From the NCBI RefSeq assembly GCF_004923255.1, contig NZ_QYRT01000023.1, positions 1 through 58,865 on the forward strand: a stretch of 58,865 bases of DNA. The letters are read 5' to 3'. Of the stretch, positions 1 through 58,865 are shown in pieces. The translations under genes were made by a program, and so were the position numbers. Each line of letters starts with the position of its first letter. The first letter of the stretch is position 1. Source of the stretch: Subtercola vilae. GTDB lineage: Bacteria; Actinomycetota; Actinomycetes; Actinomycetales; Microbacteriaceae. A model generated the notes under the pieces. It did no database searches. It was given only the letters and a program-made list of their open reading frames with translations, and was not told the origin of the DNA.

Positions 1-139
1 CCCCATCAGCGCGTGTCACGGGCCACGCTGGTTGCATCAGTGAAAGACTCGGCAAAGTTTGCGGGTGGCGGGGCGTTACACCCGCAACTTTTACCGAATG
101 GATTCGGGACGGAGCGGGTTTGGGGCCGAGTGAGTGGAG
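1..139. other. non-coding left edge of window
   Basis: No convincing gene is visible here. The stretch lies downstream of the minus-strand luciferase-like gene that ends at 140, and most of it is the palindromic element described at 48-98. The 3' end of a neighbouring gene outside the window could reach into the first bases, but nothing supports this. Confidence 0.5.
48..98. repeat. palindromic intergenic repeat, copy 1
   Basis: An imperfect hairpin: TTGCGGGTG at 59-67 pairs with CACCCGCAA at 79-87 around an 11-nt loop. The stem extends outward imperfectly through AAG/CTT and CGG/CCG. The same sequence with a longer and nearly perfect stem and the same loop length is found at 13600-13664. 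It lies just past the end of the minus-strand gene at 140, so it may also act as a transcription end signal, although no T tract follows. Confidence 0.75.
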
Positions 140-1378
140 TCAGCGGGAGTAGCGGCTGGCGGGGCGGCCGAGGGCAAAGCGCTCCCTGAGAGTCTGAGGC
201 CCACCAAGAGTCGCGGCCGCGGTGCTTGGTTCAGCGGGAGCGGGAGCGGGAGCGGCGGTAGCCGTAACAGCGGCAGCGAGTGCGGGCCAGTCGGGGTGGG
301 TGAGGGCAGCGGCGAGCTGGGCAGCACTGGCGAACTCGACACCGGTGACGGTGCCTTCGTCGAGGAGGGCGAGTGCACGGGCGACAGCGTGCGACGCGGG
401 CCGGGCTGAGGCATCGTGGAGGCCGTCGGTGCGAGGGTCGGCTGCAGCGTCCTCGGCATCGTGGAAGCCGGTGGTGCGAGGGTCGGCGGAAGCGCCCACG
501 GCATCGTCGGCGAGCTGAATGAGCAGGGCGGGCATCCGGTATCCAGAGTCGACAACGGCGGCGGCAGAGGAGGCGGCGGCAGCAGCAGCAGCAGCAGCCA
601 GGCGCGCAGCGAAGGCAGCGACGCTCGACGCGGCGACGACGGCAGAGCCGGCCGCCGTCTGCGGAAGGTCGGGCAGCAGCAGGGCGTCGGCCGAGAGCAG
701 GAAGGCGAGCCGGGCGGGCCCGGCAGCGAACATGTCGGCGGCAGTGACGCTGACGACGATGGGCGGCTGGCCCTGCGGCGGCCGCGGCGTGATGAGCGGG
801 CCACGCACGGTGAAGTAGGGCCCGGCGTGCGCGATGTGGTGCAGTTTGGCGCTGTCGAGGTAGCGCCCGGAGGGGGCGTCGCGGAGTTCCGCGCCGTCTT
901 CCCATGAATCCCAGAGCTCACGCACGACGGCGACGAACTCAGCACCCTGCTCGGCGAGCTCGTCGAGTTCGAGCGGCAGAGCGGCCGGGAAGGCGGCGTC
1001 GAGCTGCGGCGATCGTGCCGCGCGCACCTCGAGCCCGGCCCGCCCACCGCTGACGAAGTCGAGCGTCGCCGCGGCCTTGGCCACGTGAAACGGTTCGGCA
1101 TAGTGCGATTCGGCCGATGACAGGATGCCCGTCTGAACCGTCTTCCGCGCCAGGTACGCGGCGAGCTCGGGCCCCGCCATCGTGGCGAACCCTCCTTCAG
1201 CCACGGCCACGTACGAGAGCCCGGATTCGTCAGCCAGCCGCGCCGCCCGCACGAACCCGTCAAGCCCACCGAACGCGTCAGGCCCAGCATGCTCGTCTGA
1301 CTCAGCGGCAGGCGCACCCTCGAGCAGCGGCGCCGCGACGCGCACACCGAGCAGGAACGGCCGCGGGCTACCGGTCAT
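140..1378 (-). CDS. luciferase-like (LLM class) flavin-dependent monooxygenase
   Basis: A 412-residue protein of the bacterial luciferase-like family, which oxidises small organic substrates with reduced FMN supplied by a separate reductase. The N-terminal half reads as a normal family member (early LLGVRV strand, then LSYVAVAEGG and GGRAGLEVRAA). The C-terminal half is unusual: a poly-alanine stretch encoded by a GCA-type run, then two 15-residue repeats beginning DPRT, then a long Ala/Pro-rich tail. The ATG overlaps the adenosine deaminase stop by 4 bp, so it is the third gene of the operon starting at 3716. The substrate is unknown. The low-complexity part may be a linker or recent repeat expansion, and the enzyme may be partly degenerate. 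Confidence 0.75.
   Translation of the reverse strand: MTGSPRPFLLGVRVAAPLLEGAPAAESDEHAGPDAFGGLDGFVRAARLADESGLSYVAVAEGGFATMAGPELAAYLARKTVQTGILSSAESHYAEPFHVAKAAATLDFVSGGRAGLEVRAARSPQLDAAFPAALPLELDELAEQGAEFVAVVRELWDSWEDGAELRDAPSGRYLDSAKLHHIAHAGPYFTVRGPLITPRPPQGQPPIVVSVTAADMFAAGPARLAFLLSADALLLPDLPQTAAGSAVVAASSVAAFAARLAAAAAAAAASSAAAVVDSGYRMPALLIQLADDAVGASADPRTTGFHDAEDAAADPRTDGLHDASARPASHAVARALALLDEGTVTGVEFASAAQLAAALTHPDWPALAAAVTATAAPAPAPAEPSTAAATLGGPQTLRERFALGRPASRYSR
411..500. repeat. 45-bp tandem repeat inside a coding region (2 copies plus a partial third)
   Basis: Two adjacent 45-bp units (411-455 and 456-500) both begin GCATCGTGGA and share GGTGCGAGGGTCGGC; a partial third unit starts at 501. 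The length is a multiple of three, so the monooxygenase reading frame is kept. Each unit encodes a 15-residue block starting DPRT and containing LHDA or FHDA on the minus strand. Confidence 0.85.
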
Positions 1379-2436
1379 CGAGCATCCGGAGCCGCGTCAT
1401 GAGCAGCAGAAGCGGCAGGAGCACCCGCAGCCCCCGCCGGCCAGGCCTCTGCCCCCACCCCCTCGAGCCACGCGCCGATCTCGGCCCCGCCGACCTGCCC
1501 CGCCACGCCCGCGAGGAACATGTCGCGCGGCGTCGCCCCGAGCCCCAGCGCAAGCTCATGTTCGTGCCCGAGGTCGGTACCGAACATGGCCGGGTCGTCG
1601 GTGTTGATGGTCACGCCCACACCGGCGGCGAGCAGCCGCGGCAGGGGGTGCGACGCCACGTCTGCCGTCACCTTGGTGCGCAGGTTCGAGGTGATACTCA
1701 CGTCGAGCACGATGCCGCGCTCGACGAGCTCCTGCATGAGCGCCGGGTCATCGGCCGCGCGAATTCCGTGCCGCACCCGCGAAGCCCCGAGCAGGTCGAT
1801 CGCGTCACGCACCGATTGCGGCCCGTCGTCTTCACCCGCGTGCGGAACCGACGCCAGCCCGGCATCCCGCACCACCTGGAACAGCTCGGTGTATGTGCTC
1901 GCCGGGGCCGCCCGCTCGCGCCCGCCGAGCCCGATGCCCACGATGCCGCGGTCGCGAAAGAGAATCGCGTCGTCGATGACCTGCCGGCTGAGTTCGACCG
2001 GCCGCCCGCGGTCGATGTCGGGCGTCAGCCGCACGCGCACACCGGTCTGCTCCCACGCCTCCTGAATACCGTCGGTGAACCCTTCGAACAGTTCGCGCCC
2101 CTCTATGCCGCGCAAGTAGTACTGCGACGGCGAGACGATGCCCTCGAGGTACACGGCCCCGAACGACGCGGCCTCCTTCGCGTAGTCGACGACCACGCGC
2201 CGAAAGTCGTCGGCGTCGTCGAGTACATCGGTCGTGACCGTCCACACGTCGATGAAGTGCTCGAAGTCGTCGAACTCGTAGAACGCCTCGAGTTCGGCGA
2301 GGGTCGACACCGGCAGCACCGCGTTGTTCTTCTTCGCCAGCGCCAGCAGCGTGGCCGGCCGAATGGCCCCCTCGAGGTGCACATGCAGTTCGATCTTCGG
2401 GTACCCGGATGCCCGGGCGGCTGTCTCGTCGGTCAT
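1375..2436 (-). CDS. add: adenosine deaminase family protein
   Basis: A 353-residue metal-dependent deaminase that would convert adenosine (or a related purine nucleoside) to inosine in the cytoplasm. Visible hallmarks: the metal-binding HVH at residues 18-20 in ELHVHLEG, PHAGE around residue 199, RHG around residue 223, SNLRT around residue 251 and the metal ligand pair in NTDDP around residue 280. These are the ordered motifs of the ADA/AMP deaminase family, and the length is normal. It is the middle gene of a three-gene operon: its start overlaps the upstream monooxygenase stop by one base (TGATG) and its stop overlaps the next start by 4 bp. The flanking monooxygenases are an odd setting for a purine enzyme, so the natural substrate could be another aminated nucleoside. 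Confidence 0.9.
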   Translation of the reverse strand: MTDETAARASGYPKIELHVHLEGAIRPATLLALAKKNNAVLPVSTLAELEAFYEFDDFEHFIDVWTVTTDVLDDADDFRRVVVDYAKEAASFGAVYLEGIVSPSQYYLRGIEGRELFEGFTDGIQEAWEQTGVRVRLTPDIDRGRPVELSRQVIDDAILFRDRGIVGIGLGGRERAAPASTYTELFQVVRDAGLASVPHAGEDDGPQSVRDAIDLLGASRVRHGIRAADDPALMQELVERGIVLDVSITSNLRTKVTADVASHPLPRLLAAGVGVTINTDDPAMFGTDLGHEHELALGLGATPRDMFLAGVAGQVGGAEIGAWLEGVGAEAWPAGAAGAPAASAAHDAAPDAR

Positions 2437-3716
2437 CAGGTGTCTCCGTCGTCGTGTCGCTCTGGTTCGTCGTGCCGGGCGTCGCCGCCCGTAATGTGTT
2501 CGCGCAGGCTCTCACCGGCATACTCCGCCGGATACACTCCCATGTTCTGCAGTTCTGGCACCACCCGGTCGACGAATTCGTCGAGCCCCCCGGGCTGCCC
2601 GGGCACGCCGGGCACCACAGAGGGGTTCACCACGAACCCGTCGGAGGCGCGGCTCTGCACCCAGTGGTTGATCTGTTCGGCGACGGCCAGCGGGGTTCCG
2701 ACGAAGTCGCGCCGCGCCAGCACGGTGCCGAACAGTTGCCGCACCGAGAGGTGCTCTCGTTCGCTGAGGTCGCGCCACCGGGCGATGAGGGTGCGGGCAT
2801 CCCGCTCACCGTCGACACCGCCGCGCGTGTAGGCGTCGGCGACCTTCCAGTCGGGGTCGAAGCCGGGCAGCGGGCCGTCGACGTCGAAGTCGGTGAGGTC
2901 GCCGCCCCACACTTCTTCGAGGATGAACCGGGCCACGGCCGGGGTCATCTCGAGCTGCGCCCACTCGCGGGCACGCTCGTCGGCGTCGGCCTGGCTGTCG
3001 CCCAGCACGAACGCGGTGCTCGGCAGCACCTTCGGCGCCGGCCTGCCGTGGGTCGCCGCCCGCGCGGCGAGGTCGGTCAGAAACTCGCGCGACTCTGGCA
3101 GGCTGCGGCGGCCGGTGAAGATCACGTCGGCGTGGGCGGCGGCCAGGGCGCGGCCCTCGTCGGAGCCGCCGGCCTGAACGATCACCGGCTTCTCGTGGTC
3201 GCCCCAGAAGCCCCAGGTGCCTTCGAGGAAGGCTGCGGCGGCCCGGTAACGGTCGGCGTGCGCCACCATGCGCCCAGGGCGGAAGTTGGTCGAGGCCCCG
3301 ACGCCGAACGTCGTGTGGCTGGTCACGACGTTCCAGCCGGCGCGGTGGCCCGAGAGCGCCTGCAGGGTCTCGAGCTGGCGGGCGACGGTATAGGGGTCGG
3401 AGAAGGTGGTGCCGATGGTGGCCACGAGACCCACCCGCGTGGTCTCGGCGGCGAGGGCGGCGAGCACGGTGAGGGAGTCGGGCTTGTCCATGATGGCGTG
3501 CTCCACCACGCGGCCTCGGTGCTCCTGCAGCCAGTTCGCCTCGGCGAGAAAGACGAAGTCGAACAGGCCGCGTTCGGCGCTCTGGGCGAAGTGCCGAAAG
3601 GCCACGAATTCGACCTGGCTGCCGAGCGGCGCCTTGCTCCACAGCGTGTAGTAGTGGTCGTTCGGGTAGAACGCGCCCAGGTGCACACGGTGCAGAGCAG
3701 GCGATGTCATAGTCAC
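2436..3716 (-). CDS. NtaA/SnaA/DszA-family FMN-dependent monooxygenase
   Basis: A luciferase-like flavin monooxygenase of the nitrilotriacetate / pristinamycin synthase / dibenzothiophene sulfone group. Visible family features are HLGAFYP near the start, DFVFLAEANW, the block GHRAGWNVVTS, and near the C-terminus GTPLAVAEQINHWV with SDGFVVNPSVVPG. The normal length is about 420-460 residues and this one is 426. Two starts are possible, GTG at 3716 or ATG at 3710, with only a weak ribosome site for either. It opens the operon that continues with adenosine deaminase and another luciferase-like gene, and it is divergent from the gene at 3785. Relatives often act on sulfur- or nitrogen-containing organics; the actual substrate cannot be read from the sequence. 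Confidence 0.88.
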   Translation of the reverse strand: MTMTSPALHRVHLGAFYPNDHYYTLWSKAPLGSQVEFVAFRHFAQSAERGLFDFVFLAEANWLQEHRGRVVEHAIMDKPDSLTVLAALAAETTRVGLVATIGTTFSDPYTVARQLETLQALSGHRAGWNVVTSHTTFGVGASTNFRPGRMVAHADRYRAAAAFLEGTWGFWGDHEKPVIVQAGGSDEGRALAAAHADVIFTGRRSLPESREFLTDLAARAATHGRPAPKVLPSTAFVLGDSQADADERAREWAQLEMTPAVARFILEEVWGGDLTDFDVDGPLPGFDPDWKVADAYTRGGVDGERDARTLIARWRDLSEREHLSVRQLFGTVLARRDFVGTPLAVAEQINHWVQSRASDGFVVNPSVVPGVPGQPGGLDEFVDRVVPELQNMGVYPAEYAGESLREHITGGDARHDEPERHDDGDT

Positions 3717-3735
3717 TCAGCGTAATCGAGTTGGG

Positions 3736-3766
3736 CGCGTGGCAGTATTGATGGTTCTGGCACGCG
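3736..3766. promoter_or_regulatory. inverted repeat between divergent monooxygenase genes
   Basis: CGCGTGGCAG at 3736-3745 faces CTGGCACGCG at 3757-3766 across 11 bases, with a single mismatch. It sits in the 68-bp gap between the two divergent monooxygenase genes, where an operator for both would be expected. The cognate regulator is not identified. Confidence 0.5.
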
Positions 3767-3784
3767 TGTGAAGGGTAGTAACAG

Positions 3785-4930
3785 ATGACGGTGGCACTCT
3801 CGGTTCTCGACCTCGTGCTCACCTCGGAGGGCGACACTCCCGCAGAGACCCTCGCGAACAGCCTCGAGCTGGCCCGGGTGACCGACGCCCTGGGCTACCG
3901 GCGGTACTGGCTGGCGGAACACCACTTCTACGCGGACGGCGCCGGTGCAGCATCCTACATACTGGCTCCGCTCATTGCCGAGCGCACGAAGGCCATTCGG
4001 GTGGGTACCGCTGTGCTCGTCATCGACAACTACTCGCCCGTGCACGTGGCTGAGATCGCGGGAACCTGCGCGGCTCTCACCGGGCGGGGTTTCGACCTCG
4101 GCATCGGTCGTGGCGGCCCCTCGGCAGAGCAGGTCGCGAAGGGCCGAATCACCTCGGCGAAGCTTGCGAGCGGCGAACTGACGGCCGGCCCGACGAGTGA
4201 GTTCAGGGAGGTCGACGGGGTCACGATTCCGCCGTTCGTGACCGCCCCGTTCAATGCCGATCGCGCCGAGCTCAACGACCGGCTGCTCTCGCGCACGCCC
4301 GGTGACCCGGCCGACTTCGGTGGGCAGGTCGACGACGTTCTGGGGTTTCTCGACGGCAGCTACCAGCCGCTCGAGGGCGACACCCTCGATGTCGCACCGG
4401 CTCGCGGTGCCGACGTGGAGCTGTGGGTGCACGGCAGCACCCCCGGTATCAGCGCTGAGGTCGCGGGGCGACGAGGGCTCCGGTTCGGGGCGAACTACCA
4501 CAACTTTCCTCAGCTCGTGCTCGAGACGGTGGCGGCCTACCGTGCGGCGTTCGTGCCCTCGGCTGAGCTGGCCGAACCGTACGTCGCGGTGTCGGCCGAC
4601 GTGCTCGTGGCCGCGACCGACGAACTCGCCGAAGAACTCGGGGCCGGGTTTCGGCCGTGGATGTACAGCTCACGCCTCGAGTACGCGGCGCGGCCGTACC
4701 TGAGCCCCGCCAGTGCCGCGGCTTTCCCGTGGAACGACGAACGCGAGGCCATCGTGGCCGACCGCGTGGCGGCGCGCATCGTGGGGTCGCCGTCGACCGT
4801 CGTGGCACGCCTCCGAGCCCTCGCCCGGGCCACCGGGGCCGACGAATTGGTGATCACCACGAGCGCCTACGACCCTGCCGACAAGCAGGAGTCGTACCGG
4901 CTGCTCGCAGAAGCGTGGGCAGCGGAATAA
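3785..4930 (+). CDS. MsnO8-type luciferase-like oxidoreductase
   Basis: A 381-residue flavin-dependent monooxygenase of the luciferase superfamily. The N-terminal SVLDLV strand, GYRRYWLAEHH around residue 40, the loop IRVGTAVLVIDNYSP, and GRGFDLGIGRGGPS around residue 100 are characteristic of the MsnO8-like branch. The C-terminus has VGSPSTVVARLRALA and ADELVIT, the usual last barrel strand. The ATG has a ribosome site (GAAGGG) about 8 bases upstream. It faces away from the NtaA-type operon and is followed after 28 bp by a nucleotide-binding reductase that could belong to the same transcript. The substrate is not predictable. Confidence 0.88.
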   Translation: MTVALSVLDLVLTSEGDTPAETLANSLELARVTDALGYRRYWLAEHHFYADGAGAASYILAPLIAERTKAIRVGTAVLVIDNYSPVHVAEIAGTCAALTGRGFDLGIGRGGPSAEQVAKGRITSAKLASGELTAGPTSEFREVDGVTIPPFVTAPFNADRAELNDRLLSRTPGDPADFGGQVDDVLGFLDGSYQPLEGDTLDVAPARGADVELWVHGSTPGISAEVAGRRGLRFGANYHNFPQLVLETVAAYRAAFVPSAELAEPYVAVSADVLVAATDELAEELGAGFRPWMYSSRLEYAARPYLSPASAAAFPWNDEREAIVADRVAARIVGSPSTVVARLRALARATGADELVITTSAYDPADKQESYRLLAEAWAAE

Positions 4931-4958
4931 CCTCGCTTCCCCTGCCGTTACTTCACAC

Positions 4959-5603
4959 ATGACAACATTTGGAATCATCGGAGCAGGTAACATCGGCAGC
5001 CAAGTCGCTCGGGCAGCCATCGCGGCAGGCTATGACGTCGTGATCAGCAACTCTCGGGGCCCCGAGACCCTCGCTGATCTCGTCGCAGACCTCGGCCCGA
5101 AGGCCCGCGCGGCCACAGCGGTAGAGGCCGCCGAAGCCGCCGACATCGCCGTCGTGACCGTGCCGCTGAAGGCATACGACGCCGTTCCGGTCGAGCCTCT
5201 GGCCGGCAAGATCGTGATCGACACGAACAACTACTATTTCGAGCGCGACGGCCACATCGCCGCCCTCGACAACGGCCTCGACACCGTGAGCAGCATGCTG
5301 CAGCGGCACCTGGTGAACAGCAAGGTGGCCAAGGGCTTCAACCACATCAAATCCGACGACATCACCACCGACGGGGCTCCGGCGGGCAGCGAGAACCGCC
5401 GCGCGCTTGCCACCTCGAGCGACTTCGAGGAGGCCGCCGAGTTCGTGAACGGCTTCTACGACGCCATCGGGTTCGACACCGTGAACGTTGGGCCGCTCTC
5501 CGAGAGCTGGCGTGTCGAGCGCGACCAGCCGGCGTATGTGGTGCGCCAGAACAAGCAGGAGCTCATCGAGAACCTGACGAAGGCCACGCGCGCTACGGCG
5601 TAG
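4959..5603 (+). CDS. NADP/F420-type reductase, Rossmann-fold NAD(P)-binding protein
   Basis: A 214-residue protein with the dinucleotide-binding GIIGAGNIGSQVA at residues 5-17, followed by an ISNSRGPETL segment typical of the NADPH:F420 oxidoreductase (F420_oxidored) family, where these residues help select NADP. Then follow ADIAVVTVPLKAY and the strand KIVIDTNNYY. Size and motif order fit this family well. It probably uses NADP(H); whether the partner is F420, a flavin or an organic carbonyl is undecided. It lies 28 bp behind a flavin monooxygenase, so it might supply reduced cofactor, although many relatives are free-standing. Confidence 0.8.
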   Translation: MTTFGIIGAGNIGSQVARAAIAAGYDVVISNSRGPETLADLVADLGPKARAATAVEAAEAADIAVVTVPLKAYDAVPVEPLAGKIVIDTNNYYFERDGHIAALDNGLDTVSSMLQRHLVNSKVAKGFNHIKSDDITTDGAPAGSENRRALATSSDFEEAAEFVNGFYDAIGFDTVNVGPLSESWRVERDQPAYVVRQNKQELIENLTKATRATA

Positions 5604-5613
5604 TTTCTGCAGG

Positions 5614-5639
5614 TAGTTGTACAGTTGCCTTACTAGTTG
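5614..5639 (+). promoter_or_regulatory. repeated TAGTTG motif in front of the MarR gene
   Basis: TAGTTG occurs at 5614-5619 and again at 5634-5639, each followed by (G)TAC, giving two copies 20 bp (two helical turns) apart in the 49-bp gap before the MarR-family gene. The position suggests an autoregulatory site or core promoter; no good -35/-10 pair can be assigned. Confidence 0.3.
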
Positions 5640-5652
5640 GTACGGTGGAGGG

Positions 5653-6129
5653 ATGATCGAGCATCCGGAACCCCCCGCCGACACGGCGGCTGCTTTCGAT
5701 ACCGCCGCGACGCTTACGCTTGCGTCGGAACTGCGGGTGGTTCTGGGGCAACTCATTCGGCAGGTGCGCGAGGTGGGCACGGTGGGTGACCTCACCCCAT
5801 CGCAGAAGGCGGTGCTGCGGCGCCTCGAGGTCGGCGGGCCCTCGACGATGAGCACGCTGGCGCGCCTCGAGGGCGTGCGGCCCCAGTCGATGGGCGCGAC
5901 GGTTGCTGTGCTCGATGCGGCCGGGCTCGTCTCAGGCTCGACCGACCCGCGCGACGGTCGAAAGACGGTCTTGTCGCTCACAGAGAGCGCTGTTCAGCAG
6001 TTCACCACAGGTCGGCTGGCGCGCGAAGACTGGCTGTTCCATGCGATGCAGACTGAACTGACAGCCACAGAACAGCAGCAGCTCGCATCGTCGATCGTGC
6101 TGCTGCGGCGGCTGCTGCGGGCCTCCTGA
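5653..6129 (+). CDS. MarR-family transcriptional regulator
   Basis: A 158-residue winged-helix regulator. The segment LTPSQKAVLRRLEVGGPSTM, then LARLEGVRPQSMGATVAVL (recognition helix) and GLVSGSTDPRDGRKTVLSLT (wing) follow the MarR pattern, including the DxRxGRKT wing. I chose the ATG at 5653 because GGTGGAGGG lies directly upstream; an in-frame ATG at 5617 would give a non-conserved extension. MarR proteins usually repress neighbouring efflux or detoxification genes and let go when they bind a phenolic or similar ligand. The next two genes, an isochorismatase-fold protein and an MFS exporter on the same strand, are the likely targets. Confidence 0.9.
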   Translation: MIEHPEPPADTAAAFDTAATLTLASELRVVLGQLIRQVREVGTVGDLTPSQKAVLRRLEVGGPSTMSTLARLEGVRPQSMGATVAVLDAAGLVSGSTDPRDGRKTVLSLTESAVQQFTTGRLAREDWLFHAMQTELTATEQQQLASSIVLLRRLLRAS

Positions 6130-6197
6130 CCCGCACCTCTCGCGCGCTTCCGCCACGCTTTTTTGACCACCGCGTCACCCAGAGAAACAGGTATCCC

Positions 6198-6770
6198 GTG
6201 CCGATCACCACGCTCGACCCCCGCACCGCGCTCATCGTCATCGACCTTCAAGAGGGCGTTGCCCGGCGCGAGCTCGCTCACCCCACGGCCGACGTCATTG
6301 CTTCGTGCGTGAAGCTCCTGGGTGCGTTCCGCAGCCACGAGCTGCCGGTGGTCATCGTCACGGTCGAGGGCGTGCCCTCCGGGCGAACCGACCTGAGCGC
6401 AGCCAGCGGCGCCGCCCCTTCCTTCCCTGCAGGATGGGCAGACCCCATCGCCGAACTCGACATTCAGCCCAGCGACATCCTCGTCGTCAAGCACGCCCGC
6501 AGCGCCTTCACCAACACCGGGCTCGACGAGAAGCTGCACGAACTCGGTGTGACGCAGCTCGTCATCGTCGGCATCGCCACCAGTAGCGGCGTCGAATCGA
6601 CCGCCCGGCACGGCCACGAATACGGCTACAGCGTCACGCTGCCGGTCGACGCCATGACCGATGCGAGCCCGGATGCCCACCAGCACAGCATCGCCACCAG
6701 CTTTCCCCGCATCGCAGAGACCGGCAGCACTGCCGAAGTTCTGGCGTTGCTCGAAGCCGCGCGGGCGTGA
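6198..6770 (+). CDS. isochorismatase-family hydrolase lacking the catalytic cysteine
   Basis: A 190-residue protein of the isochorismatase/cysteine hydrolase superfamily. The catalytic Asp (D16 in VIDLQEG) and Lys (K98 in VVKHARSAF) are present. The loop that normally carries the nucleophile as CVE reads GIATSSGVESTA, with Gly131 in the cysteine place. True isochorismatases and a set of uncharacterised homologues share a non-Cys residue here, so it may hydrolyse by another route or only bind a ligand. The GTG start at 6198 is preceded by CAGGTA. Its stop overlaps the MFS start by 4 bp, so the two are co-translated and probably handle the same compound, downstream of MarR. Confidence 0.85.
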   Translation: MPITTLDPRTALIVIDLQEGVARRELAHPTADVIASCVKLLGAFRSHELPVVIVTVEGVPSGRTDLSAASGAAPSFPAGWADPIAELDIQPSDILVVKHARSAFTNTGLDEKLHELGVTQLVIVGIATSSGVESTARHGHEYGYSVTLPVDAMTDASPDAHQHSIATSFPRIAETGSTAEVLALLEAARA

Positions 6771-8233
6771 CCGAGCCCGGCACCGTTTCACTGGGGGGCG
6801 CCGGCGCTGCCGGCGGCCCGGGCAGTCGGGTTGGCCCCGGCGCTCCTGCTGGACTGGGCAGCTCGTCAGTTGGCAGCAAGCCGTTCGGGTGGCGCTTTCT
6901 CAGCCCGCTGCTGCTCGGTTCGAGCCTTAACCCGATCAACAGCTCGATGCTCGCGACCGGCCTGGTGGGCATCGGTGTCGACTTCCACACCGGCCCCGGC
7001 CAGACAGCCACCCTCATCTCGGTGCTCTACCTCTGCAGCGCGGTCATGCAACCCACGATGGGCAAGCTCTCGACGCTCTTCGGGCCGCGGCGCGTGTTTC
7101 TGGCGGGCATCCTCATTCTGCTGGCCGCCGGCGTCGTCGGCACGGCCGCGCCGAGCTTCGGTTTTCTGGTCGTGTCGCGTGCCCTCATCGGCATCGGCAC
7201 CTCGGCCGCCTACCCCACCGCCATGTCGCTCGTGCGCAGTCGGGCCGAATCGATGGGCATGGGGGTGCCGAGCCGCGTCTTGGGCAACTTCTCAATAGCC
7301 AGCCAGGTGACCACCGTGGTGGGGCTGCCGCTTGGCGGTGTGCTCACCGGGGCGTTCGGCTGGCGAGCGCTGTTCTTCGTGAACATTCCGCTCGCCCTTG
7401 TCACACTGGTCGCCACGTATGTCGGGGTGGCGAAAGACACGCCGTCGGCGGCGCGGCCGCGAATGCGCTTGTTCACGGCGGTCGATGGGGTGGGTATCCT
7501 GCTGTTCGCCGGCACCATCACGAGCCTGCTGCTGTTTCTGTCGAACCTGGCCGCGCCGCCCTGGTGGCTGCTGCCGGTGGGCGCGGCGCTCGGCGCGCTG
7601 CTCGTGCTGTGGGAGCGCCGCAGCCCGAGCCCGCTCATCGACGTTCGCATGCTCGGCGCCAACCGGCCCCTGCAACGCACCTACCTGCGGCAGATGCTCG
7701 TGGGGCTCGGCATCTACTTGTCGCTGTACGGCACCAGCCAATGGATGGAGCAGAGCGCGCACCTGACACCCACCGCCGTGGGGCTCATCCTGCTCCCGCT
7801 CTCGGGGCTCAGTATCGTCATCGCACGGGTGGTCTCGGGCCGCGGCTGGGTGCGGGTCCCCCTGCTCGTCACCGCGGCGGCCCTGCTGCTCACCGGCGGC
7901 GTGATGCTGCTCATCACCAGCCAGTCGACGGTGCCCGTGCTCATCGGCATGACGCTGCTGCTCGGCTGCGCCAACGGCTTCAGCGGTTTCGCCAACCAGG
8001 CCGCCCTGTATGTGCAGACGACGGCCGCCGACATCGCCGTGGCGTCGGGCCTGTACCGAACGTTCTCATACATCGGCGCCATCTTCTCGTCGAGCCTGAT
8101 CGGAATCGTGTTCGGCGCCTCCGCCACCGACGCGGGGTTTCACGCCCTCGCCTGGGTACTCGGGGCCATCGGGCTCGCCAGCCTGCTGCTGACCGTGCTC
8201 GATCGCCGTATTCCCGTGAATGCCAACCGCTGA
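6767..8233 (+). CDS. MFS transporter, DHA2-like drug exporter
   Basis: A 488-residue membrane protein with about 12-14 hydrophobic helices, starting at a GTG that overlaps the previous stop (GTGA). A glycine/proline-rich cytoplasmic N-tail of about 45 residues precedes the first helix. GKLSTLFGPRRVFLAG is the conserved loop between helices 2 and 3, followed by SRALIGIGTSAAYPTAMSLV and, in helix 5, GGVLTGAFGWRALFFVNIP, the antiporter motif C region typical of proton-coupled drug exporters. It probably exports a toxic small molecule, with expression under the nearby MarR protein (inference from position). Confidence 0.9.
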   Translation: MTEPGTVSLGGAGAAGGPGSRVGPGAPAGLGSSSVGSKPFGWRFLSPLLLGSSLNPINSSMLATGLVGIGVDFHTGPGQTATLISVLYLCSAVMQPTMGKLSTLFGPRRVFLAGILILLAAGVVGTAAPSFGFLVVSRALIGIGTSAAYPTAMSLVRSRAESMGMGVPSRVLGNFSIASQVTTVVGLPLGGVLTGAFGWRALFFVNIPLALVTLVATYVGVAKDTPSAARPRMRLFTAVDGVGILLFAGTITSLLLFLSNLAAPPWWLLPVGAALGALLVLWERRSPSPLIDVRMLGANRPLQRTYLRQMLVGLGIYLSLYGTSQWMEQSAHLTPTAVGLILLPLSGLSIVIARVVSGRGWVRVPLLVTAAALLLTGGVMLLITSQSTVPVLIGMTLLLGCANGFSGFANQAALYVQTTAADIAVASGLYRTFSYIGAIFSSSLIGIVFGASATDAGFHALAWVLGAIGLASLLLTVLDRRIPVNANR

Positions 8234-8351
8234 CCCGGCGACCCTCTGAACACGCAAACACGCGAACCCGCGATCCCGCTGATTTACGTTGCTCTCCCGG
8301 CGGTTTGGCAAGCCCTGCCGCCGCAGAACGTGCGCGGATAGTCTTCCGAAC

Positions 8352-9035
8352 ATGAGAAGCGTCGAGGGTGCAGTCGTGTTGGTCGTGGGCGCGTCGGGAG
8401 GGCTCGGGGCACGAGTCGCCGAACGGCTCGAAGCCGCGGGCGCAACCGTCATTCGAGCGGCCCGCAACCCCGCCACCCTCTCGGGGCCCGACGCCTACCT
8501 CGCCGACCTGGCCGTACCCGGCGGGGCGGCGTCGCTGCTGCTCGCAGCGGCCGCCGCGCATCCCGAACACCTCGACGGGCTCGTCATCGCGGCCGGCGCC
8601 GTGGCCTTCGGGCCGATCGATGAACTGGCCGACGACACCATCGACGCACTCTTCGCTGTGAACACCACCGCGCCCATCCGGCTCATCCGCGGGGCGATAC
8701 CGCGCCTGGCAGAGTCGGCGGCGGCGGGCCGATCCCCTTTCATCGTGACGCTCAGCGGCGTGGTCGCCGAATCGCCCACCAGCGGCATGGCGGCCTACTC
8801 GGCGTCGAAAGCCGGCCTGTGGGCGTTCGTGCAGGCGGCGTCGCGCGAGCTGCGGCGGTCGGGCATCCGGCTGCTGGATGCCCGACCGGGGCACACCGAG
8901 ACAACCCTCTCGGCGCATCCGCTTGCCGGTGCCGCACCCGCCTTCGCCCCGGGGCTCGACCCCGATGCCGTCGCCGACCGCATCGTGGCCGCCATTCTGG
9001 CCGACGAGAAAGACCTGCCGAGCACCGCGTTCTGA
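8352..9035 (+). CDS. short-chain dehydrogenase/reductase
   Basis: A 227-residue Rossmann-fold oxidoreductase. It shows the classical nucleotide-binding GASGGLG at residues 13-19, the AGAVAFGPIDEL segment, the catalytic Ser region VTLSGVVAES and the YSASKAG active-site motif, followed by RPGHTETTL. I used the ATG at 8352 because the fold begins immediately after it; the 21 codons upstream in the same frame look non-coding. No partner gene identifies the substrate. It is convergent with the FAD oxidase at 9043, with only a few bases between the stops. Confidence 0.88.
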   Translation: MRSVEGAVVLVVGASGGLGARVAERLEAAGATVIRAARNPATLSGPDAYLADLAVPGGAASLLLAAAAAHPEHLDGLVIAAGAVAFGPIDELADDTIDALFAVNTTAPIRLIRGAIPRLAESAAAGRSPFIVTLSGVVAESPTSGMAAYSASKAGLWAFVQAASRELRRSGIRLLDARPGHTETTLSAHPLAGAAPAFAPGLDPDAVADRIVAAILADEKDLPSTAF

Positions 9036-9042
9036 GCTTCGC

Positions 9043-10454
<1,412 letters not shown>

Positions 10455-10458
<4 letters not shown>

Positions 10459-11285
10459 TCGCCTGTCGCGACCGGGCGGCCGGGAGTGTTCGACCACGCA
10501 GACCACGATCCGGGGTAGAGGGCGGGCGAGAAACCCGCGAGGGTGAGGGCGACGGCATCGGCCGCGGCGGTGACGCCCGAGCCGCAGTAGACGCCCACGG
10601 GGGCGTCCGGTCGCACCCCGATCGACTCGAAGTGGGCCCGCAACTGATCCGCCGGCAAGAACCGCCCCGACGCGTCGACATTGGCGGTGGCCGGAGCATT
10701 GAGGGCACCCGGAATGTGGCCCGCCCGCGGGTCGATGGGCTCGACCTCGCCCCGAAAACGTTCGGGGGCACGGGCATCCAGCAGCACACCCGTTTCAGAG
10801 AACGCCGCGGCCTGGTCGATGTCGAGCGTCGGCAGCGAGCCGTACTCCAGGGTCACGCTGCCCGGCGAGACGGCCACTTCGCCCTGTTCGAGCGCGAAAC
10901 CGGTGCCGGTCCAGGCCCGCAGCGAGCCGTCGAGCAGGCGCACGTCGGCCAGCCCCGCGTTGCGGAGCAGCCACCACGCCCTGGCCGATGAAAAGTTCTT
11001 GAGATCGTCGTAGACCACGACGGTGTCGCCGGGGTCGATGCCCCACGAGCGGGCGGCGGCCTGAAGATCGGCGATGGCGGGCACCGGATGCCGGCCCTCC
11101 GCCTTCTCGCCGTGACCGGCCAGCTCGGAGTCGAGATCGACGTAGACCGCCGTGGGGATGTGACCCTCGAGATAGAGCGGCTTGCCGGCCGGGCCACCCA
11201 GCTTCCAGCGTACGTCGAGCACGGTGAGGGGCGAACCCGAATCGATGAGCGTCTTCAGATCGTCGGCAGTGATCAGTACAGACAC
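10455..11285 (-). CDS. thiosulfate/3-mercaptopyruvate sulfurtransferase (tandem rhodanese)
   Basis: A 276-residue protein of two rhodanese domains. The first (about residues 5-130) starts TVLDVRWKLGG and has the substrate segment EGHIPTAVYVDLDSEL; the second (about 150-270) has LLDARAPERFRGE, GHIPGALNAP and the active-site loop YCGSGVTA with Cys234. A CGSGVTA loop favours the mercaptopyruvate-type enzyme. It moves sulfane sulfur to cyanide or a thiol in the cytoplasm. The start is GTG at 11285 with GAGAAAG upstream. The 4-bp overlap with the FAD oxidase implies one transcript; a link between D-hydroxyacid oxidation and sulfur transfer is plausible but unproven. Confidence 0.92.
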
Positions 11286-11370
11286 GGCAGCAGCTTTCTC
11301 GTGTGAAGCAGGTGTTTCTGGGGTGACCCGATGCTCTCACAGGGTGCGGCGGCGAAGCGGGATGCCCGGC

Positions 11371-11399
11371 CACACAGCTCAACACGTGGTCACACAGCT
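11371..11399. promoter_or_regulatory. direct repeat CACACAGCT x2 in front of the winged-helix gene
   Basis: CACACAGCT occurs at 11371-11379 and again at 11391-11399, exactly 20 bp apart, about 90 bp before the orphan winged-helix regulator. OmpR/PhoB-type proteins bind direct repeats on one face of the helix, so this is a candidate self-regulation site. Chance recurrence is possible. Confidence 0.35.
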
Positions 11400-11490
11400 G
11401 CACATATCGACACGGTGCGTCATTTTCGGCCCGTGCGCCGCAGCGAGGGCCCACACTCGGCACTACGCGCCCACTCAGGGGAGGAGAACG

Positions 11491-12159
11491 GTGACGAACG
11501 CAGACGAAAATAGCCCACCGAACGAACAACCCGAGACACGCGGTTTCGCGGTCTACGTCGGTATCGACGAGTTCAGAGCCCTCGCCGACGGCACCACGCT
11601 GGTCGAGATGGCGGCCGAGCTGAAAGCACTCGTGCACCGCATCGCGCCGAGCGCCGAGACCTTCGCGTCGATCGCCGTGGCGCCGAGCGATGCCGGCGGG
11701 CGCGACCTCGACGTGGTCAAGAGCGCGACGCGGCACGTCGACGAGTCGCCGGTCGCCGGCGGCGCGGGCGGCGGCGCGGGCGGCGTCGGCCGCGGGGCGC
11801 CGGGCCTCGGCAGCAGCCGCAGCGCAGGCGAGCAGTCGACCACCGTCATCGACCTGTCACGGCGACGCATCGTCATCGGCACCCAGGTGACCACCCTCAC
11901 GGCCTCGGAATTCGATCTGCTGCGCACGCTCGTCGAGAACGAAGGGCAGCCCGTGGGCCGTCGCGCGCTCGTACACGAGCTCTCCTCCAGCGACACCGAC
12001 GACAGCCCCAACTTTCGAACCATCGACGTTCACGTTCGGCGACTGCGGGTCAAACTCGGAACCGAGGCCGACCTGGTGCGCACGGTGCACGGCGTCGGCT
12101 ACGTCTTCAACCGCGGCTCGAACGTGCTCGTGCGGCACCCGAACGGCGTGAGCCGCTGA
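11491..12159 (+). CDS. orphan OmpR/PhoB-type winged-helix regulator without receiver domain
   Basis: A 222-residue protein. The C-terminal 95 residues are a clear OmpR/PhoB DNA-binding domain: VIDLSRRRIVIGTQVTTLTA, then EFDLLRTLVENEGQPVGRRAL, then FRTIDVHVRRLRVKLG and VRTVHGVGYVF. The N-terminal part (about residues 18-75, FAVYVGIDEFRAL onward) is too short and lacks the aspartates and lysine of a phospho-receiver. The two are joined by a Gly-rich linker (GGAGGGAGGVGRG). The GTG at 11491 is chosen for the strong ribosome site GGGGAGGAGAACG. It therefore probably responds to something other than histidine-kinase phosphorylation. No target is evident except possibly itself. Confidence 0.85.
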   Translation: MTNADENSPPNEQPETRGFAVYVGIDEFRALADGTTLVEMAAELKALVHRIAPSAETFASIAVAPSDAGGRDLDVVKSATRHVDESPVAGGAGGGAGGVGRGAPGLGSSRSAGEQSTTVIDLSRRRIVIGTQVTTLTASEFDLLRTLVENEGQPVGRRALVHELSSSDTDDSPNFRTIDVHVRRLRVKLGTEADLVRTVHGVGYVFNRGSNVLVRHPNGVSR

Positions 12160-12196
12160 GGCGGGTGCCACTCAGTGCCCCTGAGGCGGGCGCTGC

Positions 12197-12547
12197 TCAG
12201 TGTGTGTGGCCGGCGGCCTGCTCCTCAGTGAATTTGAACGCCAGACGGCCGTGCGCGAACCCGCCGCCAGCCCTGATTGCGGTGGCGACCCATGCGGCCT
12301 CGGCGAGTTCCTTCTCCGTGGCGCCTGCTGCGGCGGCATTCTTCGAGTGAGCTTCGATGCAGTAGACGCACTGCGTGGTGATGCCCACCGCGACGGCAAT
12401 GAGCTCGCGCACCTTCAGCGACAGCTCGGGGCCCTCGGGCGCGAACACGGCGGCGTTGAAGTCGTTGAACGTCTTCAACATGTCGGGCGTCTCCTGCTTG
12501 TACACGCGGGTGAACTGCTTGTCGTTCGGGTCGAGGTAGTGAGACAT
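12197..12547 (-). CDS. AhpD-like / carboxymuconolactone decarboxylase-family protein
   Basis: A 116-residue protein with the AhpD redox motif CVYC (Cys60/Cys63) followed by His67 in TQCVYCIEAHSKN and a conserved Glu in RELIAVAVG. This combination is the peroxidase active site of small CMD-family proteins, which use the CxxC pair to reduce hydroperoxides or pass electrons. The start is the ATG at 12547, where the conserved MSHYLDP begins; an in-frame extension to 12598 is Arg/Thr-rich and unlikely. The C-terminal GHTH is short and polar. It appears to be a single-gene unit, with a 243-bp spacer to the next gene. Confidence 0.88.
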   Translation of the reverse strand: MSHYLDPNDKQFTRVYKQETPDMLKTFNDFNAAVFAPEGPELSLKVRELIAVAVGITTQCVYCIEAHSKNAAAAGATEKELAEAAWVATAIRAGGGFAHGRLAFKFTEEQAAGHTH

Positions 12548-12790
12548 CGGGTCACTGCTTTCTGGGTCGGTCGTTCTGGTGGGTCGTTGTACGCGCATCG
12601 GTGCGCGAATGGGTGCGCAAACCGTCGCCGCACTCCACAGTCAACCCCGGTCGAGCCCCGGCATTCCGGTTGTGACCATCTGTGTCGCCAGCATGTCTGC
12701 AGGCACCTCTCGCCGGGCTGCTCCCCCGCTGCCGCCCGTCGTTGTTCGCAACACCGGAATAGCCACCCCTAACCCGTCGTTGCCGACACC
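12548..12790. other. intergenic spacer
   Basis: No gene, RNA or strong repeat is recognised here. It must carry the promoters of the two divergent neighbours, but no convincing -35/-10 pairs stand out by eye. Confidence 0.4.
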
Positions 12791-13594
12791 ATGACCTCTC
12801 GCGCTCAGACCACGCCCGAAACCGTCCGCATCACGGTACTCGGCGGTCCAACCGTTCTGATCGAGTACGGCGGGCTCCGCTTTCTGACCGACCCCACCTT
12901 CGACCCACCCCAGTCGTATCCGGGTGACTTCACCAAAACGACGGCGTCAACGCTGGCTCCGGATGCTCTCGGGCACATCGACGCAGTGCTGCTGTCACAC
13001 GATGAACACATCGACAACCTCGACCTGGCCGGCCTCGCGTTCCTGCCCCGGGTGCCGGTCACCCTCACCACTCCCTCCGCGGCGGAACGACTCGGCACCC
13101 CCTCATCCCCTCTCGGCGCGGACACCCCGACCTCCTCATCGGTGACGGCACAGGGATTGAGCCCGTGGCAGTCAGTCGAACTCCCGCGCCCCGCCGGCGG
13201 CACCGTCACGGTCACGGCCGCGCCCGCCCTGCACGGCCCTCCCGGAGCCGACCTGGTCGTCGGCGAGGTCACCGGCTTCCTCCTCGCCGGCGACGCCCTG
13301 CCCACCGTCTACATCAGCGGCGACAACGCCTCCCTCGACCTCGTGCGCGAAATCGCCCATCGCGCAGGGCCCATCGACACCGCCGTGCTCTTCGCCGGAG
13401 CCGTGCGCCGCCCGGTGCTCGAGGGCGCTCTCCTCACCCTCGACGCCGCCGATGCGGCAGAGGCGGCACAGATCCTGGATGCCCGCCGCATCGTTCTGGC
13501 GCACGTCGACGGCTGGGCGCACTTCACCGAAGGCACCGCAGCTACCATCGCCGCCTTCACCGCTGCCGGCCTCACCGACCGCCTGCAGCTCTAA
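12791..13594 (+). CDS. metallo-beta-lactamase-fold hydrolase, UlaG-like
   Basis: A 267-residue protein with the N-terminal strands VRITVLGGPTVLIEYGGLRFLTDPTFD typical of the UlaG-like branch (the FLTDP strand is a hallmark). The metal site normally HxHxDH reads SHDEHIDNLD (His70, His73, Asp75), a pattern shared with a group of uncharacterised actinobacterial homologues. Later segments TVTAAPALHGPP and TVYISGDNASL supply the other expected His and Asp ligands. It is probably a metal-dependent hydrolase of a small phosphoester, lactone or amide; the substrate is unknown. Its stop overlaps the convergent ABC ATPase stop at 13591. Confidence 0.8.
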   Translation: MTSRAQTTPETVRITVLGGPTVLIEYGGLRFLTDPTFDPPQSYPGDFTKTTASTLAPDALGHIDAVLLSHDEHIDNLDLAGLAFLPRVPVTLTTPSAAERLGTPSSPLGADTPTSSSVTAQGLSPWQSVELPRPAGGTVTVTAAPALHGPPGADLVVGEVTGFLLAGDALPTVYISGDNASLDLVREIAHRAGPIDTAVLFAGAVRRPVLEGALLTLDAADAAEAAQILDARRIVLAHVDGWAHFTEGTAATIAAFTAAGLTDRLQL

Positions 13595-15369
13595 CCGCGG
13601 AATCCACTCGGCGAAGTTTGTGGGTGACGGCCGCTCACACCCGCAAACTTCGCCGACTCGATTCTGAGGTGGGGAGGTAGGGAGGGAGGGAGGGAGCGGG
13701 CGCGACCGGGGATGGCGTCGAGGAGCGCACGAGTGTAGGGGCTCTGCGGTGAGGTGAACACGTCAGCCGTCACGCCGTGCTCGACTACGGCGCCGCGATT
13801 GAGCACGGCGACCCGGTGGGCGATCTGCGCCACCACGGCGAGGTCGTGCGAAATGAAGAGGTAGCTCACGCCCAGCTCGTTCTGCAGCGAGGCGAGCAGG
13901 GTCAGAATCTGCTCCTGCACCGAGACGTCGAGCGCCGAGACGGGCTCGTCGAGAAACACGAGGTCGGGTTTCACCGAGAGCGCCCGAGCAATGGCGACGC
14001 GCTGCCTCTGCCCGCCCGAGAGTTCGGCGGGTCGCCGATCGGCGAACGCCGCCGGCAGTGCAACCTGGTCGAGCAGCTCCCGCAGCCGGGCCCGCCGCGA
14101 GACCCGGTCGCCGATGCCGAACGAGACCAGCGGCTCGATGATCGACTGGCCCACCGTGAATTTCGGATCGAGCGACGAGTACGGGTTCTGATGCACCAGC
14201 TGAAAGCGCTGCCGCAGGGGCCGCAGCTCGCTCCAGCGAGTGTCGGTGATGTCGGTGCCGTCGAACAGCACTCGGCCGGCAGTGGGCTTCTCGAGGCCGA
14301 GCGCCACCCGCAGCGTGGTGGTCTTGCCCGAACCCGACTCCCCCACCAGAGCGAGGGTCTGGCCCGTCGGCACGTCGAGCGTCACAGAGTCGATCGCCCG
14401 AAACGTGCGCTCCCCGTCGGGCGAGCGCGGCAGCCGGTAGTCCTTCGAGACGCCCACGATCGACAGGATCGGCGCCCGCGAGGCAGCAGCTTCCAATGGC
14501 ACGGCAGCCCCCCGCCGCGCAGCAGACCCGACCGGCGCAGCACTCCCTGCCGCGTGCCGAACCTTCACCCGCCCATCCGGCGACAACCCCGGCGCCGCAG
14601 CGATCAGCCGCCGCGTGTACTCCTTAGCCGGCGACACCAGAATGTCGGCGGGCCGCCCCTGCTCCACCACCCGCCCGCCCTGCATGACGAGCACCCGGTC
14701 GGCCCGGTCGGCCGCCACCCCGAGGTCGTGCGTGATGATCAGCAGAGAGATTCCCCGGGAGGCCACCAGCGACGCGAGGTGGTCGAGAATGCGCTTCTGC
14801 ACGGTCACATCGAGGGCGCTGGTGGGCTCGTCGGCCACGATGAGCTGCGGATGCCCCGCGAGCGCACTGGCGATCAGCACCCGCTGGCGCATCCCGCCTG
14901 ACAGCTCGTGCGGATACTGCCTGGCCCGCAGCACCACGTTGTCGAGCCCCGCCGCCTCGAGCGCTTCGAGCACCTCGGCGTTCACCGACCGTTTGGGCAC
15001 GCCGCCGCGCCGCCGCACCGCCTCGGCGACCTGCGGCCCGACCCGCAGCGTGGGGTTCAGCGCCACCATCGGGTCTTGCGGCACCAGCCCGATCACGCGG
15101 CCCCGGATGCCCCGCAGCACCCTTTGCGACGCACGAGTGGTGTCGACGCCACCCACGCGGATCGTGCCGCCCGTCACCCGCCCGCCCGCCGCAAGCAGCC
15201 CGAGCAGGGCGTTCGCTGTGGTGCTCTTGCCCGAACCCGACTCCCCCACGATCGCCACCGTCTCACCGGGGGCGATGCGAAGCGACAGGTCGGTGACGGC
15301 GGCAGAGCTCCGCCCCTCGCGGCTGTACGTCACCGAGAGAGAGGTGATCTCAACAAGGGGGGTGGTCAT
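13591..15369 (-). CDS. double ATP-binding subunit of a peptide/nickel-type ABC importer
   Basis: A 592-residue protein with two complete nucleotide-binding domains (a DppD-DppF-like fusion). Domain 1 has Walker A GESGSGKST, signature LSGGMRQR and Walker B VADEPTSALD; domain 2 has GESGSGKTT, LSGGQRQR and FLDEPVSALD. It powers the importer formed by the two permeases and the binding lipoprotein just upstream. The ATG at 15369 has GAGGAG upstream and overlaps the permease stop by 4 bp. The natural end appears to lie soon after ALLDAIPG; beyond it the frame continues through a GGGA tetranucleotide run (Pro/Ser/Leu-rich) and the palindromic repeat at 13600-13664, which supplies about the last 22 residues. 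Confidence 0.93.
   Translation of the reverse strand: MTTPLVEITSLSVTYSREGRSSAAVTDLSLRIAPGETVAIVGESGSGKSTTANALLGLLAAGGRVTGGTIRVGGVDTTRASQRVLRGIRGRVIGLVPQDPMVALNPTLRVGPQVAEAVRRRGGVPKRSVNAEVLEALEAAGLDNVVLRARQYPHELSGGMRQRVLIASALAGHPQLIVADEPTSALDVTVQKRILDHLASLVASRGISLLIITHDLGVAADRADRVLVMQGGRVVEQGRPADILVSPAKEYTRRLIAAAPGLSPDGRVKVRHAAGSAAPVGSAARRGAAVPLEAAASRAPILSIVGVSKDYRLPRSPDGERTFRAIDSVTLDVPTGQTLALVGESGSGKTTTLRVALGLEKPTAGRVLFDGTDITDTRWSELRPLRQRFQLVHQNPYSSLDPKFTVGQSIIEPLVSFGIGDRVSRRARLRELLDQVALPAAFADRRPAELSGGQRQRVAIARALSVKPDLVFLDEPVSALDVSVQEQILTLLASLQNELGVSYLFISHDLAVVAQIAHRVAVLNRGAVVEHGVTADVFTSPQSPYTRALLDAIPGRARSLPPSLPPHLRIESAKFAGVSGRHPQTSPSGFRG
13600..13664. repeat. palindromic intergenic repeat, copy 2
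   Basis: TCGGCGAAGTTTGTGGGTG at 13608-13626 pairs with CACCCGCAAACTTCGCCGA at 13638-13656, 19 bp with one G-U type mismatch, around an 11-nt loop; GAATC and GATTC flank it as outer inverted ends. The core and loop length match the copy at 48-98. Here it overlaps the 3' end of the minus-strand ATPase gene and sits between two convergent genes. Confidence 0.85.
13680..13700 (+). repeat. GGGA tetranucleotide run, potential G-quadruplex
   Basis: Four GGG tracts spaced by single A bases (13680-13694) and a fifth GGG at 13698-13700 meet the simple G-quadruplex pattern on the plus strand. The run lies in the tail of the ABC ATPase gene, where it encodes a Pro/Ser/Leu-rich segment on the minus strand. 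A change in copy number would shift only the last part of that protein. Confidence 0.6.
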
Positions 15370-16340
15370 CGTTGCAGCTCCTCGAGCGATTTCGAAATGT
15401 GGTTGAGACTGAACACGACGAGGCCGACGAACAGGCCCGGCAGCAGGCTCAACCACGGTGAAGTGATGAGAAAGTTGCGACCGTTCGAGATGAGCGTGCC
15501 CCACTCCGCTGCCGGTGGCGCGGCACCGAAACCGAGAAAGCTGAGCGCGGAGATGGCGAGAATGGCGACCCCGAAGTCGAGCACCGCGAGCACGAAGACC
15601 GGGCCCCAGGAGTTCGGCAGGATGTGCCGCAACAGTACGCGCGCCCACGACGCTCCGCCGGTGCGCGCGGCCTCGATGTAGGGCAGGTTCTTCACCTTCA
15701 GCACCTCGGCCCGGGTGATGCGGGCAAAGCCCGGAATGATGCCCACGGCGACGGCGATCGAGATGGGAACGGTGCCGAACCCGAGGGCCGTCACGATCAC
15801 GAGCGCGAGCAGCAGGCGCGGAATGGCGAGCATCACGTCGACCAGCCGCATCAGAACCAGGTCGACCCAGCCGCCCAGAAACCCGGTGACGACGCCGAGC
15901 GCGAGGCCCACCACGACCGCGATGGCCACGGCGGCCAGCGTCGCCTGAATGGTGAGCGTCGAGCCGTAGAGCACCCGGGTGAACAGGTCGCGGCCGATCT
16001 CGTCGGTGCCGAACAGGTGGCTGAGGCTCGGCGCCTTCAGCTTGTCGGCGGGAGCTGTGGCGTACGGGTCGAAGTGCGTGAAGAGCGCCGGGAATGCCGC
16101 CGACACGATGACGAACAGCAAGAGCAGAATCGCAACAACCAACCCCGGGCGGCGGAGCACGCGGCGGGCGGCGTACTGCAGCCGCTCACGGCGTGCGTTC
16201 TGAAGGGGCGGGCGCCGGTCATCCTGCTCGCGGTTCTCGCCCGATTCGCCCAGGTCACCCGGTCGGCCCCGGTGCGCGGGCGGGAATGTCTCGAGCTCGG
16301 CCTGCTCGAGGCTGGAGCTCAGTGCGGTGTCGATCGCCAT
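15366..16340 (-). CDS. ABC importer permease, DppC type
   Basis: A 324-residue inner-membrane protein with an unusually long polar N-tail (about 60 residues rich in Glu, Arg and Gln) before the first helix RRPGLVVAILLLLF. It contains LFGTDEIGRDLFTRVLYG, the signature of the DppC/OppC group, and the ATPase-docking EAA loop YIEAARTGGASWARVLLRHILPN. About six membrane helices are visible. It pairs with the permease at 16365 and with the ATPase that overlaps its stop. The ATG is at 16340, 24 bp behind the previous stop. Confidence 0.93.
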   Translation of the reverse strand: MAIDTALSSSLEQAELETFPPAHRGRPGDLGESGENREQDDRRPPLQNARRERLQYAARRVLRRPGLVVAILLLLFVIVSAAFPALFTHFDPYATAPADKLKAPSLSHLFGTDEIGRDLFTRVLYGSTLTIQATLAAVAIAVVVGLALGVVTGFLGGWVDLVLMRLVDVMLAIPRLLLALVIVTALGFGTVPISIAVAVGIIPGFARITRAEVLKVKNLPYIEAARTGGASWARVLLRHILPNSWGPVFVLAVLDFGVAILAISALSFLGFGAAPPAAEWGTLISNGRNFLITSPWLSLLPGLFVGLVVFSLNHISKSLEELQR

Positions 16341-16364
16341 GGTCTTCTCCTGAATGTCGTGCGG

Positions 16365-17324
16365 TCAGATCACGCTGTGACCGCGCACGATGCGCGGGTC
16401 GAGCAATGGATAGATGAGGTCGATGATGAGGTTGATACTCACGAACAGGGCCGCCGCGATGACGACGATCGCCTGCACCACCGGCACGTCTTGCTGCAGC
16501 ACCGACTCCTGGGCGAGTTTGCCGATGCCGTTGCGGGTGAAGATCGTCTCGGCCACCACCGCCTCCGCGAGCGCCGACCCGAGCAGCAGACCGAGCAGGG
16601 TGAGGGCCGGCAGCGCCGCGTTTCGGAAGGCATGCCGCCACTGGATGCCCGAACGAGAGAGCCCCTTCGCCCGCGCCGTCACCACGTACGGTTCGTCGAG
16701 CGCATCTTCGAGGCTGCGCGTCAGCACCTGCGCCAGCAGGGCTGCCGTGGGAATCGCCATCATCACCGCCGGAAGCACCACCGAGGCCGCACCACTGTCG
16801 CCGCTCGCAGGAAACCACTTCAGCTGAAACGCGAAGACCTGAATCAGCAGCAGCCCCACGAAGAACGGCGGCAGTGACACCCCGATGGCGGGCAGCCGGG
16901 AGAGCACGGTGCGCAGCCACCCCACCTTCGCGAACACCGCGAGCGAGGCCGTGCCCACGCCGAGCACGATGGTCAGCAGAACGGCCGAGGCCCCCAGCAC
17001 CAGCGTCGACGGCAGCCGTTGGGCCAACAGCTGCGCCACCGGAACGTTCTTCGTGATCGACTCACCGAAGTTGCCCCGCACGAACTCGAACAGTTGGTTG
17101 ACGTACTGCAGGTACACCGGCTGGTCGACGCCGTACTGGTGTTTCAGCGCGGCCAGCTGGTCGGGCGAGATCTGAGTGACATCGATGTTGCCCGCCGCCA
17201 GCAGCAGCTGCACCGGGTCGCTGGGCAGCAGGTAGAGCACAACGAAGGTGACCGTGTACGCCGCCCACAGTACGAGCACCGCCTGCAGAACCCGGCCTGA
17301 GATGTATCGAGCGAACACGGTCAC
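16365..17324 (-). CDS. ABC importer permease, DppB type
   Basis: A 319-residue permease starting at a GTG with GGAAGG upstream. The N-terminus YISGRVLQAVLVLWAAYTVTF with LPSDPVQ, the GNFGESI segment and the cytoplasmic EAA loop YVVTARAKGLSRSGIQWRHA identify the DppB/OppB group. About six helices are present, ending LLDPRIVRGH, the usual C-terminus. It forms the heterodimeric pore with the DppC-type partner. It starts 6 bp after the binding-protein stop, so the genes are co-transcribed. Confidence 0.93.
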   Translation of the reverse strand: MTVFARYISGRVLQAVLVLWAAYTVTFVVLYLLPSDPVQLLLAAGNIDVTQISPDQLAALKHQYGVDQPVYLQYVNQLFEFVRGNFGESITKNVPVAQLLAQRLPSTLVLGASAVLLTIVLGVGTASLAVFAKVGWLRTVLSRLPAIGVSLPPFFVGLLLIQVFAFQLKWFPASGDSGAASVVLPAVMMAIPTAALLAQVLTRSLEDALDEPYVVTARAKGLSRSGIQWRHAFRNAALPALTLLGLLLGSALAEAVVAETIFTRNGIGKLAQESVLQQDVPVVQAIVVIAAALFVSINLIIDLIYPLLDPRIVRGHSVI

Positions 17325-17330
17325 CCTTCC

Positions 17331-18986
17331 TTACTGCTCGAGCCAGATGTCGTTCGCGCGGAGGAAGGCCTCCGACGTGAACGCGAATCCGTGCACTGTG
17401 TTCGAGACCCCGGCGATCTGAACCCGCTCGAAGATCGGGAACGCAGAACCCGTCGAGATGAGCTTCGACTGGAGGGCGGCGTACGCCGTACCCCTGGCCG
17501 TGTCATCCGGTGTCTCGAGACCCGTGGCGAAAAGCTCGCTGATACTCGCCCCCGTTGCAGCGTCTTGGCTGTTCACGGCCGACGCCTGCTTCGAACTCGA
17601 CTGGTCGAGCGACGAACCGAGCACACTCGGGTCGGCGCGGGTCAGGTAGGTTCCCGTCAGGTCGTAGTCGCCCGCGGCGAGCTTCTGCGTGTTCTGCGCC
17701 GCCGTCACCACATCGAGCGAGAGGTTGATGCCCACCTGCTTCAGCTGGTCTTGCAGCAACTGCTCGCCCGCGCCGCTGACCGTGAGCGGGTAGTGCAGGG
17801 TCAGCTCCTGGCCGGCCTTGTAGCGGTAGCCGTCGGCGCCCACGGCCCAGCCGGCGGTGTCGAGCAGCTTCTTCGCGCCGTCGGGGTCGTAGGCCAGCAG
17901 CTTCGACTCGTCGGTGGCGAACGGCGTCGTCGAGTCGACCACGCTCGTCACGACCGGGTAGTCGGCCCAGAAGATCGTCGACGCGTAGGTTGTTCGATCG
18001 ATCGACTTCTGCAGCGCATTCCGCACGTCCGCGTCGGCGAGCGGCCCACCCTTCGTCACATTCGGCACAAGGATGCTCGAGATACCGGGCAGCGCACGAG
18101 ACTCGATCACGTCGCCGGCGGCCGTGATCACCTGCTGGTCGGCGTCGCTGATGGGCTGGCGTGGCCACGCCACGTCGATCGTTCCCGCGGTGAGCTCACC
18201 GTTTCGAACGCTGTCTTCTTTGATGTACGTGACGTCGATCGCGTCGAGGTAGGCGGCGCCCTGGTTCGTCACCAGGCCCGACGGCCAGGCGTAGTCGGCC
18301 CGCTTCGTCAGGTGCGCCGACTTCGCGGCGGTGTAGTTGTCGAGCGTGAACGCGCCCGACCCGACGACGGCCCCGGCGCAGCGCGCCTCGGGGGTCTGCT
18401 GGTAGGTCGCCGGCGCCTCGATGGCGAGAGTGGTCGTCGAAGTCGCCTGCAGGAACGCCGCGTTCGGCTTCGTGAAGTCGACCTGCACGTGGGTGGGGTC
18501 GACGACCGTCGTCGAGCCGTAGCCAGCGAGGTAGGTCAGCCCCAGAATCGACTTCGGGCCGAGCGCGAAAGTGCCGTCGAGGGCTGTCTTCACCGCGGTG
18601 GCGTCGAACTTCTCGCCGTCGCTGAACGTCACGCCGTCGCGCAGGGTGAAGGTGTACTGGGTCGAATCGGCGTTGATGCTCCACGCCGTCGCCAGCCACG
18701 GCACAATCTTTCCGCTGTCGGGGTCTTGGTCGGTCAGCGAGTCGGCGATCTGGCGGTCAATCGAGCGCGACTCGATCCAGTACACCTGGTTCGGATCGAT
18801 GCAGCCCTGCTGGTCATCCCAGAACGCCACCTTCAGGGTGCCGCCCGAAACGGGGGTCGCGGAGTCGGTACTCGCGCCCGGGGTTCCGGATGCCGCACCG
18901 GCGCAGCCCGTCACGACCAGCGCCAGGGCGGCGGCGGCCCCTGCAAGAGCGGCGGCTCGGTGCCGAAAGTGTCTGTGGTTCGTCAT
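17331..18986 (-). CDS. family 5 extracellular solute-binding lipoprotein
   Basis: A 551-residue secreted lipoprotein. The signal sequence is positively charged (NHRHFRHR), then hydrophobic, with lipobox VTGC and acylated Cys28. The mature protein follows the SBP_bac_5 pattern: GGTLKVAFWDDQQGCIDPNQ, then YTFTLRDGVTFSDGEKFDA, the domain that binds oligopeptides, nickel, opines or sulfur compounds such as glutathione. It delivers ligand to the Dpp-type permeases encoded next. Because the operon begins with two oxygenases of desulfurisation type, the ligand may be an organosulfur compound rather than a peptide (inference). A 72-bp gap separates it from the upstream gene. Confidence 0.92.
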   Translation of the reverse strand: MTNHRHFRHRAAALAGAAAALALVVTGCAGAASGTPGASTDSATPVSGGTLKVAFWDDQQGCIDPNQVYWIESRSIDRQIADSLTDQDPDSGKIVPWLATAWSINADSTQYTFTLRDGVTFSDGEKFDATAVKTALDGTFALGPKSILGLTYLAGYGSTTVVDPTHVQVDFTKPNAAFLQATSTTTLAIEAPATYQQTPEARCAGAVVGSGAFTLDNYTAAKSAHLTKRADYAWPSGLVTNQGAAYLDAIDVTYIKEDSVRNGELTAGTIDVAWPRQPISDADQQVITAAGDVIESRALPGISSILVPNVTKGGPLADADVRNALQKSIDRTTYASTIFWADYPVVTSVVDSTTPFATDESKLLAYDPDGAKKLLDTAGWAVGADGYRYKAGQELTLHYPLTVSGAGEQLLQDQLKQVGINLSLDVVTAAQNTQKLAAGDYDLTGTYLTRADPSVLGSSLDQSSSKQASAVNSQDAATGASISELFATGLETPDDTARGTAYAALQSKLISTGSAFPIFERVQIAGVSNTVHGFAFTSEAFLRANDIWLEQ

Positions 18987-19058
18987 TGCGGTGTTCCTCT
19001 GGTGAAGTCGGGTGAATGTAGGCGTGTGGGTGTGCAGTCGTGTGCGGGGTGGAGCCGA

Positions 19059-20390
19059 TCAGCGATCAGCGGCGTACGTCGCCAGCACCCGTCGCCCCGC
19101 GATGAGCAGCGCCGCATCGTCTTGCGGCGGGTGCACGCGCGACGACAGCACGTCACGCAGGTGGCGTTCGAGCGGGTTGTGCCGGGTGAGCCCCGGGTTG
19201 CCGATGGCGGCGACCGCGGCCTCGACCGCGGCGATCGCCGAACGGGTCGCGATGAGCTTCGCCACAAGGGCCCGTTCACTGGCCTGCTGATCGCCCTCAT
19301 CGATGCGCCGGGCGAGCCCGAACAGCACCTCCTCGGCCTGAACCAGCTGCGTCTCGATCTCGCCCGCGACACTCTGGATGCGCTCGGTGGTGGCAATCGG
19401 CCGGCCGAGAGAGGTGGGGATGCGCTCGGACGCGAACTTCGTGAAGAACTCCTGCGCGGCACGGGCCACACCGACGTAGAGCGCGCTCACCGCGAGACCG
19501 CTCGCGCCTCCCGCCCCCGCCCCCGCCTCAGGCGACAGTTTCGACTTCGGCGTGCCCCGAAAATTCTCGAACGGAATGTGCACATCGGTGTAGATCACGT
19601 CATGCGTGCTGGTCGCCCGCTGGCCGAGGTGATCCCAGGTTCGAACGATCTCGACACCCCGCGCGGTACCGGGCACGATGGCGTGCGCGAGCAGCGGGTC
19701 GTCGTCTTCGGTCGCGACCCAGACCAGGTGGTACGCCAGACCCTCGGAGCCCGTCGCGAACCCCTTGTGTCCATTGATCACCCAGCCCGATTCGGTGCGG
19801 CGAATCTTGGTGGCCGGAATGCCGCCGCGCGCCGGCGCACCCCACTCGGGTTCGGCCCGGATGGCGTTCAGCAGCACAGCGTTGGTCGCCGAATCAGCGA
19901 CCACTTTCTCGTAGAGCTCCTCGGGCCACCACGGCGCCGCCGCTTGGTGCACGTGCTGAAAGATGGTCATCGCGGCGATCAGCGCCACCGACGGATCGCC
20001 CTTGCCGAGCGCCTCGAACAGGCGAACCAGGTCGGTGCTCGACGGCGGGTCTCCGCCATACCGCGCGGCCACGCCGACGGTCAGCAGCCCCGCTTCGTGC
20101 AGAACCCGAATGCCGTCCCAGGGGAACTCGGCCGAACGGTCGTACTTTTCGGCGGTCAGCGCGAGCCGCGCCGTCACCGCGGCGAGTGCCGCATCAGAGA
20201 GGTCGGCGACAGGCAGGCGGAAGGCGGGCGGGTGAAAGGTGGGCGGGCAGTCGCCAGGCCCTACCTCGCCGGGCCTGGCCTCGCCGGGCCTGGCCTCGCC
20301 GGGCCTGGCCTCGCCGGGCCTGGCCTCGCCGGGCCTGACCTCGCCAGCCCGGCCGACAGCATCCACTCGCTGCACGATGGTGTCGGTCAT
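19059..20390 (-). CDS. acyl-CoA dehydrogenase-fold flavin monooxygenase (SfnB/DszC-like)
   Basis: A 443-residue protein of the acyl-CoA dehydrogenase superfamily. Visible are the helical N-domain FPWDGIRVLHEAGLLTVGVAARYGG, the mid beta domain with SGWVINGHKGFATGSEG and WDHLGQRATSTHDV, and the C-terminal helical bundle with VAGEIETQLVQAEEVLF. The lack of an obvious catalytic Glu and the link to an SsuD-like gene point to the SfnB/DszC group, which uses reduced flavin to oxygenate sulfur compounds. The N-terminus has a five-fold ARPGE-type repeat encoded by a 15-bp minisatellite, absent from normal members. The ATG at 20390 overlaps the previous stop by 4 bp. Confidence 0.85.
   Translation of the reverse strand: MTDTIVQRVDAVGRAGEVRPGEARPGEARPGEARPGEARPGEVGPGDCPPTFHPPAFRLPVADLSDAALAAVTARLALTAEKYDRSAEFPWDGIRVLHEAGLLTVGVAARYGGDPPSSTDLVRLFEALGKGDPSVALIAAMTIFQHVHQAAAPWWPEELYEKVVADSATNAVLLNAIRAEPEWGAPARGGIPATKIRRTESGWVINGHKGFATGSEGLAYHLVWVATEDDDPLLAHAIVPGTARGVEIVRTWDHLGQRATSTHDVIYTDVHIPFENFRGTPKSKLSPEAGAGAGGASGLAVSALYVGVARAAQEFFTKFASERIPTSLGRPIATTERIQSVAGEIETQLVQAEEVLFGLARRIDEGDQQASERALVAKLIATRSAIAAVEAAVAAIGNPGLTRHNPLERHLRDVLSSRVHPPQDDAALLIAGRRVLATYAADR
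20264..20338. repeat. 15-bp minisatellite, five units, in a coding region
   Basis: Five adjacent 15-bp units of CCTCGCCGGGCCTGG run from 20264 to 20338, the last with one change (GA for GG at its end), and a degenerate sixth follows. On the minus strand they encode repeats of ARPGE. The unit is a multiple of three, so gain or loss of copies keeps the frame. It is a plain tandem repeat without spacers, not CRISPR. Confidence 0.95.
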
Positions 20391-21550
20391 GCCGAGACCC
20401 GGCCGATGCTGTTCTCGGCGTAGGCGCCGAGGTGCTCGGCCTGCAGCAAGCCCTTCTGACCGGTGCGTTCACGGTGCGCGAGCTCTTCACGCACCAGCGG
20501 AATGACGTACCGGCCGTAGTCGACGGCGTCGTTGAAGTTGTCGTAGCCCCTGATCGAGATGAGGTCGGCGCCGAGGTCGACGTAGTCGAGAATCGCGGCC
20601 GCCACCGTCTCGGGTGTTCCGACCAGGGCAGTGGATGCCCCCGCCGCCCCCGTGGCGGTTGCCGTCGGGGTCCACAGGGCACGGTCGTGCAGGTCGCCGC
20701 CAGCCGCGATGTCGAGCAGGCGCTGCGAGCCCACGTTCGCCGGGGCCTGGCCGTTGTTCTTGCGCTGGCGCCAGAGCGTCGCGGCCCCTGAGCGCTCCTG
20801 CAGGGTCGACAGAACGTGGTGCGCCTTCTCCCACGCCAGCTCCTCGGTGGGGGCGATGATGGGCCGAAACGTCACCCACGTGCGAGGCGTGTCACTGCGG
20901 CCGGCGAGACGGGACTGGGCAGCGACGCGGTCGATCTGCTCCTGCGTCTCTTTCAGCGGCTCGCCCCAGAGACCGAAGATGTCGCCGAGCGCGCCGCCCA
21001 CCCGGTACGCGTCGTCTGACGAGCCGCCCACCGAGATGGGAATCGTGCCATTCGTCGGCCGCACCACCGAGACGAAGTCTTCGAACGAGTAGTAGGTGCC
21101 CGTGTGGCTGAACGGTTCGGTGTTCGCCCACACCTTTCGGAGAATCTGGATGTACTCCTCCTGCCGCGCGTACCGTTCGACCTTGTTCAGGCGGTCGCCC
21201 TCCCTGGCCTGCTCGGCGTCGCTGCCGCCCGCAATGAAGTGCACCACCGCTCGGCCGCCCGACAGCTGATCGAGTGTGGCGAGGGCCTTCGCGGCCACCG
21301 TCGGGTAGATCGTGTTCGGCCGCAGCGCCACGATGGGCTTCAACTTCTCGGTGTGCTGCGTGACGGCCGCGGCGATGATGAACGGGTCGTGCCCCGGCGA
21401 GCCGTAGGGCACCAGTGTGTAGTCGAAACCGCCGTCTTCGAGAACGCGGGCGTAGCGCTTCAGATACGACGGGTCGAGCGTCGGGTCGGCGAGCCCGTTC
21501 AGTTCGTTCGAACGGTTGACGTTGATGGCACTGATGAATTCGACGGTCAT
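20387..21550 (-). CDS. SsuD-like FMN-dependent alkanesulfonate monooxygenase
   Basis: A 387-residue luciferase-fold monooxygenase. It matches the SsuD group in VALRPNTIYPTVAAKALATLD, the GGRAVVHFIAGGSDAEQAREGD segment, the RYARQEEYIQILRKVW helix and the C-terminal block DLGADLISIRGYDN. SsuD uses FMNH2 and oxygen to split alkanesulfonates into aldehyde and sulfite, giving sulfur for cysteine synthesis. The ATG at 21550 has an AAGGAG ribosome site 7 bases upstream. It is the first structural gene of a six-gene operon (two oxygenases and a Dpp-type importer) and is preceded by a small Cys-containing leader peptide. No flavin reductase gene is in the operon. Confidence 0.9.
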   Translation of the reverse strand: MTVEFISAINVNRSNELNGLADPTLDPSYLKRYARVLEDGGFDYTLVPYGSPGHDPFIIAAAVTQHTEKLKPIVALRPNTIYPTVAAKALATLDQLSGGRAVVHFIAGGSDAEQAREGDRLNKVERYARQEEYIQILRKVWANTEPFSHTGTYYSFEDFVSVVRPTNGTIPISVGGSSDDAYRVGGALGDIFGLWGEPLKETQEQIDRVAAQSRLAGRSDTPRTWVTFRPIIAPTEELAWEKAHHVLSTLQERSGAATLWRQRKNNGQAPANVGSQRLLDIAAGGDLHDRALWTPTATATGAAGASTALVGTPETVAAAILDYVDLGADLISIRGYDNFNDAVDYGRYVIPLVREELAHRERTGQKGLLQAEHLGAYAENSIGRVSA

Positions 21551-21715
21551 GGTGAGACTCCTTGACGAGGTGAATGAGCGAATCAGGAGGGGTGGGAGGT
21601 GTGGGAGGTGCGCGAATCAGAGCAGGCGGGCGCCACGGAATGAACAGCCGGCGGGAAGACCGCGCTCAGACGAGAGAGGTTACGGGCAGCGTGCGCTGCG
21701 CTGGAGAAAGAGAAC
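21551..21715 (-). promoter_or_regulatory. transcribed leader between Cys leader peptide and SsuD-like gene
   Basis: This 165-nt stretch would be mRNA between the small leader peptide and the SsuD-like start. On the minus strand it holds a C-rich segment (21585-21610) with CCUCCU at 21585-21590 and two more CCUCC motifs. CUCCU is complementary to the AGGAG of the SsuD-like ribosome site at 21558-21563, 22 nt away, so a hairpin could hide that site. A C-rich, poorly structured RNA would also suit Rho loading. No intrinsic terminator with a U tract is seen. Confidence 0.45.
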
Positions 21716-21835
21716 TCAGCGGGTGCGACAGAGACATCGGGCGTTGACCGCCCGTGCATCGGCTACCGCAGGCATTCGACCGAACCCAGCCGCCGTCGAC
21801 AACGCGGCAGTGCGGTTGTCGATACGAGCGGTCAT
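21716..21835 (-). CDS. putative Cys-containing leader peptide (39 aa) of the organosulfur operon
   Basis: A 39-residue reading frame starting ATG at 21835, preceded by a purine-rich AGAGAGA about 8 bases away. It begins MTARIDNRTAAL and ends NARCLCRTR then TGA, with two cysteine codons (TGT) at residues 34 and 36 among arginines. Short actinobacterial leader peptides with Cys/Arg-rich ends occur upstream of sulfur-assimilation operons, and mycobacterial polycysteine leaders are known to work as cysteine-responsive attenuators. The position 165 nt before an SsuD-like operon fits that role. Only two Cys codons are present and they are not adjacent, so the sensing role is a hypothesis. Confidence 0.6.
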   Translation of the reverse strand: MTARIDNRTAALSTAAGFGRMPAVADARAVNARCLCRTR

Positions 21836-22016
21836 GGTCGATGTCTCTCTGTGAGGGGCCAGTGGGCTGTGCGGTGATGTCGAATCTAGCGGGCTGCCGG
21901 GGCCCATGGGGCCGCGTGACAGGTTGTGTCGGTGTGTGTCTGGTTGTGTTGGCGCAACTGTTGACCGGGCCGAAATCTGCGTGAAACCCGGGCGTCGTAC
22001 GGTGGAACCACCAGCG

Positions 22017-22036
22017 AGTGAACCAATCAGTTCACT
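22017..22036. promoter_or_regulatory. perfect inverted repeat before the NtaA-type gene
   Basis: AGTGAAC at 22017-22023 and GTTCACT at 22030-22036 form a perfect 7-bp inverted repeat with a 6-bp spacer, ending 35 bp before the GTG at 22072. This is a good size and place for a dimeric repressor or activator of the monooxygenase gene, perhaps shared with the divergent operon. No regulator gene is adjacent. Confidence 0.5.
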
Positions 22037-22071
22037 TTCGAATCGCTTGCCGTTCACCGAAGGAGCCCCTC

Positions 22072-23445
22072 GTGCCACAACCCCTCATGCTCGGCATGTT
22101 CCAGAGCCTCGGACTCGGCGGCCAGTGGCGTCTGCCCGGCAATACCTCGGTCGACTTTCTGAACCTCGACCACTGGGTCACCATGGCCAAACGCCTCGAC
22201 GAGGCGGGTATCGACTTTCTCTTCTTCGCCGACGACTATGCCTACCCCATACTGAACGGCGCGGTGATCGACACCGCCATTGAGAAAGCCATCCAGTTTC
22301 CGCGCGCAGACCCGCTGGTCATCCTCTCGGCCCTCGCCCTCGCCACCACGAACCTGGGGCTCGTCGCCACGTCGTCGACCACCATCGAGCGCCCGCAGTC
22401 ACTCGCCCGCCGATTCGCCACACTCGACCACCTCACCCAGGGCCGCTTCGGTTGGAATGTCGTGACCGGCGCCGGCCAGAACTCGTCGGCCAAGCTCTTC
22501 GGCGACACGATGCTGCCGCACGCCGAGCGCTACGCGATCGCCGAAGACCACCTGAACCTGTCGCTGAAGCTGTGGGAGGGCTCGTGGCAAGACGACGCCC
22601 TGCAGGTCGACCGCGTGAACGGCGTGTACGCCGACGCGTCAAAAGTGCACGAGATCGAGCACAACGGCCCCTACTTCTCGGCCCACGGCATGCTCACCGT
22701 GCCGCCCTCTCCGCAGCGAACACCACTGCTTTTTCAGGCCGGCACCTCGTCGACGGGGCGCGAGCTCGCCGCCACGTATGCCGAGGCCGTGTTTCTTGCC
22801 AGCGAGCCCGAGCTCGTGAAAGCCCAGATTGCAGATGTCCGGGCTCGCGCAGCCGCCCACGGCCGCGGCCCTGACGCCATCAAGTTCTTGGTCGCCGGTT
22901 CGTTCATCGTGGCCGAGACCGAAGCCGAGGCGCACGCGCTCCGCGACACCATGGTCGGTTTCGGCACCCTCGAAACCGCCGCGGCCGCCTACGCCTTCTT
23001 CACCGGGCTCGACCTGCTCTCAATGGATCTCGACAAGCCGCTCGCCACCGTCAAGACCGAGCAGGGTCGCACGAACGTCGAACGGTTCTCTGGCGAGAAC
23101 GGCGCACCCGCGCCGACTGTTCGCGAGATTCTCGAAGAGTTCCGCAGCAACGGCGTCATGGGCCGGCCGTTCATCGGTACGCCCGAGCAGGCCGTCGACC
23201 AGGCGCAGCTGCTGATCGAGCAGACGGGCGCCGACGGTTTTCTCGTTCAGCCCGACCCCACGGGAACGCACGACGACTTCATCGACATGGTGGTTCCCGT
23301 GCTGCGCGAACGAGGGCTGATGAACACCGACCACGCGGGCAGCACGCTCAGGGAGAGGCTGTTCGGGGTCGGGCACCGTCGACTGCCGGCTGAGCATCCG
23401 GGGGCCGCGTTTCGCGTGCCGAGCGGGCCCTCAGTCGACAGTTAG
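22072..23445 (+). CDS. NtaA/DszA-family FMN-dependent monooxygenase
   Basis: A 457-residue luciferase-like monooxygenase of the nitrilotriacetate/dibenzothiophene-sulfone group. It has the conserved pattern AGIDFLFFADDYAY near residue 45, ALATTNLGLVATSSTT, RFATLDHLTQGRFGWNVVTG, and the C-terminal VDQAQLLIEQTGADGFLVQPDP. The GTG at 22072 is preferred because GAAGGAG lies 8 bases before it; an in-frame start at 22018 falls inside the inverted repeat. It is divergent from the SsuD-like operon, so both may be expressed in the same sulfur-limited state. It needs reduced FMN from an unlinked reductase. Confidence 0.9.
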   Translation: MPQPLMLGMFQSLGLGGQWRLPGNTSVDFLNLDHWVTMAKRLDEAGIDFLFFADDYAYPILNGAVIDTAIEKAIQFPRADPLVILSALALATTNLGLVATSSTTIERPQSLARRFATLDHLTQGRFGWNVVTGAGQNSSAKLFGDTMLPHAERYAIAEDHLNLSLKLWEGSWQDDALQVDRVNGVYADASKVHEIEHNGPYFSAHGMLTVPPSPQRTPLLFQAGTSSTGRELAATYAEAVFLASEPELVKAQIADVRARAAAHGRGPDAIKFLVAGSFIVAETEAEAHALRDTMVGFGTLETAAAAYAFFTGLDLLSMDLDKPLATVKTEQGRTNVERFSGENGAPAPTVREILEEFRSNGVMGRPFIGTPEQAVDQAQLLIEQTGADGFLVQPDPTGTHDDFIDMVVPVLRERGLMNTDHAGSTLRERLFGVGHRRLPAEHPGAAFRVPSGPSVDS

Positions 23446-23449
23446 CGAT

Positions 23450-23474
23450 CGGCCGACCGACCGCAGGTCGGCCG
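23450..23474. terminator. GC-rich hairpin between convergent genes
   Basis: CGGCCGACC at 23450-23458 pairs perfectly with GGTCGGCCG at 23466-23474 around a 7-nt loop, between the stop of the NtaA-type gene (23445) and the stop of the convergent glycosidase (23489). There is no T tract, as is usual for actinobacterial end signals. It could serve both directions. Confidence 0.6.
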
Positions 23475-23488
23475 GCCGTCGCACATAG

Positions 23489-25150
23489 TCAGGCCGTGGG
23501 CGTCTGCCATTGCTGGGTCGAGAGACCATTGCAGTCGTAGATCTGCAGTTGGGTGCCATCGGCCGTGATCGCCTGGGGGTCGTCGAGGCACCGGCCCGAT
23601 TGCGGGTTGTAGAGGGAGTGGTCGGCGCGAACCTGCCACTGTTGGCCGCCCACACCGTTGCAACCGTAGAGCTCGACTTTGGCGGAATTGCCCGTGGCGT
23701 TGCCGACAATGTCGAGGCACTTGTCGAATGCCCTGATGGTACCGTCTGTCTCAAGAGACCACTGTTGACCGCTGGCGGCTCCACAGGTGTAGAGCTGCAC
23801 AGCGTTTCCCGCTGCCGACGTGTTGGTTTTCACATCGATGCACTTCGCGATGGTACCGGGGCCGGTGATCTGCCCCGTCGCGATGGGGAGATTCGCCGAA
23901 GCGAAGTCCGTCTCGCACTTGCCCGTTGCAACGTGCACGCCGGCCATCATGAGAAAGCTCGAGCCCGAGACCGCGGCGAGCAGCGGCGAGCTGTATCCGG
24001 CACACGCCGTCTCGCCGGCGTCGTAACCCCCGGTCGGGTCGGTGGTTACCGCAGTGGTGATCTCCTGCCAGGCACCGACGCCCAGATTCTTATTGACGAA
24101 CAAGACGTGACCTGACTCAGGTTGCACCGCCAGAGCGCCGTCGGTGCCCGCGACGACACGTTGGCCCGAGACAATCAGAGTGCCATTCGTTCCGCCTGCC
24201 GGCGACCACGACAGATACGGGGTGTGCAGCAGAAAACGATTGTCGCTGGTCTGAATTTTTGTGCCGAGACTGGCTGCATTCCACGACTCCGCGTTCGACG
24301 AGGTCTTGATGTACACGTCGCAGGCCTGGTCGGGGTCGAATCCGTCTTTGCAGTCTTCATACGACATGGCGTAGCTGCCGTTGGGCAGATTCACGATGGT
24401 GGCCATGCCGGGGCGTTGCACGTTGTCTTGAACGGCCACGTCATACACTTCGGTGCCCCAGGTGGCGCCTCCGTCGGTTGAGGAGACGTGAGCGAGTACC
24501 TGGTTGTAGTTGTTCGACGAGGGGCGTTCGTCTGAAAAGTAGCAGACGAGGTGGCCATTGGCAGCGACGTCGAATTCGGGCTCCCAGATGCCGTGCTTGA
24601 TCGTGTTCGGCTGCCCGGTCTCGCTCGCGCACGAACTGCGATAGCTCCAGGTGGCGCCCTGGTTGGTCGAGACGAACACCTCGATGGCCTGTTGCGTGTA
24701 GTCGCCATGGTTCCACGCAGTGCCAGAAGCCAGAAGAGTTCCGGCAGGCAGAGTGCCTTCGGCCTGCGGCAGTTCGTACAGAGTGGGGCCGTCGAGGTCC
24801 CACCCGTGCACCGTGTCGGTCACCGTGCTGATCGGCGTCGATGTCCAGGTGATCCCATTGTCCGTCGAGCGGTAGACGGGGAAGTTCGCTTTGGGCACAC
24901 CGGTGCCCGAGTGCGAAAACGTTGACAGCAGAGTGCCATTGGCCGACCCATTGTGCTGAAGGCGAATCATGCGTGGATAGCTCGCATCTTCTGTTGAACC
25001 ACTCGCTGTGCTCGGGTGATAGAGCGTGCCGCTCGAGGTTGTAGCTGCGTCAGCGGCATATGCCGACAGCCCACCGGCGGCCAGCGCCAGAAGCACGGCG
25101 GTAGCCGCCACCATCCGCCGATTGACTCGCAGGGTACGTGTGCCCATCAT
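23489..25150 (-). CDS. secreted sialidase-fold glycosidase with C-terminal ricin-type (CBM13) lectin domain
   Basis: A 553-residue exported enzyme. A basic, then hydrophobic signal peptide ends near AYAADA. The catalytic part (about 40-415) is a beta-propeller with Asp-box motifs STDNGITW, STNQGATW and SSTDGGATW; the segment GIWEPEFDVAANGHLVCYFSDE resembles GH93 exo-arabinanases, a tentative match. The last ~125 residues form a ricin-B lectin trefoil with three QQW motifs. The ATG pair at 25150/25147 follows AAGGAG. It shares the operator-bearing region with the divergent GH2 gene and probably releases sugars outside the cell from a plant polymer (arabinan or similar, inference). Confidence 0.82.
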   Translation of the reverse strand: MMGTRTLRVNRRMVAATAVLLALAAGGLSAYAADAATTSSGTLYHPSTASGSTEDASYPRMIRLQHNGSANGTLLSTFSHSGTGVPKANFPVYRSTDNGITWTSTPISTVTDTVHGWDLDGPTLYELPQAEGTLPAGTLLASGTAWNHGDYTQQAIEVFVSTNQGATWSYRSSCASETGQPNTIKHGIWEPEFDVAANGHLVCYFSDERPSSNNYNQVLAHVSSTDGGATWGTEVYDVAVQDNVQRPGMATIVNLPNGSYAMSYEDCKDGFDPDQACDVYIKTSSNAESWNAASLGTKIQTSDNRFLLHTPYLSWSPAGGTNGTLIVSGQRVVAGTDGALAVQPESGHVLFVNKNLGVGAWQEITTAVTTDPTGGYDAGETACAGYSSPLLAAVSGSSFLMMAGVHVATGKCETDFASANLPIATGQITGPGTIAKCIDVKTNTSAAGNAVQLYTCGAASGQQWSLETDGTIRAFDKCLDIVGNATGNSAKVELYGCNGVGGQQWQVRADHSLYNPQSGRCLDDPQAITADGTQLQIYDCNGLSTQQWQTPTA

Positions 25151-25192
25151 GTGTCTCCTTCATCGCGTCGTTGCGAAACTCGAGCAGCATTT

Positions 25193-25208
25193 TTTGCATC
25201 GTTGCAAA
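25193..25208. promoter_or_regulatory. LacI-type operator, site 1
   Basis: TTTGCATCGTTGCAAA, a near-palindrome with central CG as expected for LacI-family sites. It is the reverse complement of the shared TTGCAACGATGCAA motif seen at two other places in this locus. It lies about 45 bp before the secreted glycosidase start. A further degenerate copy (GCGTCGTTGCGAAA) sits just downstream near 25166. Confidence 0.75.
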
Positions 25209-25257
25209 GCTTGCTCATTTTGATGATAGGGCCTCGACCACCAGAAGGGAAGAGATT

Positions 25258-25273
25258 ATTGCAACGATGCAAA
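25258..25273. promoter_or_regulatory. LacI-type operator, site 2
   Basis: ATTGCAACGATGCAAA, the same sequence as site 1 in opposite orientation, 48 bp before the GH2 start. It overlaps the predicted -35 box of that gene, which would give repression by occlusion. Confidence 0.78.
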
Positions 25274-25287
25274 CCACGTGATACTGT
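25259..25287 (+). promoter_or_regulatory. predicted promoter of the GH2 gene
   Basis: TTGCAA (25259-25264), a 17-bp spacer and TACTGT (25282-25287) form a sigma-70-like promoter. The -35 is part of the LacI operator. The same layout with 17-bp spacing occurs in front of the importer operon at 31910-31938. Confidence 0.5.
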
Positions 25288-25320
25288 CCCGCTGTCCGCT
25301 ATTTCTACAAGAGGAACTTC

Positions 25321-27384
25321 ATGACGACCATTTCTCCCGCCATTGGCCTCGCCGACGGGCCGACCGACACTGTGCCCAGAGGCGAATACCCCCGCCCCCA
25401 GTTCGATCGAGCGCACAGTTGGCGCTCACTCAACGGTGAGTGGGAGTTTGCGAGGGGAACCGGGCACGTGTTCGACACCACGATTGTGGTTCCTTTCGCC
25501 TGGGAGACACCGGCATCGGGAATCGAAGCCCATTGGCTTGAACGTGCCGTGTATCGCCGACGATTCGCGGTGCCATCCGAATGGCAGGACGAACGGGTGG
25601 TGCTCCACTTTGGCGCGGTGCACCACGAGGCGAGCGTCAGTGTTGACGGAGTGCTCGTCGGCACGCATGTCGGGGGCTCGACGCACTTCGAGATCGACAT
25701 CACGAACGCCTTGTCGGGCGATATCGACCATGAGGTGAGGGTTGAGGTCTACGCGCCTGTCGACAAGAGAAATATTGTGCACGGCAAACAACGCAGCATG
25801 CCCCGCGACGACTACGACAGTTGCGCCTTCACTCCCTCGAGCGGCATCTGGCAGCCCGTCTGGTTGGAGTGCAGGCCCGAAACGTTCTTGGACGCACTCG
25901 TGCTCACCCCCACCGCAGATCTGACAGGCCTGCAGGTAACAGGGCGCGTTCGCGGCGAGCACAGTGCCACCGCCGTGGTTGAGATCTCGATCGACTCGGT
26001 CGACACCGATACGGCCTCGACGCCTGTCTCGATCAGCGCCGCTGCGCTGGCGGAGGGCTACGTGATCACCGTTACACAGCCGCGGCTGTGGAGCCCCAGC
26101 GACCCCTACCTGTACCGCGTTCGTGTCGACGTGGCCTCCGACTCGGGAGTCGACCGTGTTGTGAGCAACGCGGGTCTGCGCCGCATCGAGACGCGAGGAA
26201 ACGGTATCTACCTCAATGGGCGGCGAATTTCCCTGCGCGGCGTTCTCGATCAGGGGTACTGGCCCGAGACCGGCATGACAGCACCGACAGATGCGGCCTT
26301 CGTTCGTGACCTCGAGATCGCTCGAGACGCAGGCTTCACGATGGTTCGCAAGCACTTGAAGCTCGAAGACCCTCGGTTCTACCACCACGCGGATCTGGCG
26401 GGCATGCTCGTCTGGGCCGAACCCGCGTCGACGGGTCGGTTCTCGGCGGCGGCGGCACGTTCTTTCGCGGCCCAGATCCGGCCGATGGCCGAGTCACTTG
26501 GCAGCCATCCCAGCATCGTCGTGTGGGGCCTCTACAACGAGGAATGGGGTTTGGATTGGGATCTGCCCAACGACCCCGAAAAACAGGCGGTGGTGCGAGC
26601 GGCATTCGATGAGTTGTCAGGGCTGGATTCATCGCGCCCGATCGTCGACAACTCAGGGTGGACACACCTCGAGACAGGCCTCGTCGACTGGCACATGTAC
26701 GACGAGCACCCCAGCGGCTGGGCGAGAAAAGTGCGCGAGCTCGTCGAGAGCGACGACCCGACATTTCCGGTGGCCGTGGCGGTCGACGTGACGGTCGACA
26801 AGGCTCTGATGATCGGGCGATCGGTGCCGCGAGACGTTCCCTTTCTGAACAGTGAGTTCGGCGGCGGCTGGACATCGCTTGACCGCGGCTGGAATCTGCA
26901 CTGGCAGACTCAGGAGCTTCGCCGCCACGACAGCATCGCAGGCTGGGTCTGGACCGAATTGAACGACATCGAGCACGAGTCGGCGGGCATCGTCGACGCG
27001 TCGAGAACTCTGAAAGATGACGGCGGCAGGCCTGCGCGTTACGCGAATGCCGAAACCACCCCCGTCTTCGACATCGTGCCCGTGGCGCCGGGCCGCGACA
27101 TCGTCGCCCACGACGGGCGTGTGACGTTCGGCGTCGCGGTTTCACATCACGGTGCCGACGACCTCGACGTCGACGTCTTCATTGCGTGGGGGCCTGTCTT
27201 CGGACTCGAAGCCGAGTCGACCGAGCTGCGGTCGGGTCGCGTGGTAGCTCAGCCGTTCATCCTCAGTGACGCCGTCACCATCGAGACCGCCCTCCCCGAC
27301 CCGGGCGACGCCAGACGCCTGCACGTCATTCTGCGATCAGAGGGCGCGGAGGTGGGCCGAGGCCTCATTGATGTCGTGCGCTAG
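25321..27384 (+). CDS. glycoside hydrolase family 2 (beta-galactosidase/glucuronidase-like)
   Basis: A 687-residue cytoplasmic glycosidase (no signal peptide). N-terminal jelly roll with SLNGEWEFA and WYRR-like LERAVYRRRF, an immunoglobulin-like middle domain ending LWSPSDPYLYRVRV, then the TIM barrel with GNGIYLNGRRISLRGVLDQGY. The acid/base pair is Asn406-Glu407 in GLYNEEWG and the nucleophile is Glu512 in LNSEFGG, in correct order and spacing. The start has GAGGAAC upstream. GH2 members cleave beta-galactosides, beta-mannosides, beta-glucuronides or alpha-L-arabinopyranosides; which applies is open. It probably digests oligosaccharides brought in by the importer at 28536-31850 and is under the same LacI operator. 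Confidence 0.9.
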   Translation: MTTISPAIGLADGPTDTVPRGEYPRPQFDRAHSWRSLNGEWEFARGTGHVFDTTIVVPFAWETPASGIEAHWLERAVYRRRFAVPSEWQDERVVLHFGAVHHEASVSVDGVLVGTHVGGSTHFEIDITNALSGDIDHEVRVEVYAPVDKRNIVHGKQRSMPRDDYDSCAFTPSSGIWQPVWLECRPETFLDALVLTPTADLTGLQVTGRVRGEHSATAVVEISIDSVDTDTASTPVSISAAALAEGYVITVTQPRLWSPSDPYLYRVRVDVASDSGVDRVVSNAGLRRIETRGNGIYLNGRRISLRGVLDQGYWPETGMTAPTDAAFVRDLEIARDAGFTMVRKHLKLEDPRFYHHADLAGMLVWAEPASTGRFSAAAARSFAAQIRPMAESLGSHPSIVVWGLYNEEWGLDWDLPNDPEKQAVVRAAFDELSGLDSSRPIVDNSGWTHLETGLVDWHMYDEHPSGWARKVRELVESDDPTFPVAVAVDVTVDKALMIGRSVPRDVPFLNSEFGGGWTSLDRGWNLHWQTQELRRHDSIAGWVWTELNDIEHESAGIVDASRTLKDDGGRPARYANAETTPVFDIVPVAPGRDIVAHDGRVTFGVAVSHHGADDLDVDVFIAWGPVFGLEAESTELRSGRVVAQPFILSDAVTIETALPDPGDARRLHVILRSEGAEVGRGLIDVVR

Positions 27385-28430
27385 GTCGCCCGGCCCACAG
27401 TGCTCTCGCGAATGACCAACGAGTGGCCTGCCTGCAGCTCTACGGCCGCAGCAGGCCCTCCGTCTTTCCCTGCTTCCCCGAGGTGCCGCATGATGCTCTC
27501 GACAGCGAGGCGTGCAATGCGTGCCCGGTCAGGCGCAATGGTCGTGAGCGACGGTGTCTGGTAACGACCAGCCTCTATATCGTCGAAGCCGACCACCGCT
27601 ATGTCTTCTGGCACTCGAAGTCCGGCATCGAGAATGGTGCGAATGGCACCCATCGCAACGAGGTCGTTGAAGCAGAAGACTCCATCCGGTGGCCCTCCGG
27701 GCTGCTCGAGCAACTGTTTCATAGCCTCGGCGCCGTCTGAGAAGTGAAATTTCTGCCGAGGGATGACCCGTGCCGGATCGGGCTCAAGACCACGGTTTCG
27801 ATGGGCCAACACGAACCCGGCGGTTCGGAGTTGAGCCGTCTCACCCGTCTCATAGGGTTGATCACCGATTGCGGCCAACCGCGTACGGCCAATCGAGAAC
27901 AGATGCTCTGTCGCGAGGCGAGCAGCTTCGACGTTGTCGATCGACACGTGATCGTGCGTACTGTCGGCCACGCGCTCACCGAGGAGAACCAGCGGCCTGG
28001 CCGGGTCGAACGCGGGCAGGTCGTCGCGCGTCAGAGCGAGGGGGCTCAGAATCACTCCGTCGAACAGAGCGGCTCCACCGTCTCGATGAAGAAGTTCTCT
28101 CTCTCGGTCTGGTTCGCCGTCGGTCTGATCGATGACAACGGTGTACCCGTACTCGCGCGCGACCGTCACGACGCTCCGCGCCAGTTCGGCGAAGTACGGT
28201 ACATCGAGTTCCGGAACAACCAAAGCGATGAGCCCGCTTCGCCCGCTCTTGAGGCCTCTGGCCAGCACATTCGGCCGGTACGAGAGCGCCTTCACCGCCT
28301 CTTCTACGCGGGCGCGTTTCTCGTTCGACACGGCCGCATAGCCGTTCACGACGTTCGACACGGTGCGAATCGAGACGCCGGCTCGTGCCGCAACATCCCG
28401 AAGTCGGGCGGGTGCCACTGAACCGGTCAT
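27381..28430 (-). CDS. LacI-family repressor of locus 1
   Basis: A 349-residue regulator with the N-terminal helix-turn-helix LRDVAARAGVSIRTVSNVVNG and hinge YRPNVLARGLKSGRSGLIA, followed by a periplasmic-binding-like sensor domain with FDGVILSP, GDQPYETGETAQLR and VPEDIAVVGFDD. The ATG at 28430 is chosen because GAGGTGAC lies just upstream; a TTG 15 bases earlier is less likely. It probably binds TTGCAACGATGCAA-type sites, three of which flank the glycosidase and importer genes nearby, and releases them when it binds a sugar. It is convergent with GH2 (4-bp overlap) and lies just downstream of the importer operon. Confidence 0.92.
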   Translation of the reverse strand: MTGSVAPARLRDVAARAGVSIRTVSNVVNGYAAVSNEKRARVEEAVKALSYRPNVLARGLKSGRSGLIALVVPELDVPYFAELARSVVTVAREYGYTVVIDQTDGEPDRERELLHRDGGAALFDGVILSPLALTRDDLPAFDPARPLVLLGERVADSTHDHVSIDNVEAARLATEHLFSIGRTRLAAIGDQPYETGETAQLRTAGFVLAHRNRGLEPDPARVIPRQKFHFSDGAEAMKQLLEQPGGPPDGVFCFNDLVAMGAIRTILDAGLRVPEDIAVVGFDDIEAGRYQTPSLTTIAPDRARIARLAVESIMRHLGEAGKDGGPAAAVELQAGHSLVIRESTVGRAT

Positions 28431-28535
28431 GCTGTCACCTCGCAATGGTTGGGCTCGGCCGCCCTACAGCGACGCCGAAAGGTCATCCCCGTAGTATCCC
28501 GCACCCGAGGTCGTGTGCGCTCGGAATGCGCCCTG

Positions 28536-29492
28536 TCACAGCCCTGTCGTGCTTCCTTGCAGCAGGCCCCCACGAAAGTATCGCTCGAGCAGAAGAAAGA
28601 GCGCTATCAAGGGAACGACTGTCACGAGGCCACCGGTGATGAGCACGGGCACCAATTCAGCCTTCGAACCGCTCTGCGACGCCTGCGAAAGCGCAGAAAG
28701 GCCGACCGTCAGGGGGTAGAGGCTGCTCTTGCTGAAGATGACCAACGGTAGAAAGTAGTTGTTCCACACCGCGACGACGGTGATGAGGAGAACAGTCATC
28801 AATCCGGGCATCGAAAGTGGGAGCGCAATGCGCACGAAAATGCCGAGTTCCCCTGCTCCGTCGAGACGGGCAGCCTCAATGAGGTCTTTCGGAACAGAAG
28901 CGTCGATGTAGGTGCGCATCAGATAGATGCCAACGGGCGATACGACGCTCGGGAGGATCATTCCCCACACCGAGTTCACGAGACCCACCTTCGAATACAC
29001 CAGGAACAGAGGCAGCGCGATCGAGGTAATGGGAACGAGAAGAGTCGCCATCACGCCGAAGAACAAGGCATTCGATCCGCGGAACCGATAGCGCGAGAAG
29101 CCGTAGCCCGCGAGAGCAGAGAGAATGGTGGCACCCACCGCTCCTGCGACGGCGTAGAGCAGCGTATTGGCGAGCCACTGCACAAAAACACCGGCGCCGC
29201 TGATGTTCTGCCCGAGCGACGCGATGTTGTCGAAGAGTCGGAACGGCCCCGAGAACCAGAAGCCGAAGCTGGTGTAGATGTCGGCCTGCGATTTGGTTGC
29301 ACTGATGAGCAGCCACAGCAGGGGTGCGAGCACAAAAACGGCGAACAGAGCCGCCAGGATGGTCAGTACCGGGGTTGCCGCGCGCGGCAGGCCGTACAGG
29401 CGGGGATCGATCTGGTCGGCCGCTTGCGAAGCTCTGCGCCGTTGCTTCGTGGGGGTCTGCGGTGACGGGCCAGACTGCCGGATGCTTGTCAT
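28536..29492 (-). CDS. sugar ABC importer permease, MalG type
   Basis: A 318-residue membrane protein with about six helices. The cytoplasmic EAA loop reads DLIEAARLDGAGELGIFVRIALPLS, the ATPase contact site, placed as in MalG-type carbohydrate permeases, with the final LLLERYFRGGLLQGSTTG resembling the usual C-terminus (YFxxGLxxGAxKG). The first ~45 residues are polar and basic. It starts at ATG 29492, overlapping the MalF-type stop by 4 bp. The operon order is binding protein, MalF-type, MalG-type; no ATPase gene is present. Confidence 0.92.
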   Translation of the reverse strand: MTSIRQSGPSPQTPTKQRRRASQAADQIDPRLYGLPRAATPVLTILAALFAVFVLAPLLWLLISATKSQADIYTSFGFWFSGPFRLFDNIASLGQNISGAGVFVQWLANTLLYAVAGAVGATILSALAGYGFSRYRFRGSNALFFGVMATLLVPITSIALPLFLVYSKVGLVNSVWGMILPSVVSPVGIYLMRTYIDASVPKDLIEAARLDGAGELGIFVRIALPLSMPGLMTVLLITVVAVWNNYFLPLVIFSKSSLYPLTVGLSALSQASQSGSKAELVPVLITGGLVTVVPLIALFLLLERYFRGGLLQGSTTGL

Positions 29493-30451
29493 CGGAATTC
29501 TCCGTTTCTCCGGCGCACAAGGAAGCCGCCGACTGAGATGGCACCGATGATCAATGCAAGAATCACCGCTGCGGCCGCGCCGAGCTCATACTGACCGCTT
29601 CCCACCGCTGTGTTGTAGACGAACAGCGAGGGAGTGAAACCGAAAGACACGGCCTGCGGCTGAAAGGCGGCGAGAATCGAGGGCTCGGTGAAGAGCTGCA
29701 GAGCTCCCACCGAGTTCAGAAACGCCAGCATGACGATGGTCGGCATCACCATCGGCAGCTTGATCTTCGTGACGATGGTCCACAGTGACGCCCCCTCCAT
29801 GATCGCCGCTTCGGAAACCTCTCGAGGGATGGATTTCAGCGAAGTGAACAGGATTGTCATGTTGTACCCGGTCCACTCCCAGATCACGATCAGCATGATG
29901 GTCGGTACGATCATGCCGCTTGAAAAGAAATTCACCCCTTTCAAACCCAGACCGCTGAGAATCTCGGCATACGGGCCGAACTGCGGCAGAAGCAGAAACG
30001 ACCACATCACCGACGCCACAACCCCGGGAACCGCGAAGGGCATGAAGAACACCGTGCGGAAGAACTTGCTGCCCCGGATGACCCCCGCGTCGAACAGGGC
30101 GGCGAAGGCAAACGCGAGCGCCAACGTCAACGGAACCTGGATCGCGCCGAAAACAAGAACGCGCAGAACTCCCGACCAGAACTCTGCCGACTGGAACACC
30201 GTCAGATAGTTGTCGAGCCCGCTGAAGCTGCGACCGCCGATGAGTCTGGTGGAGTACAGACTCGACCAGATCGCGTAAACGGTGGGAACGAGCATGAACA
30301 GGCCCAGCATGAGCATGCCGGGTGAGATGAAGGCGATTCCCGACCGGTCGTGCGACCGCCGCTTTCGCGGCATGTGCCGGGCTGGGGGCGCGGCCGGGGC
30401 GGGCGCATCGTGTGAAGCGCCACGCCCCGGGTTCTGCAGTGTCTGTGTCAC
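29489..30451 (-). CDS. sugar ABC importer permease, MalF type
   Basis: A 320-residue permease starting at a GTG 8 bp after the binding-protein stop. A basic N-tail (HMPRKRRSHDRSG) is followed by helix 1 FISPGMLMLGLFMLVPTVYAI, then GRSFSGLDNYLTVFQSAEFW, the usual MalF periplasmic segment, and the EAA loop EVSEAAIMEGASLWTIVTKIKLP. It forms the channel with the MalG-type partner. The EAA loop has Glu-Gly in place of the common Asp-Gly, a mild variation. Confidence 0.92.
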   Translation of the reverse strand: MTQTLQNPGRGASHDAPAPAAPPARHMPRKRRSHDRSGIAFISPGMLMLGLFMLVPTVYAIWSSLYSTRLIGGRSFSGLDNYLTVFQSAEFWSGVLRVLVFGAIQVPLTLALAFAFAALFDAGVIRGSKFFRTVFFMPFAVPGVVASVMWSFLLLPQFGPYAEILSGLGLKGVNFFSSGMIVPTIMLIVIWEWTGYNMTILFTSLKSIPREVSEAAIMEGASLWTIVTKIKLPMVMPTIVMLAFLNSVGALQLFTEPSILAAFQPQAVSFGFTPSLFVYNTAVGSGQYELGAAAAVILALIIGAISVGGFLVRRRNGEFR

Positions 30452-30458
30452 TGGTGCG

Positions 30459-31850
30459 TCACGATCCGGTGACGGTGAAACCCTGGGACTTCGCGTACGT
30501 CGTCATCTGGTCTTGGAAGGTGGCGAAGGCCTGCTGCAGCGTCTGGTCTCCGTTGACGACTCCAGCGAACGTTGAGGTCCACTGCGTGAGCGCAGCCGTC
30601 ATGATCGGCGGCCACTGCGGATTCTCTACACTCTTTGCGGCAGTGGCGAACGTCGAGTTCGGTGTCGTCGATCCCGTGATCGGGAGCGTCTTGTTCTGGA
30701 ACGTGGTGTCGTTGAGCAGGGGAAGGTAGCTGGGGAACGCGCCACCGACGTCGCCGCTCAGAATTTTCCACGAGGCATCAGAACCACCGAACCACTTGAC
30801 GAACTCGGCCGCTTCTGCAGCATGTGGTGTGCCCTTCACCACGGCCAGACTCGAGCCTCCCCAGTTGCCGGAGGCCGTCTGACCGGCCGTCGACTGCGGC
30901 AAGGGGGCCGTGTTCCAATCGCCGATGGTGTTCTTGATGCTCAGTTGCATGCCCACTGGTCCCCAGGCAGGGCTGAGGCGGGCCGCGTTCGCGCCACTGT
31001 CGAGGTTCGACCACTGAGCGGGAGAAAAATCAGCCGCCGTGGTGACTTCTTTGGCTGAAATCAGCTTCTGCCAGTACGCGGCGAATGCCGTCTGCTTCGC
31101 TCCCGTGAAGTTGATCCCGAGATCAGAGCCACCGCTGTAGGTGAAGGGAAAAGCGCCGCTCTGCTGCATGAGAGCGAGCGTCGCCTGCGCATTGGTTGGA
31201 TCGAAGTTGGTGATGGCGACAGTCGGGTCTTTGGCGTGCAGAGTGTCGGCCGCGGCGGCGAAATCATCCCACGTCGCCGGCACCTGAACACCGGCCGCCT
31301 GAAATTGCTTCTGATTGTAGAAAAGCGCAAGTGGCCCAAGGTCGACGGGCATGGCGTACACCGCGGGGCCGCGAGAAACCTGCGACCACGCGACCGGCGC
31401 CGCAGTGGCTTTGACCGAGGCAAGATCGAAGGCCGAGAGGTCGACGAGCGAATTCGTGATCTCGAATGACGGCAACTCGAAGTACTCGATCGTCGCAATG
31501 TCAGGCGTACCACTGCCGGCTTTGAGAGCGTCGGTGAGTTTCGTGTACTCCTGGGCCGATGCGCCTGCGTTTTCAAGTGCGACACAGATATTGGGGTGCG
31601 TCTTGTTGAACTCATCGACGGCGAGGTCGTACCCGGCCGGCCAACCCCAGAATGTCAACTGTGTGGCACCTGAACTACACGAAGCCGTGGTCGTCGACGA
31701 CGGGCTCGCTGCGACAGTGGCCGACGCATCCGAACCGCCGGAGCAGCCAGAAAGAGCGATGACGCTCACGACGGCGGTCACGAGAGGAACAATCTTCAGT
31801 GCACGGGCACGCGGTCGTGGGGGTGTTCTTCTCATTTTCCTCAGGGTCAT
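30459..31850 (-). CDS. sugar-binding lipoprotein of locus 1 importer
   Basis: A 463-residue family 1 solute-binding protein. The signal sequence has many Arg/Pro residues, then LKIVPLVTAVVSVIALSGC with the lipobox LSGC. The mature part shows TQLTFWGWPAGYDLAVDEFNKTHP at its start and DIATIEYFELPSF, then AAEFVKWFGG near the end, all typical for oligosaccharide-binding proteins. I placed the start at ATG 31850, with AGGAC about 8 bases upstream; an in-frame upstream extension to 32033 would read through the operator and promoter. It captures sugar outside the cell for the two permeases that follow, probably the product of the secreted glycosidase. Confidence 0.9.
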   Translation of the reverse strand: MTLRKMRRTPPRPRARALKIVPLVTAVVSVIALSGCSGGSDASATVAASPSSTTTASCSSGATQLTFWGWPAGYDLAVDEFNKTHPNICVALENAGASAQEYTKLTDALKAGSGTPDIATIEYFELPSFEITNSLVDLSAFDLASVKATAAPVAWSQVSRGPAVYAMPVDLGPLALFYNQKQFQAAGVQVPATWDDFAAAADTLHAKDPTVAITNFDPTNAQATLALMQQSGAFPFTYSGGSDLGINFTGAKQTAFAAYWQKLISAKEVTTAADFSPAQWSNLDSGANAARLSPAWGPVGMQLSIKNTIGDWNTAPLPQSTAGQTASGNWGGSSLAVVKGTPHAAEAAEFVKWFGGSDASWKILSGDVGGAFPSYLPLLNDTTFQNKTLPITGSTTPNSTFATAAKSVENPQWPPIMTAALTQWTSTFAGVVNGDQTLQQAFATFQDQMTTYAKSQGFTVTGS

Positions 31851-31909
31851 CGGCTTGTCCTCATCTTCGTTGATAGTCGAGCGCGCCCAGTGCGGGCTGT
31901 GTCGATGTA

Positions 31910-31938
31910 AAGATACGCGACTTTTTGCATCGTTGCAA
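31910..31938 (-). promoter_or_regulatory. predicted promoter of locus 1 importer operon
   Basis: On the minus strand, TTGCAA (31938-31933), a 17-bp spacer and TATCTT (31915-31910) form a good sigma-70-like promoter whose -35 box lies inside the LacI operator. This copies the layout in front of the GH2 gene. Confidence 0.6.
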
Positions 31939-31939
31939 T
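31924..31939. promoter_or_regulatory. LacI-type operator, site 3
   Basis: TTTGCATCGTTGCAAT, matching sites 1 and 2 at 15 of 16 positions once orientation is taken into account. It is 75 bp before the importer's binding-protein start and ties the importer to the same LacI regulon as the two glycosidases. Confidence 0.8.
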
Positions 31940-32054
31940 CCTGAAGTCCAACGTCGACTCTGACATCTCGCAGCGTCTGAATTACAGGCAGCCCCCAGGT
32001 GTTGAAGACGAAGGATGTCTCGTCGACCGACAAACCGGCACCATCGCCACGATG

Positions 32055-33230
32055 CTAGGCAATACTGCGGCGAAGCGCCTCAATGATGTCGGTTCCGCGC
32101 CGGTCCACCGCCTCCATGCGGTTCGTGAGGAATGCGAACCCGATTCTCGATTCCACGTCGCCGAACGCGACCTGACCTCCTGCGCCATCGTGGCCGAGAC
32201 TGGTGTCGCCGAGGTAGCGGCGGGCTTCGGAGTCGAGCTGGAAGCCCATAGCCCACCGCGGCCACGGCCCTGGTACGTCGAAGAAGGGTGCTCCCTGCGA
32301 CTGCACCCGAGTCGCCCGCGCGATCGTCGTGTCGTTCAGAAGGCGAACCCCGTCGGTCTCGACAACCACGGCCGACCAGATTTTGGCGAGGGCATGCGCC
32401 GTGCTCACTCCGCCGGCCCCCGGAATCTGCGCCTCCTGCACATCAGCACGGTTGAAACCCAGATCGGGGCCGACGAGCGAGAGTGGCAGCGCGCCACCGA
32501 GGGTCATGGCGCGTGCAGACCACACAGCACCGCCTGCGTCGAGCTCGGCCTGTTGTTGAGCGACGAGCGCGGCCAGGCTGTCGCCGACGATCATTCTCGC
32601 CACCCTGTCGTGACGACCGACCGGCAACCCGATCCACGCTTCGACACCGAGTGGCTGGGTGACACAGTGTTCGAAGTAGGCACCCGGCAGCATGCCGGTC
32701 ACCCGATGCACGAGCTCCCCGGTCAGCCAGCCGTGCGTGATGGCGTGATAGGCCCAGGCTGTTCCCGGCTCGAACAACGGCTGCTGCTCGGCGAGCAACG
32801 CCGTGGCCCGCTGCCAGTCGAGAATGTCATCGAAGGCCCAGTCCCGGCGTGGCGCCGACAGGCCCGCGCGGTGCGAAATGGCCGCGCTGACGCGAGTGTC
32901 ACCCTTGCCCTCAGCCGCATATTCCGGCCAGTAGTCGGTGACGAGGGCGTCGTAGTCGAGCCGCCCCTCCTGCACGAGGTGGGCGAGCAGAATGGATGCC
33001 AGACCCTTCGTGCTCGAGAAGATGACGCTTGGGGTGTCGAGACTGAACGCACGGCCCGTCGCCCTGTCTGCGACGCCTCCCGCCAGGTCGATCACGAGCC
33101 GCCCGTCACGCCAGATCGAGAGCGCGGCTCCTGTGCCGGTGTCATCGGCTATGGCGCGGTCGAACGCCTCAGCCACCGATTCGTAGCCTGCCTCGACAAA
33201 ACCGTGAGGAGATGCGGATGAATCTGTCAT
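32055..33230 (-). CDS. serine hydrolase, beta-lactamase/EstB-type
   Basis: A 391-residue class C beta-lactamase-fold hydrolase with the nucleophile motif SSTK (Ser72 to Lys75), YHAITHGWL providing the Tyr, and GHDGAGGQVAFGD near the C-terminus in place of the KTG box. This set fits the EstB-like esterases rather than a true beta-lactamase. There is no signal peptide, so it acts in the cytoplasm. The ATG at 33230 follows GGAGAG and overlaps the GH32-like stop by 4 bp, making it the last gene of the locus 2 operon. It may remove acyl groups from an imported, esterified sugar (inference from context). Confidence 0.85.
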   Translation of the reverse strand: MTDSSASPHGFVEAGYESVAEAFDRAIADDTGTGAALSIWRDGRLVIDLAGGVADRATGRAFSLDTPSVIFSSTKGLASILLAHLVQEGRLDYDALVTDYWPEYAAEGKGDTRVSAAISHRAGLSAPRRDWAFDDILDWQRATALLAEQQPLFEPGTAWAYHAITHGWLTGELVHRVTGMLPGAYFEHCVTQPLGVEAWIGLPVGRHDRVARMIVGDSLAALVAQQQAELDAGGAVWSARAMTLGGALPLSLVGPDLGFNRADVQEAQIPGAGGVSTAHALAKIWSAVVVETDGVRLLNDTTIARATRVQSQGAPFFDVPGPWPRWAMGFQLDSEARRYLGDTSLGHDGAGGQVAFGDVESRIGFAFLTNRMEAVDRRGTDIIEALRRSIA

Positions 33231-34216
33231 CGGGTTCTCTCCTGTGCTGTGGCGAGGAGGCGGCCACTCTCGGTGAAGTACAGAGGTCGAGGGTCAGAGA
33301 GCCGGCCGACGAAAGCCCCGTCAAGCCCTTCGTTCTCGAACCCGAGTAGTGCGGCGCCGTTGGCTGTTTGCACGATCCTACCGGCGTAGAGCTCCTCACC
33401 CACCACCAGTTGCGCCCTGTCGAGGTCGACGAGCTCGCCGGTGAACAGCGAGCCACTCACGATCGGTACTGCCCAGATACCGCCCTTCGACCCAGCGCGC
33501 TGCCCGACGAGATGAGCGGAATCGCAGGAGAACACCAGCACCTCGCGCCCCTCGACCACGGCGAGCTGGAGCACTTCGAGGTGGGCGAATCCCGCGCCGG
33601 CGCTGCTGAGGGGCTCGCGGGCCCTCCACGTGGCGAGGTCACCCGAAACGGCGTGACCGATTACTCCGCGATCCAACGAATCGGCCCCGGCGGGCAGCGC
33701 GCGGGCCCTCGCGGTGATGAGCATGTGCCATCCATTGCCGGCCGGGTCGACCTCGATCCACGGGTCGCGCCAGGCCTCCTCCCGCCACGTACCGTCGGCA
33801 AGGGTCTCATACCACGGCAGAGAAGCGCTGAGAGCGGTTTCGGGCTGTTTCAACCAGGTGTGAAGGTCGGTGGATGTCGCGAGCAGAACGGTCTCGATGT
33901 TGGTCGTCTCTGTCGGGGAGAGAAATCGTGAGCCGGTGTAGTACATGCGCCAGACTCCGTCGGGCCCCCGAAAAACGCTGCCGGTCCAGGTGGCAGACTC
34001 ATCGGCGTCGCCTTCTGCGCCGTGACCCAGAACGACACCGCGGTCGGTCCAGTTGATGAAGTCGGTCGAGGTCGCATGGCCGATAGAAGCATTGCGGTGG
34101 CGGAGTTCGGGGTCACCGAGCGAGTGCGGGGCGTGCAGATAGAACAGGTGCACGGTGCCATCGTCGAGTACCGTCCAGAAGTCCCAGACCCAGTGGTGGG
34201 GCAGAGAGAAGGTCAT
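33227..34216 (-). CDS. GH32/GH68-clan glycosidase (fructosidase-like)
   Basis: A 329-residue single-domain five-bladed propeller enzyme. Three acidic sites in the clan order can be picked out: VWDFW with Asp12 as candidate nucleophile, TWTGSVF matching the W-S/T-GS box, WRDPWI for the RDP box, and HLEVLQL for the acid/base E in the EC-like box. It lacks the C-terminal beta-sandwich of classic GH32 enzymes, so it is short (usual 450-550). No signal peptide, so it would act on imported oligosaccharides. It sits 3 bp behind the MalG-type permease and overlaps the serine hydrolase start. A fructose-containing substrate is likely but not certain; GH43-like folds look similar. Confidence 0.78.
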   Translation of the reverse strand: MTFSLPHHWVWDFWTVLDDGTVHLFYLHAPHSLGDPELRHRNASIGHATSTDFINWTDRGVVLGHGAEGDADESATWTGSVFRGPDGVWRMYYTGSRFLSPTETTNIETVLLATSTDLHTWLKQPETALSASLPWYETLADGTWREEAWRDPWIEVDPAGNGWHMLITARARALPAGADSLDRGVIGHAVSGDLATWRAREPLSSAGAGFAHLEVLQLAVVEGREVLVFSCDSAHLVGQRAGSKGGIWAVPIVSGSLFTGELVDLDRAQLVVGEELYAGRIVQTANGAALLGFENEGLDGAFVGRLSDPRPLYFTESGRLLATAQERTR

Positions 34217-34219
34217 CGG

Positions 34220-35044
34220 TCAGCCTTTCACTGCGCCCTGGAGCAACGCCTTGATGAACTGGCGTTGAAAGACGAGGTACACAGCTACCGTGGGCAGCAT
34301 CACGATGAGCGACGCGGCGAACAGCAGTGGCAGGGTGTCGATGTACTGGCCCTGGAACGCACCGAGGGCGCCCGCCATCGTGCGTTTGCTGGGGTCGGAG
34401 ACCATCACCAGTGGGAGGAGGAACTGGTTCCACGTCCACAGGAAGAGCAGAATCGCGAGCGCAGAGAGCGCCGGAGAAGCCAAGGGCAGCTGAATGCGAC
34501 GGAACTCCTGCCAGATGTTGGCCCCGTCGACACGGGCCGCCTCTGAGAGTTCTCGTGGTACGCCGATGAAATGCGCGCGCATCCAGAACACACTGAACGG
34601 CATGTAGAGCCCGATCAGGGGCAGGATGATCGCCCACTGGGTGTTGATCAGGCCGTACGAGGTGAACTGATAGTAGAGCGGAATGATGATGGCCTCGAAC
34701 GGAATGGTCAAGCCGATCACCATACCGATCAGCACGGCCCGGCCACCCGGAATGCGCAGGTTGCCGAGCGCGTAGCCCGCGAGCGTCGCGAAAAGCAGGG
34801 CGACGGGAACGACGACAATCACGATGAAGATGCTCGAGAGCATGAGCGTGGCAATGTTGCCGAGCTGGAACGCGGTGACGAAGTTCTCCCAGTGCGGGTC
34901 AGTCGGCCAGGCGAAACCGTTCGGTATGCGGTCGGGCGACTGAAGCGCCGCCGTCAGCATGCTGGCGAAGGGCAACAGGGTGAGCAGTACGACTGCGATC
35001 AGGAGGATTCTGCCGACGACGAGTTCGGTGCGGTTGACGATCAT
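34220..35044 (-). CDS. sugar ABC importer permease, MalG type (locus 2)
   Basis: A 274-residue permease with about six helices. It shows the EAA loop ELSEAARVDGANIWQEFRRIQLPLA, the preceding PFSVFWMRAHFIGVP segment and the C-terminal FIKALLQGAVKG, all diagnostic for MalG-type sugar permeases. The ATG at 35044 overlaps the MalF-type stop by 4 bp. It belongs to the five-gene operon binding protein, MalF, MalG, GH32-like, serine hydrolase. Confidence 0.93.
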   Translation of the reverse strand: MIVNRTELVVGRILLIAVVLLTLLPFASMLTAALQSPDRIPNGFAWPTDPHWENFVTAFQLGNIATLMLSSIFIVIVVVPVALLFATLAGYALGNLRIPGGRAVLIGMVIGLTIPFEAIIIPLYYQFTSYGLINTQWAIILPLIGLYMPFSVFWMRAHFIGVPRELSEAARVDGANIWQEFRRIQLPLASPALSALAILLFLWTWNQFLLPLVMVSDPSKRTMAGALGAFQGQYIDTLPLLFAASLIVMLPTVAVYLVFQRQFIKALLQGAVKG

Positions 35045-36015
35045 GAGTCTCGCTCCCTCGACAGGCGCTGAATGGGGAGTACGACGATGAGCACGAAGAT
35101 CAGAAGCACAACGCCGAACGCGGATGCAAGGCCGACCTGGCTCTGCACGAAGGCGAGCCGAAAGATCGCGATGCCGGGGACGAGCGTCGTCGTACCCGGG
35201 CCACCCTTGGTGGTGGTGTAGATGATGTCGAACGTGCCGAGGGCGGCGATCACCGTGATGGTGGTCAGTACGGCGACCTCCTGCCGCAGGCCTGGCAGCG
35301 TGATGGTGAAGAATTCACGGAACCAGCCCGCGCCGTCGAGACGCACCGCCTCGTAGAGCGAACCGTCGATCTTACCCATGCCGGTCAACAGCAGCACTGT
35401 GCAGAGACCGGTCAGCACCCACGACCCGATGAGGCCGACTGCTGGCAGGGCCGTATCGAAATCGGCGAGCCAGGAACGGGAGAGAAAGCCGAGACCAACC
35501 GCGTTCAGGATCGTGTTGATCGTGCCCGCCTGGGCATACATCCATGACCATGCGATACCGGCCGCGACGAGCGGAACGATCTGTGGAAGAAACAGGATCG
35601 TGCGCGAGACCGCCGCGAACGGCCCCTGTCGCATCGTGCGGAGGAGGTTCGCCAGCACGAGCCCGACGACGATCGGAATGATCGTGAAGAAGATGATCAG
35701 AATGAGGGCGTTGAAGATCGGGGTGAGAAGGGTGGGGTCGGTGAAGATCGCACTGTAATTGTCGAAGCCGGCCCAGGTCGAGGCCCCGATCCCGTTCCAG
35801 TTGTAGAACGAATACTGCACGGCGGTGAGAAGCGGGTAGACCACAAAGGCGAGGTATGCCAGCAGGGCGGGAAGCACCATCAGCCAGCCCACCATCGCGA
35901 TGCGCCTGGCGGAGCGGCTACGGCGGCGCGGCGCGATCGCCGGGGCCGCCGGCCCGGCTGGGGCGAAGGCAATGGCCCTCGTCTCAGCCGGGCCAGTGTG
36001 GGGTGTGGTGGTCAC
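35041..36015 (-). CDS. sugar ABC importer permease, MalF type (locus 2)
   Basis: A 324-residue permease beginning at a GTG that overlaps the binding-protein stop (GTGA). After an Ala/Pro-rich tail and SRSARRIAMVGWL it shows YLAFVVYPLLTAVQYSFYNW, the segment GFDNYSAIFTDPTL, and the EAA loop LYEAVRLDGAGWFREFFTITLPGL. It pairs with the MalG-type protein encoded next. The EAA loop has Val in the second Ala position, a common variant. Confidence 0.92.
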   Translation of the reverse strand: MTTTPHTGPAETRAIAFAPAGPAAPAIAPRRRSRSARRIAMVGWLMVLPALLAYLAFVVYPLLTAVQYSFYNWNGIGASTWAGFDNYSAIFTDPTLLTPIFNALILIIFFTIIPIVVGLVLANLLRTMRQGPFAAVSRTILFLPQIVPLVAAGIAWSWMYAQAGTINTILNAVGLGFLSRSWLADFDTALPAVGLIGSWVLTGLCTVLLLTGMGKIDGSLYEAVRLDGAGWFREFFTITLPGLRQEVAVLTTITVIAALGTFDIIYTTTKGGPGTTTLVPGIAIFRLAFVQSQVGLASAFGVVLLIFVLIVVLPIQRLSRERDS

Positions 36016-37361
36016 TTTGCGGCGAGGTCTTTCTCATAGAACGCCTGCGTCGCGGTCAGAAAGTCGGCCGGCGTCATCTTGTCGGTCAGCAGCAGCTGCT
36101 CGTTGGGCTGCAGCGAGCCCTGGTAGATGCCCGCTGTCGAGTTGGCCATGAAGTCGACGAAGCCGTCATCTGCAGCGACCTTCGCCGAGTTGGCCAGGGC
36201 AGCCTCAATCAGGCTTCCTGACGCCACGGTGGGCAGAGCCGCTGTCGGGTCGCCACCGGGCGAGGACCCTGTGACGTCGACCACAATCTGGCGGGCCTTG
36301 TCGTTGGTCGCGATCCAGTTCAGGAAGAAGGCGGTTGCGTCGGCGTTCTTCGACTTGGCCGGAATGGTGAAGGTGTTTCCTGCACCCATCGCAACGTGCT
36401 TGCCGCCGGCGGTGGCCGGGGGCATCAGCACGAATTCCGCATTGCCGGTACCGAGGCCCTTGTCGACGTTGGCGGCATCCCAGTTGCCGTCCCACATGAA
36501 CAGGCCCTGGCCCGAGGTGAAGTTCGAGACCATCGTCGTGTAGTTGATGGCGTTGACGTCGGGCGGGAGGTAACCTGCCTTGGCCCAGTCCTGAAACTTC
36601 GTTGCACCCTGTAGCGCGGCATCCGTGTTGATCGTCGCGCCCGGCTTGTTGAACATCCAGTCGATGAGTTTCTGCTTGTCGCCGTACTGGTTGATGAGAG
36701 CCTGCAGCACGAAGGTGCCGACGCCGTCTTGCATGCCGGTCTGAATAGGCAGTACGCCCGCGGCCTTCGCCTTGGCGAGGTCTGCTTCGAGCTCGTCGAC
36801 CGTGGCGGGCATCCCCGTGATTCCAACCTGCCCGGCGATGGTCTTGTTCATGTAGAGGCCGGTGACGCTGAAGCCGATACCGAATTGATAGAGCGAACCC
36901 TCACCGCGCACGCCGTCGGCAGTGATGCGGCCGCCCGCAAGCTGGCCAGCAGAGAACTTGTTCCACCCGTACGCGTTGAAGTAGGGGTCGAGGTTGGTGA
37001 GCAGTCCGTCTTTCACCGTGGTGCCGATGGTCGACTGACGAATGAGGTCAGGAGCATCTGCGCCCGCGAGCAGGCGAGGGGTGTTGGCTAGCAGGTTCTG
37101 GAAGCTGTCGCGGGTGATGTCGAATTTCACGTTCGGGTACTGCTTCGTGAACTCGTCGGTCAGATTGGATGTGACGGGAAAGCCGGTCTCATCCATGATC
37201 TTGATCGTGATGTCGCTCGTCGGGGCGGCCGTGCTCACAGTGCCCGTTGGTTGAGCAGCAACGGTGTTGTTACCGGGTGCACAACCCGTCACGGCGAGAA
37301 GCGCTGCTGCGACCCCTGCCGTGACCGCGAGTGCGCGACTGGCGCGCTTGTTGATCTTCAT
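36012..37361 (-). CDS. sugar-binding lipoprotein of locus 2 importer
   Basis: A 449-residue family 1 solute-binding protein. The signal peptide starts MKINKRASRALAV and ends with the lipobox VTGC. The mature region has ITIKIMDETGFPVTSNLTDEF and the family pattern YPNVKFDI, with GLFMWDGNWDAANVDKG in the middle. The ATG at 37361 is chosen for the AAGGAG seven bases upstream; in-frame sequence before it runs through the operator at 37409 and would not give a signal peptide. It takes up the sugar handled by the GH32-like enzyme, with likely control by the divergent LacI protein. Confidence 0.92.
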   Translation of the reverse strand: MKINKRASRALAVTAGVAAALLAVTGCAPGNNTVAAQPTGTVSTAAPTSDITIKIMDETGFPVTSNLTDEFTKQYPNVKFDITRDSFQNLLANTPRLLAGADAPDLIRQSTIGTTVKDGLLTNLDPYFNAYGWNKFSAGQLAGGRITADGVRGEGSLYQFGIGFSVTGLYMNKTIAGQVGITGMPATVDELEADLAKAKAAGVLPIQTGMQDGVGTFVLQALINQYGDKQKLIDWMFNKPGATINTDAALQGATKFQDWAKAGYLPPDVNAINYTTMVSNFTSGQGLFMWDGNWDAANVDKGLGTGNAEFVLMPPATAGGKHVAMGAGNTFTIPAKSKNADATAFFLNWIATNDKARQIVVDVTGSSPGGDPTAALPTVASGSLIEAALANSAKVAADDGFVDFMANSTAGIYQGSLQPNEQLLLTDKMTPADFLTATQAFYEKDLAAK

Positions 37362-37408
37362 GCTGTGACTCCTTTGTCGTGGTGCGCTGGGAATGCGTTC
37401 AGGTCGAT

Positions 37409-37426
37409 AGGTAAAAGCATTTACCT
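37409..37426. promoter_or_regulatory. LacI-type operator of locus 2
   Basis: AGGTAAAAGCATTTACCT, an 18-bp palindrome with one mismatched pair, matching the GTAAAnGC-like LacI-family pattern. It lies 48 bp before the binding-lipoprotein gene and about 100 bp before the divergent LacI gene. On the minus strand an upstream TTGACA (near 37465) and a TATATT-like box lie between it and the regulator gene, with non-ideal spacing. Confidence 0.72.
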
Positions 37427-37523
37427 CGATTAGGAATATAGTCACTTAAAGCGATCACCCTGTCAAGGACTTCGTGCGTGGGGTCTTCCCACCAGCGGTT
37501 ACGCTAGAGCCGAAAGGGGCGCC

Positions 37524-38603
37524 GTGGCTTCGAAAAGGGCAACACTGGCCGATGTCGCGCGCCTGGCGGGCCTCTCTCCCACCACCGCGTCACTCATCCT
37601 CAACGGCAAACCCAACACCCGATTCTCGGCCGACGCCCATCGCCGGGTGCACGACGCAGTGGCTCAACTCGGCTACCGGCCCAACATGGGAGCCCGCGCA
37701 CTGCGTACCGACCGATCTCTCACCATCGGTTTCATCTCCGACGTCGTTGCCACCACCCGCTTCGCGAGCGGACTCATTCGTGGCGCCCTCGAGCAGGCGC
37801 AGACTGCCGGCCACCTCTTGCTCGTCGTCGAGACCGGCGATGACGTCGACCGCGAGGTCGAAGCTGTGGGCGCCGTACTCGATCGCCAGGTCGATGGCAT
37901 CATCTTCGCGACAATGCGGGCGCGAGAACTTTTCGTACCCCCCATTCCCGACTCGACCCGTGTGGTCATCCTCAACGCAACGAGCGCACAATTCGGACTC
38001 TCCGTTCTGCCCGACGAAGAGCAGGGCGGGCGCCGAGCCGTCGACCTTCTGGTCGCAGCCGGCCACACCGACGACATCGCACTGATCGGCCAGAGCGATG
38101 ACGTCGAGGGCGACCTGTTCCGCTCTGCAACGGTCGCGCGCCGGGTGCAGGGTCTGCGTTCAGAACTGGCCGACTTCGGCCTGCGGTTCGTTGCCGAGGA
38201 GTCGTGCTGGGAGTGGGAACCCGAGGACGGGTACAGACTCGCTGCCTCGCTGCTCGACCGGCGAGACGATATCCGAGCCCTCCTCTGCATGAACGACCGC
38301 CTCGCTTTCGGCGCCTACCAGGCCTGCCAGGAACGCGGTCTGACCGTCGGCCGCGACATTTCGATCGCATCGTTCGACAACGACGAACTGGCCGCCTACC
38401 TCCGGCCTGGACTCACGACGGTCGGACTGCCGCACGAGGCGATGGGGCGCGCGGCAGTCGAACTGCTCCTCTCCGATGCGACGCCGGGTGAACGCCTCAT
38501 CAAGATGCCCGTCGTGAAACGCGCTTCCATCGTCGAGGGCGAGCGCCGTTCACCTCTCATGCAGCTCGCTTCAGAACGTCTGGCTGCGTACGATTCCGAC
38601 TGA
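37524..38603 (+). CDS. LacI-family repressor of locus 2
   Basis: A 359-residue regulator with helix-turn-helix LADVARLAGLSPTTASLILNG, hinge YRPNMGARALRTDRSLTIG, and a sugar-sensing domain containing VDGIIFATMRA, HTDDIALIGQSDDVEGD and GRDISIASFDND. In the recognition helix TTASLILNGK replaces the common TVSRVLNG, so it should read a distinct operator; the AGGTAAAAGCATTTACCT site in the divergent gap is the obvious candidate. The GTG at 37524 has AAAGGGG upstream. It is divergent from the importer operon it most likely controls. Confidence 0.92.
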   Translation: MASKRATLADVARLAGLSPTTASLILNGKPNTRFSADAHRRVHDAVAQLGYRPNMGARALRTDRSLTIGFISDVVATTRFASGLIRGALEQAQTAGHLLLVVETGDDVDREVEAVGAVLDRQVDGIIFATMRARELFVPPIPDSTRVVILNATSAQFGLSVLPDEEQGGRRAVDLLVAAGHTDDIALIGQSDDVEGDLFRSATVARRVQGLRSELADFGLRFVAEESCWEWEPEDGYRLAASLLDRRDDIRALLCMNDRLAFGAYQACQERGLTVGRDISIASFDNDELAAYLRPGLTTVGLPHEAMGRAAVELLLSDATPGERLIKMPVVKRASIVEGERRSPLMQLASERLAAYDSD

Positions 38604-38946
38604 GCGAACCACGCCATCGAGTCGCACCATGCGCCGCAGCCGGTCGCACAACGGATGCTCGACGCAAGTGAGGCGAGAGACTCAGCTCAGTCGAGCCCAA
38701 GCCACGCAAGGGTCTGCCCGAAAGACGAGCTCGCCGTAGACGGGGTCGCCGAGACCGTCGTACACCCATCGCGTGCCCAGAACCGAGTGCTGCATGGTGC
38801 CAATGAACCACCGCTCGGCGTCACCGAGGGGCGCCGAGCGGTACGTGACCGGAATCTGCATCACAGGCCCACCGCCAGCCCGAACGATAACCGTCTCGAT
38901 GCCCATGGCCCGCTCACCCAAACGGCCCGTCGCCGGGGCGCACTAC
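38604..38946. other. mostly non-coding gap with a gene remnant
   Basis: Between the LacI stop and the aldo/keto reductase promoter the only coding signal is the minus-strand remnant at 38682-38906. The remaining sequence shows no recognised RNA gene or repeat. Confidence 0.4.
38682..38906 (-). pseudogene. remnant resembling a maltokinase N-cap (CG0192-like) domain
   Basis: A short minus-strand frame from ATG 38906 to TGA 38682 encodes about 74 residues: MGIETVIVRAG, then MQIPVTYRSAPL, GTMQHSVLGTRWVYDGLGDPVY and LVFRADPC. The TYRxAPL and GTMxHSVLGxRWVYDGxxDPVY motifs resemble the maltokinase N-cap-like/CG0192-related proteins of actinobacteria, which are about 180-200 residues. Both ends seem missing here and a stop cuts it before the family's C-terminal part. 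It is most likely a decayed fragment, although a short functional protein cannot be excluded. Confidence 0.45.
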
Positions 38947-38975
38947 TTGTCAATCGGAGCATTGTTCCGTATAGT
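38947..38975 (+). promoter_or_regulatory. strong sigma-70-type promoter of the aldo/keto reductase
   Basis: TTGTCA (38947-38952), a 17-bp spacer and TATAGT (38970-38975) give the best consensus promoter visible in the window, about 54 bp before the start codon. The -10 box lies inside a small inverted repeat, GTTCCG (38964-38969) and CGGAAC (38978-38983), which suggests repression at the -10. Confidence 0.75.
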
Positions 38976-38983
38976 TGCGGAAC
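38964..38983. promoter_or_regulatory. inverted repeat overlapping the -10 box
   Basis: GTTCCG and CGGAAC are a perfect 6-bp inverted repeat with 8 bp between them, centred on the TATAGT -10 box of the aldo/keto reductase promoter. It is a candidate operator for an unlinked TetR- or MarR-like protein. Confidence 0.45.
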
Positions 38984-39028
38984 GGCGATCCGTTTCACGA
39001 TCACTTCCCCTCACAGAAGAAGGTCTCC

Positions 39029-40048
39029 ATGCAATACCGCACTCTCGGGCGCACCGGCGTCTCGGTCAGCTCCCTCGTACTCGGCGCGATGAACTTCGGC
39101 ACCCTCGGGCGCACCACCCAAGACGACGTCAGCGCCATCGTCGACGCCGCGCTCGAGGGCGGCATCAACTTCATCGACACCGCAGACATGTACAGCGGCG
39201 GTGAGTCTGAAGAACTCGTGGGCAAGGCCATCGCCGGTCGCCGCGATGACATTGTGCTGGCCACCAAGGTATGGGGCCCGATGGGCGAGGATCGAAACCA
39301 CCGGGGCAGCTCGCGCCGCTGGATCATCACTGAGCTCGAGAACAGCCTGAGGCGGCTCGGCGTCGACCACGTCGACCTCTACCAGGTGCACCGCTGGGAC
39401 GCCACGACCAGCGACGAAGAGACCCTCTCGGCCCTCACCGATCTGCAGAGATCGGGCAAGATCCGCTACTTCGGCTCCTCCACCTTTCCTGCCTACCGCA
39501 TCGTCGAGGCGCAGTGGGCGTCGCGCGAGAACCACCTCGGGCGCTATGTCACCGAGCAGCCCAGCTACTCCATTCTGCAGCGCCGCATCGAGAGCCACGT
39601 GCTCCCTGTGGCCGAAGAGTACGGCCTCGGCGTGCTGGCCTGGAGCCCTCTGGCATCGGGCTGGCTGTCGGGCGCCATCCGCGAGGGCAAAGAGGTCACC
39701 ACGAGCCGTTCGACGCTGATGCCCCAGCGATTCGACACCGCGATTGCCGCGAACCGCGCCAAACTCGACGCCGTTGAGAAACTGGTGGTCGTCGCAGACG
39801 AGGCGGGTCTCACCCTGATCGAGCTCGCCCTCGGTTTCGTCACCGCGCATCCGGCCGTCACCAGCGCCATCATCGGCCCGCGCACCCTCGAGCACCTCAC
39901 CTCGCAACTGGCCGGGGCTGACACGGTGCTCTCGGGCGATGTTCTCGACGCCATCGACCAGATCGTCGCCCCCGGCCTCGACCTGGCGCCCGACGAGAAA
40001 GTCGACACCCCACCGGCCCTGCTCGACGCGTCGCTTCGTCGCCGCTGA
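39029..40048 (+). CDS. aldo/keto reductase
   Basis: A 339-residue NADPH-dependent oxidoreductase of the AKR superfamily, TIM-barrel type. It begins MQYRTLGRTGVSVSSLVLGAM, and the catalytic tetrad is visible: Asp50 and Tyr55 in FIDTADMYSGGES, Lys80 in LATKVWGP and His121 in LYQVHRWD. The C-terminal part has AVTSAIIGPRTLEHL, the cofactor-binding loop. It matches the AKR11/12-like bacterial group that reduces sugar-derived and other aldehydes. The ATG at 39029 has AAGAAGG upstream. It stands alone between two sugar loci under its own strong promoter. Confidence 0.92.
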   Translation: MQYRTLGRTGVSVSSLVLGAMNFGTLGRTTQDDVSAIVDAALEGGINFIDTADMYSGGESEELVGKAIAGRRDDIVLATKVWGPMGEDRNHRGSSRRWIITELENSLRRLGVDHVDLYQVHRWDATTSDEETLSALTDLQRSGKIRYFGSSTFPAYRIVEAQWASRENHLGRYVTEQPSYSILQRRIESHVLPVAEEYGLGVLAWSPLASGWLSGAIREGKEVTTSRSTLMPQRFDTAIAANRAKLDAVEKLVVVADEAGLTLIELALGFVTAHPAVTSAIIGPRTLEHLTSQLAGADTVLSGDVLDAIDQIVAPGLDLAPDEKVDTPPALLDASLRRR

Positions 40049-40093
40049 GCCGGCGCCGCTGAGCCGGGGGTGTCGGAGAAAGCGCGACCAACA

Positions 40094-40951
40094 CTACTTC
40101 ACCGCGCCCCCGGTGATGCCGGAGATGATGCGACGCTGAGCGAAGATGAACACGATCAGCAACGGCAGGCTCGAGATCACGACGTACGCGAAAATGAGGT
40201 TCCAGTTGTTCTGGTAAAGGTTGCTCGACGCGATCTGGAAGAGATTCAGCTGCAGCGTCGTGGTTGACCCGCCACCCAGCACGAAGAACGAGTAGAAGAC
40301 GTCGTTCCAGATGTACAGGCAGACCAGGATCGTGGCCGTGGCGATCACTGGCCTCAGCAGGGGCAAGATGATCGTGAAGAAGATCTTCAGGGGCTTCGCA
40401 CCGTCGATGCGCGCAGCCTCTTCGAGCTCGATGGGAATCGTTCGCACGAAGCCCGTGATGAAGAAGATGACGATCGACATGTACATACCCATGTAGACGA
40501 AAATCATGCCCGCGGGGCTGCTGGCCAGCCCGAGCTGGCGCAGCAGCAGAACGATCGTGACTACCGCCGGGGGCAGAATGAGCCCACTGATCGCTGCGGC
40601 GTAGAGAACGGATGCCCATCGGCTTGATCGACGCGCCAGAATCCAGGCCGCAAGCGAGCCGAACAGAATCACGCCAATGACCGAGGGAACCATCACCAAG
40701 AGGCTGCCGAGCAGCCCCCGCCACACTTCGCCGTCGGTGAAGGCCTGCACGTAGTTGTCGACGATGTGCCACGATGTGGGCAACGACAGGTCAGGCAGGT
40801 TCGCCTCCCCCTGGCTCTTCGCAGAGGTGATGAGCGCGAGCCAGAGCGGAATACCCACGGCGATGACGCAGAGCGCGATGACAACGACGGGCTGAACGAA
40901 TCGCACCCAGAGGTTCTTGTGGCGTTTGTAAGAAACTACGGCGGTGATCAC
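40094..40951 (-). CDS. sugar ABC importer permease, MalG type (locus 3)
   Basis: A 285-residue permease starting at a GTG that overlaps the MalF-type stop by 4 bp (GTGA), with AGAGAG upstream. Helix 1 (VVVIALCVIAVGIPLWLALI) is followed by SAKSQGEAN, the MalG pattern, and by the EAA loop ELEEAARIDGAKPLKIFFTIILPLL and the C-terminus RRIISGITGGAVK. Last gene of the alpha-galactosidase operon, convergent with the aldo/keto reductase. Confidence 0.92.
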   Translation of the reverse strand: MITAVVSYKRHKNLWVRFVQPVVVIALCVIAVGIPLWLALITSAKSQGEANLPDLSLPTSWHIVDNYVQAFTDGEVWRGLLGSLLVMVPSVIGVILFGSLAAWILARRSSRWASVLYAAAISGLILPPAVVTIVLLLRQLGLASSPAGMIFVYMGMYMSIVIFFITGFVRTIPIELEEAARIDGAKPLKIFFTIILPLLRPVIATATILVCLYIWNDVFYSFFVLGGGSTTTLQLNLFQIASSNLYQNNWNLIFAYVVISSLPLLIVFIFAQRRIISGITGGAVK

Positions 40952-41880
40952 AGTACGTTCTCTCTTCTGCGCAGGTAGCCGACAACGGGAAACGCAAGAA
41001 CCAGAACCAGGAAGAAGAGCACGAGGCTCATCGTTGTGGCCTGCGCGTACAGCCCGTATCCGAAGATCTGGAAGATGTAGATGTTGAGCACTTCGGTGGT
41101 CTGCGCGGGCCCCCCACCGGTGGTCGCCTGTACGGTGTCGAACCCGTTGAGCGATCCGAGCAGGGCGGTTGCGAAGTTGAAAGTCACAGCGGGAGCGAGA
41201 AGAGGAAATTTGACTCTGAAGAAGGTCTTCCACGGCCCCGCGCCGTCCATCTTTGCTGCCTCGAGTACGTCTTCGGGCACCGTCTTCAGCCCGGCGAGAA
41301 AGATGATCATCGCCAAACCCATCCACTTCCACGAGTTGACGAAGGCGACCACCAACAGGGTCCACGTCGTGTCGCCGAGCCAGGCGATGTCGACGTGCTG
41401 CCCCGTGAAGAACTCGAGGATGCCGTTGACGGCACCCGATGGCTTCAACAGTGCCTGAAAGATGTAGCCCACGGCGAGGGCCGACATGAGAACCGGAATG
41501 AAGAAGATCACGCGCGCAAACCGGTTGATCCGGGTGTCGCGCTCAAACAACACAGCCAGGCCCAGACCGAACAGATTCTGCAAGATGCCCACCAGCGCCG
41601 CATAGATCAGCGTCACCCGCAGGGCGGAGAACAGCGATCCGTCAGACAGCAGACTGCTGAAGTTGTCGAAACCAATGAAATTGATTTCGTTCTTGAAGGC
41701 CGACCAGTCGGTGAAGGCGTAGATGAAGTTGAAGATGGTGGGAAGAAAAAAGAACACTCCGAGCACCGCGAACGCGGGCAGCAGAAACCACGCGGGGTGC
41801 GTCGTGGTCTGGCGTCGCCTTGAGGTGCGCAGTCTGTTCCGCTGGAGTTGGCGGGGTGTCTCGACGATGGGGTAAGCCAT
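40948..41880 (-). CDS. sugar ABC importer permease, MalF type (locus 3)
   Basis: A 310-residue permease. ATG 41880 (MAYPIVETP) is chosen because GAGGAAG lies upstream and in-frame sequence before it is not conserved. It shows the helix FLLPAFAVLGVFFFLPTIFNF, IGFDNFSSLLSDGSLFSALRVT and the EAA loop DVLEAAKMDGAGPWKTFFRVKFP, followed by GFDTVQATTGGGPAQTTEVLN, the periplasmic part of MalF-type sugar permeases. It forms the channel with the MalG partner. Confidence 0.92.
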   Translation of the reverse strand: MAYPIVETPRQLQRNRLRTSRRRQTTTHPAWFLLPAFAVLGVFFFLPTIFNFIYAFTDWSAFKNEINFIGFDNFSSLLSDGSLFSALRVTLIYAALVGILQNLFGLGLAVLFERDTRINRFARVIFFIPVLMSALAVGYIFQALLKPSGAVNGILEFFTGQHVDIAWLGDTTWTLLVVAFVNSWKWMGLAMIIFLAGLKTVPEDVLEAAKMDGAGPWKTFFRVKFPLLAPAVTFNFATALLGSLNGFDTVQATTGGGPAQTTEVLNIYIFQIFGYGLYAQATTMSLVLFFLVLVLAFPVVGYLRRRENVL

Positions 41881-41957
41881 GGTGCTTCGTCTTCCTCTGG
41901 AGTGGGTGAAAAGATGGGTGGGGCCGCTGGATGACCCGAGCGGCCCCACCTGTGACG

Positions 41958-43277
41958 CTAGAAGCCCGCGATTCCCAGTGCTTTGGCAAGCTGGGTGAAC
42001 TGCGCCTGGGTCAGCTTGCCAACGTCTTCGGGCGTCTTGGTACCGTGCACCATGTCGGCGAGAAAGACGTAGAAGTCAGGGTTGACCACAGCCAGCTGCT
42101 GCATTGAACCGACGGAGTTGTCGAGCGCCTTCGACGCGTCGAGGGCAACCTGGGGCACGCCGTCGGGCGTGGCCACACTGGGCTCGATCGAGATCTGGTT
42201 AGCCTGATCGATGTAGCTCTTGTAGTCGGTCTCCATCCAGAATCTCAGAAACTGGCGAGCGGCGGCTTCTTTCGTGGCATCTCCGGTCTTCGGCGCAACG
42301 AGTGCGCTGTCACCGCCGGGGATGATGGTACCGACGTTGCCCGCTTTCGAGATGGGAAACCAGCCGATCTTCGAGTTGATCGTGGCGGTGTCGGCCGTCG
42401 ACTGCAGAAGTGACGTGAACGAACTGATCTGCAGAACCATCGCGGCATCACCGTTCAGAAGTGCGGGGCCTGACTCGTTGTAGGTCGAGGTGAGATTGTC
42501 GGAGTTGAACAGCCCGGCATCGACAATGCTCTTGTACTCGGTGATGGCGCTCTGGATTGTGGGGCCGGAGAACGTGTCTTTGCCCGAGTTCACGTTGTCC
42601 CACAGCCCCTTCTGTGCGTCTTCGGCCAGAAGAACCTGCGGCCACCACTGTGTGGGCCAGCTGTCGCCGACCGCGCCGAAGAAAGGAGCCGCGCTTGTCG
42701 ACGATTTGATGGTCTTCGCATCGGCCAGCAGTTCGTCGAAGCCGGCCGGCATGGTGGTGATGCCGGCTTTGGCGAAGACATCTTTGTTGTAGAACATGCC
42801 GATGACAGAAGGCGTGTTGACGAATGCCGCATACGTCTTGCCGTCGACCTGGCCGAGCTTTTGAACTCCGGCGCTGAGGTTCTTCATCCACGGGGCGCTG
42901 CTGAGATCTTGCAGGCCCGTCTTCGGCTGCAGAAGCGCCAGCACACTTGCCGTCGGCTGCCATGTGGCGAGGTCTGGCTTCGACCCTGAAGCGATCTTCG
43001 TCGGAGCGTTCGTTTCGTACACGTCGGGAATGATGACCTTGTTGATCTTCGCCCCGGTCGCTTTCTCGAAAGCGCCGATGACCTGGTCGGCCATCGTCGC
43101 CGTCTGAGTGGCTGTCCAGTAGGTCAGCGTCACTCCATCGAGCTTGGCAGTCGGGTCATTCCACGTCACTTCAGCGCTGCTGCTCGAACTGCCAGGGTTG
43201 GCTGCTGAACAACCAGCGAGCAGTAGAGCGCTCGTCGCGGCGACAGCTGCCGCCATCACCAGTCTTTTACCGATCAT
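41958..43277 (-). CDS. sugar-binding lipoprotein of locus 3 importer
   Basis: A 439-residue family 1 solute-binding protein with signal MIGKRLVMAAAVAATSALLLAGC cut at the lipobox LAGC. The mature part includes LDGVTLTYWTATQTATMADQV, KPDLATWQPTASVLAL and QFLRFWMETDYKSYI, the usual order. ATG 43277 is preferred, with GAGGAG about 10 bases before it; two ATGs 18-21 bases upstream are possible. It follows the alpha-galactosidase by about 90 bp, so it probably binds melibiose, raffinose-type or other alpha-galactosides (inference from the operon). Confidence 0.9.
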   Translation of the reverse strand: MIGKRLVMAAAVAATSALLLAGCSAANPGSSSSSAEVTWNDPTAKLDGVTLTYWTATQTATMADQVIGAFEKATGAKINKVIIPDVYETNAPTKIASGSKPDLATWQPTASVLALLQPKTGLQDLSSAPWMKNLSAGVQKLGQVDGKTYAAFVNTPSVIGMFYNKDVFAKAGITTMPAGFDELLADAKTIKSSTSAAPFFGAVGDSWPTQWWPQVLLAEDAQKGLWDNVNSGKDTFSGPTIQSAITEYKSIVDAGLFNSDNLTSTYNESGPALLNGDAAMVLQISSFTSLLQSTADTATINSKIGWFPISKAGNVGTIIPGGDSALVAPKTGDATKEAAARQFLRFWMETDYKSYIDQANQISIEPSVATPDGVPQVALDASKALDNSVGSMQQLAVVNPDFYVFLADMVHGTKTPEDVGKLTQAQFTQLAKALGIAGF

Positions 43278-43367
43278 TTGTGCGTTTCTCCTCATCATTG
43301 ATTGATTTTCGCTTCGGTCAATGCCCGAGGGCATTCAGTCTTGAGTTAGCTTCGAACGCGTCGTCGC

Positions 43368-45524
43368 TTACGCCCGTGCGGCCAGACGAAACAGGCGCGC
43401 CGACGGCCCGGCGCTGGCTGGCGTGACGGTGAGCAACGACGAACCAGCGTTCCAGGTGGGATGCCAGTCGCCCAACGTCACGGGATACAGGGTGCTGACT
43501 TCGATCGATTCTCCGGCCGCGGCAAGAGAGGGCAATGTGAGTTCGATGCTCTGTTGACCGTCATCCCGTGACCAAACGGCAAGATAGGTGTTCTCTGCCG
43601 AGCGCAGACCCAGCACGACCGTGTCGTCGTACCAACCCGGCAGCCCAAGCGGCCAGAACGGCTCGCTCGCTGCCACGTCGGCTCGGATGTCCTTGTGAAC
43701 GTCGACGCCATGCGAGACCAACGCGAGTTGATGCTCATTCATACCGTCGAGAAAACCCGAGAGATACAGCCTGCCTGCGAGCCCGTTCACCATATTGAAG
43801 GCGATCGCTTCATCTGATTCGTTCGGCTGCGGATACGACCAGTTTGCGGCTTGCTCGGGAACGAGCGACGCAGGGGCGGCAGCCGCAATGGTGGCGTATA
43901 GCCGGTAGTCCTGCTGGTCTGACGTGGACTGGAGATCGAGCCGCGACATCATGGCATAGTCCATACGCATGGCACCCGAGGCACAGTTCTCGAAGATCAC
44001 ATTCGGATGCCGCGCGATTATGCCGTCGAGCCAGGCCAGGTGCGCACGATTGTGATCGAGCAATCCCTCACCGGCACTCAGGGCATCGAGGTCAGTACCC
44101 GAGCCCGGCGTAACGTTGTAGTCGAGTTTGAAATAGCGTGCACCCTCATCGATGACGAGGTGATCGACAACCCTGTCGAGGTGCGCAATAGTGGCGGGGT
44201 GCCGAAAGTCGAGCAGGTACCGGTCGTGCTCCACGACTCGTTCGCCGAACCGCTGGATGAATGCCTCGGGAGGCAGAGCGCCGGCCATCGGACTCTTGAC
44301 CCCCACGACTTCGGGCTCGAGCCACAGCCCCGGCTGCATGCCCTTCTGCCGAATGTACGAAAGCACCCTCTCGAGCCCGCCATCAGGAAACCGCACCGTC
44401 GAGGGCTTCCACTCGCCGACACTCGGCCACCAGTTGCCCCCGTCGTCGTACCAGCCCGCGTCGACGCAGAAGTATTCGGCGCCGACGGCGGCCGCCGCGT
44501 CAATGAGGGGAAGCAGCTTCTCGGTCGTCGGATCGCCCATCAGGGCATTCATGTAGTCATTGAAGATGACGGGCATGTGTGCATCTGGCACGCTGCGGCG
44601 TCGCATCGCACGCCGCTGGGCTGTCAACCCCGCGATCGCGCCTTCGTATCCGGCGTCAGACACCGCAAACGAGACGGGAACACTGGTGAAGTGGCCGCCC
44701 GCACCGATTGAGGTATTCCACTGATGGTCGATGTCTGTCGGCCCCGAGACGACCAGCGACACTGCGTTCTCCGCGTCGCGACGACCGTCGACCTCCCAAC
44801 GCCAGGCCCCATTGTGCTCGATCTGCCACGCGAGCGCACGCCCGGTCTCTCTGTTCTCAAGAACCCCGGTGGGCAGATATTCACCGGAAGACCACGTCGA
44901 CTTACTGACGGTCGTCAGCGTTCCGCGAGCGTCATGATCATGCAGAGTCGTGTTGATTTCGGGCAGGCCGTCAGGGCCGTGGAGCTCAATCCACGCCCAG
45001 CGGCTCTCTCCGCACCATTCCGACCGGCCGCGCAGCAGCGAGACATCGGCCATCTTTTCACCACGGGCGAGAAACGCGCCGGTGGCGAAGGAGCTGACCA
45101 TCTGCACGATCTGAGGGTTCTCGCCCTCGTTGGTCACGGTGGTGCTTGTCTGTACGGCGGCGACGCCATCGAATGCCTCAAAGAGACTCGTCACCGCCAG
45201 ATTCGTCTGTTCATCGAACTGCACGATCGACAGTCGATTGCGCCCGTCGCCCGCTGTCGACACTGAGTGCTCGCGGTACCGCAGCCTCGCGCCAACACCG
45301 GTGTGGCTGAAGCGAGTGTTCGAGAGAGCGTGGCCGTCGCCGAGCACCATGACTTCGACAAGAGGCTGCAACCGTTCGACCACCGTACGGTCATCGAGGC
45401 CCGCTCGGCGCGTGGCGAGCGCTATCTCAGAGATACGGGCCGGCGCGCTGTCGCTGAAGTCGATCACGATCGAGATCGTCTCTGTGTTCCATCGAATAGT
45501 GTTTCGGCGAATAGACGTATCCAT
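43368..45524 (-). CDS. alpha-galactosidase, GH36
   Basis: A 718-residue enzyme of family 36, which hydrolyses terminal alpha-galactosyl residues. An N-terminal beta-supersandwich (about 1-300) precedes a TIM barrel with CVDAGWYDDGG, LWLEPEVVGVKSP, the nucleophile Asp468 in YFKLDYNV, and the acid/base Asp536 in STSDQQDY; a C-terminal beta domain ends the protein. The order and spacing of the catalytic aspartates are normal. No signal peptide, so it works on imported sugar. ATG 45524 has AAGGAG upstream. It is the first gene of the locus 3 operon and is preceded by a long inverted repeat likely bound by the LacI protein next door. Confidence 0.93.
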   Translation of the reverse strand: MDTSIRRNTIRWNTETISIVIDFSDSAPARISEIALATRRAGLDDRTVVERLQPLVEVMVLGDGHALSNTRFSHTGVGARLRYREHSVSTAGDGRNRLSIVQFDEQTNLAVTSLFEAFDGVAAVQTSTTVTNEGENPQIVQMVSSFATGAFLARGEKMADVSLLRGRSEWCGESRWAWIELHGPDGLPEINTTLHDHDARGTLTTVSKSTWSSGEYLPTGVLENRETGRALAWQIEHNGAWRWEVDGRRDAENAVSLVVSGPTDIDHQWNTSIGAGGHFTSVPVSFAVSDAGYEGAIAGLTAQRRAMRRRSVPDAHMPVIFNDYMNALMGDPTTEKLLPLIDAAAAVGAEYFCVDAGWYDDGGNWWPSVGEWKPSTVRFPDGGLERVLSYIRQKGMQPGLWLEPEVVGVKSPMAGALPPEAFIQRFGERVVEHDRYLLDFRHPATIAHLDRVVDHLVIDEGARYFKLDYNVTPGSGTDLDALSAGEGLLDHNRAHLAWLDGIIARHPNVIFENCASGAMRMDYAMMSRLDLQSTSDQQDYRLYATIAAAAPASLVPEQAANWSYPQPNESDEAIAFNMVNGLAGRLYLSGFLDGMNEHQLALVSHGVDVHKDIRADVAASEPFWPLGLPGWYDDTVVLGLRSAENTYLAVWSRDDGQQSIELTLPSLAAAGESIEVSTLYPVTLGDWHPTWNAGSSLLTVTPASAGPSARLFRLAARA

Positions 45525-45575
45525 CAGGGCTCCTTTGCACAGGCCGTCGGCTGGGACCGAGACGGTGGTTCACGC

Positions 45576-45638
45576 CATGAAAACGTTGATCATTTTCGGC
45601 TGAACATGATGCTACCTGATTTGATCAACGTTTTCATG
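45576..45638. promoter_or_regulatory. paired LacI-type operator: 17-bp perfect inverted repeat
   Basis: CATGAAAACGTTGATCA at 45576-45592 and its exact reverse complement at 45622-45638 are separated by 29 bp in the gap before the alpha-galactosidase gene. Each arm holds the AACGTT core common to LacI-family sites. The arms are 46 bp centre to centre, too far apart for one dimer, so they are probably two operators facing each other that one LacI tetramer or two dimers occupy. The promoter would lie between or next to them. Confidence 0.8.
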
Positions 45639-45685
45639 GGTTGTTACAAATCTGTGACATCGGGTGGATCCATGCCCGACACGAG

Positions 45686-46729
45686 CTAATGAATAGTGCG
45701 GCCGGCCCCGCCCGCCCGAGGCGGCGCCGTGCTGTCGCGCACGATGAGATGCGGCGAGGGCGACGAGGCGTCGGCTGGCCCGTCTGCGCCCTCACGCTCA
45801 GCGACAAGGAGATGCAGCGCCGAAGCGCCCAGCTGTACAAAATCCTGAGCCATCGTGGTGAGCGACGGCGACCACAGCACAGCATGGGGGTGGTCGTCGA
45901 AGCCGACCACGCTCACGTCATCCGGCACAGACAACCCGTTCAGTTGCAGCGCCTTCATCACGCCGAAGGCGATCTCATCGTTTCCCGAGAGAACGGCTGT
46001 CACATCGGAGAGACCGGCGAGTATGAGGCCCGCCTCGAAGCCCGACTGCGCCGACCAGTCGGCCAGCACCACCTCGGGCACCTTTCGCCCCGCCTCGAGC
46101 AGCGCCTCTCGCCAGCCCACGAGCCGCCCACTCGGCCGACCGGAACTCGGTACTGCGACATAGTGAACCGTCTCATGACCGAGCGAGAGAAGGTACTTGG
46201 TGGCCTCGTAACCACCCTTGTGATCGTCGAACAGCACGCGCCGTGCGGCGCGCCCATCGTTCGTCGATGTGACCACCGCAATCGGCAGCGTCTCGGGCAG
46301 CGCCGACAGCGCTCGCTCACCCTGCAGATCAAAGTCGAGAACGATGACCCCGGCGAGCGGTTGCCCCAACATCAGGTCAACCGCCGCCTTGACGTCAGCC
46401 TCGGTAGCGGAGTTCACCACCGTGATCGCCACCAGCAGTCCGGCGGCGCGCGCCGCTTCTTCGATGCCCTGAATGGTGGCAGCGTAGCCGAACCGCGTCG
46501 TGTTGCCTGCGATGATTCCCACCATCGACTGCCGCCCCCGTACAAGCGCACGGGCGGCCTCGTTCGGCCGGTACCCGAGCTCGAGAATGGCGTCGTCAAC
46601 ACGCTTGCGTGTCTTGTCGCTCACCGGCGTCGCCCCGGTCAGCACCCGTGAAACAGTCGGCACCGAAACCCCGGCCACCCGCGCCACATCGGCGAGAACG
46701 GGCACGCGCTCGCGGGGCCGATGATCCAT
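45686..46729 (-). CDS. LacI-family repressor of locus 3
   Basis: A 347-residue regulator with helix-turn-helix LADVARVAGVSVPTVSRVLTG, hinge YRPNEAARALVRGRQSMVG, and a sugar-binding domain with GVIVLDFDLQGER, HYVAVPSSGRPSGRLVGW and VPDDVSVVGFDDHPHA. It lies directly upstream of the alpha-galactosidase on the same strand, with the paired operator in between. The ATG at 46729 has no clear ribosome site; TAGACT 6 bases before it could be a -10 box, which would make the message leaderless. Confidence 0.92.
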   Translation of the reverse strand: MDHRPRERVPVLADVARVAGVSVPTVSRVLTGATPVSDKTRKRVDDAILELGYRPNEAARALVRGRQSMVGIIAGNTTRFGYAATIQGIEEAARAAGLLVAITVVNSATEADVKAAVDLMLGQPLAGVIVLDFDLQGERALSALPETLPIAVVTSTNDGRAARRVLFDDHKGGYEATKYLLSLGHETVHYVAVPSSGRPSGRLVGWREALLEAGRKVPEVVLADWSAQSGFEAGLILAGLSDVTAVLSGNDEIAFGVMKALQLNGLSVPDDVSVVGFDDHPHAVLWSPSLTTMAQDFVQLGASALHLLVAEREGADGPADASSPSPHLIVRDSTAPPRAGGAGRTIH

Positions 46730-46756
46730 GGGCCGAGTCTAGTGAGCCCGCAGTGG

Positions 46757-47440
46757 TCAGGCCGGCTGGGCCGCCAACTCGGTGACCTTGCCGCCCTTGA
46801 TGTGCAGGCGCCGCTCGGCCCGGCGAGCCACCGCTGAGTCGTGCGTCACGATGATGAGCGTGAGCCCTTGGTCGCGCCAGAAGCTCTCGAGCAGTTCCAT
46901 GATCTCGTCACGGGTGTCTTCGTCGAGGGCACCGGTCGGCTCGTCGGCGAGCAGCACGTCGGGGCGCTTGACCAGCGCGCGAGCGATGGCCACCCGCTGC
47001 TGCTGCCCACCCGAGAGCTCGGCCGGAAGGTGGCCGAACCGTTCGGAGAGCCCCACAGAGGCCAGGGCGTCCTGAGACCGTTGCCGACGCTCGGCACCCG
47101 AGACACCCAGCGGCGCCAGGGCAGTCTCGACGTTCTCGAGGGCAGTGAGTGTGGGAATCAGGTTGAACCCCTGAAAGACGAACCCCACCTCTTTTGCCCT
47201 GATGGCGGCCAGTTTGCCGTCGCCGAGCTTCGAGAGCATCGACGAGCCCAGCTGCACCTCGCCTGAGGTCGGCCGGTCGAGGGCGCCGAGCATCTGCAGC
47301 AGGGTCGACTTGCCGCCGCCGGTGGGCCCCTGAATGGCAACCATCTGGCCGTCGGGAATGCTCAGATTCACCGAGTCGAGCGCCGTGATCTTTCGTTTCG
47401 ACGCGTTGTAGGTCTTCGTTACGTTCTTCAGTTCGTACAT
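46757..47440 (-). CDS. ABC transporter ATPase, MacB/LolD type
   Basis: A 227-residue ATP-binding subunit with Walker A GPTGGGKST, the Q-loop region EVGFVFQGFNLIPTLTALENVE typical of the MacB/LolD branch, signature LSGGQQQRVAIARAL, Walker B LLADEPTGALD and the His of the switch VTHDS. Walker A has Gly-Gly where Ser-Gly is usual. It should pair with the FtsX-like permease encoded 60 bp upstream in the same operon and drive export or a mechanical process at the membrane. Confidence 0.93.
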   Translation of the reverse strand: MYELKNVTKTYNASKRKITALDSVNLSIPDGQMVAIQGPTGGGKSTLLQMLGALDRPTSGEVQLGSSMLSKLGDGKLAAIRAKEVGFVFQGFNLIPTLTALENVETALAPLGVSGAERRQRSQDALASVGLSERFGHLPAELSGGQQQRVAIARALVKRPDVLLADEPTGALDEDTRDEIMELLESFWRDQGLTLIIVTHDSAVARRAERRLHIKGGKVTELAAQPA

Positions 47441-47500
47441 GTCTGTCTCCTCAGTCGCACAGTGGTGGGGTCGATGGTCTCGGTGGCCGGATGCCCGGCC

Positions 47501-48997
47501 CTAGCCGACCGAACGCAGAGCCTCGGCGGGCCGCAGTCGGGCCGCACGCCAGCCACCGATCGCACCGGCGAGCAGCCCGCCCAGCACAGCGAGGCCGACA
47601 GCGATCAGGATGATGCCGAGCGTGACCGGCGCTTGCAGCGTCACAGTGGTCGACGCGACGGCTTTCGCCGCGGCGCCGAACCCGCCGCCTGCGCCACCCC
47701 CGCCGGGGCCGGTCGCTGCGCTGGTCGCGGCGGCTGACCCGCTGAGAGTCGGAGCAATGATGTTCACGACGAGTACTCCCACCAGACCCACCACGATGCC
47801 GATGGCACCGCCGATCAGGCCTTGCACCACCGATTCTCCGGCGACCTGGCTGACGATGCGGCGATTGCTCCAGCCGACGGCTTTGAGGGTTCCGAATTCA
47901 CGCGTTCGGCGGGTGACACCAGAGATCGTGAACAGGATGGCGATCAGGAACGCCGCGGCCAGCACGAGGATCGAGAGCCACGTGCCGAGATTCGAGACGA
48001 GCGAGGAGGCGGTCGAGAGCGAGCCGGAGACGGTCGAGGCGAGGTCGGCCTGCGTGCTCACGGTTGCCGTGGGAAGCGCGCTCTTCAGGGAGGTGGCGAG
48101 CTGGTCGACACCGCTCGAAGAGGAGGCGGTCACGTAGATGTTGCTGATCTTGCCCACGTTGCTCGAGAGGGTCTGGGCGACATCGAGGGGAATGTAGACG
48201 TCCGAGGCCGTGACGCTGTCAGAGCCCGACGACGAGACGGTGCCGACGATGGTGAAGGTGGTGCCTCCGATGCTGATGGTGCCGCCCGTGGCCAGCGAGG
48301 CCGAGGTCGCGTAGCTCGAGTCGAGCACGGCGTTGTCGGTTCCCACATCGGCCGCGGTGAGCAGGCGACCGCTGGCAAGGGTCACCGCTGAGAGGGGGCC
48401 CACTGAGGCGCCGGTGGGGTCGAGCCCGAGAACGGTGAAGTTGTCGACGCTGAACGAGCTGCCGCCCGCACCGTCGGGGCCGCCGGTCGGGGCCGTCTGA
48501 GTGGTGGAGGAGCCGGCCTGGCCGCCCACTGCCCCGCCCGCTCCACCGGTGGTGCCCGATGTGCCCGTCGCCTGCGAGGGCAGCTGGCCGCTGAACGTCA
48601 TGTTCGTGAGCGACAGCGTTGCCGTTGCGGCAGAGACGCCGCTCGTGGCACTCACGGTGTCGAGCTGGGTGGCATCGAAGACCGTCTCGGTGCGACTCGT
48701 CGTGAGCGTCGACTGGTTCAGCGTTGTCGTGCCGCCCGCCGTCGCGCCAGAACCCGAGCCGAAGGCGAACGCCCCTGGCGCGGCTCCGGCCGTGGGTGCG
48801 ACAGCGGCCTGGCTGATCGTAATGTCGGTGCCGACCCCGTAGACCGACTGCAGAACCGACGCCTGCGCGCCCTGCACCCCCGCCGAGATCGAGTTGACCA
48901 GAATGACCAGGCCAATGGCCAGCGCCATGCCGATCGAAATGATGACGGTCTGCTTTCGCCGATTGACAAGCTCTCGCCTGAGGTACGTGCCGAACAT
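47501..48997 (-). CDS. ABC transporter permease, MacB/FtsX type
   Basis: A 498-residue protein with helix 1 near residue 20 (QTVIISIGMALAIGLVILVNSI), a large outside domain (about 45-330) rich in Gly, Ser and Thr, and three C-terminal helices. The stretch VTRRTREFGTLKAVGWSNRRIVSQVAGESVVQGLIGGAIG is the conserved FtsX domain that contacts the ATPase. The outside domain includes low-complexity GTSGTTGGAGGAVGGQAG, unusual for the family and perhaps a flexible linker. No accessory MacA-like protein is encoded beside it. Substrate unknown: peptides, lipoproteins or envelope stress signals are options. Confidence 0.9.
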   Translation of the reverse strand: MFGTYLRRELVNRRKQTVIISIGMALAIGLVILVNSISAGVQGAQASVLQSVYGVGTDITISQAAVAPTAGAAPGAFAFGSGSGATAGGTTTLNQSTLTTSRTETVFDATQLDTVSATSGVSAATATLSLTNMTFSGQLPSQATGTSGTTGGAGGAVGGQAGSSTTQTAPTGGPDGAGGSSFSVDNFTVLGLDPTGASVGPLSAVTLASGRLLTAADVGTDNAVLDSSYATSASLATGGTISIGGTTFTIVGTVSSSGSDSVTASDVYIPLDVAQTLSSNVGKISNIYVTASSSSGVDQLATSLKSALPTATVSTQADLASTVSGSLSTASSLVSNLGTWLSILVLAAAFLIAILFTISGVTRRTREFGTLKAVGWSNRRIVSQVAGESVVQGLIGGAIGIVVGLVGVLVVNIIAPTLSGSAAATSAATGPGGGGAGGGFGAAAKAVASTTVTLQAPVTLGIILIAVGLAVLGGLLAGAIGGWRAARLRPAEALRSVG

Positions 48998-49140
48998 GGG
49001 GCTCCTTCGTGTGGGGTCTGACCCGACGTTACGAAGGAGTTCTATGCGCTCACCATGCCGGTGCTATGAACCACGCATGCAAACTCGCGGGTCTCCGGAT
49101 GCACGGCAGCAGGCATCCGCAACCACCGGCCCGAGCAGAG
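48998..49140. other. short intergenic region with hairpin
   Basis: CGGATGC (49096-49102) and GCATCCG (49113-49119) form a 7-bp hairpin between two minus-strand genes. No T tract follows. The rest contains no recognised feature except the likely promoter of the permease gene. Confidence 0.35.
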
Positions 49141-49830
49141 CTACCAGGTGCCGGCGGGTGACGCCACTATCGGCACGTCAACGTACGACCAGTGCGCTCC
49201 GTTCGCGTAGTGGCTCGAGGCCCACGGGGAGGCCCAGATGGCCTGCTCGATGACGTTCGTCGGGGCAGAGGCGGCGAAACCGGCAACGATCGCCGAGTAC
49301 CCGCCGACGCTGTGCAGAGCTTCTGCGCAGTTCGCGGCGGCGGTCACGAGGGTGTCGTAGCTGCCGAAGCCGCTGCCGCCGCCCGAACCCCAGCCGTTGT
49401 TGAGCGGGTTGTTGCGGTTCCACCAGTCATCGGTGCCGTTCTCCTGGCGCATCCAGCGCAGCATCACGGTGATATTCGTGTCGCTGAGCGGAAACCCGGC
49501 GAGCGCCAGCACCAGCGTTGCCCAGTCGCGGTTGGTCGTGCCGGCGGCGAGGTTCTTGGCCGCAGACGCCGAAGCGTAGTCGTCGCGCGTCACGATGACA
49601 CCCGACGCGTCGCCGGGTACCCGCACGATCTGCAGGCTGCCGCCGGCGCTCGCCTGAACGTGGCCGTCGGCCGGCGTCACGGGCGGTGGCGCCAGCGACA
49701 CGAGGGCCACCAGCCCGAACGCAGCGAGGGCGGCACCCACGACCGTCACACGGGTCACCCTGTTACGGGGGGAGCGGGGCGGCCCGGCCAGAAACGAGAA
49801 CACCACCTCAGGGTAGCCCCCACTACCCAT
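49141..49830 (-). CDS. membrane-anchored protein with a possible lysozyme-like domain
   Basis: A 229-residue protein. One hydrophobic segment (VTVVGAALAAFGLVALVSLA, about residues 28-47) anchors or exports it; the outer part (about 95-229) has NRDWATLVLALAGFPLS, WMRQENGTDDWWNRNNPLN, then FGSYDTLVTAAANCAEALH and ASPWASSHYANGAHW. The conserved Glu in RQENG, the NNPLN motif and the closing SSHYxxGxHW resemble lysozyme-like/glucosaminidase domains, so a role in peptidoglycan cleavage is suggested, not proven. ATG 49830 starts it. It appears to be a single-gene unit. Confidence 0.7.
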   Translation of the reverse strand: MGSGGYPEVVFSFLAGPPRSPRNRVTRVTVVGAALAAFGLVALVSLAPPPVTPADGHVQASAGGSLQIVRVPGDASGVIVTRDDYASASAAKNLAAGTTNRDWATLVLALAGFPLSDTNITVMLRWMRQENGTDDWWNRNNPLNNGWGSGGGSGFGSYDTLVTAAANCAEALHSVGGYSAIVAGFAASAPTNVIEQAIWASPWASSHYANGAHWSYVDVPIVASPAGTW

Positions 49831-49899
49831 AGCGGCACCTGAGTGTCAAGGTCGGGGGGCGGTGTGCCTGCGGCGGCGTACGAGCGGTTACGTTTGAGC

Positions 49900-50826
49900 A
49901 TGGCCGTTGATCTGATCTCGCTGTCGCCCATGCAGTCGCTGGGTATCCCCATCGCACTGGTGGGGTCGGTGTTCCTCGCCCTCGGCACAGAATTCCAACA
50001 CCGCGGCGTCAACAAGGTGGATGCCGCGACCACCACCAGCGCCAGAACCGGCCTGAACGTGCAGCAGTTGTTCGCGCTCGCGCGGCGCCCCTCATGGGTC
50101 ATCGGAACCCTCATGCTCGGCCTCGCAGTGGTCTGCCAACTGACCAGCCTCTTTCTCGCCCCCCTCACGGTGGTTCAGCCGCTGGGCGCGCTCGCCCTGG
50201 TGATCACCGCCATCGTGAATGCTCGAACACACAAGCAGAAGCTGTCGAAGTCGACCATCCGCGCGATCGCGTTCTGCGTGGGCGGCATCGGGCTGTTCGT
50301 CACCGTGGCGGCGCTGACCACCAGTTCTGTTCCGATCGGCACGACCCAGCTCGTCATCGTGCTCATCATCCTGGCCGTTGTGGTGAGCCTTCTCATCGTG
50401 GCCTTCGTGCTCTTTCGTAAGCGCGTGAACACCGTCTTCTACATCTTCGGTGCCGGCATTCTGTTCGGCTTCGTGGCGACCCTCGCGAAACTCGTGATCG
50501 ACCGTGTGCACACCATCATCAACAATGGGTTCCACCTCGTTGCCGGTGACGGCCTCACCATCGTCTGCCTCGTCGGCGTCATCGTGGCAGCCCTGTTCGG
50601 TTCGTACTTCGTTCAGACGGCCTACTCGTCGGGGCCGCCCGACCTCGTGGTGGCCGGGCTCACCGTCATCGACCCCATGGTGGGCGTGACGATCGGCATC
50701 ATCGTGCTCGGCGAGGCCGCCTCGGCCCCGTGGTGGGCAGGCATCGTGTTCGTGATCGCCGGCGGCCTCGCGGTGTACGGGGTCATTCAGCTGGCCCGGC
50801 GGTCGCCCATTGCCGCACCCGTTTGA
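49900..50826 (+). CDS. DMT-superfamily / NIPA-like membrane transporter
   Basis: A 308-residue protein with about nine hydrophobic helices. It begins with GIPIALVGSVFLALGTEFQHRGVN, the pattern of NIPA-type magnesium transporters and related DMT proteins, and has FLAPLTVVQPLGALALVITAIVNA and GPPDLVVAGLTVIDPMVGVTIGIIVLGE, the paired helix-loop motifs of EamA-like folds. The start at ATG 49900 is the first that leads directly into the fold; an in-frame start at 49843 adds 19 residues with no obvious role. Substrate unknown, perhaps a metal ion or metabolite. Confidence 0.82.
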   Translation: MAVDLISLSPMQSLGIPIALVGSVFLALGTEFQHRGVNKVDAATTTSARTGLNVQQLFALARRPSWVIGTLMLGLAVVCQLTSLFLAPLTVVQPLGALALVITAIVNARTHKQKLSKSTIRAIAFCVGGIGLFVTVAALTTSSVPIGTTQLVIVLIILAVVVSLLIVAFVLFRKRVNTVFYIFGAGILFGFVATLAKLVIDRVHTIINNGFHLVAGDGLTIVCLVGVIVAALFGSYFVQTAYSSGPPDLVVAGLTVIDPMVGVTIGIIVLGEAASAPWWAGIVFVIAGGLAVYGVIQLARRSPIAAPV

Positions 50827-50876
50827 GCGAAGAGCATCCCTTCCCGTTCTGGCCGGCACCGGTGCATGCTTGAGGC

Positions 50877-51242
50877 ATGGATGCACTGCGACTCACCCTC
50901 CTGGCCGAGCAGATTGCCACAGCACTACCCGCCAGCACCCAGGGGCAACCGTTCGGCGAGGGTACCGAGGTGTTCAAGGTCGTGGGCAAGGTGTTCGCTA
51001 TCGTCGGATCCCGCGACAACCGGCCGCTCGTGACGCTCAAGTGCGCACCCCCGCACGCCGAAGCGCTTGTGGCGCAACACCCGAGCGTCACCCCGGGGTA
51101 CCACATGAACAAGCGGCACTGGATCTCGGTCATCCCGGGCGAGGAGACCACCGAGACGCTTCTCGAAGACCTCATCGGCAACTCGTACGACATCGTGGTG
51201 GCGACGTTGCCCCGTGATCGCCGGCCCGGGCGGCCTGTCTAG
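50877..51242 (+). CDS. MmcQ/YjbR-family protein
   Basis: A 121-residue protein with the CyaY-like/YjbR fold: KVVGKVFAIVGSRDNRPLVTLKC, then PPHAEALVAQHPSVTPGYHMNKRHWISV and the C-terminal LEDLIGNSYDIVVATLP. The xPGYHMNKRHWISV block is the family hallmark. These proteins are proposed to bind DNA, but the biological role is not settled. It lies on its own 50 bp after the DMT-type transporter and just before the histidine phosphatase gene. Confidence 0.92.
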   Translation: MDALRLTLLAEQIATALPASTQGQPFGEGTEVFKVVGKVFAIVGSRDNRPLVTLKCAPPHAEALVAQHPSVTPGYHMNKRHWISVIPGEETTETLLEDLIGNSYDIVVATLPRDRRPGRPV

Positions 51243-51251
51243 GCTGGGGTC

Positions 51252-51962
51252 ATGGCTACAGTCATTCTCGTGCGGCACGGCCGCACCACAGCGAACGCCA
51301 GCGGAGTGCTGGCCGGTCGTACCGCAGGGGTCAGGCTTGACAAGGTGGGCGTCGGCCAGGCCGAGCGCACCGGCGAGCGACTTGCCACGGTGCCGTTGGT
51401 GGCCGTGGTGTCGAGCCCTCTGGAGCGCTGCCGCCAGACGGCGAAGCTCATTCTCGACCGCCAGAACGGCTCGCCCCTGGCCCCCATCGACCGCGGCATC
51501 ACCGAGTGCGACTACGGGCAGTGGCAGGGCAGGCCGCTCAGCGAGCTGTCGAAAGAGCCACTCTGGTCTGTGGTGCAGTCGCAGCCGTCGGCCGCGGTCT
51601 TTCCCGGTGGCGAGTCGCTGGCCGCTATGCAGGCCCGCTCGGTGGCGGCGATCCGCCGCCACGACGCCGCCATTGAGGCCGAATACGGGCCGGGCGCGGT
51701 GTGGGTGGCCGTGAGCCACGGCGACATCATCAAGTCGATCCTCGCCGACGCGCTCGGCATGCACCTCGACCTCTTTCAGCGCATCAACGTGGGGCCGGCC
51801 TCGGTCTCGATCGTGCGTTACTCGGCCAGCCGCCCCGACGTGATCGCCACCAACACCGATTCGGGCGACCTCTCGTGGCTGCGGGCGACCCCGGCGACAA
51901 CCGACGCGCACGTGGGCGGCGGAGCAGGCCACGAGGCGCCATCCAGCGATTCTGGCGCATAA
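51252..51962 (+). CDS. histidine phosphatase (MSMEG_4193-like)
   Basis: A 236-residue enzyme with the phosphatase motif RHGRT at residues 8-12 (His9 is the phospho-acceptor), the second basic site in SSPLERCRQTA, the Glu in ECDYGQWQG, and AVSHGDIIK with the second catalytic His. This marks the phosphoglycerate-mutase-like superfamily, MSMEG_4193 branch. It dephosphorylates a small metabolite. The next two genes, DUF3090 and SCO1664-like, follow closely and the trio is a conserved actinobacterial neighbourhood, often beside the mycothiol gene mshC, which is not in this window. Confidence 0.93.
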   Translation: MATVILVRHGRTTANASGVLAGRTAGVRLDKVGVGQAERTGERLATVPLVAVVSSPLERCRQTAKLILDRQNGSPLAPIDRGITECDYGQWQGRPLSELSKEPLWSVVQSQPSAAVFPGGESLAAMQARSVAAIRRHDAAIEAEYGPGAVWVAVSHGDIIKSILADALGMHLDLFQRINVGPASVSIVRYSASRPDVIATNTDSGDLSWLRATPATTDAHVGGGAGHEAPSSDSGA

Positions 51963-51971
51963 AATATTCTC

Positions 51972-52529
51972 ATGCCCACTATCGTTCATGAGTTCGCCTG
52001 GCCCGACCGGCTCGTCGTCGGCACTGTCGGCCACCCCGGCGCTCGCACGTTCTACCTGCAGGTGCGAACCGGCGCCCAGATCGCCAGCGTTGCCCTCGAG
52101 AAGGAGCAGTCGGCGCTGCTCGCCGAGAAGATCGACGAGATTCTCGATGAGCTGATGGCCGGCGAGGGTAACCCCTACAGCGTGCCCACCATCACCCCGA
52201 TCGAACTGGTCGACAATGAGCCGCTCGACCAGCCGGTCGAGCAGGAGTTCCGTACCGGCGCGATGAGCCTCGGCTGGGATCCGTCGACCGCGCAGGTCGT
52301 CATCGAGGCATACCCCCTGGTCGAAACCGACACCGATCAGGGCCAGGGTTTCGACCCCGACACCGACGAGCCGGCCGAGAAGCTGCTGGTTCGCATTCCC
52401 GTCGGCACCGCGCGGGCGTTCGCGAAGCGCACCCGCGAGGTGGTCGGGGCTGGCCGGCCACTCTGCCCACTCTGCGGCAATCCCATCGACGGCGACGGGC
52501 ACATCTGCCCGGTTCCCGGCGAGGTCTGA
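51972..52529 (+). CDS. DUF3090-family protein
   Basis: A 185-residue protein of unknown function conserved in actinobacteria. The N-terminal half begins IVHEFAWPDRLVVGTVGHPG, with FYLQVRTGAQIASVALEKEQ, and the C-terminus has a small zinc-binding-like cluster CPLCGNPIDGDGHICP (three Cys). It starts 10 bp behind the histidine phosphatase and its stop overlaps the next start (TGATG). The close gene set suggests a shared pathway, but the activity is not known. Confidence 0.9.
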   Translation: MPTIVHEFAWPDRLVVGTVGHPGARTFYLQVRTGAQIASVALEKEQSALLAEKIDEILDELMAGEGNPYSVPTITPIELVDNEPLDQPVEQEFRTGAMSLGWDPSTAQVVIEAYPLVETDTDQGQGFDPDTDEPAEKLLVRIPVGTARAFAKRTREVVGAGRPLCPLCGNPIDGDGHICPVPGEV

Positions 52530-53296
52530 TGCCCGAGGCCGACGTGTTCGACGGTGCCCTCGACATCACCGATCGCATCACGACGGCCTCGAATGGAACG
52601 TTTCTCGCCCAGCTCGGCGATGTCGACGTGGTGTACAAGCCCATCTCCGGCGAGCGCCCGCTCTGGGACTTCCCGAGCGGCAACCTGGCGAACCGTGAGG
52701 TGGCAGCCTACCTCGTCTCAGAGGCGTTCGGCTGGAACGTGGTGCCGCGCACGTGGCTGCGCGACGGGCCGTTCGGTGAGGGCATGGTTCAGCTGTGGCA
52801 GGAGGCCGACCCCGAGCAGGAGGCCGTCGACCTCGTGGCACTCGACGCGGTGCCAGAGGTGGGGTGGCGGCACGTCTTCGAGGGGCGAGACGAAGACGAT
52901 CATCCCGTTGCCCTCATTCACGAAGACTCAGTCGCCCTCAGGCGCATGGCCGTGTTCGACATCGTCGTGAACAATGCCGACCGCAAGGGGTATCACATTC
53001 TGGCGATGCCCGACGGGCACCGCCACGGCGTCGACCACGGCCTCACTTTTCACGTCGAACACAAACTGCGCACGGTGCTGTGGGGCTGGCTGGGCGACGA
53101 CCTCGAGCCTGACGAGGTCGCGGGGGTCGAGCGGGTGCGCGAGGGTCTGGCCGGTGACCTCGGCGCACGACTCGCAGAGCTGATCAGCCCCGTCGAGTTG
53201 CTAGCTCTGGGCCGCCGGTGCGACCGGCTGCTCGCGAACCCACGGTTTCCGGCGCCGCGGGGGCAGATGCCCGCGATGCCGTGGCCACTGTTCTGA
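52529..53296 (+). CDS. SCO1664-family protein (kinase-like fold)
   Basis: A 255-residue protein whose start shares a base with the DUF3090 stop. The segments VDVVYKPISGERPLWDFPSGNLANREVAAYLVSEA (Lys in the kinase ATP-binding position), FDIVVNNADRKGYH (a catalytic-loop-like Asn-Asn-Ala-Asp) and HGVDHGLTFHVEHKLRTVLWG (Asp of a DFG-like site) are typical of the actinobacterial SCO1664 group, related to PI3/4-kinase-like folds. It may phosphorylate a small molecule. It closes the conserved trio and is convergent with the VWA gene. Confidence 0.9.
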   Translation: MPEADVFDGALDITDRITTASNGTFLAQLGDVDVVYKPISGERPLWDFPSGNLANREVAAYLVSEAFGWNVVPRTWLRDGPFGEGMVQLWQEADPEQEAVDLVALDAVPEVGWRHVFEGRDEDDHPVALIHEDSVALRRMAVFDIVVNNADRKGYHILAMPDGHRHGVDHGLTFHVEHKLRTVLWGWLGDDLEPDEVAGVERVREGLAGDLGARLAELISPVELLALGRRCDRLLANPRFPAPRGQMPAMPWPLF

Positions 53297-53331
53297 CCTG
53301 GCCCAGTTCGCCCGAGCCGAGCCGGATACGC

Positions 53332-55389
53332 TCAGCGCGCCCAGAGCCCGTCCGAACGGCCGAACAGCTCATCGAACCCGCTGCCGGCGGCACCGAAACC
53401 GCCGCCCGGTTTGCGTGAACCGAGGTACGAACCGACCACCGCCGCACCGAGATCGTCGGCTTCGGGCGCGACGACCGTGCCGCCCACCCGCCGGGCCATC
53501 GAGTCGATGAACCGGGCCAAGCCCGGGTCGTCGCCCAGCCTGAAGAACGAGGTGTGCGCTCCGAGCCGCATCGAGTTGTCGAGCTCGCGCACCGCATACG
53601 CCACGGTCACCGGGTCGGGCGGGTAGTTGAAGTACACCTCGCCGTTCGGTTCGAGGTGCGACGTGGGCTCACCGTCGGTGACGATCAGCAGCACCGGCTG
53701 CGCAGTGGGATGTTTACGAAAATGACGATTGGCGAGCAGCAGGGAGTGGTGCAGGTTCGTGCCCTTCTCCCACATGGCATCGAGGCCGATGAGCTGCTCG
53801 ATCTGCATCACCTCTGCCGCCCGCCCGAATCCGATCAGCTGCAGTTCGTCGCCGCGGAACCGGCTCGTGATGAGCGTGTGCAGAGCAAGCGCGGTGCGCT
53901 TCATGGGCACCCACCGACCATCCATCGCCATCGAGAACGACGTGTCGACGAGCAGCGCGACACACGCCTGCGTTCGCGCCTCGGTCTCGTGAACCTCGAC
54001 GTCACCGATTTCTATGCGGATGCCCGAACCTGTCGGTCGCCCCTCCCCCGCCGTGCGAGTGAGGGCGTTCGTGATCGTACGCGTCACATCCCACGGTTCA
54101 GTGTCGCCGAACGCCCACTCGCGGGTCGCACCGGAACGGTCGCCCGCAGCCCCAGCCTGCCGCAGGTCGCGGTTGCCCTGGCGTCCCGAGAGCTTCTCGG
54201 CCACGTCGCGCAGCAGTGCTTTCCCGAGCGCACGCATGGCCTTCGGGGTCAGCTTGTACTGCCCGTCAGACCCGCGTTTCATGGTGCCCGACTCGTGCAG
54301 CGCCTTCTCGAGCTGCTGCAGGGCGCGGGCGTCGACGGTGGCCTGATCGCCGAGCTGGCGTGTGAGCTTGTCGAGGTCGAGATCGTCGAGCCGCGAGCCG
54401 TTGTACGACTGCGACAGCTGCTCAGACAGCTCGTCGAGATCGGCGAGGTCTTGGAAGACGCCGGTGCCGTCACCGAGCCCGAGGCCCTCTTGACCTTCCA
54501 TTCGCTCGGAGCCACCCCAGTTCTCGCCCGGGCGGAGCGACTGCAGGTTCTCGTCGAGCTGAGCGAGCGACTGCATCAGCTCGGGGCTGCCGAAGGCCTG
54601 CTGGGCGAGGGCGTCCAGCTCGTCGCGCTGCTCCTGGGTCATCGAGTTGCGCATGCGCTGGGCCGCCGCGGCGCGCTGGGCGAGCGTGTCGAGCAGCTCG
54701 TCGATCGTCTGCGGGTTCTCCGGAAAGTAGTCGGCGTGCTTCTGCATGAACTCGTCGAACTGCTCGGGGGTGTCTGTGCCGCGAGTGTGGGCGTCGAGCA
54801 GCGCGTTGAGGTCGTTCAGCATCTCGGCGATGGCCGCGCGGTCGTCATCTGTCGCGTTCTCGAGCGCGTTCTTCATGCCGGCGAAACGCTGGTCGAGCAT
54901 CTCGCGGCCGAGCAGGTCTTTGATCTTCTCGAAGTCGGCCCGGGCAGCGCCGCTCTGCCAGTCGTAGCCGTTCAGTTCACTCACGGCGGCGGCAGGCGAC
55001 GCCGGCAGGTTGTCGAGCTGCATCTCGGCCAGGGCCCGATCGCCCTCGTCGAGCCCTGCATCGCGGGCGAGTTGCTTGCGCTCGGCGAGCACGGCCGAAT
55101 CGAGCAACTGCTTGATCTCCTGCAGCGTGCCGTCGAGGTTGTGCTTCTGAGCGAGCTCCTGCCGGCGCTCCGCCACCCGGCGGGCCAGGTCGTCGAGCCC
55201 GGCGCGGTCTTTGCTCCCGCGACGCAGGAACTCGCGCATCGCCTGCTCGGGCGAGTAGCCCGCCATGACGTCTTCGCCGATGGCATCGAGGGCCTCGGTG
55301 AGGTCGACGGGCGCCGCCAGCGGATCGGGGCCCCCGGCGTACCTCGCATAACGGGTGGCCCGAGACAGCCGCCGGTTCGTTCTAGCCAT
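53332..55389 (-). CDS. VWA-domain protein, partner of the MoxR-type ATPase
   Basis: A 685-residue cytoplasmic protein. The long N-terminal part (about 1-440) is highly charged and predicted helical, with many short repeats such as LDELAQ, typical of MoxR-associated VWA proteins. The C-terminal von Willebrand factor A domain starts near residue 470 with the metal-binding MIDAS motif DTSFS (Asp482, Ser484, Ser486) in ALLVDTSFSMAMDG, and has LIVTDGEPTSHL. Its ATG overlaps the ATPase stop by 8 bp. It probably joins the ATPase in a remodelling machine that loads metals or assembles a cofactor enzyme; the client is not evident. Confidence 0.9.
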   Translation of the reverse strand: MARTNRRLSRATRYARYAGGPDPLAAPVDLTEALDAIGEDVMAGYSPEQAMREFLRRGSKDRAGLDDLARRVAERRQELAQKHNLDGTLQEIKQLLDSAVLAERKQLARDAGLDEGDRALAEMQLDNLPASPAAAVSELNGYDWQSGAARADFEKIKDLLGREMLDQRFAGMKNALENATDDDRAAIAEMLNDLNALLDAHTRGTDTPEQFDEFMQKHADYFPENPQTIDELLDTLAQRAAAAQRMRNSMTQEQRDELDALAQQAFGSPELMQSLAQLDENLQSLRPGENWGGSERMEGQEGLGLGDGTGVFQDLADLDELSEQLSQSYNGSRLDDLDLDKLTRQLGDQATVDARALQQLEKALHESGTMKRGSDGQYKLTPKAMRALGKALLRDVAEKLSGRQGNRDLRQAGAAGDRSGATREWAFGDTEPWDVTRTITNALTRTAGEGRPTGSGIRIEIGDVEVHETEARTQACVALLVDTSFSMAMDGRWVPMKRTALALHTLITSRFRGDELQLIGFGRAAEVMQIEQLIGLDAMWEKGTNLHHSLLLANRHFRKHPTAQPVLLIVTDGEPTSHLEPNGEVYFNYPPDPVTVAYAVRELDNSMRLGAHTSFFRLGDDPGLARFIDSMARRVGGTVVAPEADDLGAAVVGSYLGSRKPGGGFGAAGSGFDELFGRSDGLWAR

Positions 55390-56764
55390 AGATGGCCTCT
55401 CCCCCGCCGCTCTCCTTGCTCACCTTGCGGGAGAGGTACAGACCCTCGAGCGCCAGCTCGATCGCGCCGGCCCGTTCACCCTCGGTACTCGCGCCCAGCC
55501 GCCCAGCGATCTCGTCGTACAGCTCCGACTCACCGAGGGCCGGCAGGCCCGCCAGAAAGTCGCGGGCGGCGACCTGCTCGCCGGTCGTGACCATGGCACC
55601 GCTCTCGAGGGCATCGACCAGCACACTGAAGTCGATTCCCCTGAAGTGCTCCCTGACCGTCTCGGCCGTGGCCGTTCGCAGCAGGTGGTCGAGAATCTCG
55701 TCGGCCCGGTCTTCTTCGCCCGACTCGAACTCGATCTTGCCGCCGAGCACGTCGACAGCCGTCTCGAGGTCGATCGGCCGCGCCACGGCCTGCTCCTCGC
55801 CCTGCCGCGTGGCCCGGTGAATGGCCGCCGCGGCCACCGTCTCGGCGCCCGCGATGGCGAAGCGCGCGCTCACGCCGCTCCGCTGGTCGACGGCGCTCGA
55901 ACCCCGCAGCGCCCGAGTGAACCGGGCGAGAATCTCGACGAGGTAGTCGGGAACCTCGGCGACCAGGTCGGCCTCCTGCCGGATCACTGCGATCTCGTCG
56001 GCCAGCTCGGTGGGGTAGTGCGTGCGAATCTCTGCGCCGAACCGGTCTTTCAGCGGCGTGATGATACGCCCGCGGTTCGTATAGTCTTCGGGGTTCGCAC
56101 TGGCCATCACGAGCACGTCGAGCGGCAGTCGCAGCACGTACCCGCGAATCTGAATGTCGCGCTCCTCCATCACATTCAGCATCGCGACCTGAATGCGCTC
56201 GGCCAGGTCGGGCAACTCGTTGATCGCCACGATGCCCCGGTGGCTGCGCGGAATGAGACCGAAGTGAATGGTCTCGGGATCACCCAGGCTCCGCCCCTCG
56301 GCGACCTTCATCGGGTCGACATCGCCGATCAGGTCGGCCACGCTCGTGTCGGGCGTCGCGAGCTTCTCGAAATACCGCTCTTCCCGCGCGCGCCAGGCCA
56401 CCGGCAGGTCATCGCCGAGTTCGGATGCCCGGCGCCGGCTCTCGCTCGTGATGGGTTCGTACGGGTGTTCACCGAGCTCAGACCCATCGATCACCGGCGA
56501 CCACTCGTCGAGCAGCCCCACCATCGTGCGGAGCAACCGCGTCTTGCCCTGGCCGCGCTCACCCAGCAGCACGATGTCGTGCCCTGCTATCAGGGCCCGC
56601 TCGACCTGGGGTATCACTGTCGACTCGAACCCGTGCAGGCCCGGCCACGGATCACGCCCCTCGCGAAGCGCAGAGAGCAGGTTGTCACGAATCTCTGCAC
56701 GCAGGGTTTTCTGCACATGCCCCCCTGTACGGAGGGCGCCGACGGTTGTCAAGGCTGGTCGCAT
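55382..56764 (-). CDS. MoxR/magnesium-chelatase-type AAA+ ATPase
   Basis: A 460-residue ATPase. Walker A is GERGQGKT (residues 68-75), followed by LLRTMVGLLDEWSPV. Walker B and sensor motifs lie in GIVAINELPDLAERIQVAMLNVMEERDIQIRG (with ELPDL in place of the usual DE), then VMASANPEDYTNRGRIITPLKDRFGAEIR (sensor 1 and arginine finger). This is the ChlI/MoxR branch of AAA+ proteins. The start codon is uncertain: ATG 56764, the GTG just before it, or a GTG about 17 codons in. It is paired with the VWA-domain protein downstream as is usual for such chaperone sets. Confidence 0.9.
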   Translation of the reverse strand: MRPALTTVGALRTGGHVQKTLRAEIRDNLLSALREGRDPWPGLHGFESTVIPQVERALIAGHDIVLLGERGQGKTRLLRTMVGLLDEWSPVIDGSELGEHPYEPITSESRRRASELGDDLPVAWRAREERYFEKLATPDTSVADLIGDVDPMKVAEGRSLGDPETIHFGLIPRSHRGIVAINELPDLAERIQVAMLNVMEERDIQIRGYVLRLPLDVLVMASANPEDYTNRGRIITPLKDRFGAEIRTHYPTELADEIAVIRQEADLVAEVPDYLVEILARFTRALRGSSAVDQRSGVSARFAIAGAETVAAAAIHRATRQGEEQAVARPIDLETAVDVLGGKIEFESGEEDRADEILDHLLRTATAETVREHFRGIDFSVLVDALESGAMVTTGEQVAARDFLAGLPALGESELYDEIAGRLGASTEGERAGAIELALEGLYLSRKVSKESGGGEAIYG

Positions 56765-56812
56765 CACCTCCGCAATGCTACGCCTGCACGCCTGAGGCGG
56801 AATATATTTTGT

Positions 56813-57253
56813 ATGTACAACCTTTCATCAAGTGCCGACTCGCCTCCTGTCGACAAGCCTCAAGAGAAAGCCGAAGCAGTGACCACCCAACAGACGGCTG
56901 TTGAAAAGCACTACCTGATGTCTCCAGAAGAAAACGTTCAGCGCATCGTGAAGACCGGCACAGTGTGGTTCGCTGCCGCTGTCGGTTCGATCGCCGTTGT
57001 TCTCGGCCTGCTGCTCGCTTCGGGCTGGCGACCTGCTCTGCTGACGGGCGGTGTGCGGCTGCTGTTCTGGGTCGCTTCGTCGCTTGTGGCACTGAGTGTG
57101 GGGCTGATCGGATGGTCGGGGTGCCCCATTCTCGAAGTCGACGTACCCACGGCCGACCGCAACAAGTCGCGCACCATGCAGCTCGGCACCATGATGTTCA
57201 TCGTGGGCGGGGCGGCGGCACTGCTCGCGATACTACTGGGGCCCGCCCGGTAA
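56813..57253 (+). CDS. small membrane protein with two or three helices
   Basis: A 146-residue protein with a polar N-tail rich in Ser, Lys and Glu (about 1-50), then hydrophobic helices near TVWFAAAVGSIAVVLGLLLA, LFWVASSLVALSVGLIG and LGTMMFIVGGAAALLAILLG. I do not recognise a family. The ATG at 56813 lies only 4-5 bases behind an AT-rich TATATT box, so it may start a leaderless message; later GTG (56879) or ATG (56920) starts in frame are possible. Its end overlaps the convergent TetR gene. It could be a DUF-type membrane subunit, but no function is proposed. Confidence 0.65.
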   Translation: MYNLSSSADSPPVDKPQEKAEAVTTQQTAVEKHYLMSPEENVQRIVKTGTVWFAAAVGSIAVVLGLLLASGWRPALLTGGVRLLFWVASSLVALSVGLIGWSGCPILEVDVPTADRNKSRTMQLGTMMFIVGGAAALLAILLGPAR

Positions 57254-57814
57254 CTCCCTCAGCACCTCGAACATCGCGCTCTCGATCTCGCTCAGGGTCT
57301 CTACCGATCCGTCGGCGATCCAGTGCTCGAACGAGAGGCGAAAGACGGTCACTCCCGACTCGGCCGCGAGTGAGGCGGCGGGCTCGGTGACACCCCGTTC
57401 GCGGAGGGCCGCCGCGAGAACGCCCGCGAGCGATGCCATCTTCAGCAGCTCACGCTCCTGCAGCTCGGGGTGGGCGGCGATGACCTTCTGGCGAAGGCGG
57501 GAATACGGGCGACGTTCTTCGTTGAAGACGTGCGATGCCCGGCACACCCCCGCAACCGATGCTGCGACGATATCGAGGGGCCGGGCATCCGGAGCCGCGG
57601 CAGTGACGCCGTCGATGAAACCCTGCCGAAATTCTTGCTGGCCGCCGAAGAGCACCTCGCGTTTGTCGGTGAAGTAACGGTAGAACGTGCGCTCGGTGAG
57701 CCCCACCGCTGCCGCGATGTCGGCGACGGTCGTCTCGTCGAAGCCGTTCGCCACGAACAGCTCGAGGGCAGCCTTCTGCAGGCGCTCGCGCGCCGCGGGT
57801 TCCCATCGTGCCAT
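57233..57814 (-). CDS. TetR-family repressor
   Basis: A 193-residue regulator. The N-terminal helix-turn-helix reads ALELFVANGFDETTVADIAAAVGLTERTFYRYFTDKREVLFGG, a classic TetR pattern; the C-terminal ligand-binding half begins GFIDGVTAAAPDARPL and is variable. It is divergent from the epimerase at 57948, and the 133-bp gap holds two copies of an ATGACAG-N3-CTGACAT-type operator, the likely target of this protein. The effector is unknown. Confidence 0.92.
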   Translation of the reverse strand: MARWEPAARERLQKAALELFVANGFDETTVADIAAAVGLTERTFYRYFTDKREVLFGGQQEFRQGFIDGVTAAAPDARPLDIVAASVAGVCRASHVFNEERRPYSRLRQKVIAAHPELQERELLKMASLAGVLAAALRERGVTEPAASLAAESGVTVFRLSFEHWIADGSVETLSEIESAMFEVLRELPGGPQ

Positions 57815-57843
57815 GCGTCGATCATACCCGGCGGAAACCGGTG

Positions 57844-57860
57844 ATGACAGAACCTGACAT
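57844..57860. promoter_or_regulatory. TetR-type operator, site 1
   Basis: ATGACAGAACCTGACAT, an interrupted palindrome with inner CAG/CTG half-sites. The second site at 57887 carries GGTT where this one has AACC, so they are the same motif on opposite strands, 43 bp apart. It lies 30 bp before the TetR start. Confidence 0.75.
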
Positions 57861-57886
57861 GAGGACTAGAGTGGCTTTCGGAACCG

Positions 57887-57903
57887 ATGACAGGTTCTGA
57901 CAT
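57887..57903. promoter_or_regulatory. TetR-type operator, site 2
   Basis: ATGACAGGTTCTGACAT, 45 bp before the epimerase start. Together with site 1 it gives symmetric control of both divergent genes. Confidence 0.75.
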
Positions 57904-57947
57904 CGAGAGCCCGACCGGCGAACGGCGGGCAGACAGGGGCACCACTC

Positions 57948-58841
57948 ATGCGCGTCTTCATCACAGGGGCATCCGGCTGGATCGGCTCTGCCGTCACCGA
58001 CGAACTGCTCGCGAACGGCTACCAGGTTCTCGGGCTCGCCCGGTCTGACTCCTCGGCAGAAGCCCTCGAAGCGAAGGGCGCCGAAGTGCTGCGCGGCGAC
58101 CTCGACGACCTCGAGGCGCTGCGGTCGGGTGCCTCATCGACCGATGCCACCATTCACCTCGCGAACAAACACGATTGGGCCAACCCCGCCGTGTCGAACA
58201 AGGCCGAGCGCGAGGCCGTCGAGACGATCGGCGAGGCGCTGGCCGGATCGAACCGAAAGTTTCTGCTCGCCTCCGGCGTGGCCGGGGCCGTCGCCGGCCG
58301 AGCACTGACCGAAAACGACGCGTCGCCGTTTCACGGCCTCGAGTCGCCCCGCGGCGGCAGCGAGAACCGCGCCCTCGAGTACGTCGAGCAGGGTGTCGGT
58401 ACCGTGAGCGTGCGATTCGCGCCCACCGTGCACGGGGCCGGCGACCAGGGCTTCGTGAAGTTCATCGTCGACGCCGCGCGCGCCAACGGCTTCTCGGGCT
58501 ATGTCGGCGATGGCGCGAACAACTGGCCGGCGGTTCACCGTTCAGATGCCGCGCGTGTGGTGCGTCTGGGCCTCGAGAAGGCTGCCCCGGGCACGCTGCT
58601 GCACGCCATCGGTGAGCAGGCCATCCCGACCCGCACCATCGCCGAGGCCATCGGGCGCGGGTTGAACCTGCCCGTGCGCTCGATCGACCCCGGCGAGGCC
58701 ACGGCGAAGCTCGGCATGATCGGTGGCTTCTTCGCGATGGATATCCCCGCGTCGTCGGCGCTCACCCAGCAGCTGCTCGGCTGGACCCCCACCGGCCCGA
58801 CCCTCGTCGATGACCTCGACGCCGGTTCGTACTTCGCGTAG
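57948..58841 (+). CDS. NAD(P)-dependent epimerase/reductase, extended SDR type
   Basis: A 297-residue Rossmann-fold enzyme. The N-terminal dinucleotide motif GASGWIG is at residues 7-13, followed by LLANGYQVLGLARSD and GDLDDLEALRSG. Family features include HLANKHDW, SVRFAPTVHGAGDQGFV and PAVHRSDAARVVRLGLE with the conserved HRxDxA. It lacks the canonical YxxxK, placing it near the atypical SDR epimerases that often respond to reactive or xenobiotic compounds. Divergent from TetR with two shared operators, so it is probably induced by the TetR ligand. Confidence 0.9.
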   Translation: MRVFITGASGWIGSAVTDELLANGYQVLGLARSDSSAEALEAKGAEVLRGDLDDLEALRSGASSTDATIHLANKHDWANPAVSNKAEREAVETIGEALAGSNRKFLLASGVAGAVAGRALTENDASPFHGLESPRGGSENRALEYVEQGVGTVSVRFAPTVHGAGDQGFVKFIVDAARANGFSGYVGDGANNWPAVHRSDAARVVRLGLEKAAPGTLLHAIGEQAIPTRTIAEAIGRGLNLPVRSIDPGEATAKLGMIGGFFAMDIPASSALTQQLLGWTPTGPTLVDDLDAGSYFA

Positions 58842-58865
58842 CCCGTCACCCGCCGCTCCCCCTCC

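Follow-up and report, generated by a model that had tools for sequence, protein, structure and literature searches.

The tnaC/tna system of Escherichia coli is a case of Rho-dependent attenuation in which tryptophan is sensed via the nascent chain while the ribosome stays on the stop codon. Cysteine-responsive attenuators of mycobacteria, which consist of polycysteine, leaderless short open reading frames (ORFs), were reportedly described by Canestrari and colleagues in 2020. In the accessible parts of the published accounts, a ribosome halted on a leaderless Cys-rich ORF of mycobacteria frees the next ribosome-binding site (PMC13236596, PMC9031893), and the speed of the ribosome on Cys codons is the signal in the known Cys leaders (PMC1262725, PMC13236596, PMC9094748, PMC9031893). 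Candidate cys leader peptides have been placed before cys operons of Mycobacterium and P. acnes and before cbs of B. longum by Seliverstov et al. 2005 (PMC1262725), who name tnaC/tna as an analogy in the available portion of the paper, and a further leader, MetL, precedes metNIQ in Streptomyces lividans (PMC8079986). A literature search, which had most subscription papers outside its reach, found no Cys leader before an organosulfur operon; the principle of a cysteine-codon leader is known, the CxC/UGU version looks new and the organosulfur target may be new.

The locus considered here lies in the window, by which is meant the whole stretch of DNA that was analysed (58,865 bases, contig C20 of the 4.04-Mb genome G000). 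The ORF list gives a leader ORF of 39 codons at 21716..21835 on the minus strand, at a position which is kept in the orthologous loci of relatives, and the translation of 21835..21716 is MTARIDNRTAALSTAAGFGRMPAVADARAVNARCLCRTR*. This confirms the sequence-only reading, which had reported a 39-residue frame ending NARCLCRTR* without giving a strand: the stop lies 165 nt ahead of the ATG at 21550 of a monooxygenase gene, and all parts, leader ORF and operon alike, are on the minus strand. The Cys codons are codons 34 and 36 of 39, in the stretch UGU CUC UGU (21728..21736), both being UGU, the rarer codon by count. Twelve residues ahead of the first Cys codon stands CGA AUG (Arg-Met, 21773..21778), a spacing which, by eye, is that of the first copies in the Rathayibacter group. 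Also by eye, AGAGAGA (21844..21850) is a candidate ribosome-binding site of the leader ORF, and TAGATT (21883..21888), about 47 nt before the leader ATG, is a possible -10 element without a recognisable -35; a promoter scan of the window's leader region returned no promoters.

Behind the leader, the minus strand carries an SsuD-like FMN-dependent (luciferase-like) monooxygenase as operon gene 1 (20387..21550), an SfnB/acyl-CoA-dehydrogenase-like flavoprotein (19059..20390), a TIGR04028-like family 5 ABC solute-binding protein that scores below the cut-off (17331..18986), two ABC permeases (16365..17324 and 15366..16340) and an ABC transporter ATPase with two ABC domains (13591..15648). The best solved relatives of the monooxygenase, which lies below the equivalog cut-offs, are alkanesulfonate monooxygenases, and its closest orthologs, 85% identical, come from Subtercola metagenome genomes, so that G000 is taken to belong to a Subtercola-like member of Microbacteriaceae. 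None of the first three operon genes scores above an NCBIfam cut-off, and the organosulfur role is one assigned by homology only. The SfnB-like and solute-binding genes are both found near the monooxygenase in 27/35 loci; in the Rhodococcus locus the partner genes are absent within the 3 kb examined. The SfnB-like protein opens with a repeated PGEAR tract (about 20250-20345), and because of these N-terminal repeats its true start may be farther downstream. G000 has 34 matches to luciferase-like monooxygenases, and a scan of 30 of these genes found a credible Cys leader only at the window monooxygenase; four further Cys-ORF matches were rejected because, as judged by eye, they fall within upstream coding sequence or at its end.

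The leader shares with the mycobacterial attenuators a short ORF which has Cys codons near its stop and comes first in a sulfur-related operon (here so described by homology), and most relatives of the window leader start at a promoter-like box and are, like them, probably leaderless. It differs from them in that the Microbacteriaceae have CxC with UGU inside a conserved hairpin instead of contiguous Cys, in its SsuD/SfnB-like organosulfur target, in that folding, a limited guide by itself, gives no sign of a ribosome-site mechanism, and in that the window copy lacks a recognisable promoter at its start and has the SD-like AGAGAGA instead. The window leader is therefore not placed in the mycobacterial class, since contiguous Cys codons are absent and a leaderless start is only a candidate. 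A short leader ORF, the lack of an intrinsic terminator and a Rho-type region after the stop are shared with tnaC/tna, and sensing of tryptophan by the nascent chain, with the ribosome on the stop codon, sets that system apart. As far as the accessible text goes, the leaders of PMC1262725 likewise have Cys codons near the stop, no terminator found (the scan here covered the window only) and a pyrimidine-rich stretch before the operon, with Rho suggested; their Cys runs are matched by relatives of the window leader, which itself has CxC, and the families, the operon and the hairpin made by the Cys codons are different here. MetL is, in the available part of its description, leaderless and without a typical Rho-independent terminator, and its ending GARCMCRRMCAF resembles NARCLCRTR by eye; it differs in that its authors point to Met and Thr codons and name it metL, and in the operon that it precedes (PMC8079986).

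The evidence for a conserved leader comes chiefly from orthologous loci. ORFs ending in C.?C within seven residues of the stop were sought in the 300 nt upstream of 68 orthologs of the monooxygenase (281 nt for L075). Matches were found in 17/68 loci, made up of 15/41 actinobacterial loci and 2/27 proteobacterial loci, the latter being taken as chance. The Cys-ended short ORF is present in 11/11 Microbacteriaceae, 2/2 Cellulomonas, 1/2 Kineosporia and the single Rhodococcus MAG (1/1), and in the same 300-nt scan it is absent from the Frankia group (0/16), Aeromicrobium (0/3) and six others (0/6). The operon thus does not need the leader, because these 25/41 actinobacterial orthologs are without such an ORF. 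When the scan was extended to 450 nt in the 26 actinobacterial loci without a match, the sole gain was a weak one, an ORF in Protofrankia that lies 339 nt upstream. Per-locus shuffle rates are mostly 0-6% and at most 11%, and the same pattern is matched in 2/138 control upstream regions of leader-bearing loci, the controls, like the Cys-codon background used below, being drawn from long frames in all six frames of those loci, with spurious frames included. When these 300 nt of the window locus are dinucleotide-shuffled, such an ORF arises in 2% of 1000 cases, so that the window ORF alone is only mildly unusual and the strength of the case comes from the orthologs. The sequence-only reading had proposed that the peptide be checked for conservation against a background of unconserved sequence, and the outcome is largely in its favour: the Cys-ended ORF recurs at the same place in several clades while the DNA around the window leader gives no alignment even to three other Subtercola copies, but most actinobacterial orthologs lack the ORF.

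Two wider surveys were made. In the Rathayibacter-group genus the gene is present in 12/15 genomes (E<=1e-150) at 14 loci, and the leader in 14/14, although only 5 of these loci are new and the rest repeat loci already in the ortholog set. Among 396 genomes of the order the gene occurs in six, namely the window genome, G432, G335, G389, G413 and G315; the leader accompanies it in G432 (AARLCCCR*), G335 and G389, and is absent in G413 and G315. Three of the six, G335, G413 and G315, seem to repeat loci already counted, those of K. babensis, K. rhizophila and Quadrisphaera. One further leader was found in Subtercola G009. The distance from leader to monooxygenase in leader-bearing loci is about 88-210 nt, the gaps for L140, L141 and L148 being a few nt smaller than the distance to the match start; in the second copies L088 and L113 the likely gene start is 88 nt after the leader stop. 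In Kineosporia rhizophila (L108, L147) the leader start and promoter-like box are kept and the ORF stops before the Cys codons of K. babensis, which reads as a natural loss of the Cys codons. More distant homologs (about 52% identity) gave two matches in 13 loci, both of which look like chance and were set aside. The ending VRGC[ST]CP was also rejected as a sign of reuse elsewhere: 16/199 family genomes match vs about 15 for the reversed-pattern control, and a leader is involved only at three Rathayibacter-group loci. Upstream of the ortholog in Actinacidiphila (L083), at 188 nt, there is a different Cys-containing short ORF ending TQCRVVDFCRTGSSVCRSH, without an NCBIfam match, which we take to be of a Streptomyces-like type.

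Plain protein similarity of the 39-residue peptide gave noise only (best foreign E 0.038 in 60 genomes) and is uninformative for so short a sequence; the window peptide matched no NCBIfam or Pfam family, an NCBIfam search of six leader peptides gave no relevant match, and Rfam 15 had no matches in the window; in four loci searched with it, the one match, which scored under the gathering threshold, lay in another part of L056.

What is common to all of the leader families is a group of 2-5 Cys codons, mostly UGU, directly before the stop. Within the last ten codons of 24 leaders, 55/61 Cys codons are UGU; after collapse to 14 lineages the share is 31/36 (86%) vs 139/670 (21%) in long frames; 17 genes of the window have 6 UGU vs 21 UGC. 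The form of the cluster varies, CxC being found in the window and the other Microbacteriaceae and CCC or CCCC in Cellulomonas, Kineosporia and G432. The view of the sequence-only reading that two non-adjacent Cys codons make a different variant therefore stands for the Microbacteriaceae but is qualified by the contiguous codons at the same place in the other three. In the Rathayibacter group pN/pS of the peptide body is 1.15 (12 leaders, 66 pairs), amino-acid-changing and silent sites evolving at about the same rate, so that the rest of the peptide appears free to vary. Since the Cys codons are constant, the rarer codon is preferred and the peptide body is free, the speed of the ribosome on the Cys codons is the likely signal. 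It has also to be considered whether the peptide itself acts, be it as a CxC peptide of metal- or redox-binding type or through ribosome arrest, with a small molecule sensed in the tunnel. The conservation of CxC and of the ending VRGCSCP within the Rathayibacter group would suit such a peptide, but between families the endings differ (VRPCCCR, GCCCRC, YCLCSQ, RCLCRTR) and only the Cys codons before the stop are in common, which makes an acting peptide very improbable.

A second recurrent feature is the dicodon CGA AUG (Arg-Met), which by eye is present in 17/18 aligned leaders and missing in RYN_59. The first Cys follows it by 12 residues in 13/18 rows, the window included, by 11 in two second copies and by fewer in the other Subtercola. 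Met is frequent in the leaders, at 43/837 residues in 18 leaders by raw count, and CGA AUG lies just 5' of the 5' foot of the hairpin described below.

A TAnnnT box stands 6-7 nt ahead of the leader ATG in Cellulomonas, G432 and the other Microbacteriaceae, and this box is itself 19 nt after GTTGGAC. Because the ATG lies so close to the promoter-like box, the transcript, and with it the leader ORF, is probably leaderless in these groups. In two Kineosporia the ATG comes 7 nt after a TAGAGT box, without GTTGGAC; the Rhodococcus leader has neither GTTGGAC nor a TAnnnT box at that spacing, and the G000 leader does not match the conserved promoter pattern. A search for GTTGGAC-N19-TAnnnT-N6/7-ATG, with no Cys criterion, in 22 genomes chosen to include known holders of the gene found 18 places, 15 of them before the monooxygenase gene, and the reversed control gave one. 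All 15 matches before the gene (15/15) open a frame of 32-57 codons that ends in a Cys cluster.

The reading that best accounts for these patterns is that the organosulfur operon is governed by a ribosome-mediated attenuator responsive to cysteine, with the leader ORF as its sensor; this is considered probable, with appreciable room for doubt. Translation of the leader would report the supply of Cys-tRNA through the rare UGU codons just before the stop. When cysteine is ample, the ribosome would reach the stop and leave, and the operon would be kept low; when cysteine is short, the ribosome would halt on UGU, the state of the RNA would change and the operon would be expressed. In the other Microbacteriaceae the halted ribosome would keep the Cys-codon hairpin open. 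The last and least certain step would be Rho-dependent termination in the C-rich stretch after the ORF. Cysteine as the signal, the halting of the ribosome there and the sign of the response are the parts that we infer. The function of the window copy, which has two Cys codons only, no conserved promoter and no strong hairpin, is less certain than that of the leader family.

In the other Microbacteriaceae the Cys codons (GUUCCUGUCCG) pair, by eye, with GGRCRGGARC across a loop of 13-22 nt, with an inner stem in most. Over 18 sequences, 91% of the cells of the outer helix and 96% of those of the inner helix are paired, and the whole structure is 92.6% paired vs at most 64% when slid. Of 500 shuffles, 7 reach the observed paired fraction, 8 the both-side changes, 33 the covariation score and 205 the pair types. 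Covariation of the hairpin is weak, the three both-side changes all coming from the window row, which is doubtfully aligned there, and RNAalifold, which recovers this ten-pair helix, assigns it a small covariation term. Folding energies of the segment are unusual in some loci (z to -4.9) and near z 0 in others. Within the ten columns of the 5' arm (14 rows), three of the four variable columns (50, 52, 56) are A/G facing U at amino-acid-changing first or second positions, the third positions 48, 51 and 54 are fixed, and column 57 varies in G236, where two pairs are broken; the 3' strand is nearly invariant, third positions included. This pattern looks like selection on the RNA rather than on the peptide, even if it leans on related sequences. 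It raises the alternative that the ORF is not a sensor, that the conserved element is the RNA hairpin only (for example a protein-binding or pausing element) and that the reading frame is incidental. Such an account would explain the near-invariant 3' strand and a pN/pS of about 1 over the ORF, but Cellulomonas, Kineosporia, G432 and Rhodococcus keep the Cys codons before the stop at the same place without the hairpin sequence, and the 15/15 promoter-defined frames are open and end in a Cys cluster despite their varied lengths, so that it is distinctly unlikely. A tentative extension, which is held to be unlikely and is offered as such, is that the Microbacteriaceae have a distinct class of attenuator with a hairpin built within the leader ORF; the rare UGU Cys codons would supply the 3' strand of this hairpin, and the conserved Arg-Met (CGA AUG) would stand at its 5' foot. 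A single RNA could then respond to both sulfur amino acids, since a ribosome halted at Met would leave the hairpin closed and one halted at Cys would keep it open. The operon so gated would serve organosulfur scavenging, in bacteria among which the genus of the window, at least, seems to be without sulfate reduction.

No intrinsic terminator (a G+C-rich stem followed by a U-run), the element that marks a classical attenuator, was found in 21500-22100 of the window. The post-leader RNA (21551..21715, minus strand) is C-rich and G-poor (C 0.44, G 0.20) and by composition is a candidate Rho-loading region. Mean C/G after the leader is 0.44/0.25 in 20 leader loci, 0.37/0.35 in 163 controls and 0.42/0.31 in 24 no-leader orthologs, and the best C-over-G stretch is 0.12-0.37 in the 20 leader loci vs a mean of 0.13 in the 163 control regions. 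The excess of C over G moderately favours Rho, and the suggestion in the sequence-only reading that the RNA is C-rich enough for Rho is compatible with it, but the no-leader orthologs are also fairly C-rich (0.22). The Rho step would need an extra link, because the C-rich region lies beyond what a ribosome halted on the Cys codons would itself cover. Blocking the Cys codons in the folding hardly alters how open the post-leader RNA is (largest change 0.07 over 24 loci), and a third-strand competitor was not found beyond shuffles in 15 loci (mean z 0.05).

The other candidate for the last step is translational attenuation in the manner of the mycobacteria, in which RNA structure would cover the monooxygenase ribosome-binding site until a ribosome stalls on the Cys codons and exposes it; it differs from the preferred reading in the last step. 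Precedents exist, in the accessible parts of the reports, for leaderless Cys-rich ORFs (PMC13236596, PMC9031893), and the window has a local hairpin over the site (21558..21590, minus strand), in which CCUCCU (21585-21590) faces AAGGAG (21558-21563). The CCUCCU noted earlier is thus present, with a spacing of 21 nt by eye and not 22, and centroid and MFE folds alike show the 8-bp hairpin, at a distance of over 120 nt from the Cys codons. In L054, again by eye, the motif GGAUGUUCC is fully complementary to GGAACAUCC, which lies at the ribosome site; pairings of the Cys motif with the ribosome site that were seen by eye in single loci were not confirmed by folding. The earlier proposal that masking of AAGGAG is the regulated step finds no support in the window, where the opening cost is 6.1 kcal/mol free and 6.0-6.4 kcal/mol blocked. 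A modelled ribosome on the Cys region of 15 other loci changes the cost by -1.5 (K. babensis) to +3.7 kcal/mol with no common direction, so that over the 16 loci it does not as a rule cut the opening cost and the largest drop is 1.5 kcal/mol. Furthermore, the local hairpins pair within about 40 nt of the gene, beyond the reach of that ribosome, and opening costs only 1.8-5 kcal/mol in many loci. Translational attenuation is accordingly considered unlikely, and Rho-dependent termination fits somewhat better than the uncovering of a downstream ribosome-binding site.

Whether the attenuator proposed for the relatives also operates in the window is a separate matter. The folding of the window leader predicts a stem-loop GCACGGGCG-GUCAA-CGCCCGAUGU (21734..21757, minus strand), the 3' strand of which takes in the first Cys codon; it is weak (segment z -0.5) and is possibly a shifted, weaker counterpart of the conserved Microbacteriaceae hairpin. 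The window ORF could instead be a chance ORF or a decaying remnant of a leader that is real in the relatives, a view which is compatible with the preferred explanation for those relatives. The window keeps neither the promoter nor the hairpin nor the flanks of the relatives, the shuffle rate is 2%, and two-mismatch matches to the motif are not unusual across the whole window (3 found vs 1.8 expected). Against a remnant stand the strand, the 165-nt gap, the CxC ending, the use of UGU and the Arg-Met-x12-Cys-x-Cys spacing, all of which are as in the relatives, together with the candidate ribosome-binding site before the window ORF. The remnant view is held to be improbable, about as much so as the mycobacteria-style step considered above. 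By eye, ACAGAGAGACAUCG (21839-21852, minus strand), just 5' of the leader start, could pair almost throughout with the Cys-codon stretch GAUGUCUCUGU (21728-21739).

A PAPS/APS-reductase domain was found in none of the nine members of the window's genus that were searched (the window genome included; two less than 90% complete), and because no such domain was found, control of organosulfur scavenging by cysteine supply would make physiological sense. G000 has one sulfite/nitrite-reductase domain, in a frame of 882 residues that looks NirB-like. If correct, the attenuator proposed here would carry ribosome-based cysteine sensing beyond the cysteine genes of mycobacteria, to an operon predicted to take up organosulfur compounds in Microbacteriaceae, Cellulomonas and Kineosporia, and in its two-Cys form the constraint would be carried by codon choice (UGU) and RNA pairing. 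For annotation, it suggests attention to short promoter-adjacent ORFs ending in CxC or CCC.

Some minor features of these regions may be recorded. A divergent NtaA/DmoA-like gene on the plus strand uses the same intergenic region as the operon; its called start is GTG 22018, and GTG 22072, which follows AAGGAG, is by eye the likelier start. The inverted repeat GTGAACTGATTGGTTCAC (22018-22035), in the intergenic region common to both divergent monooxygenase genes, has the look of an operator. The Rathayibacter loci have other palindromes 5' of the leader promoter, which by eye are CGATCGG...CCGATCG and CCAACGAT...ATCGTTGG. Finally, the tetranucleotide CTGA is enriched after the leader in 20 loci (38 vs 11.5 expected, z 8.7), with 3 copies in 21551-21715 of the window; the corresponding counts are 22 vs 14.7 (z 2.0) in no-leader orthologs and 112 vs 93 (z 2.0) in control regions. 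The copies recur about 23 nt apart in Rathayibacter and Cellulomonas, and part of the enrichment may stem from tandem duplications.
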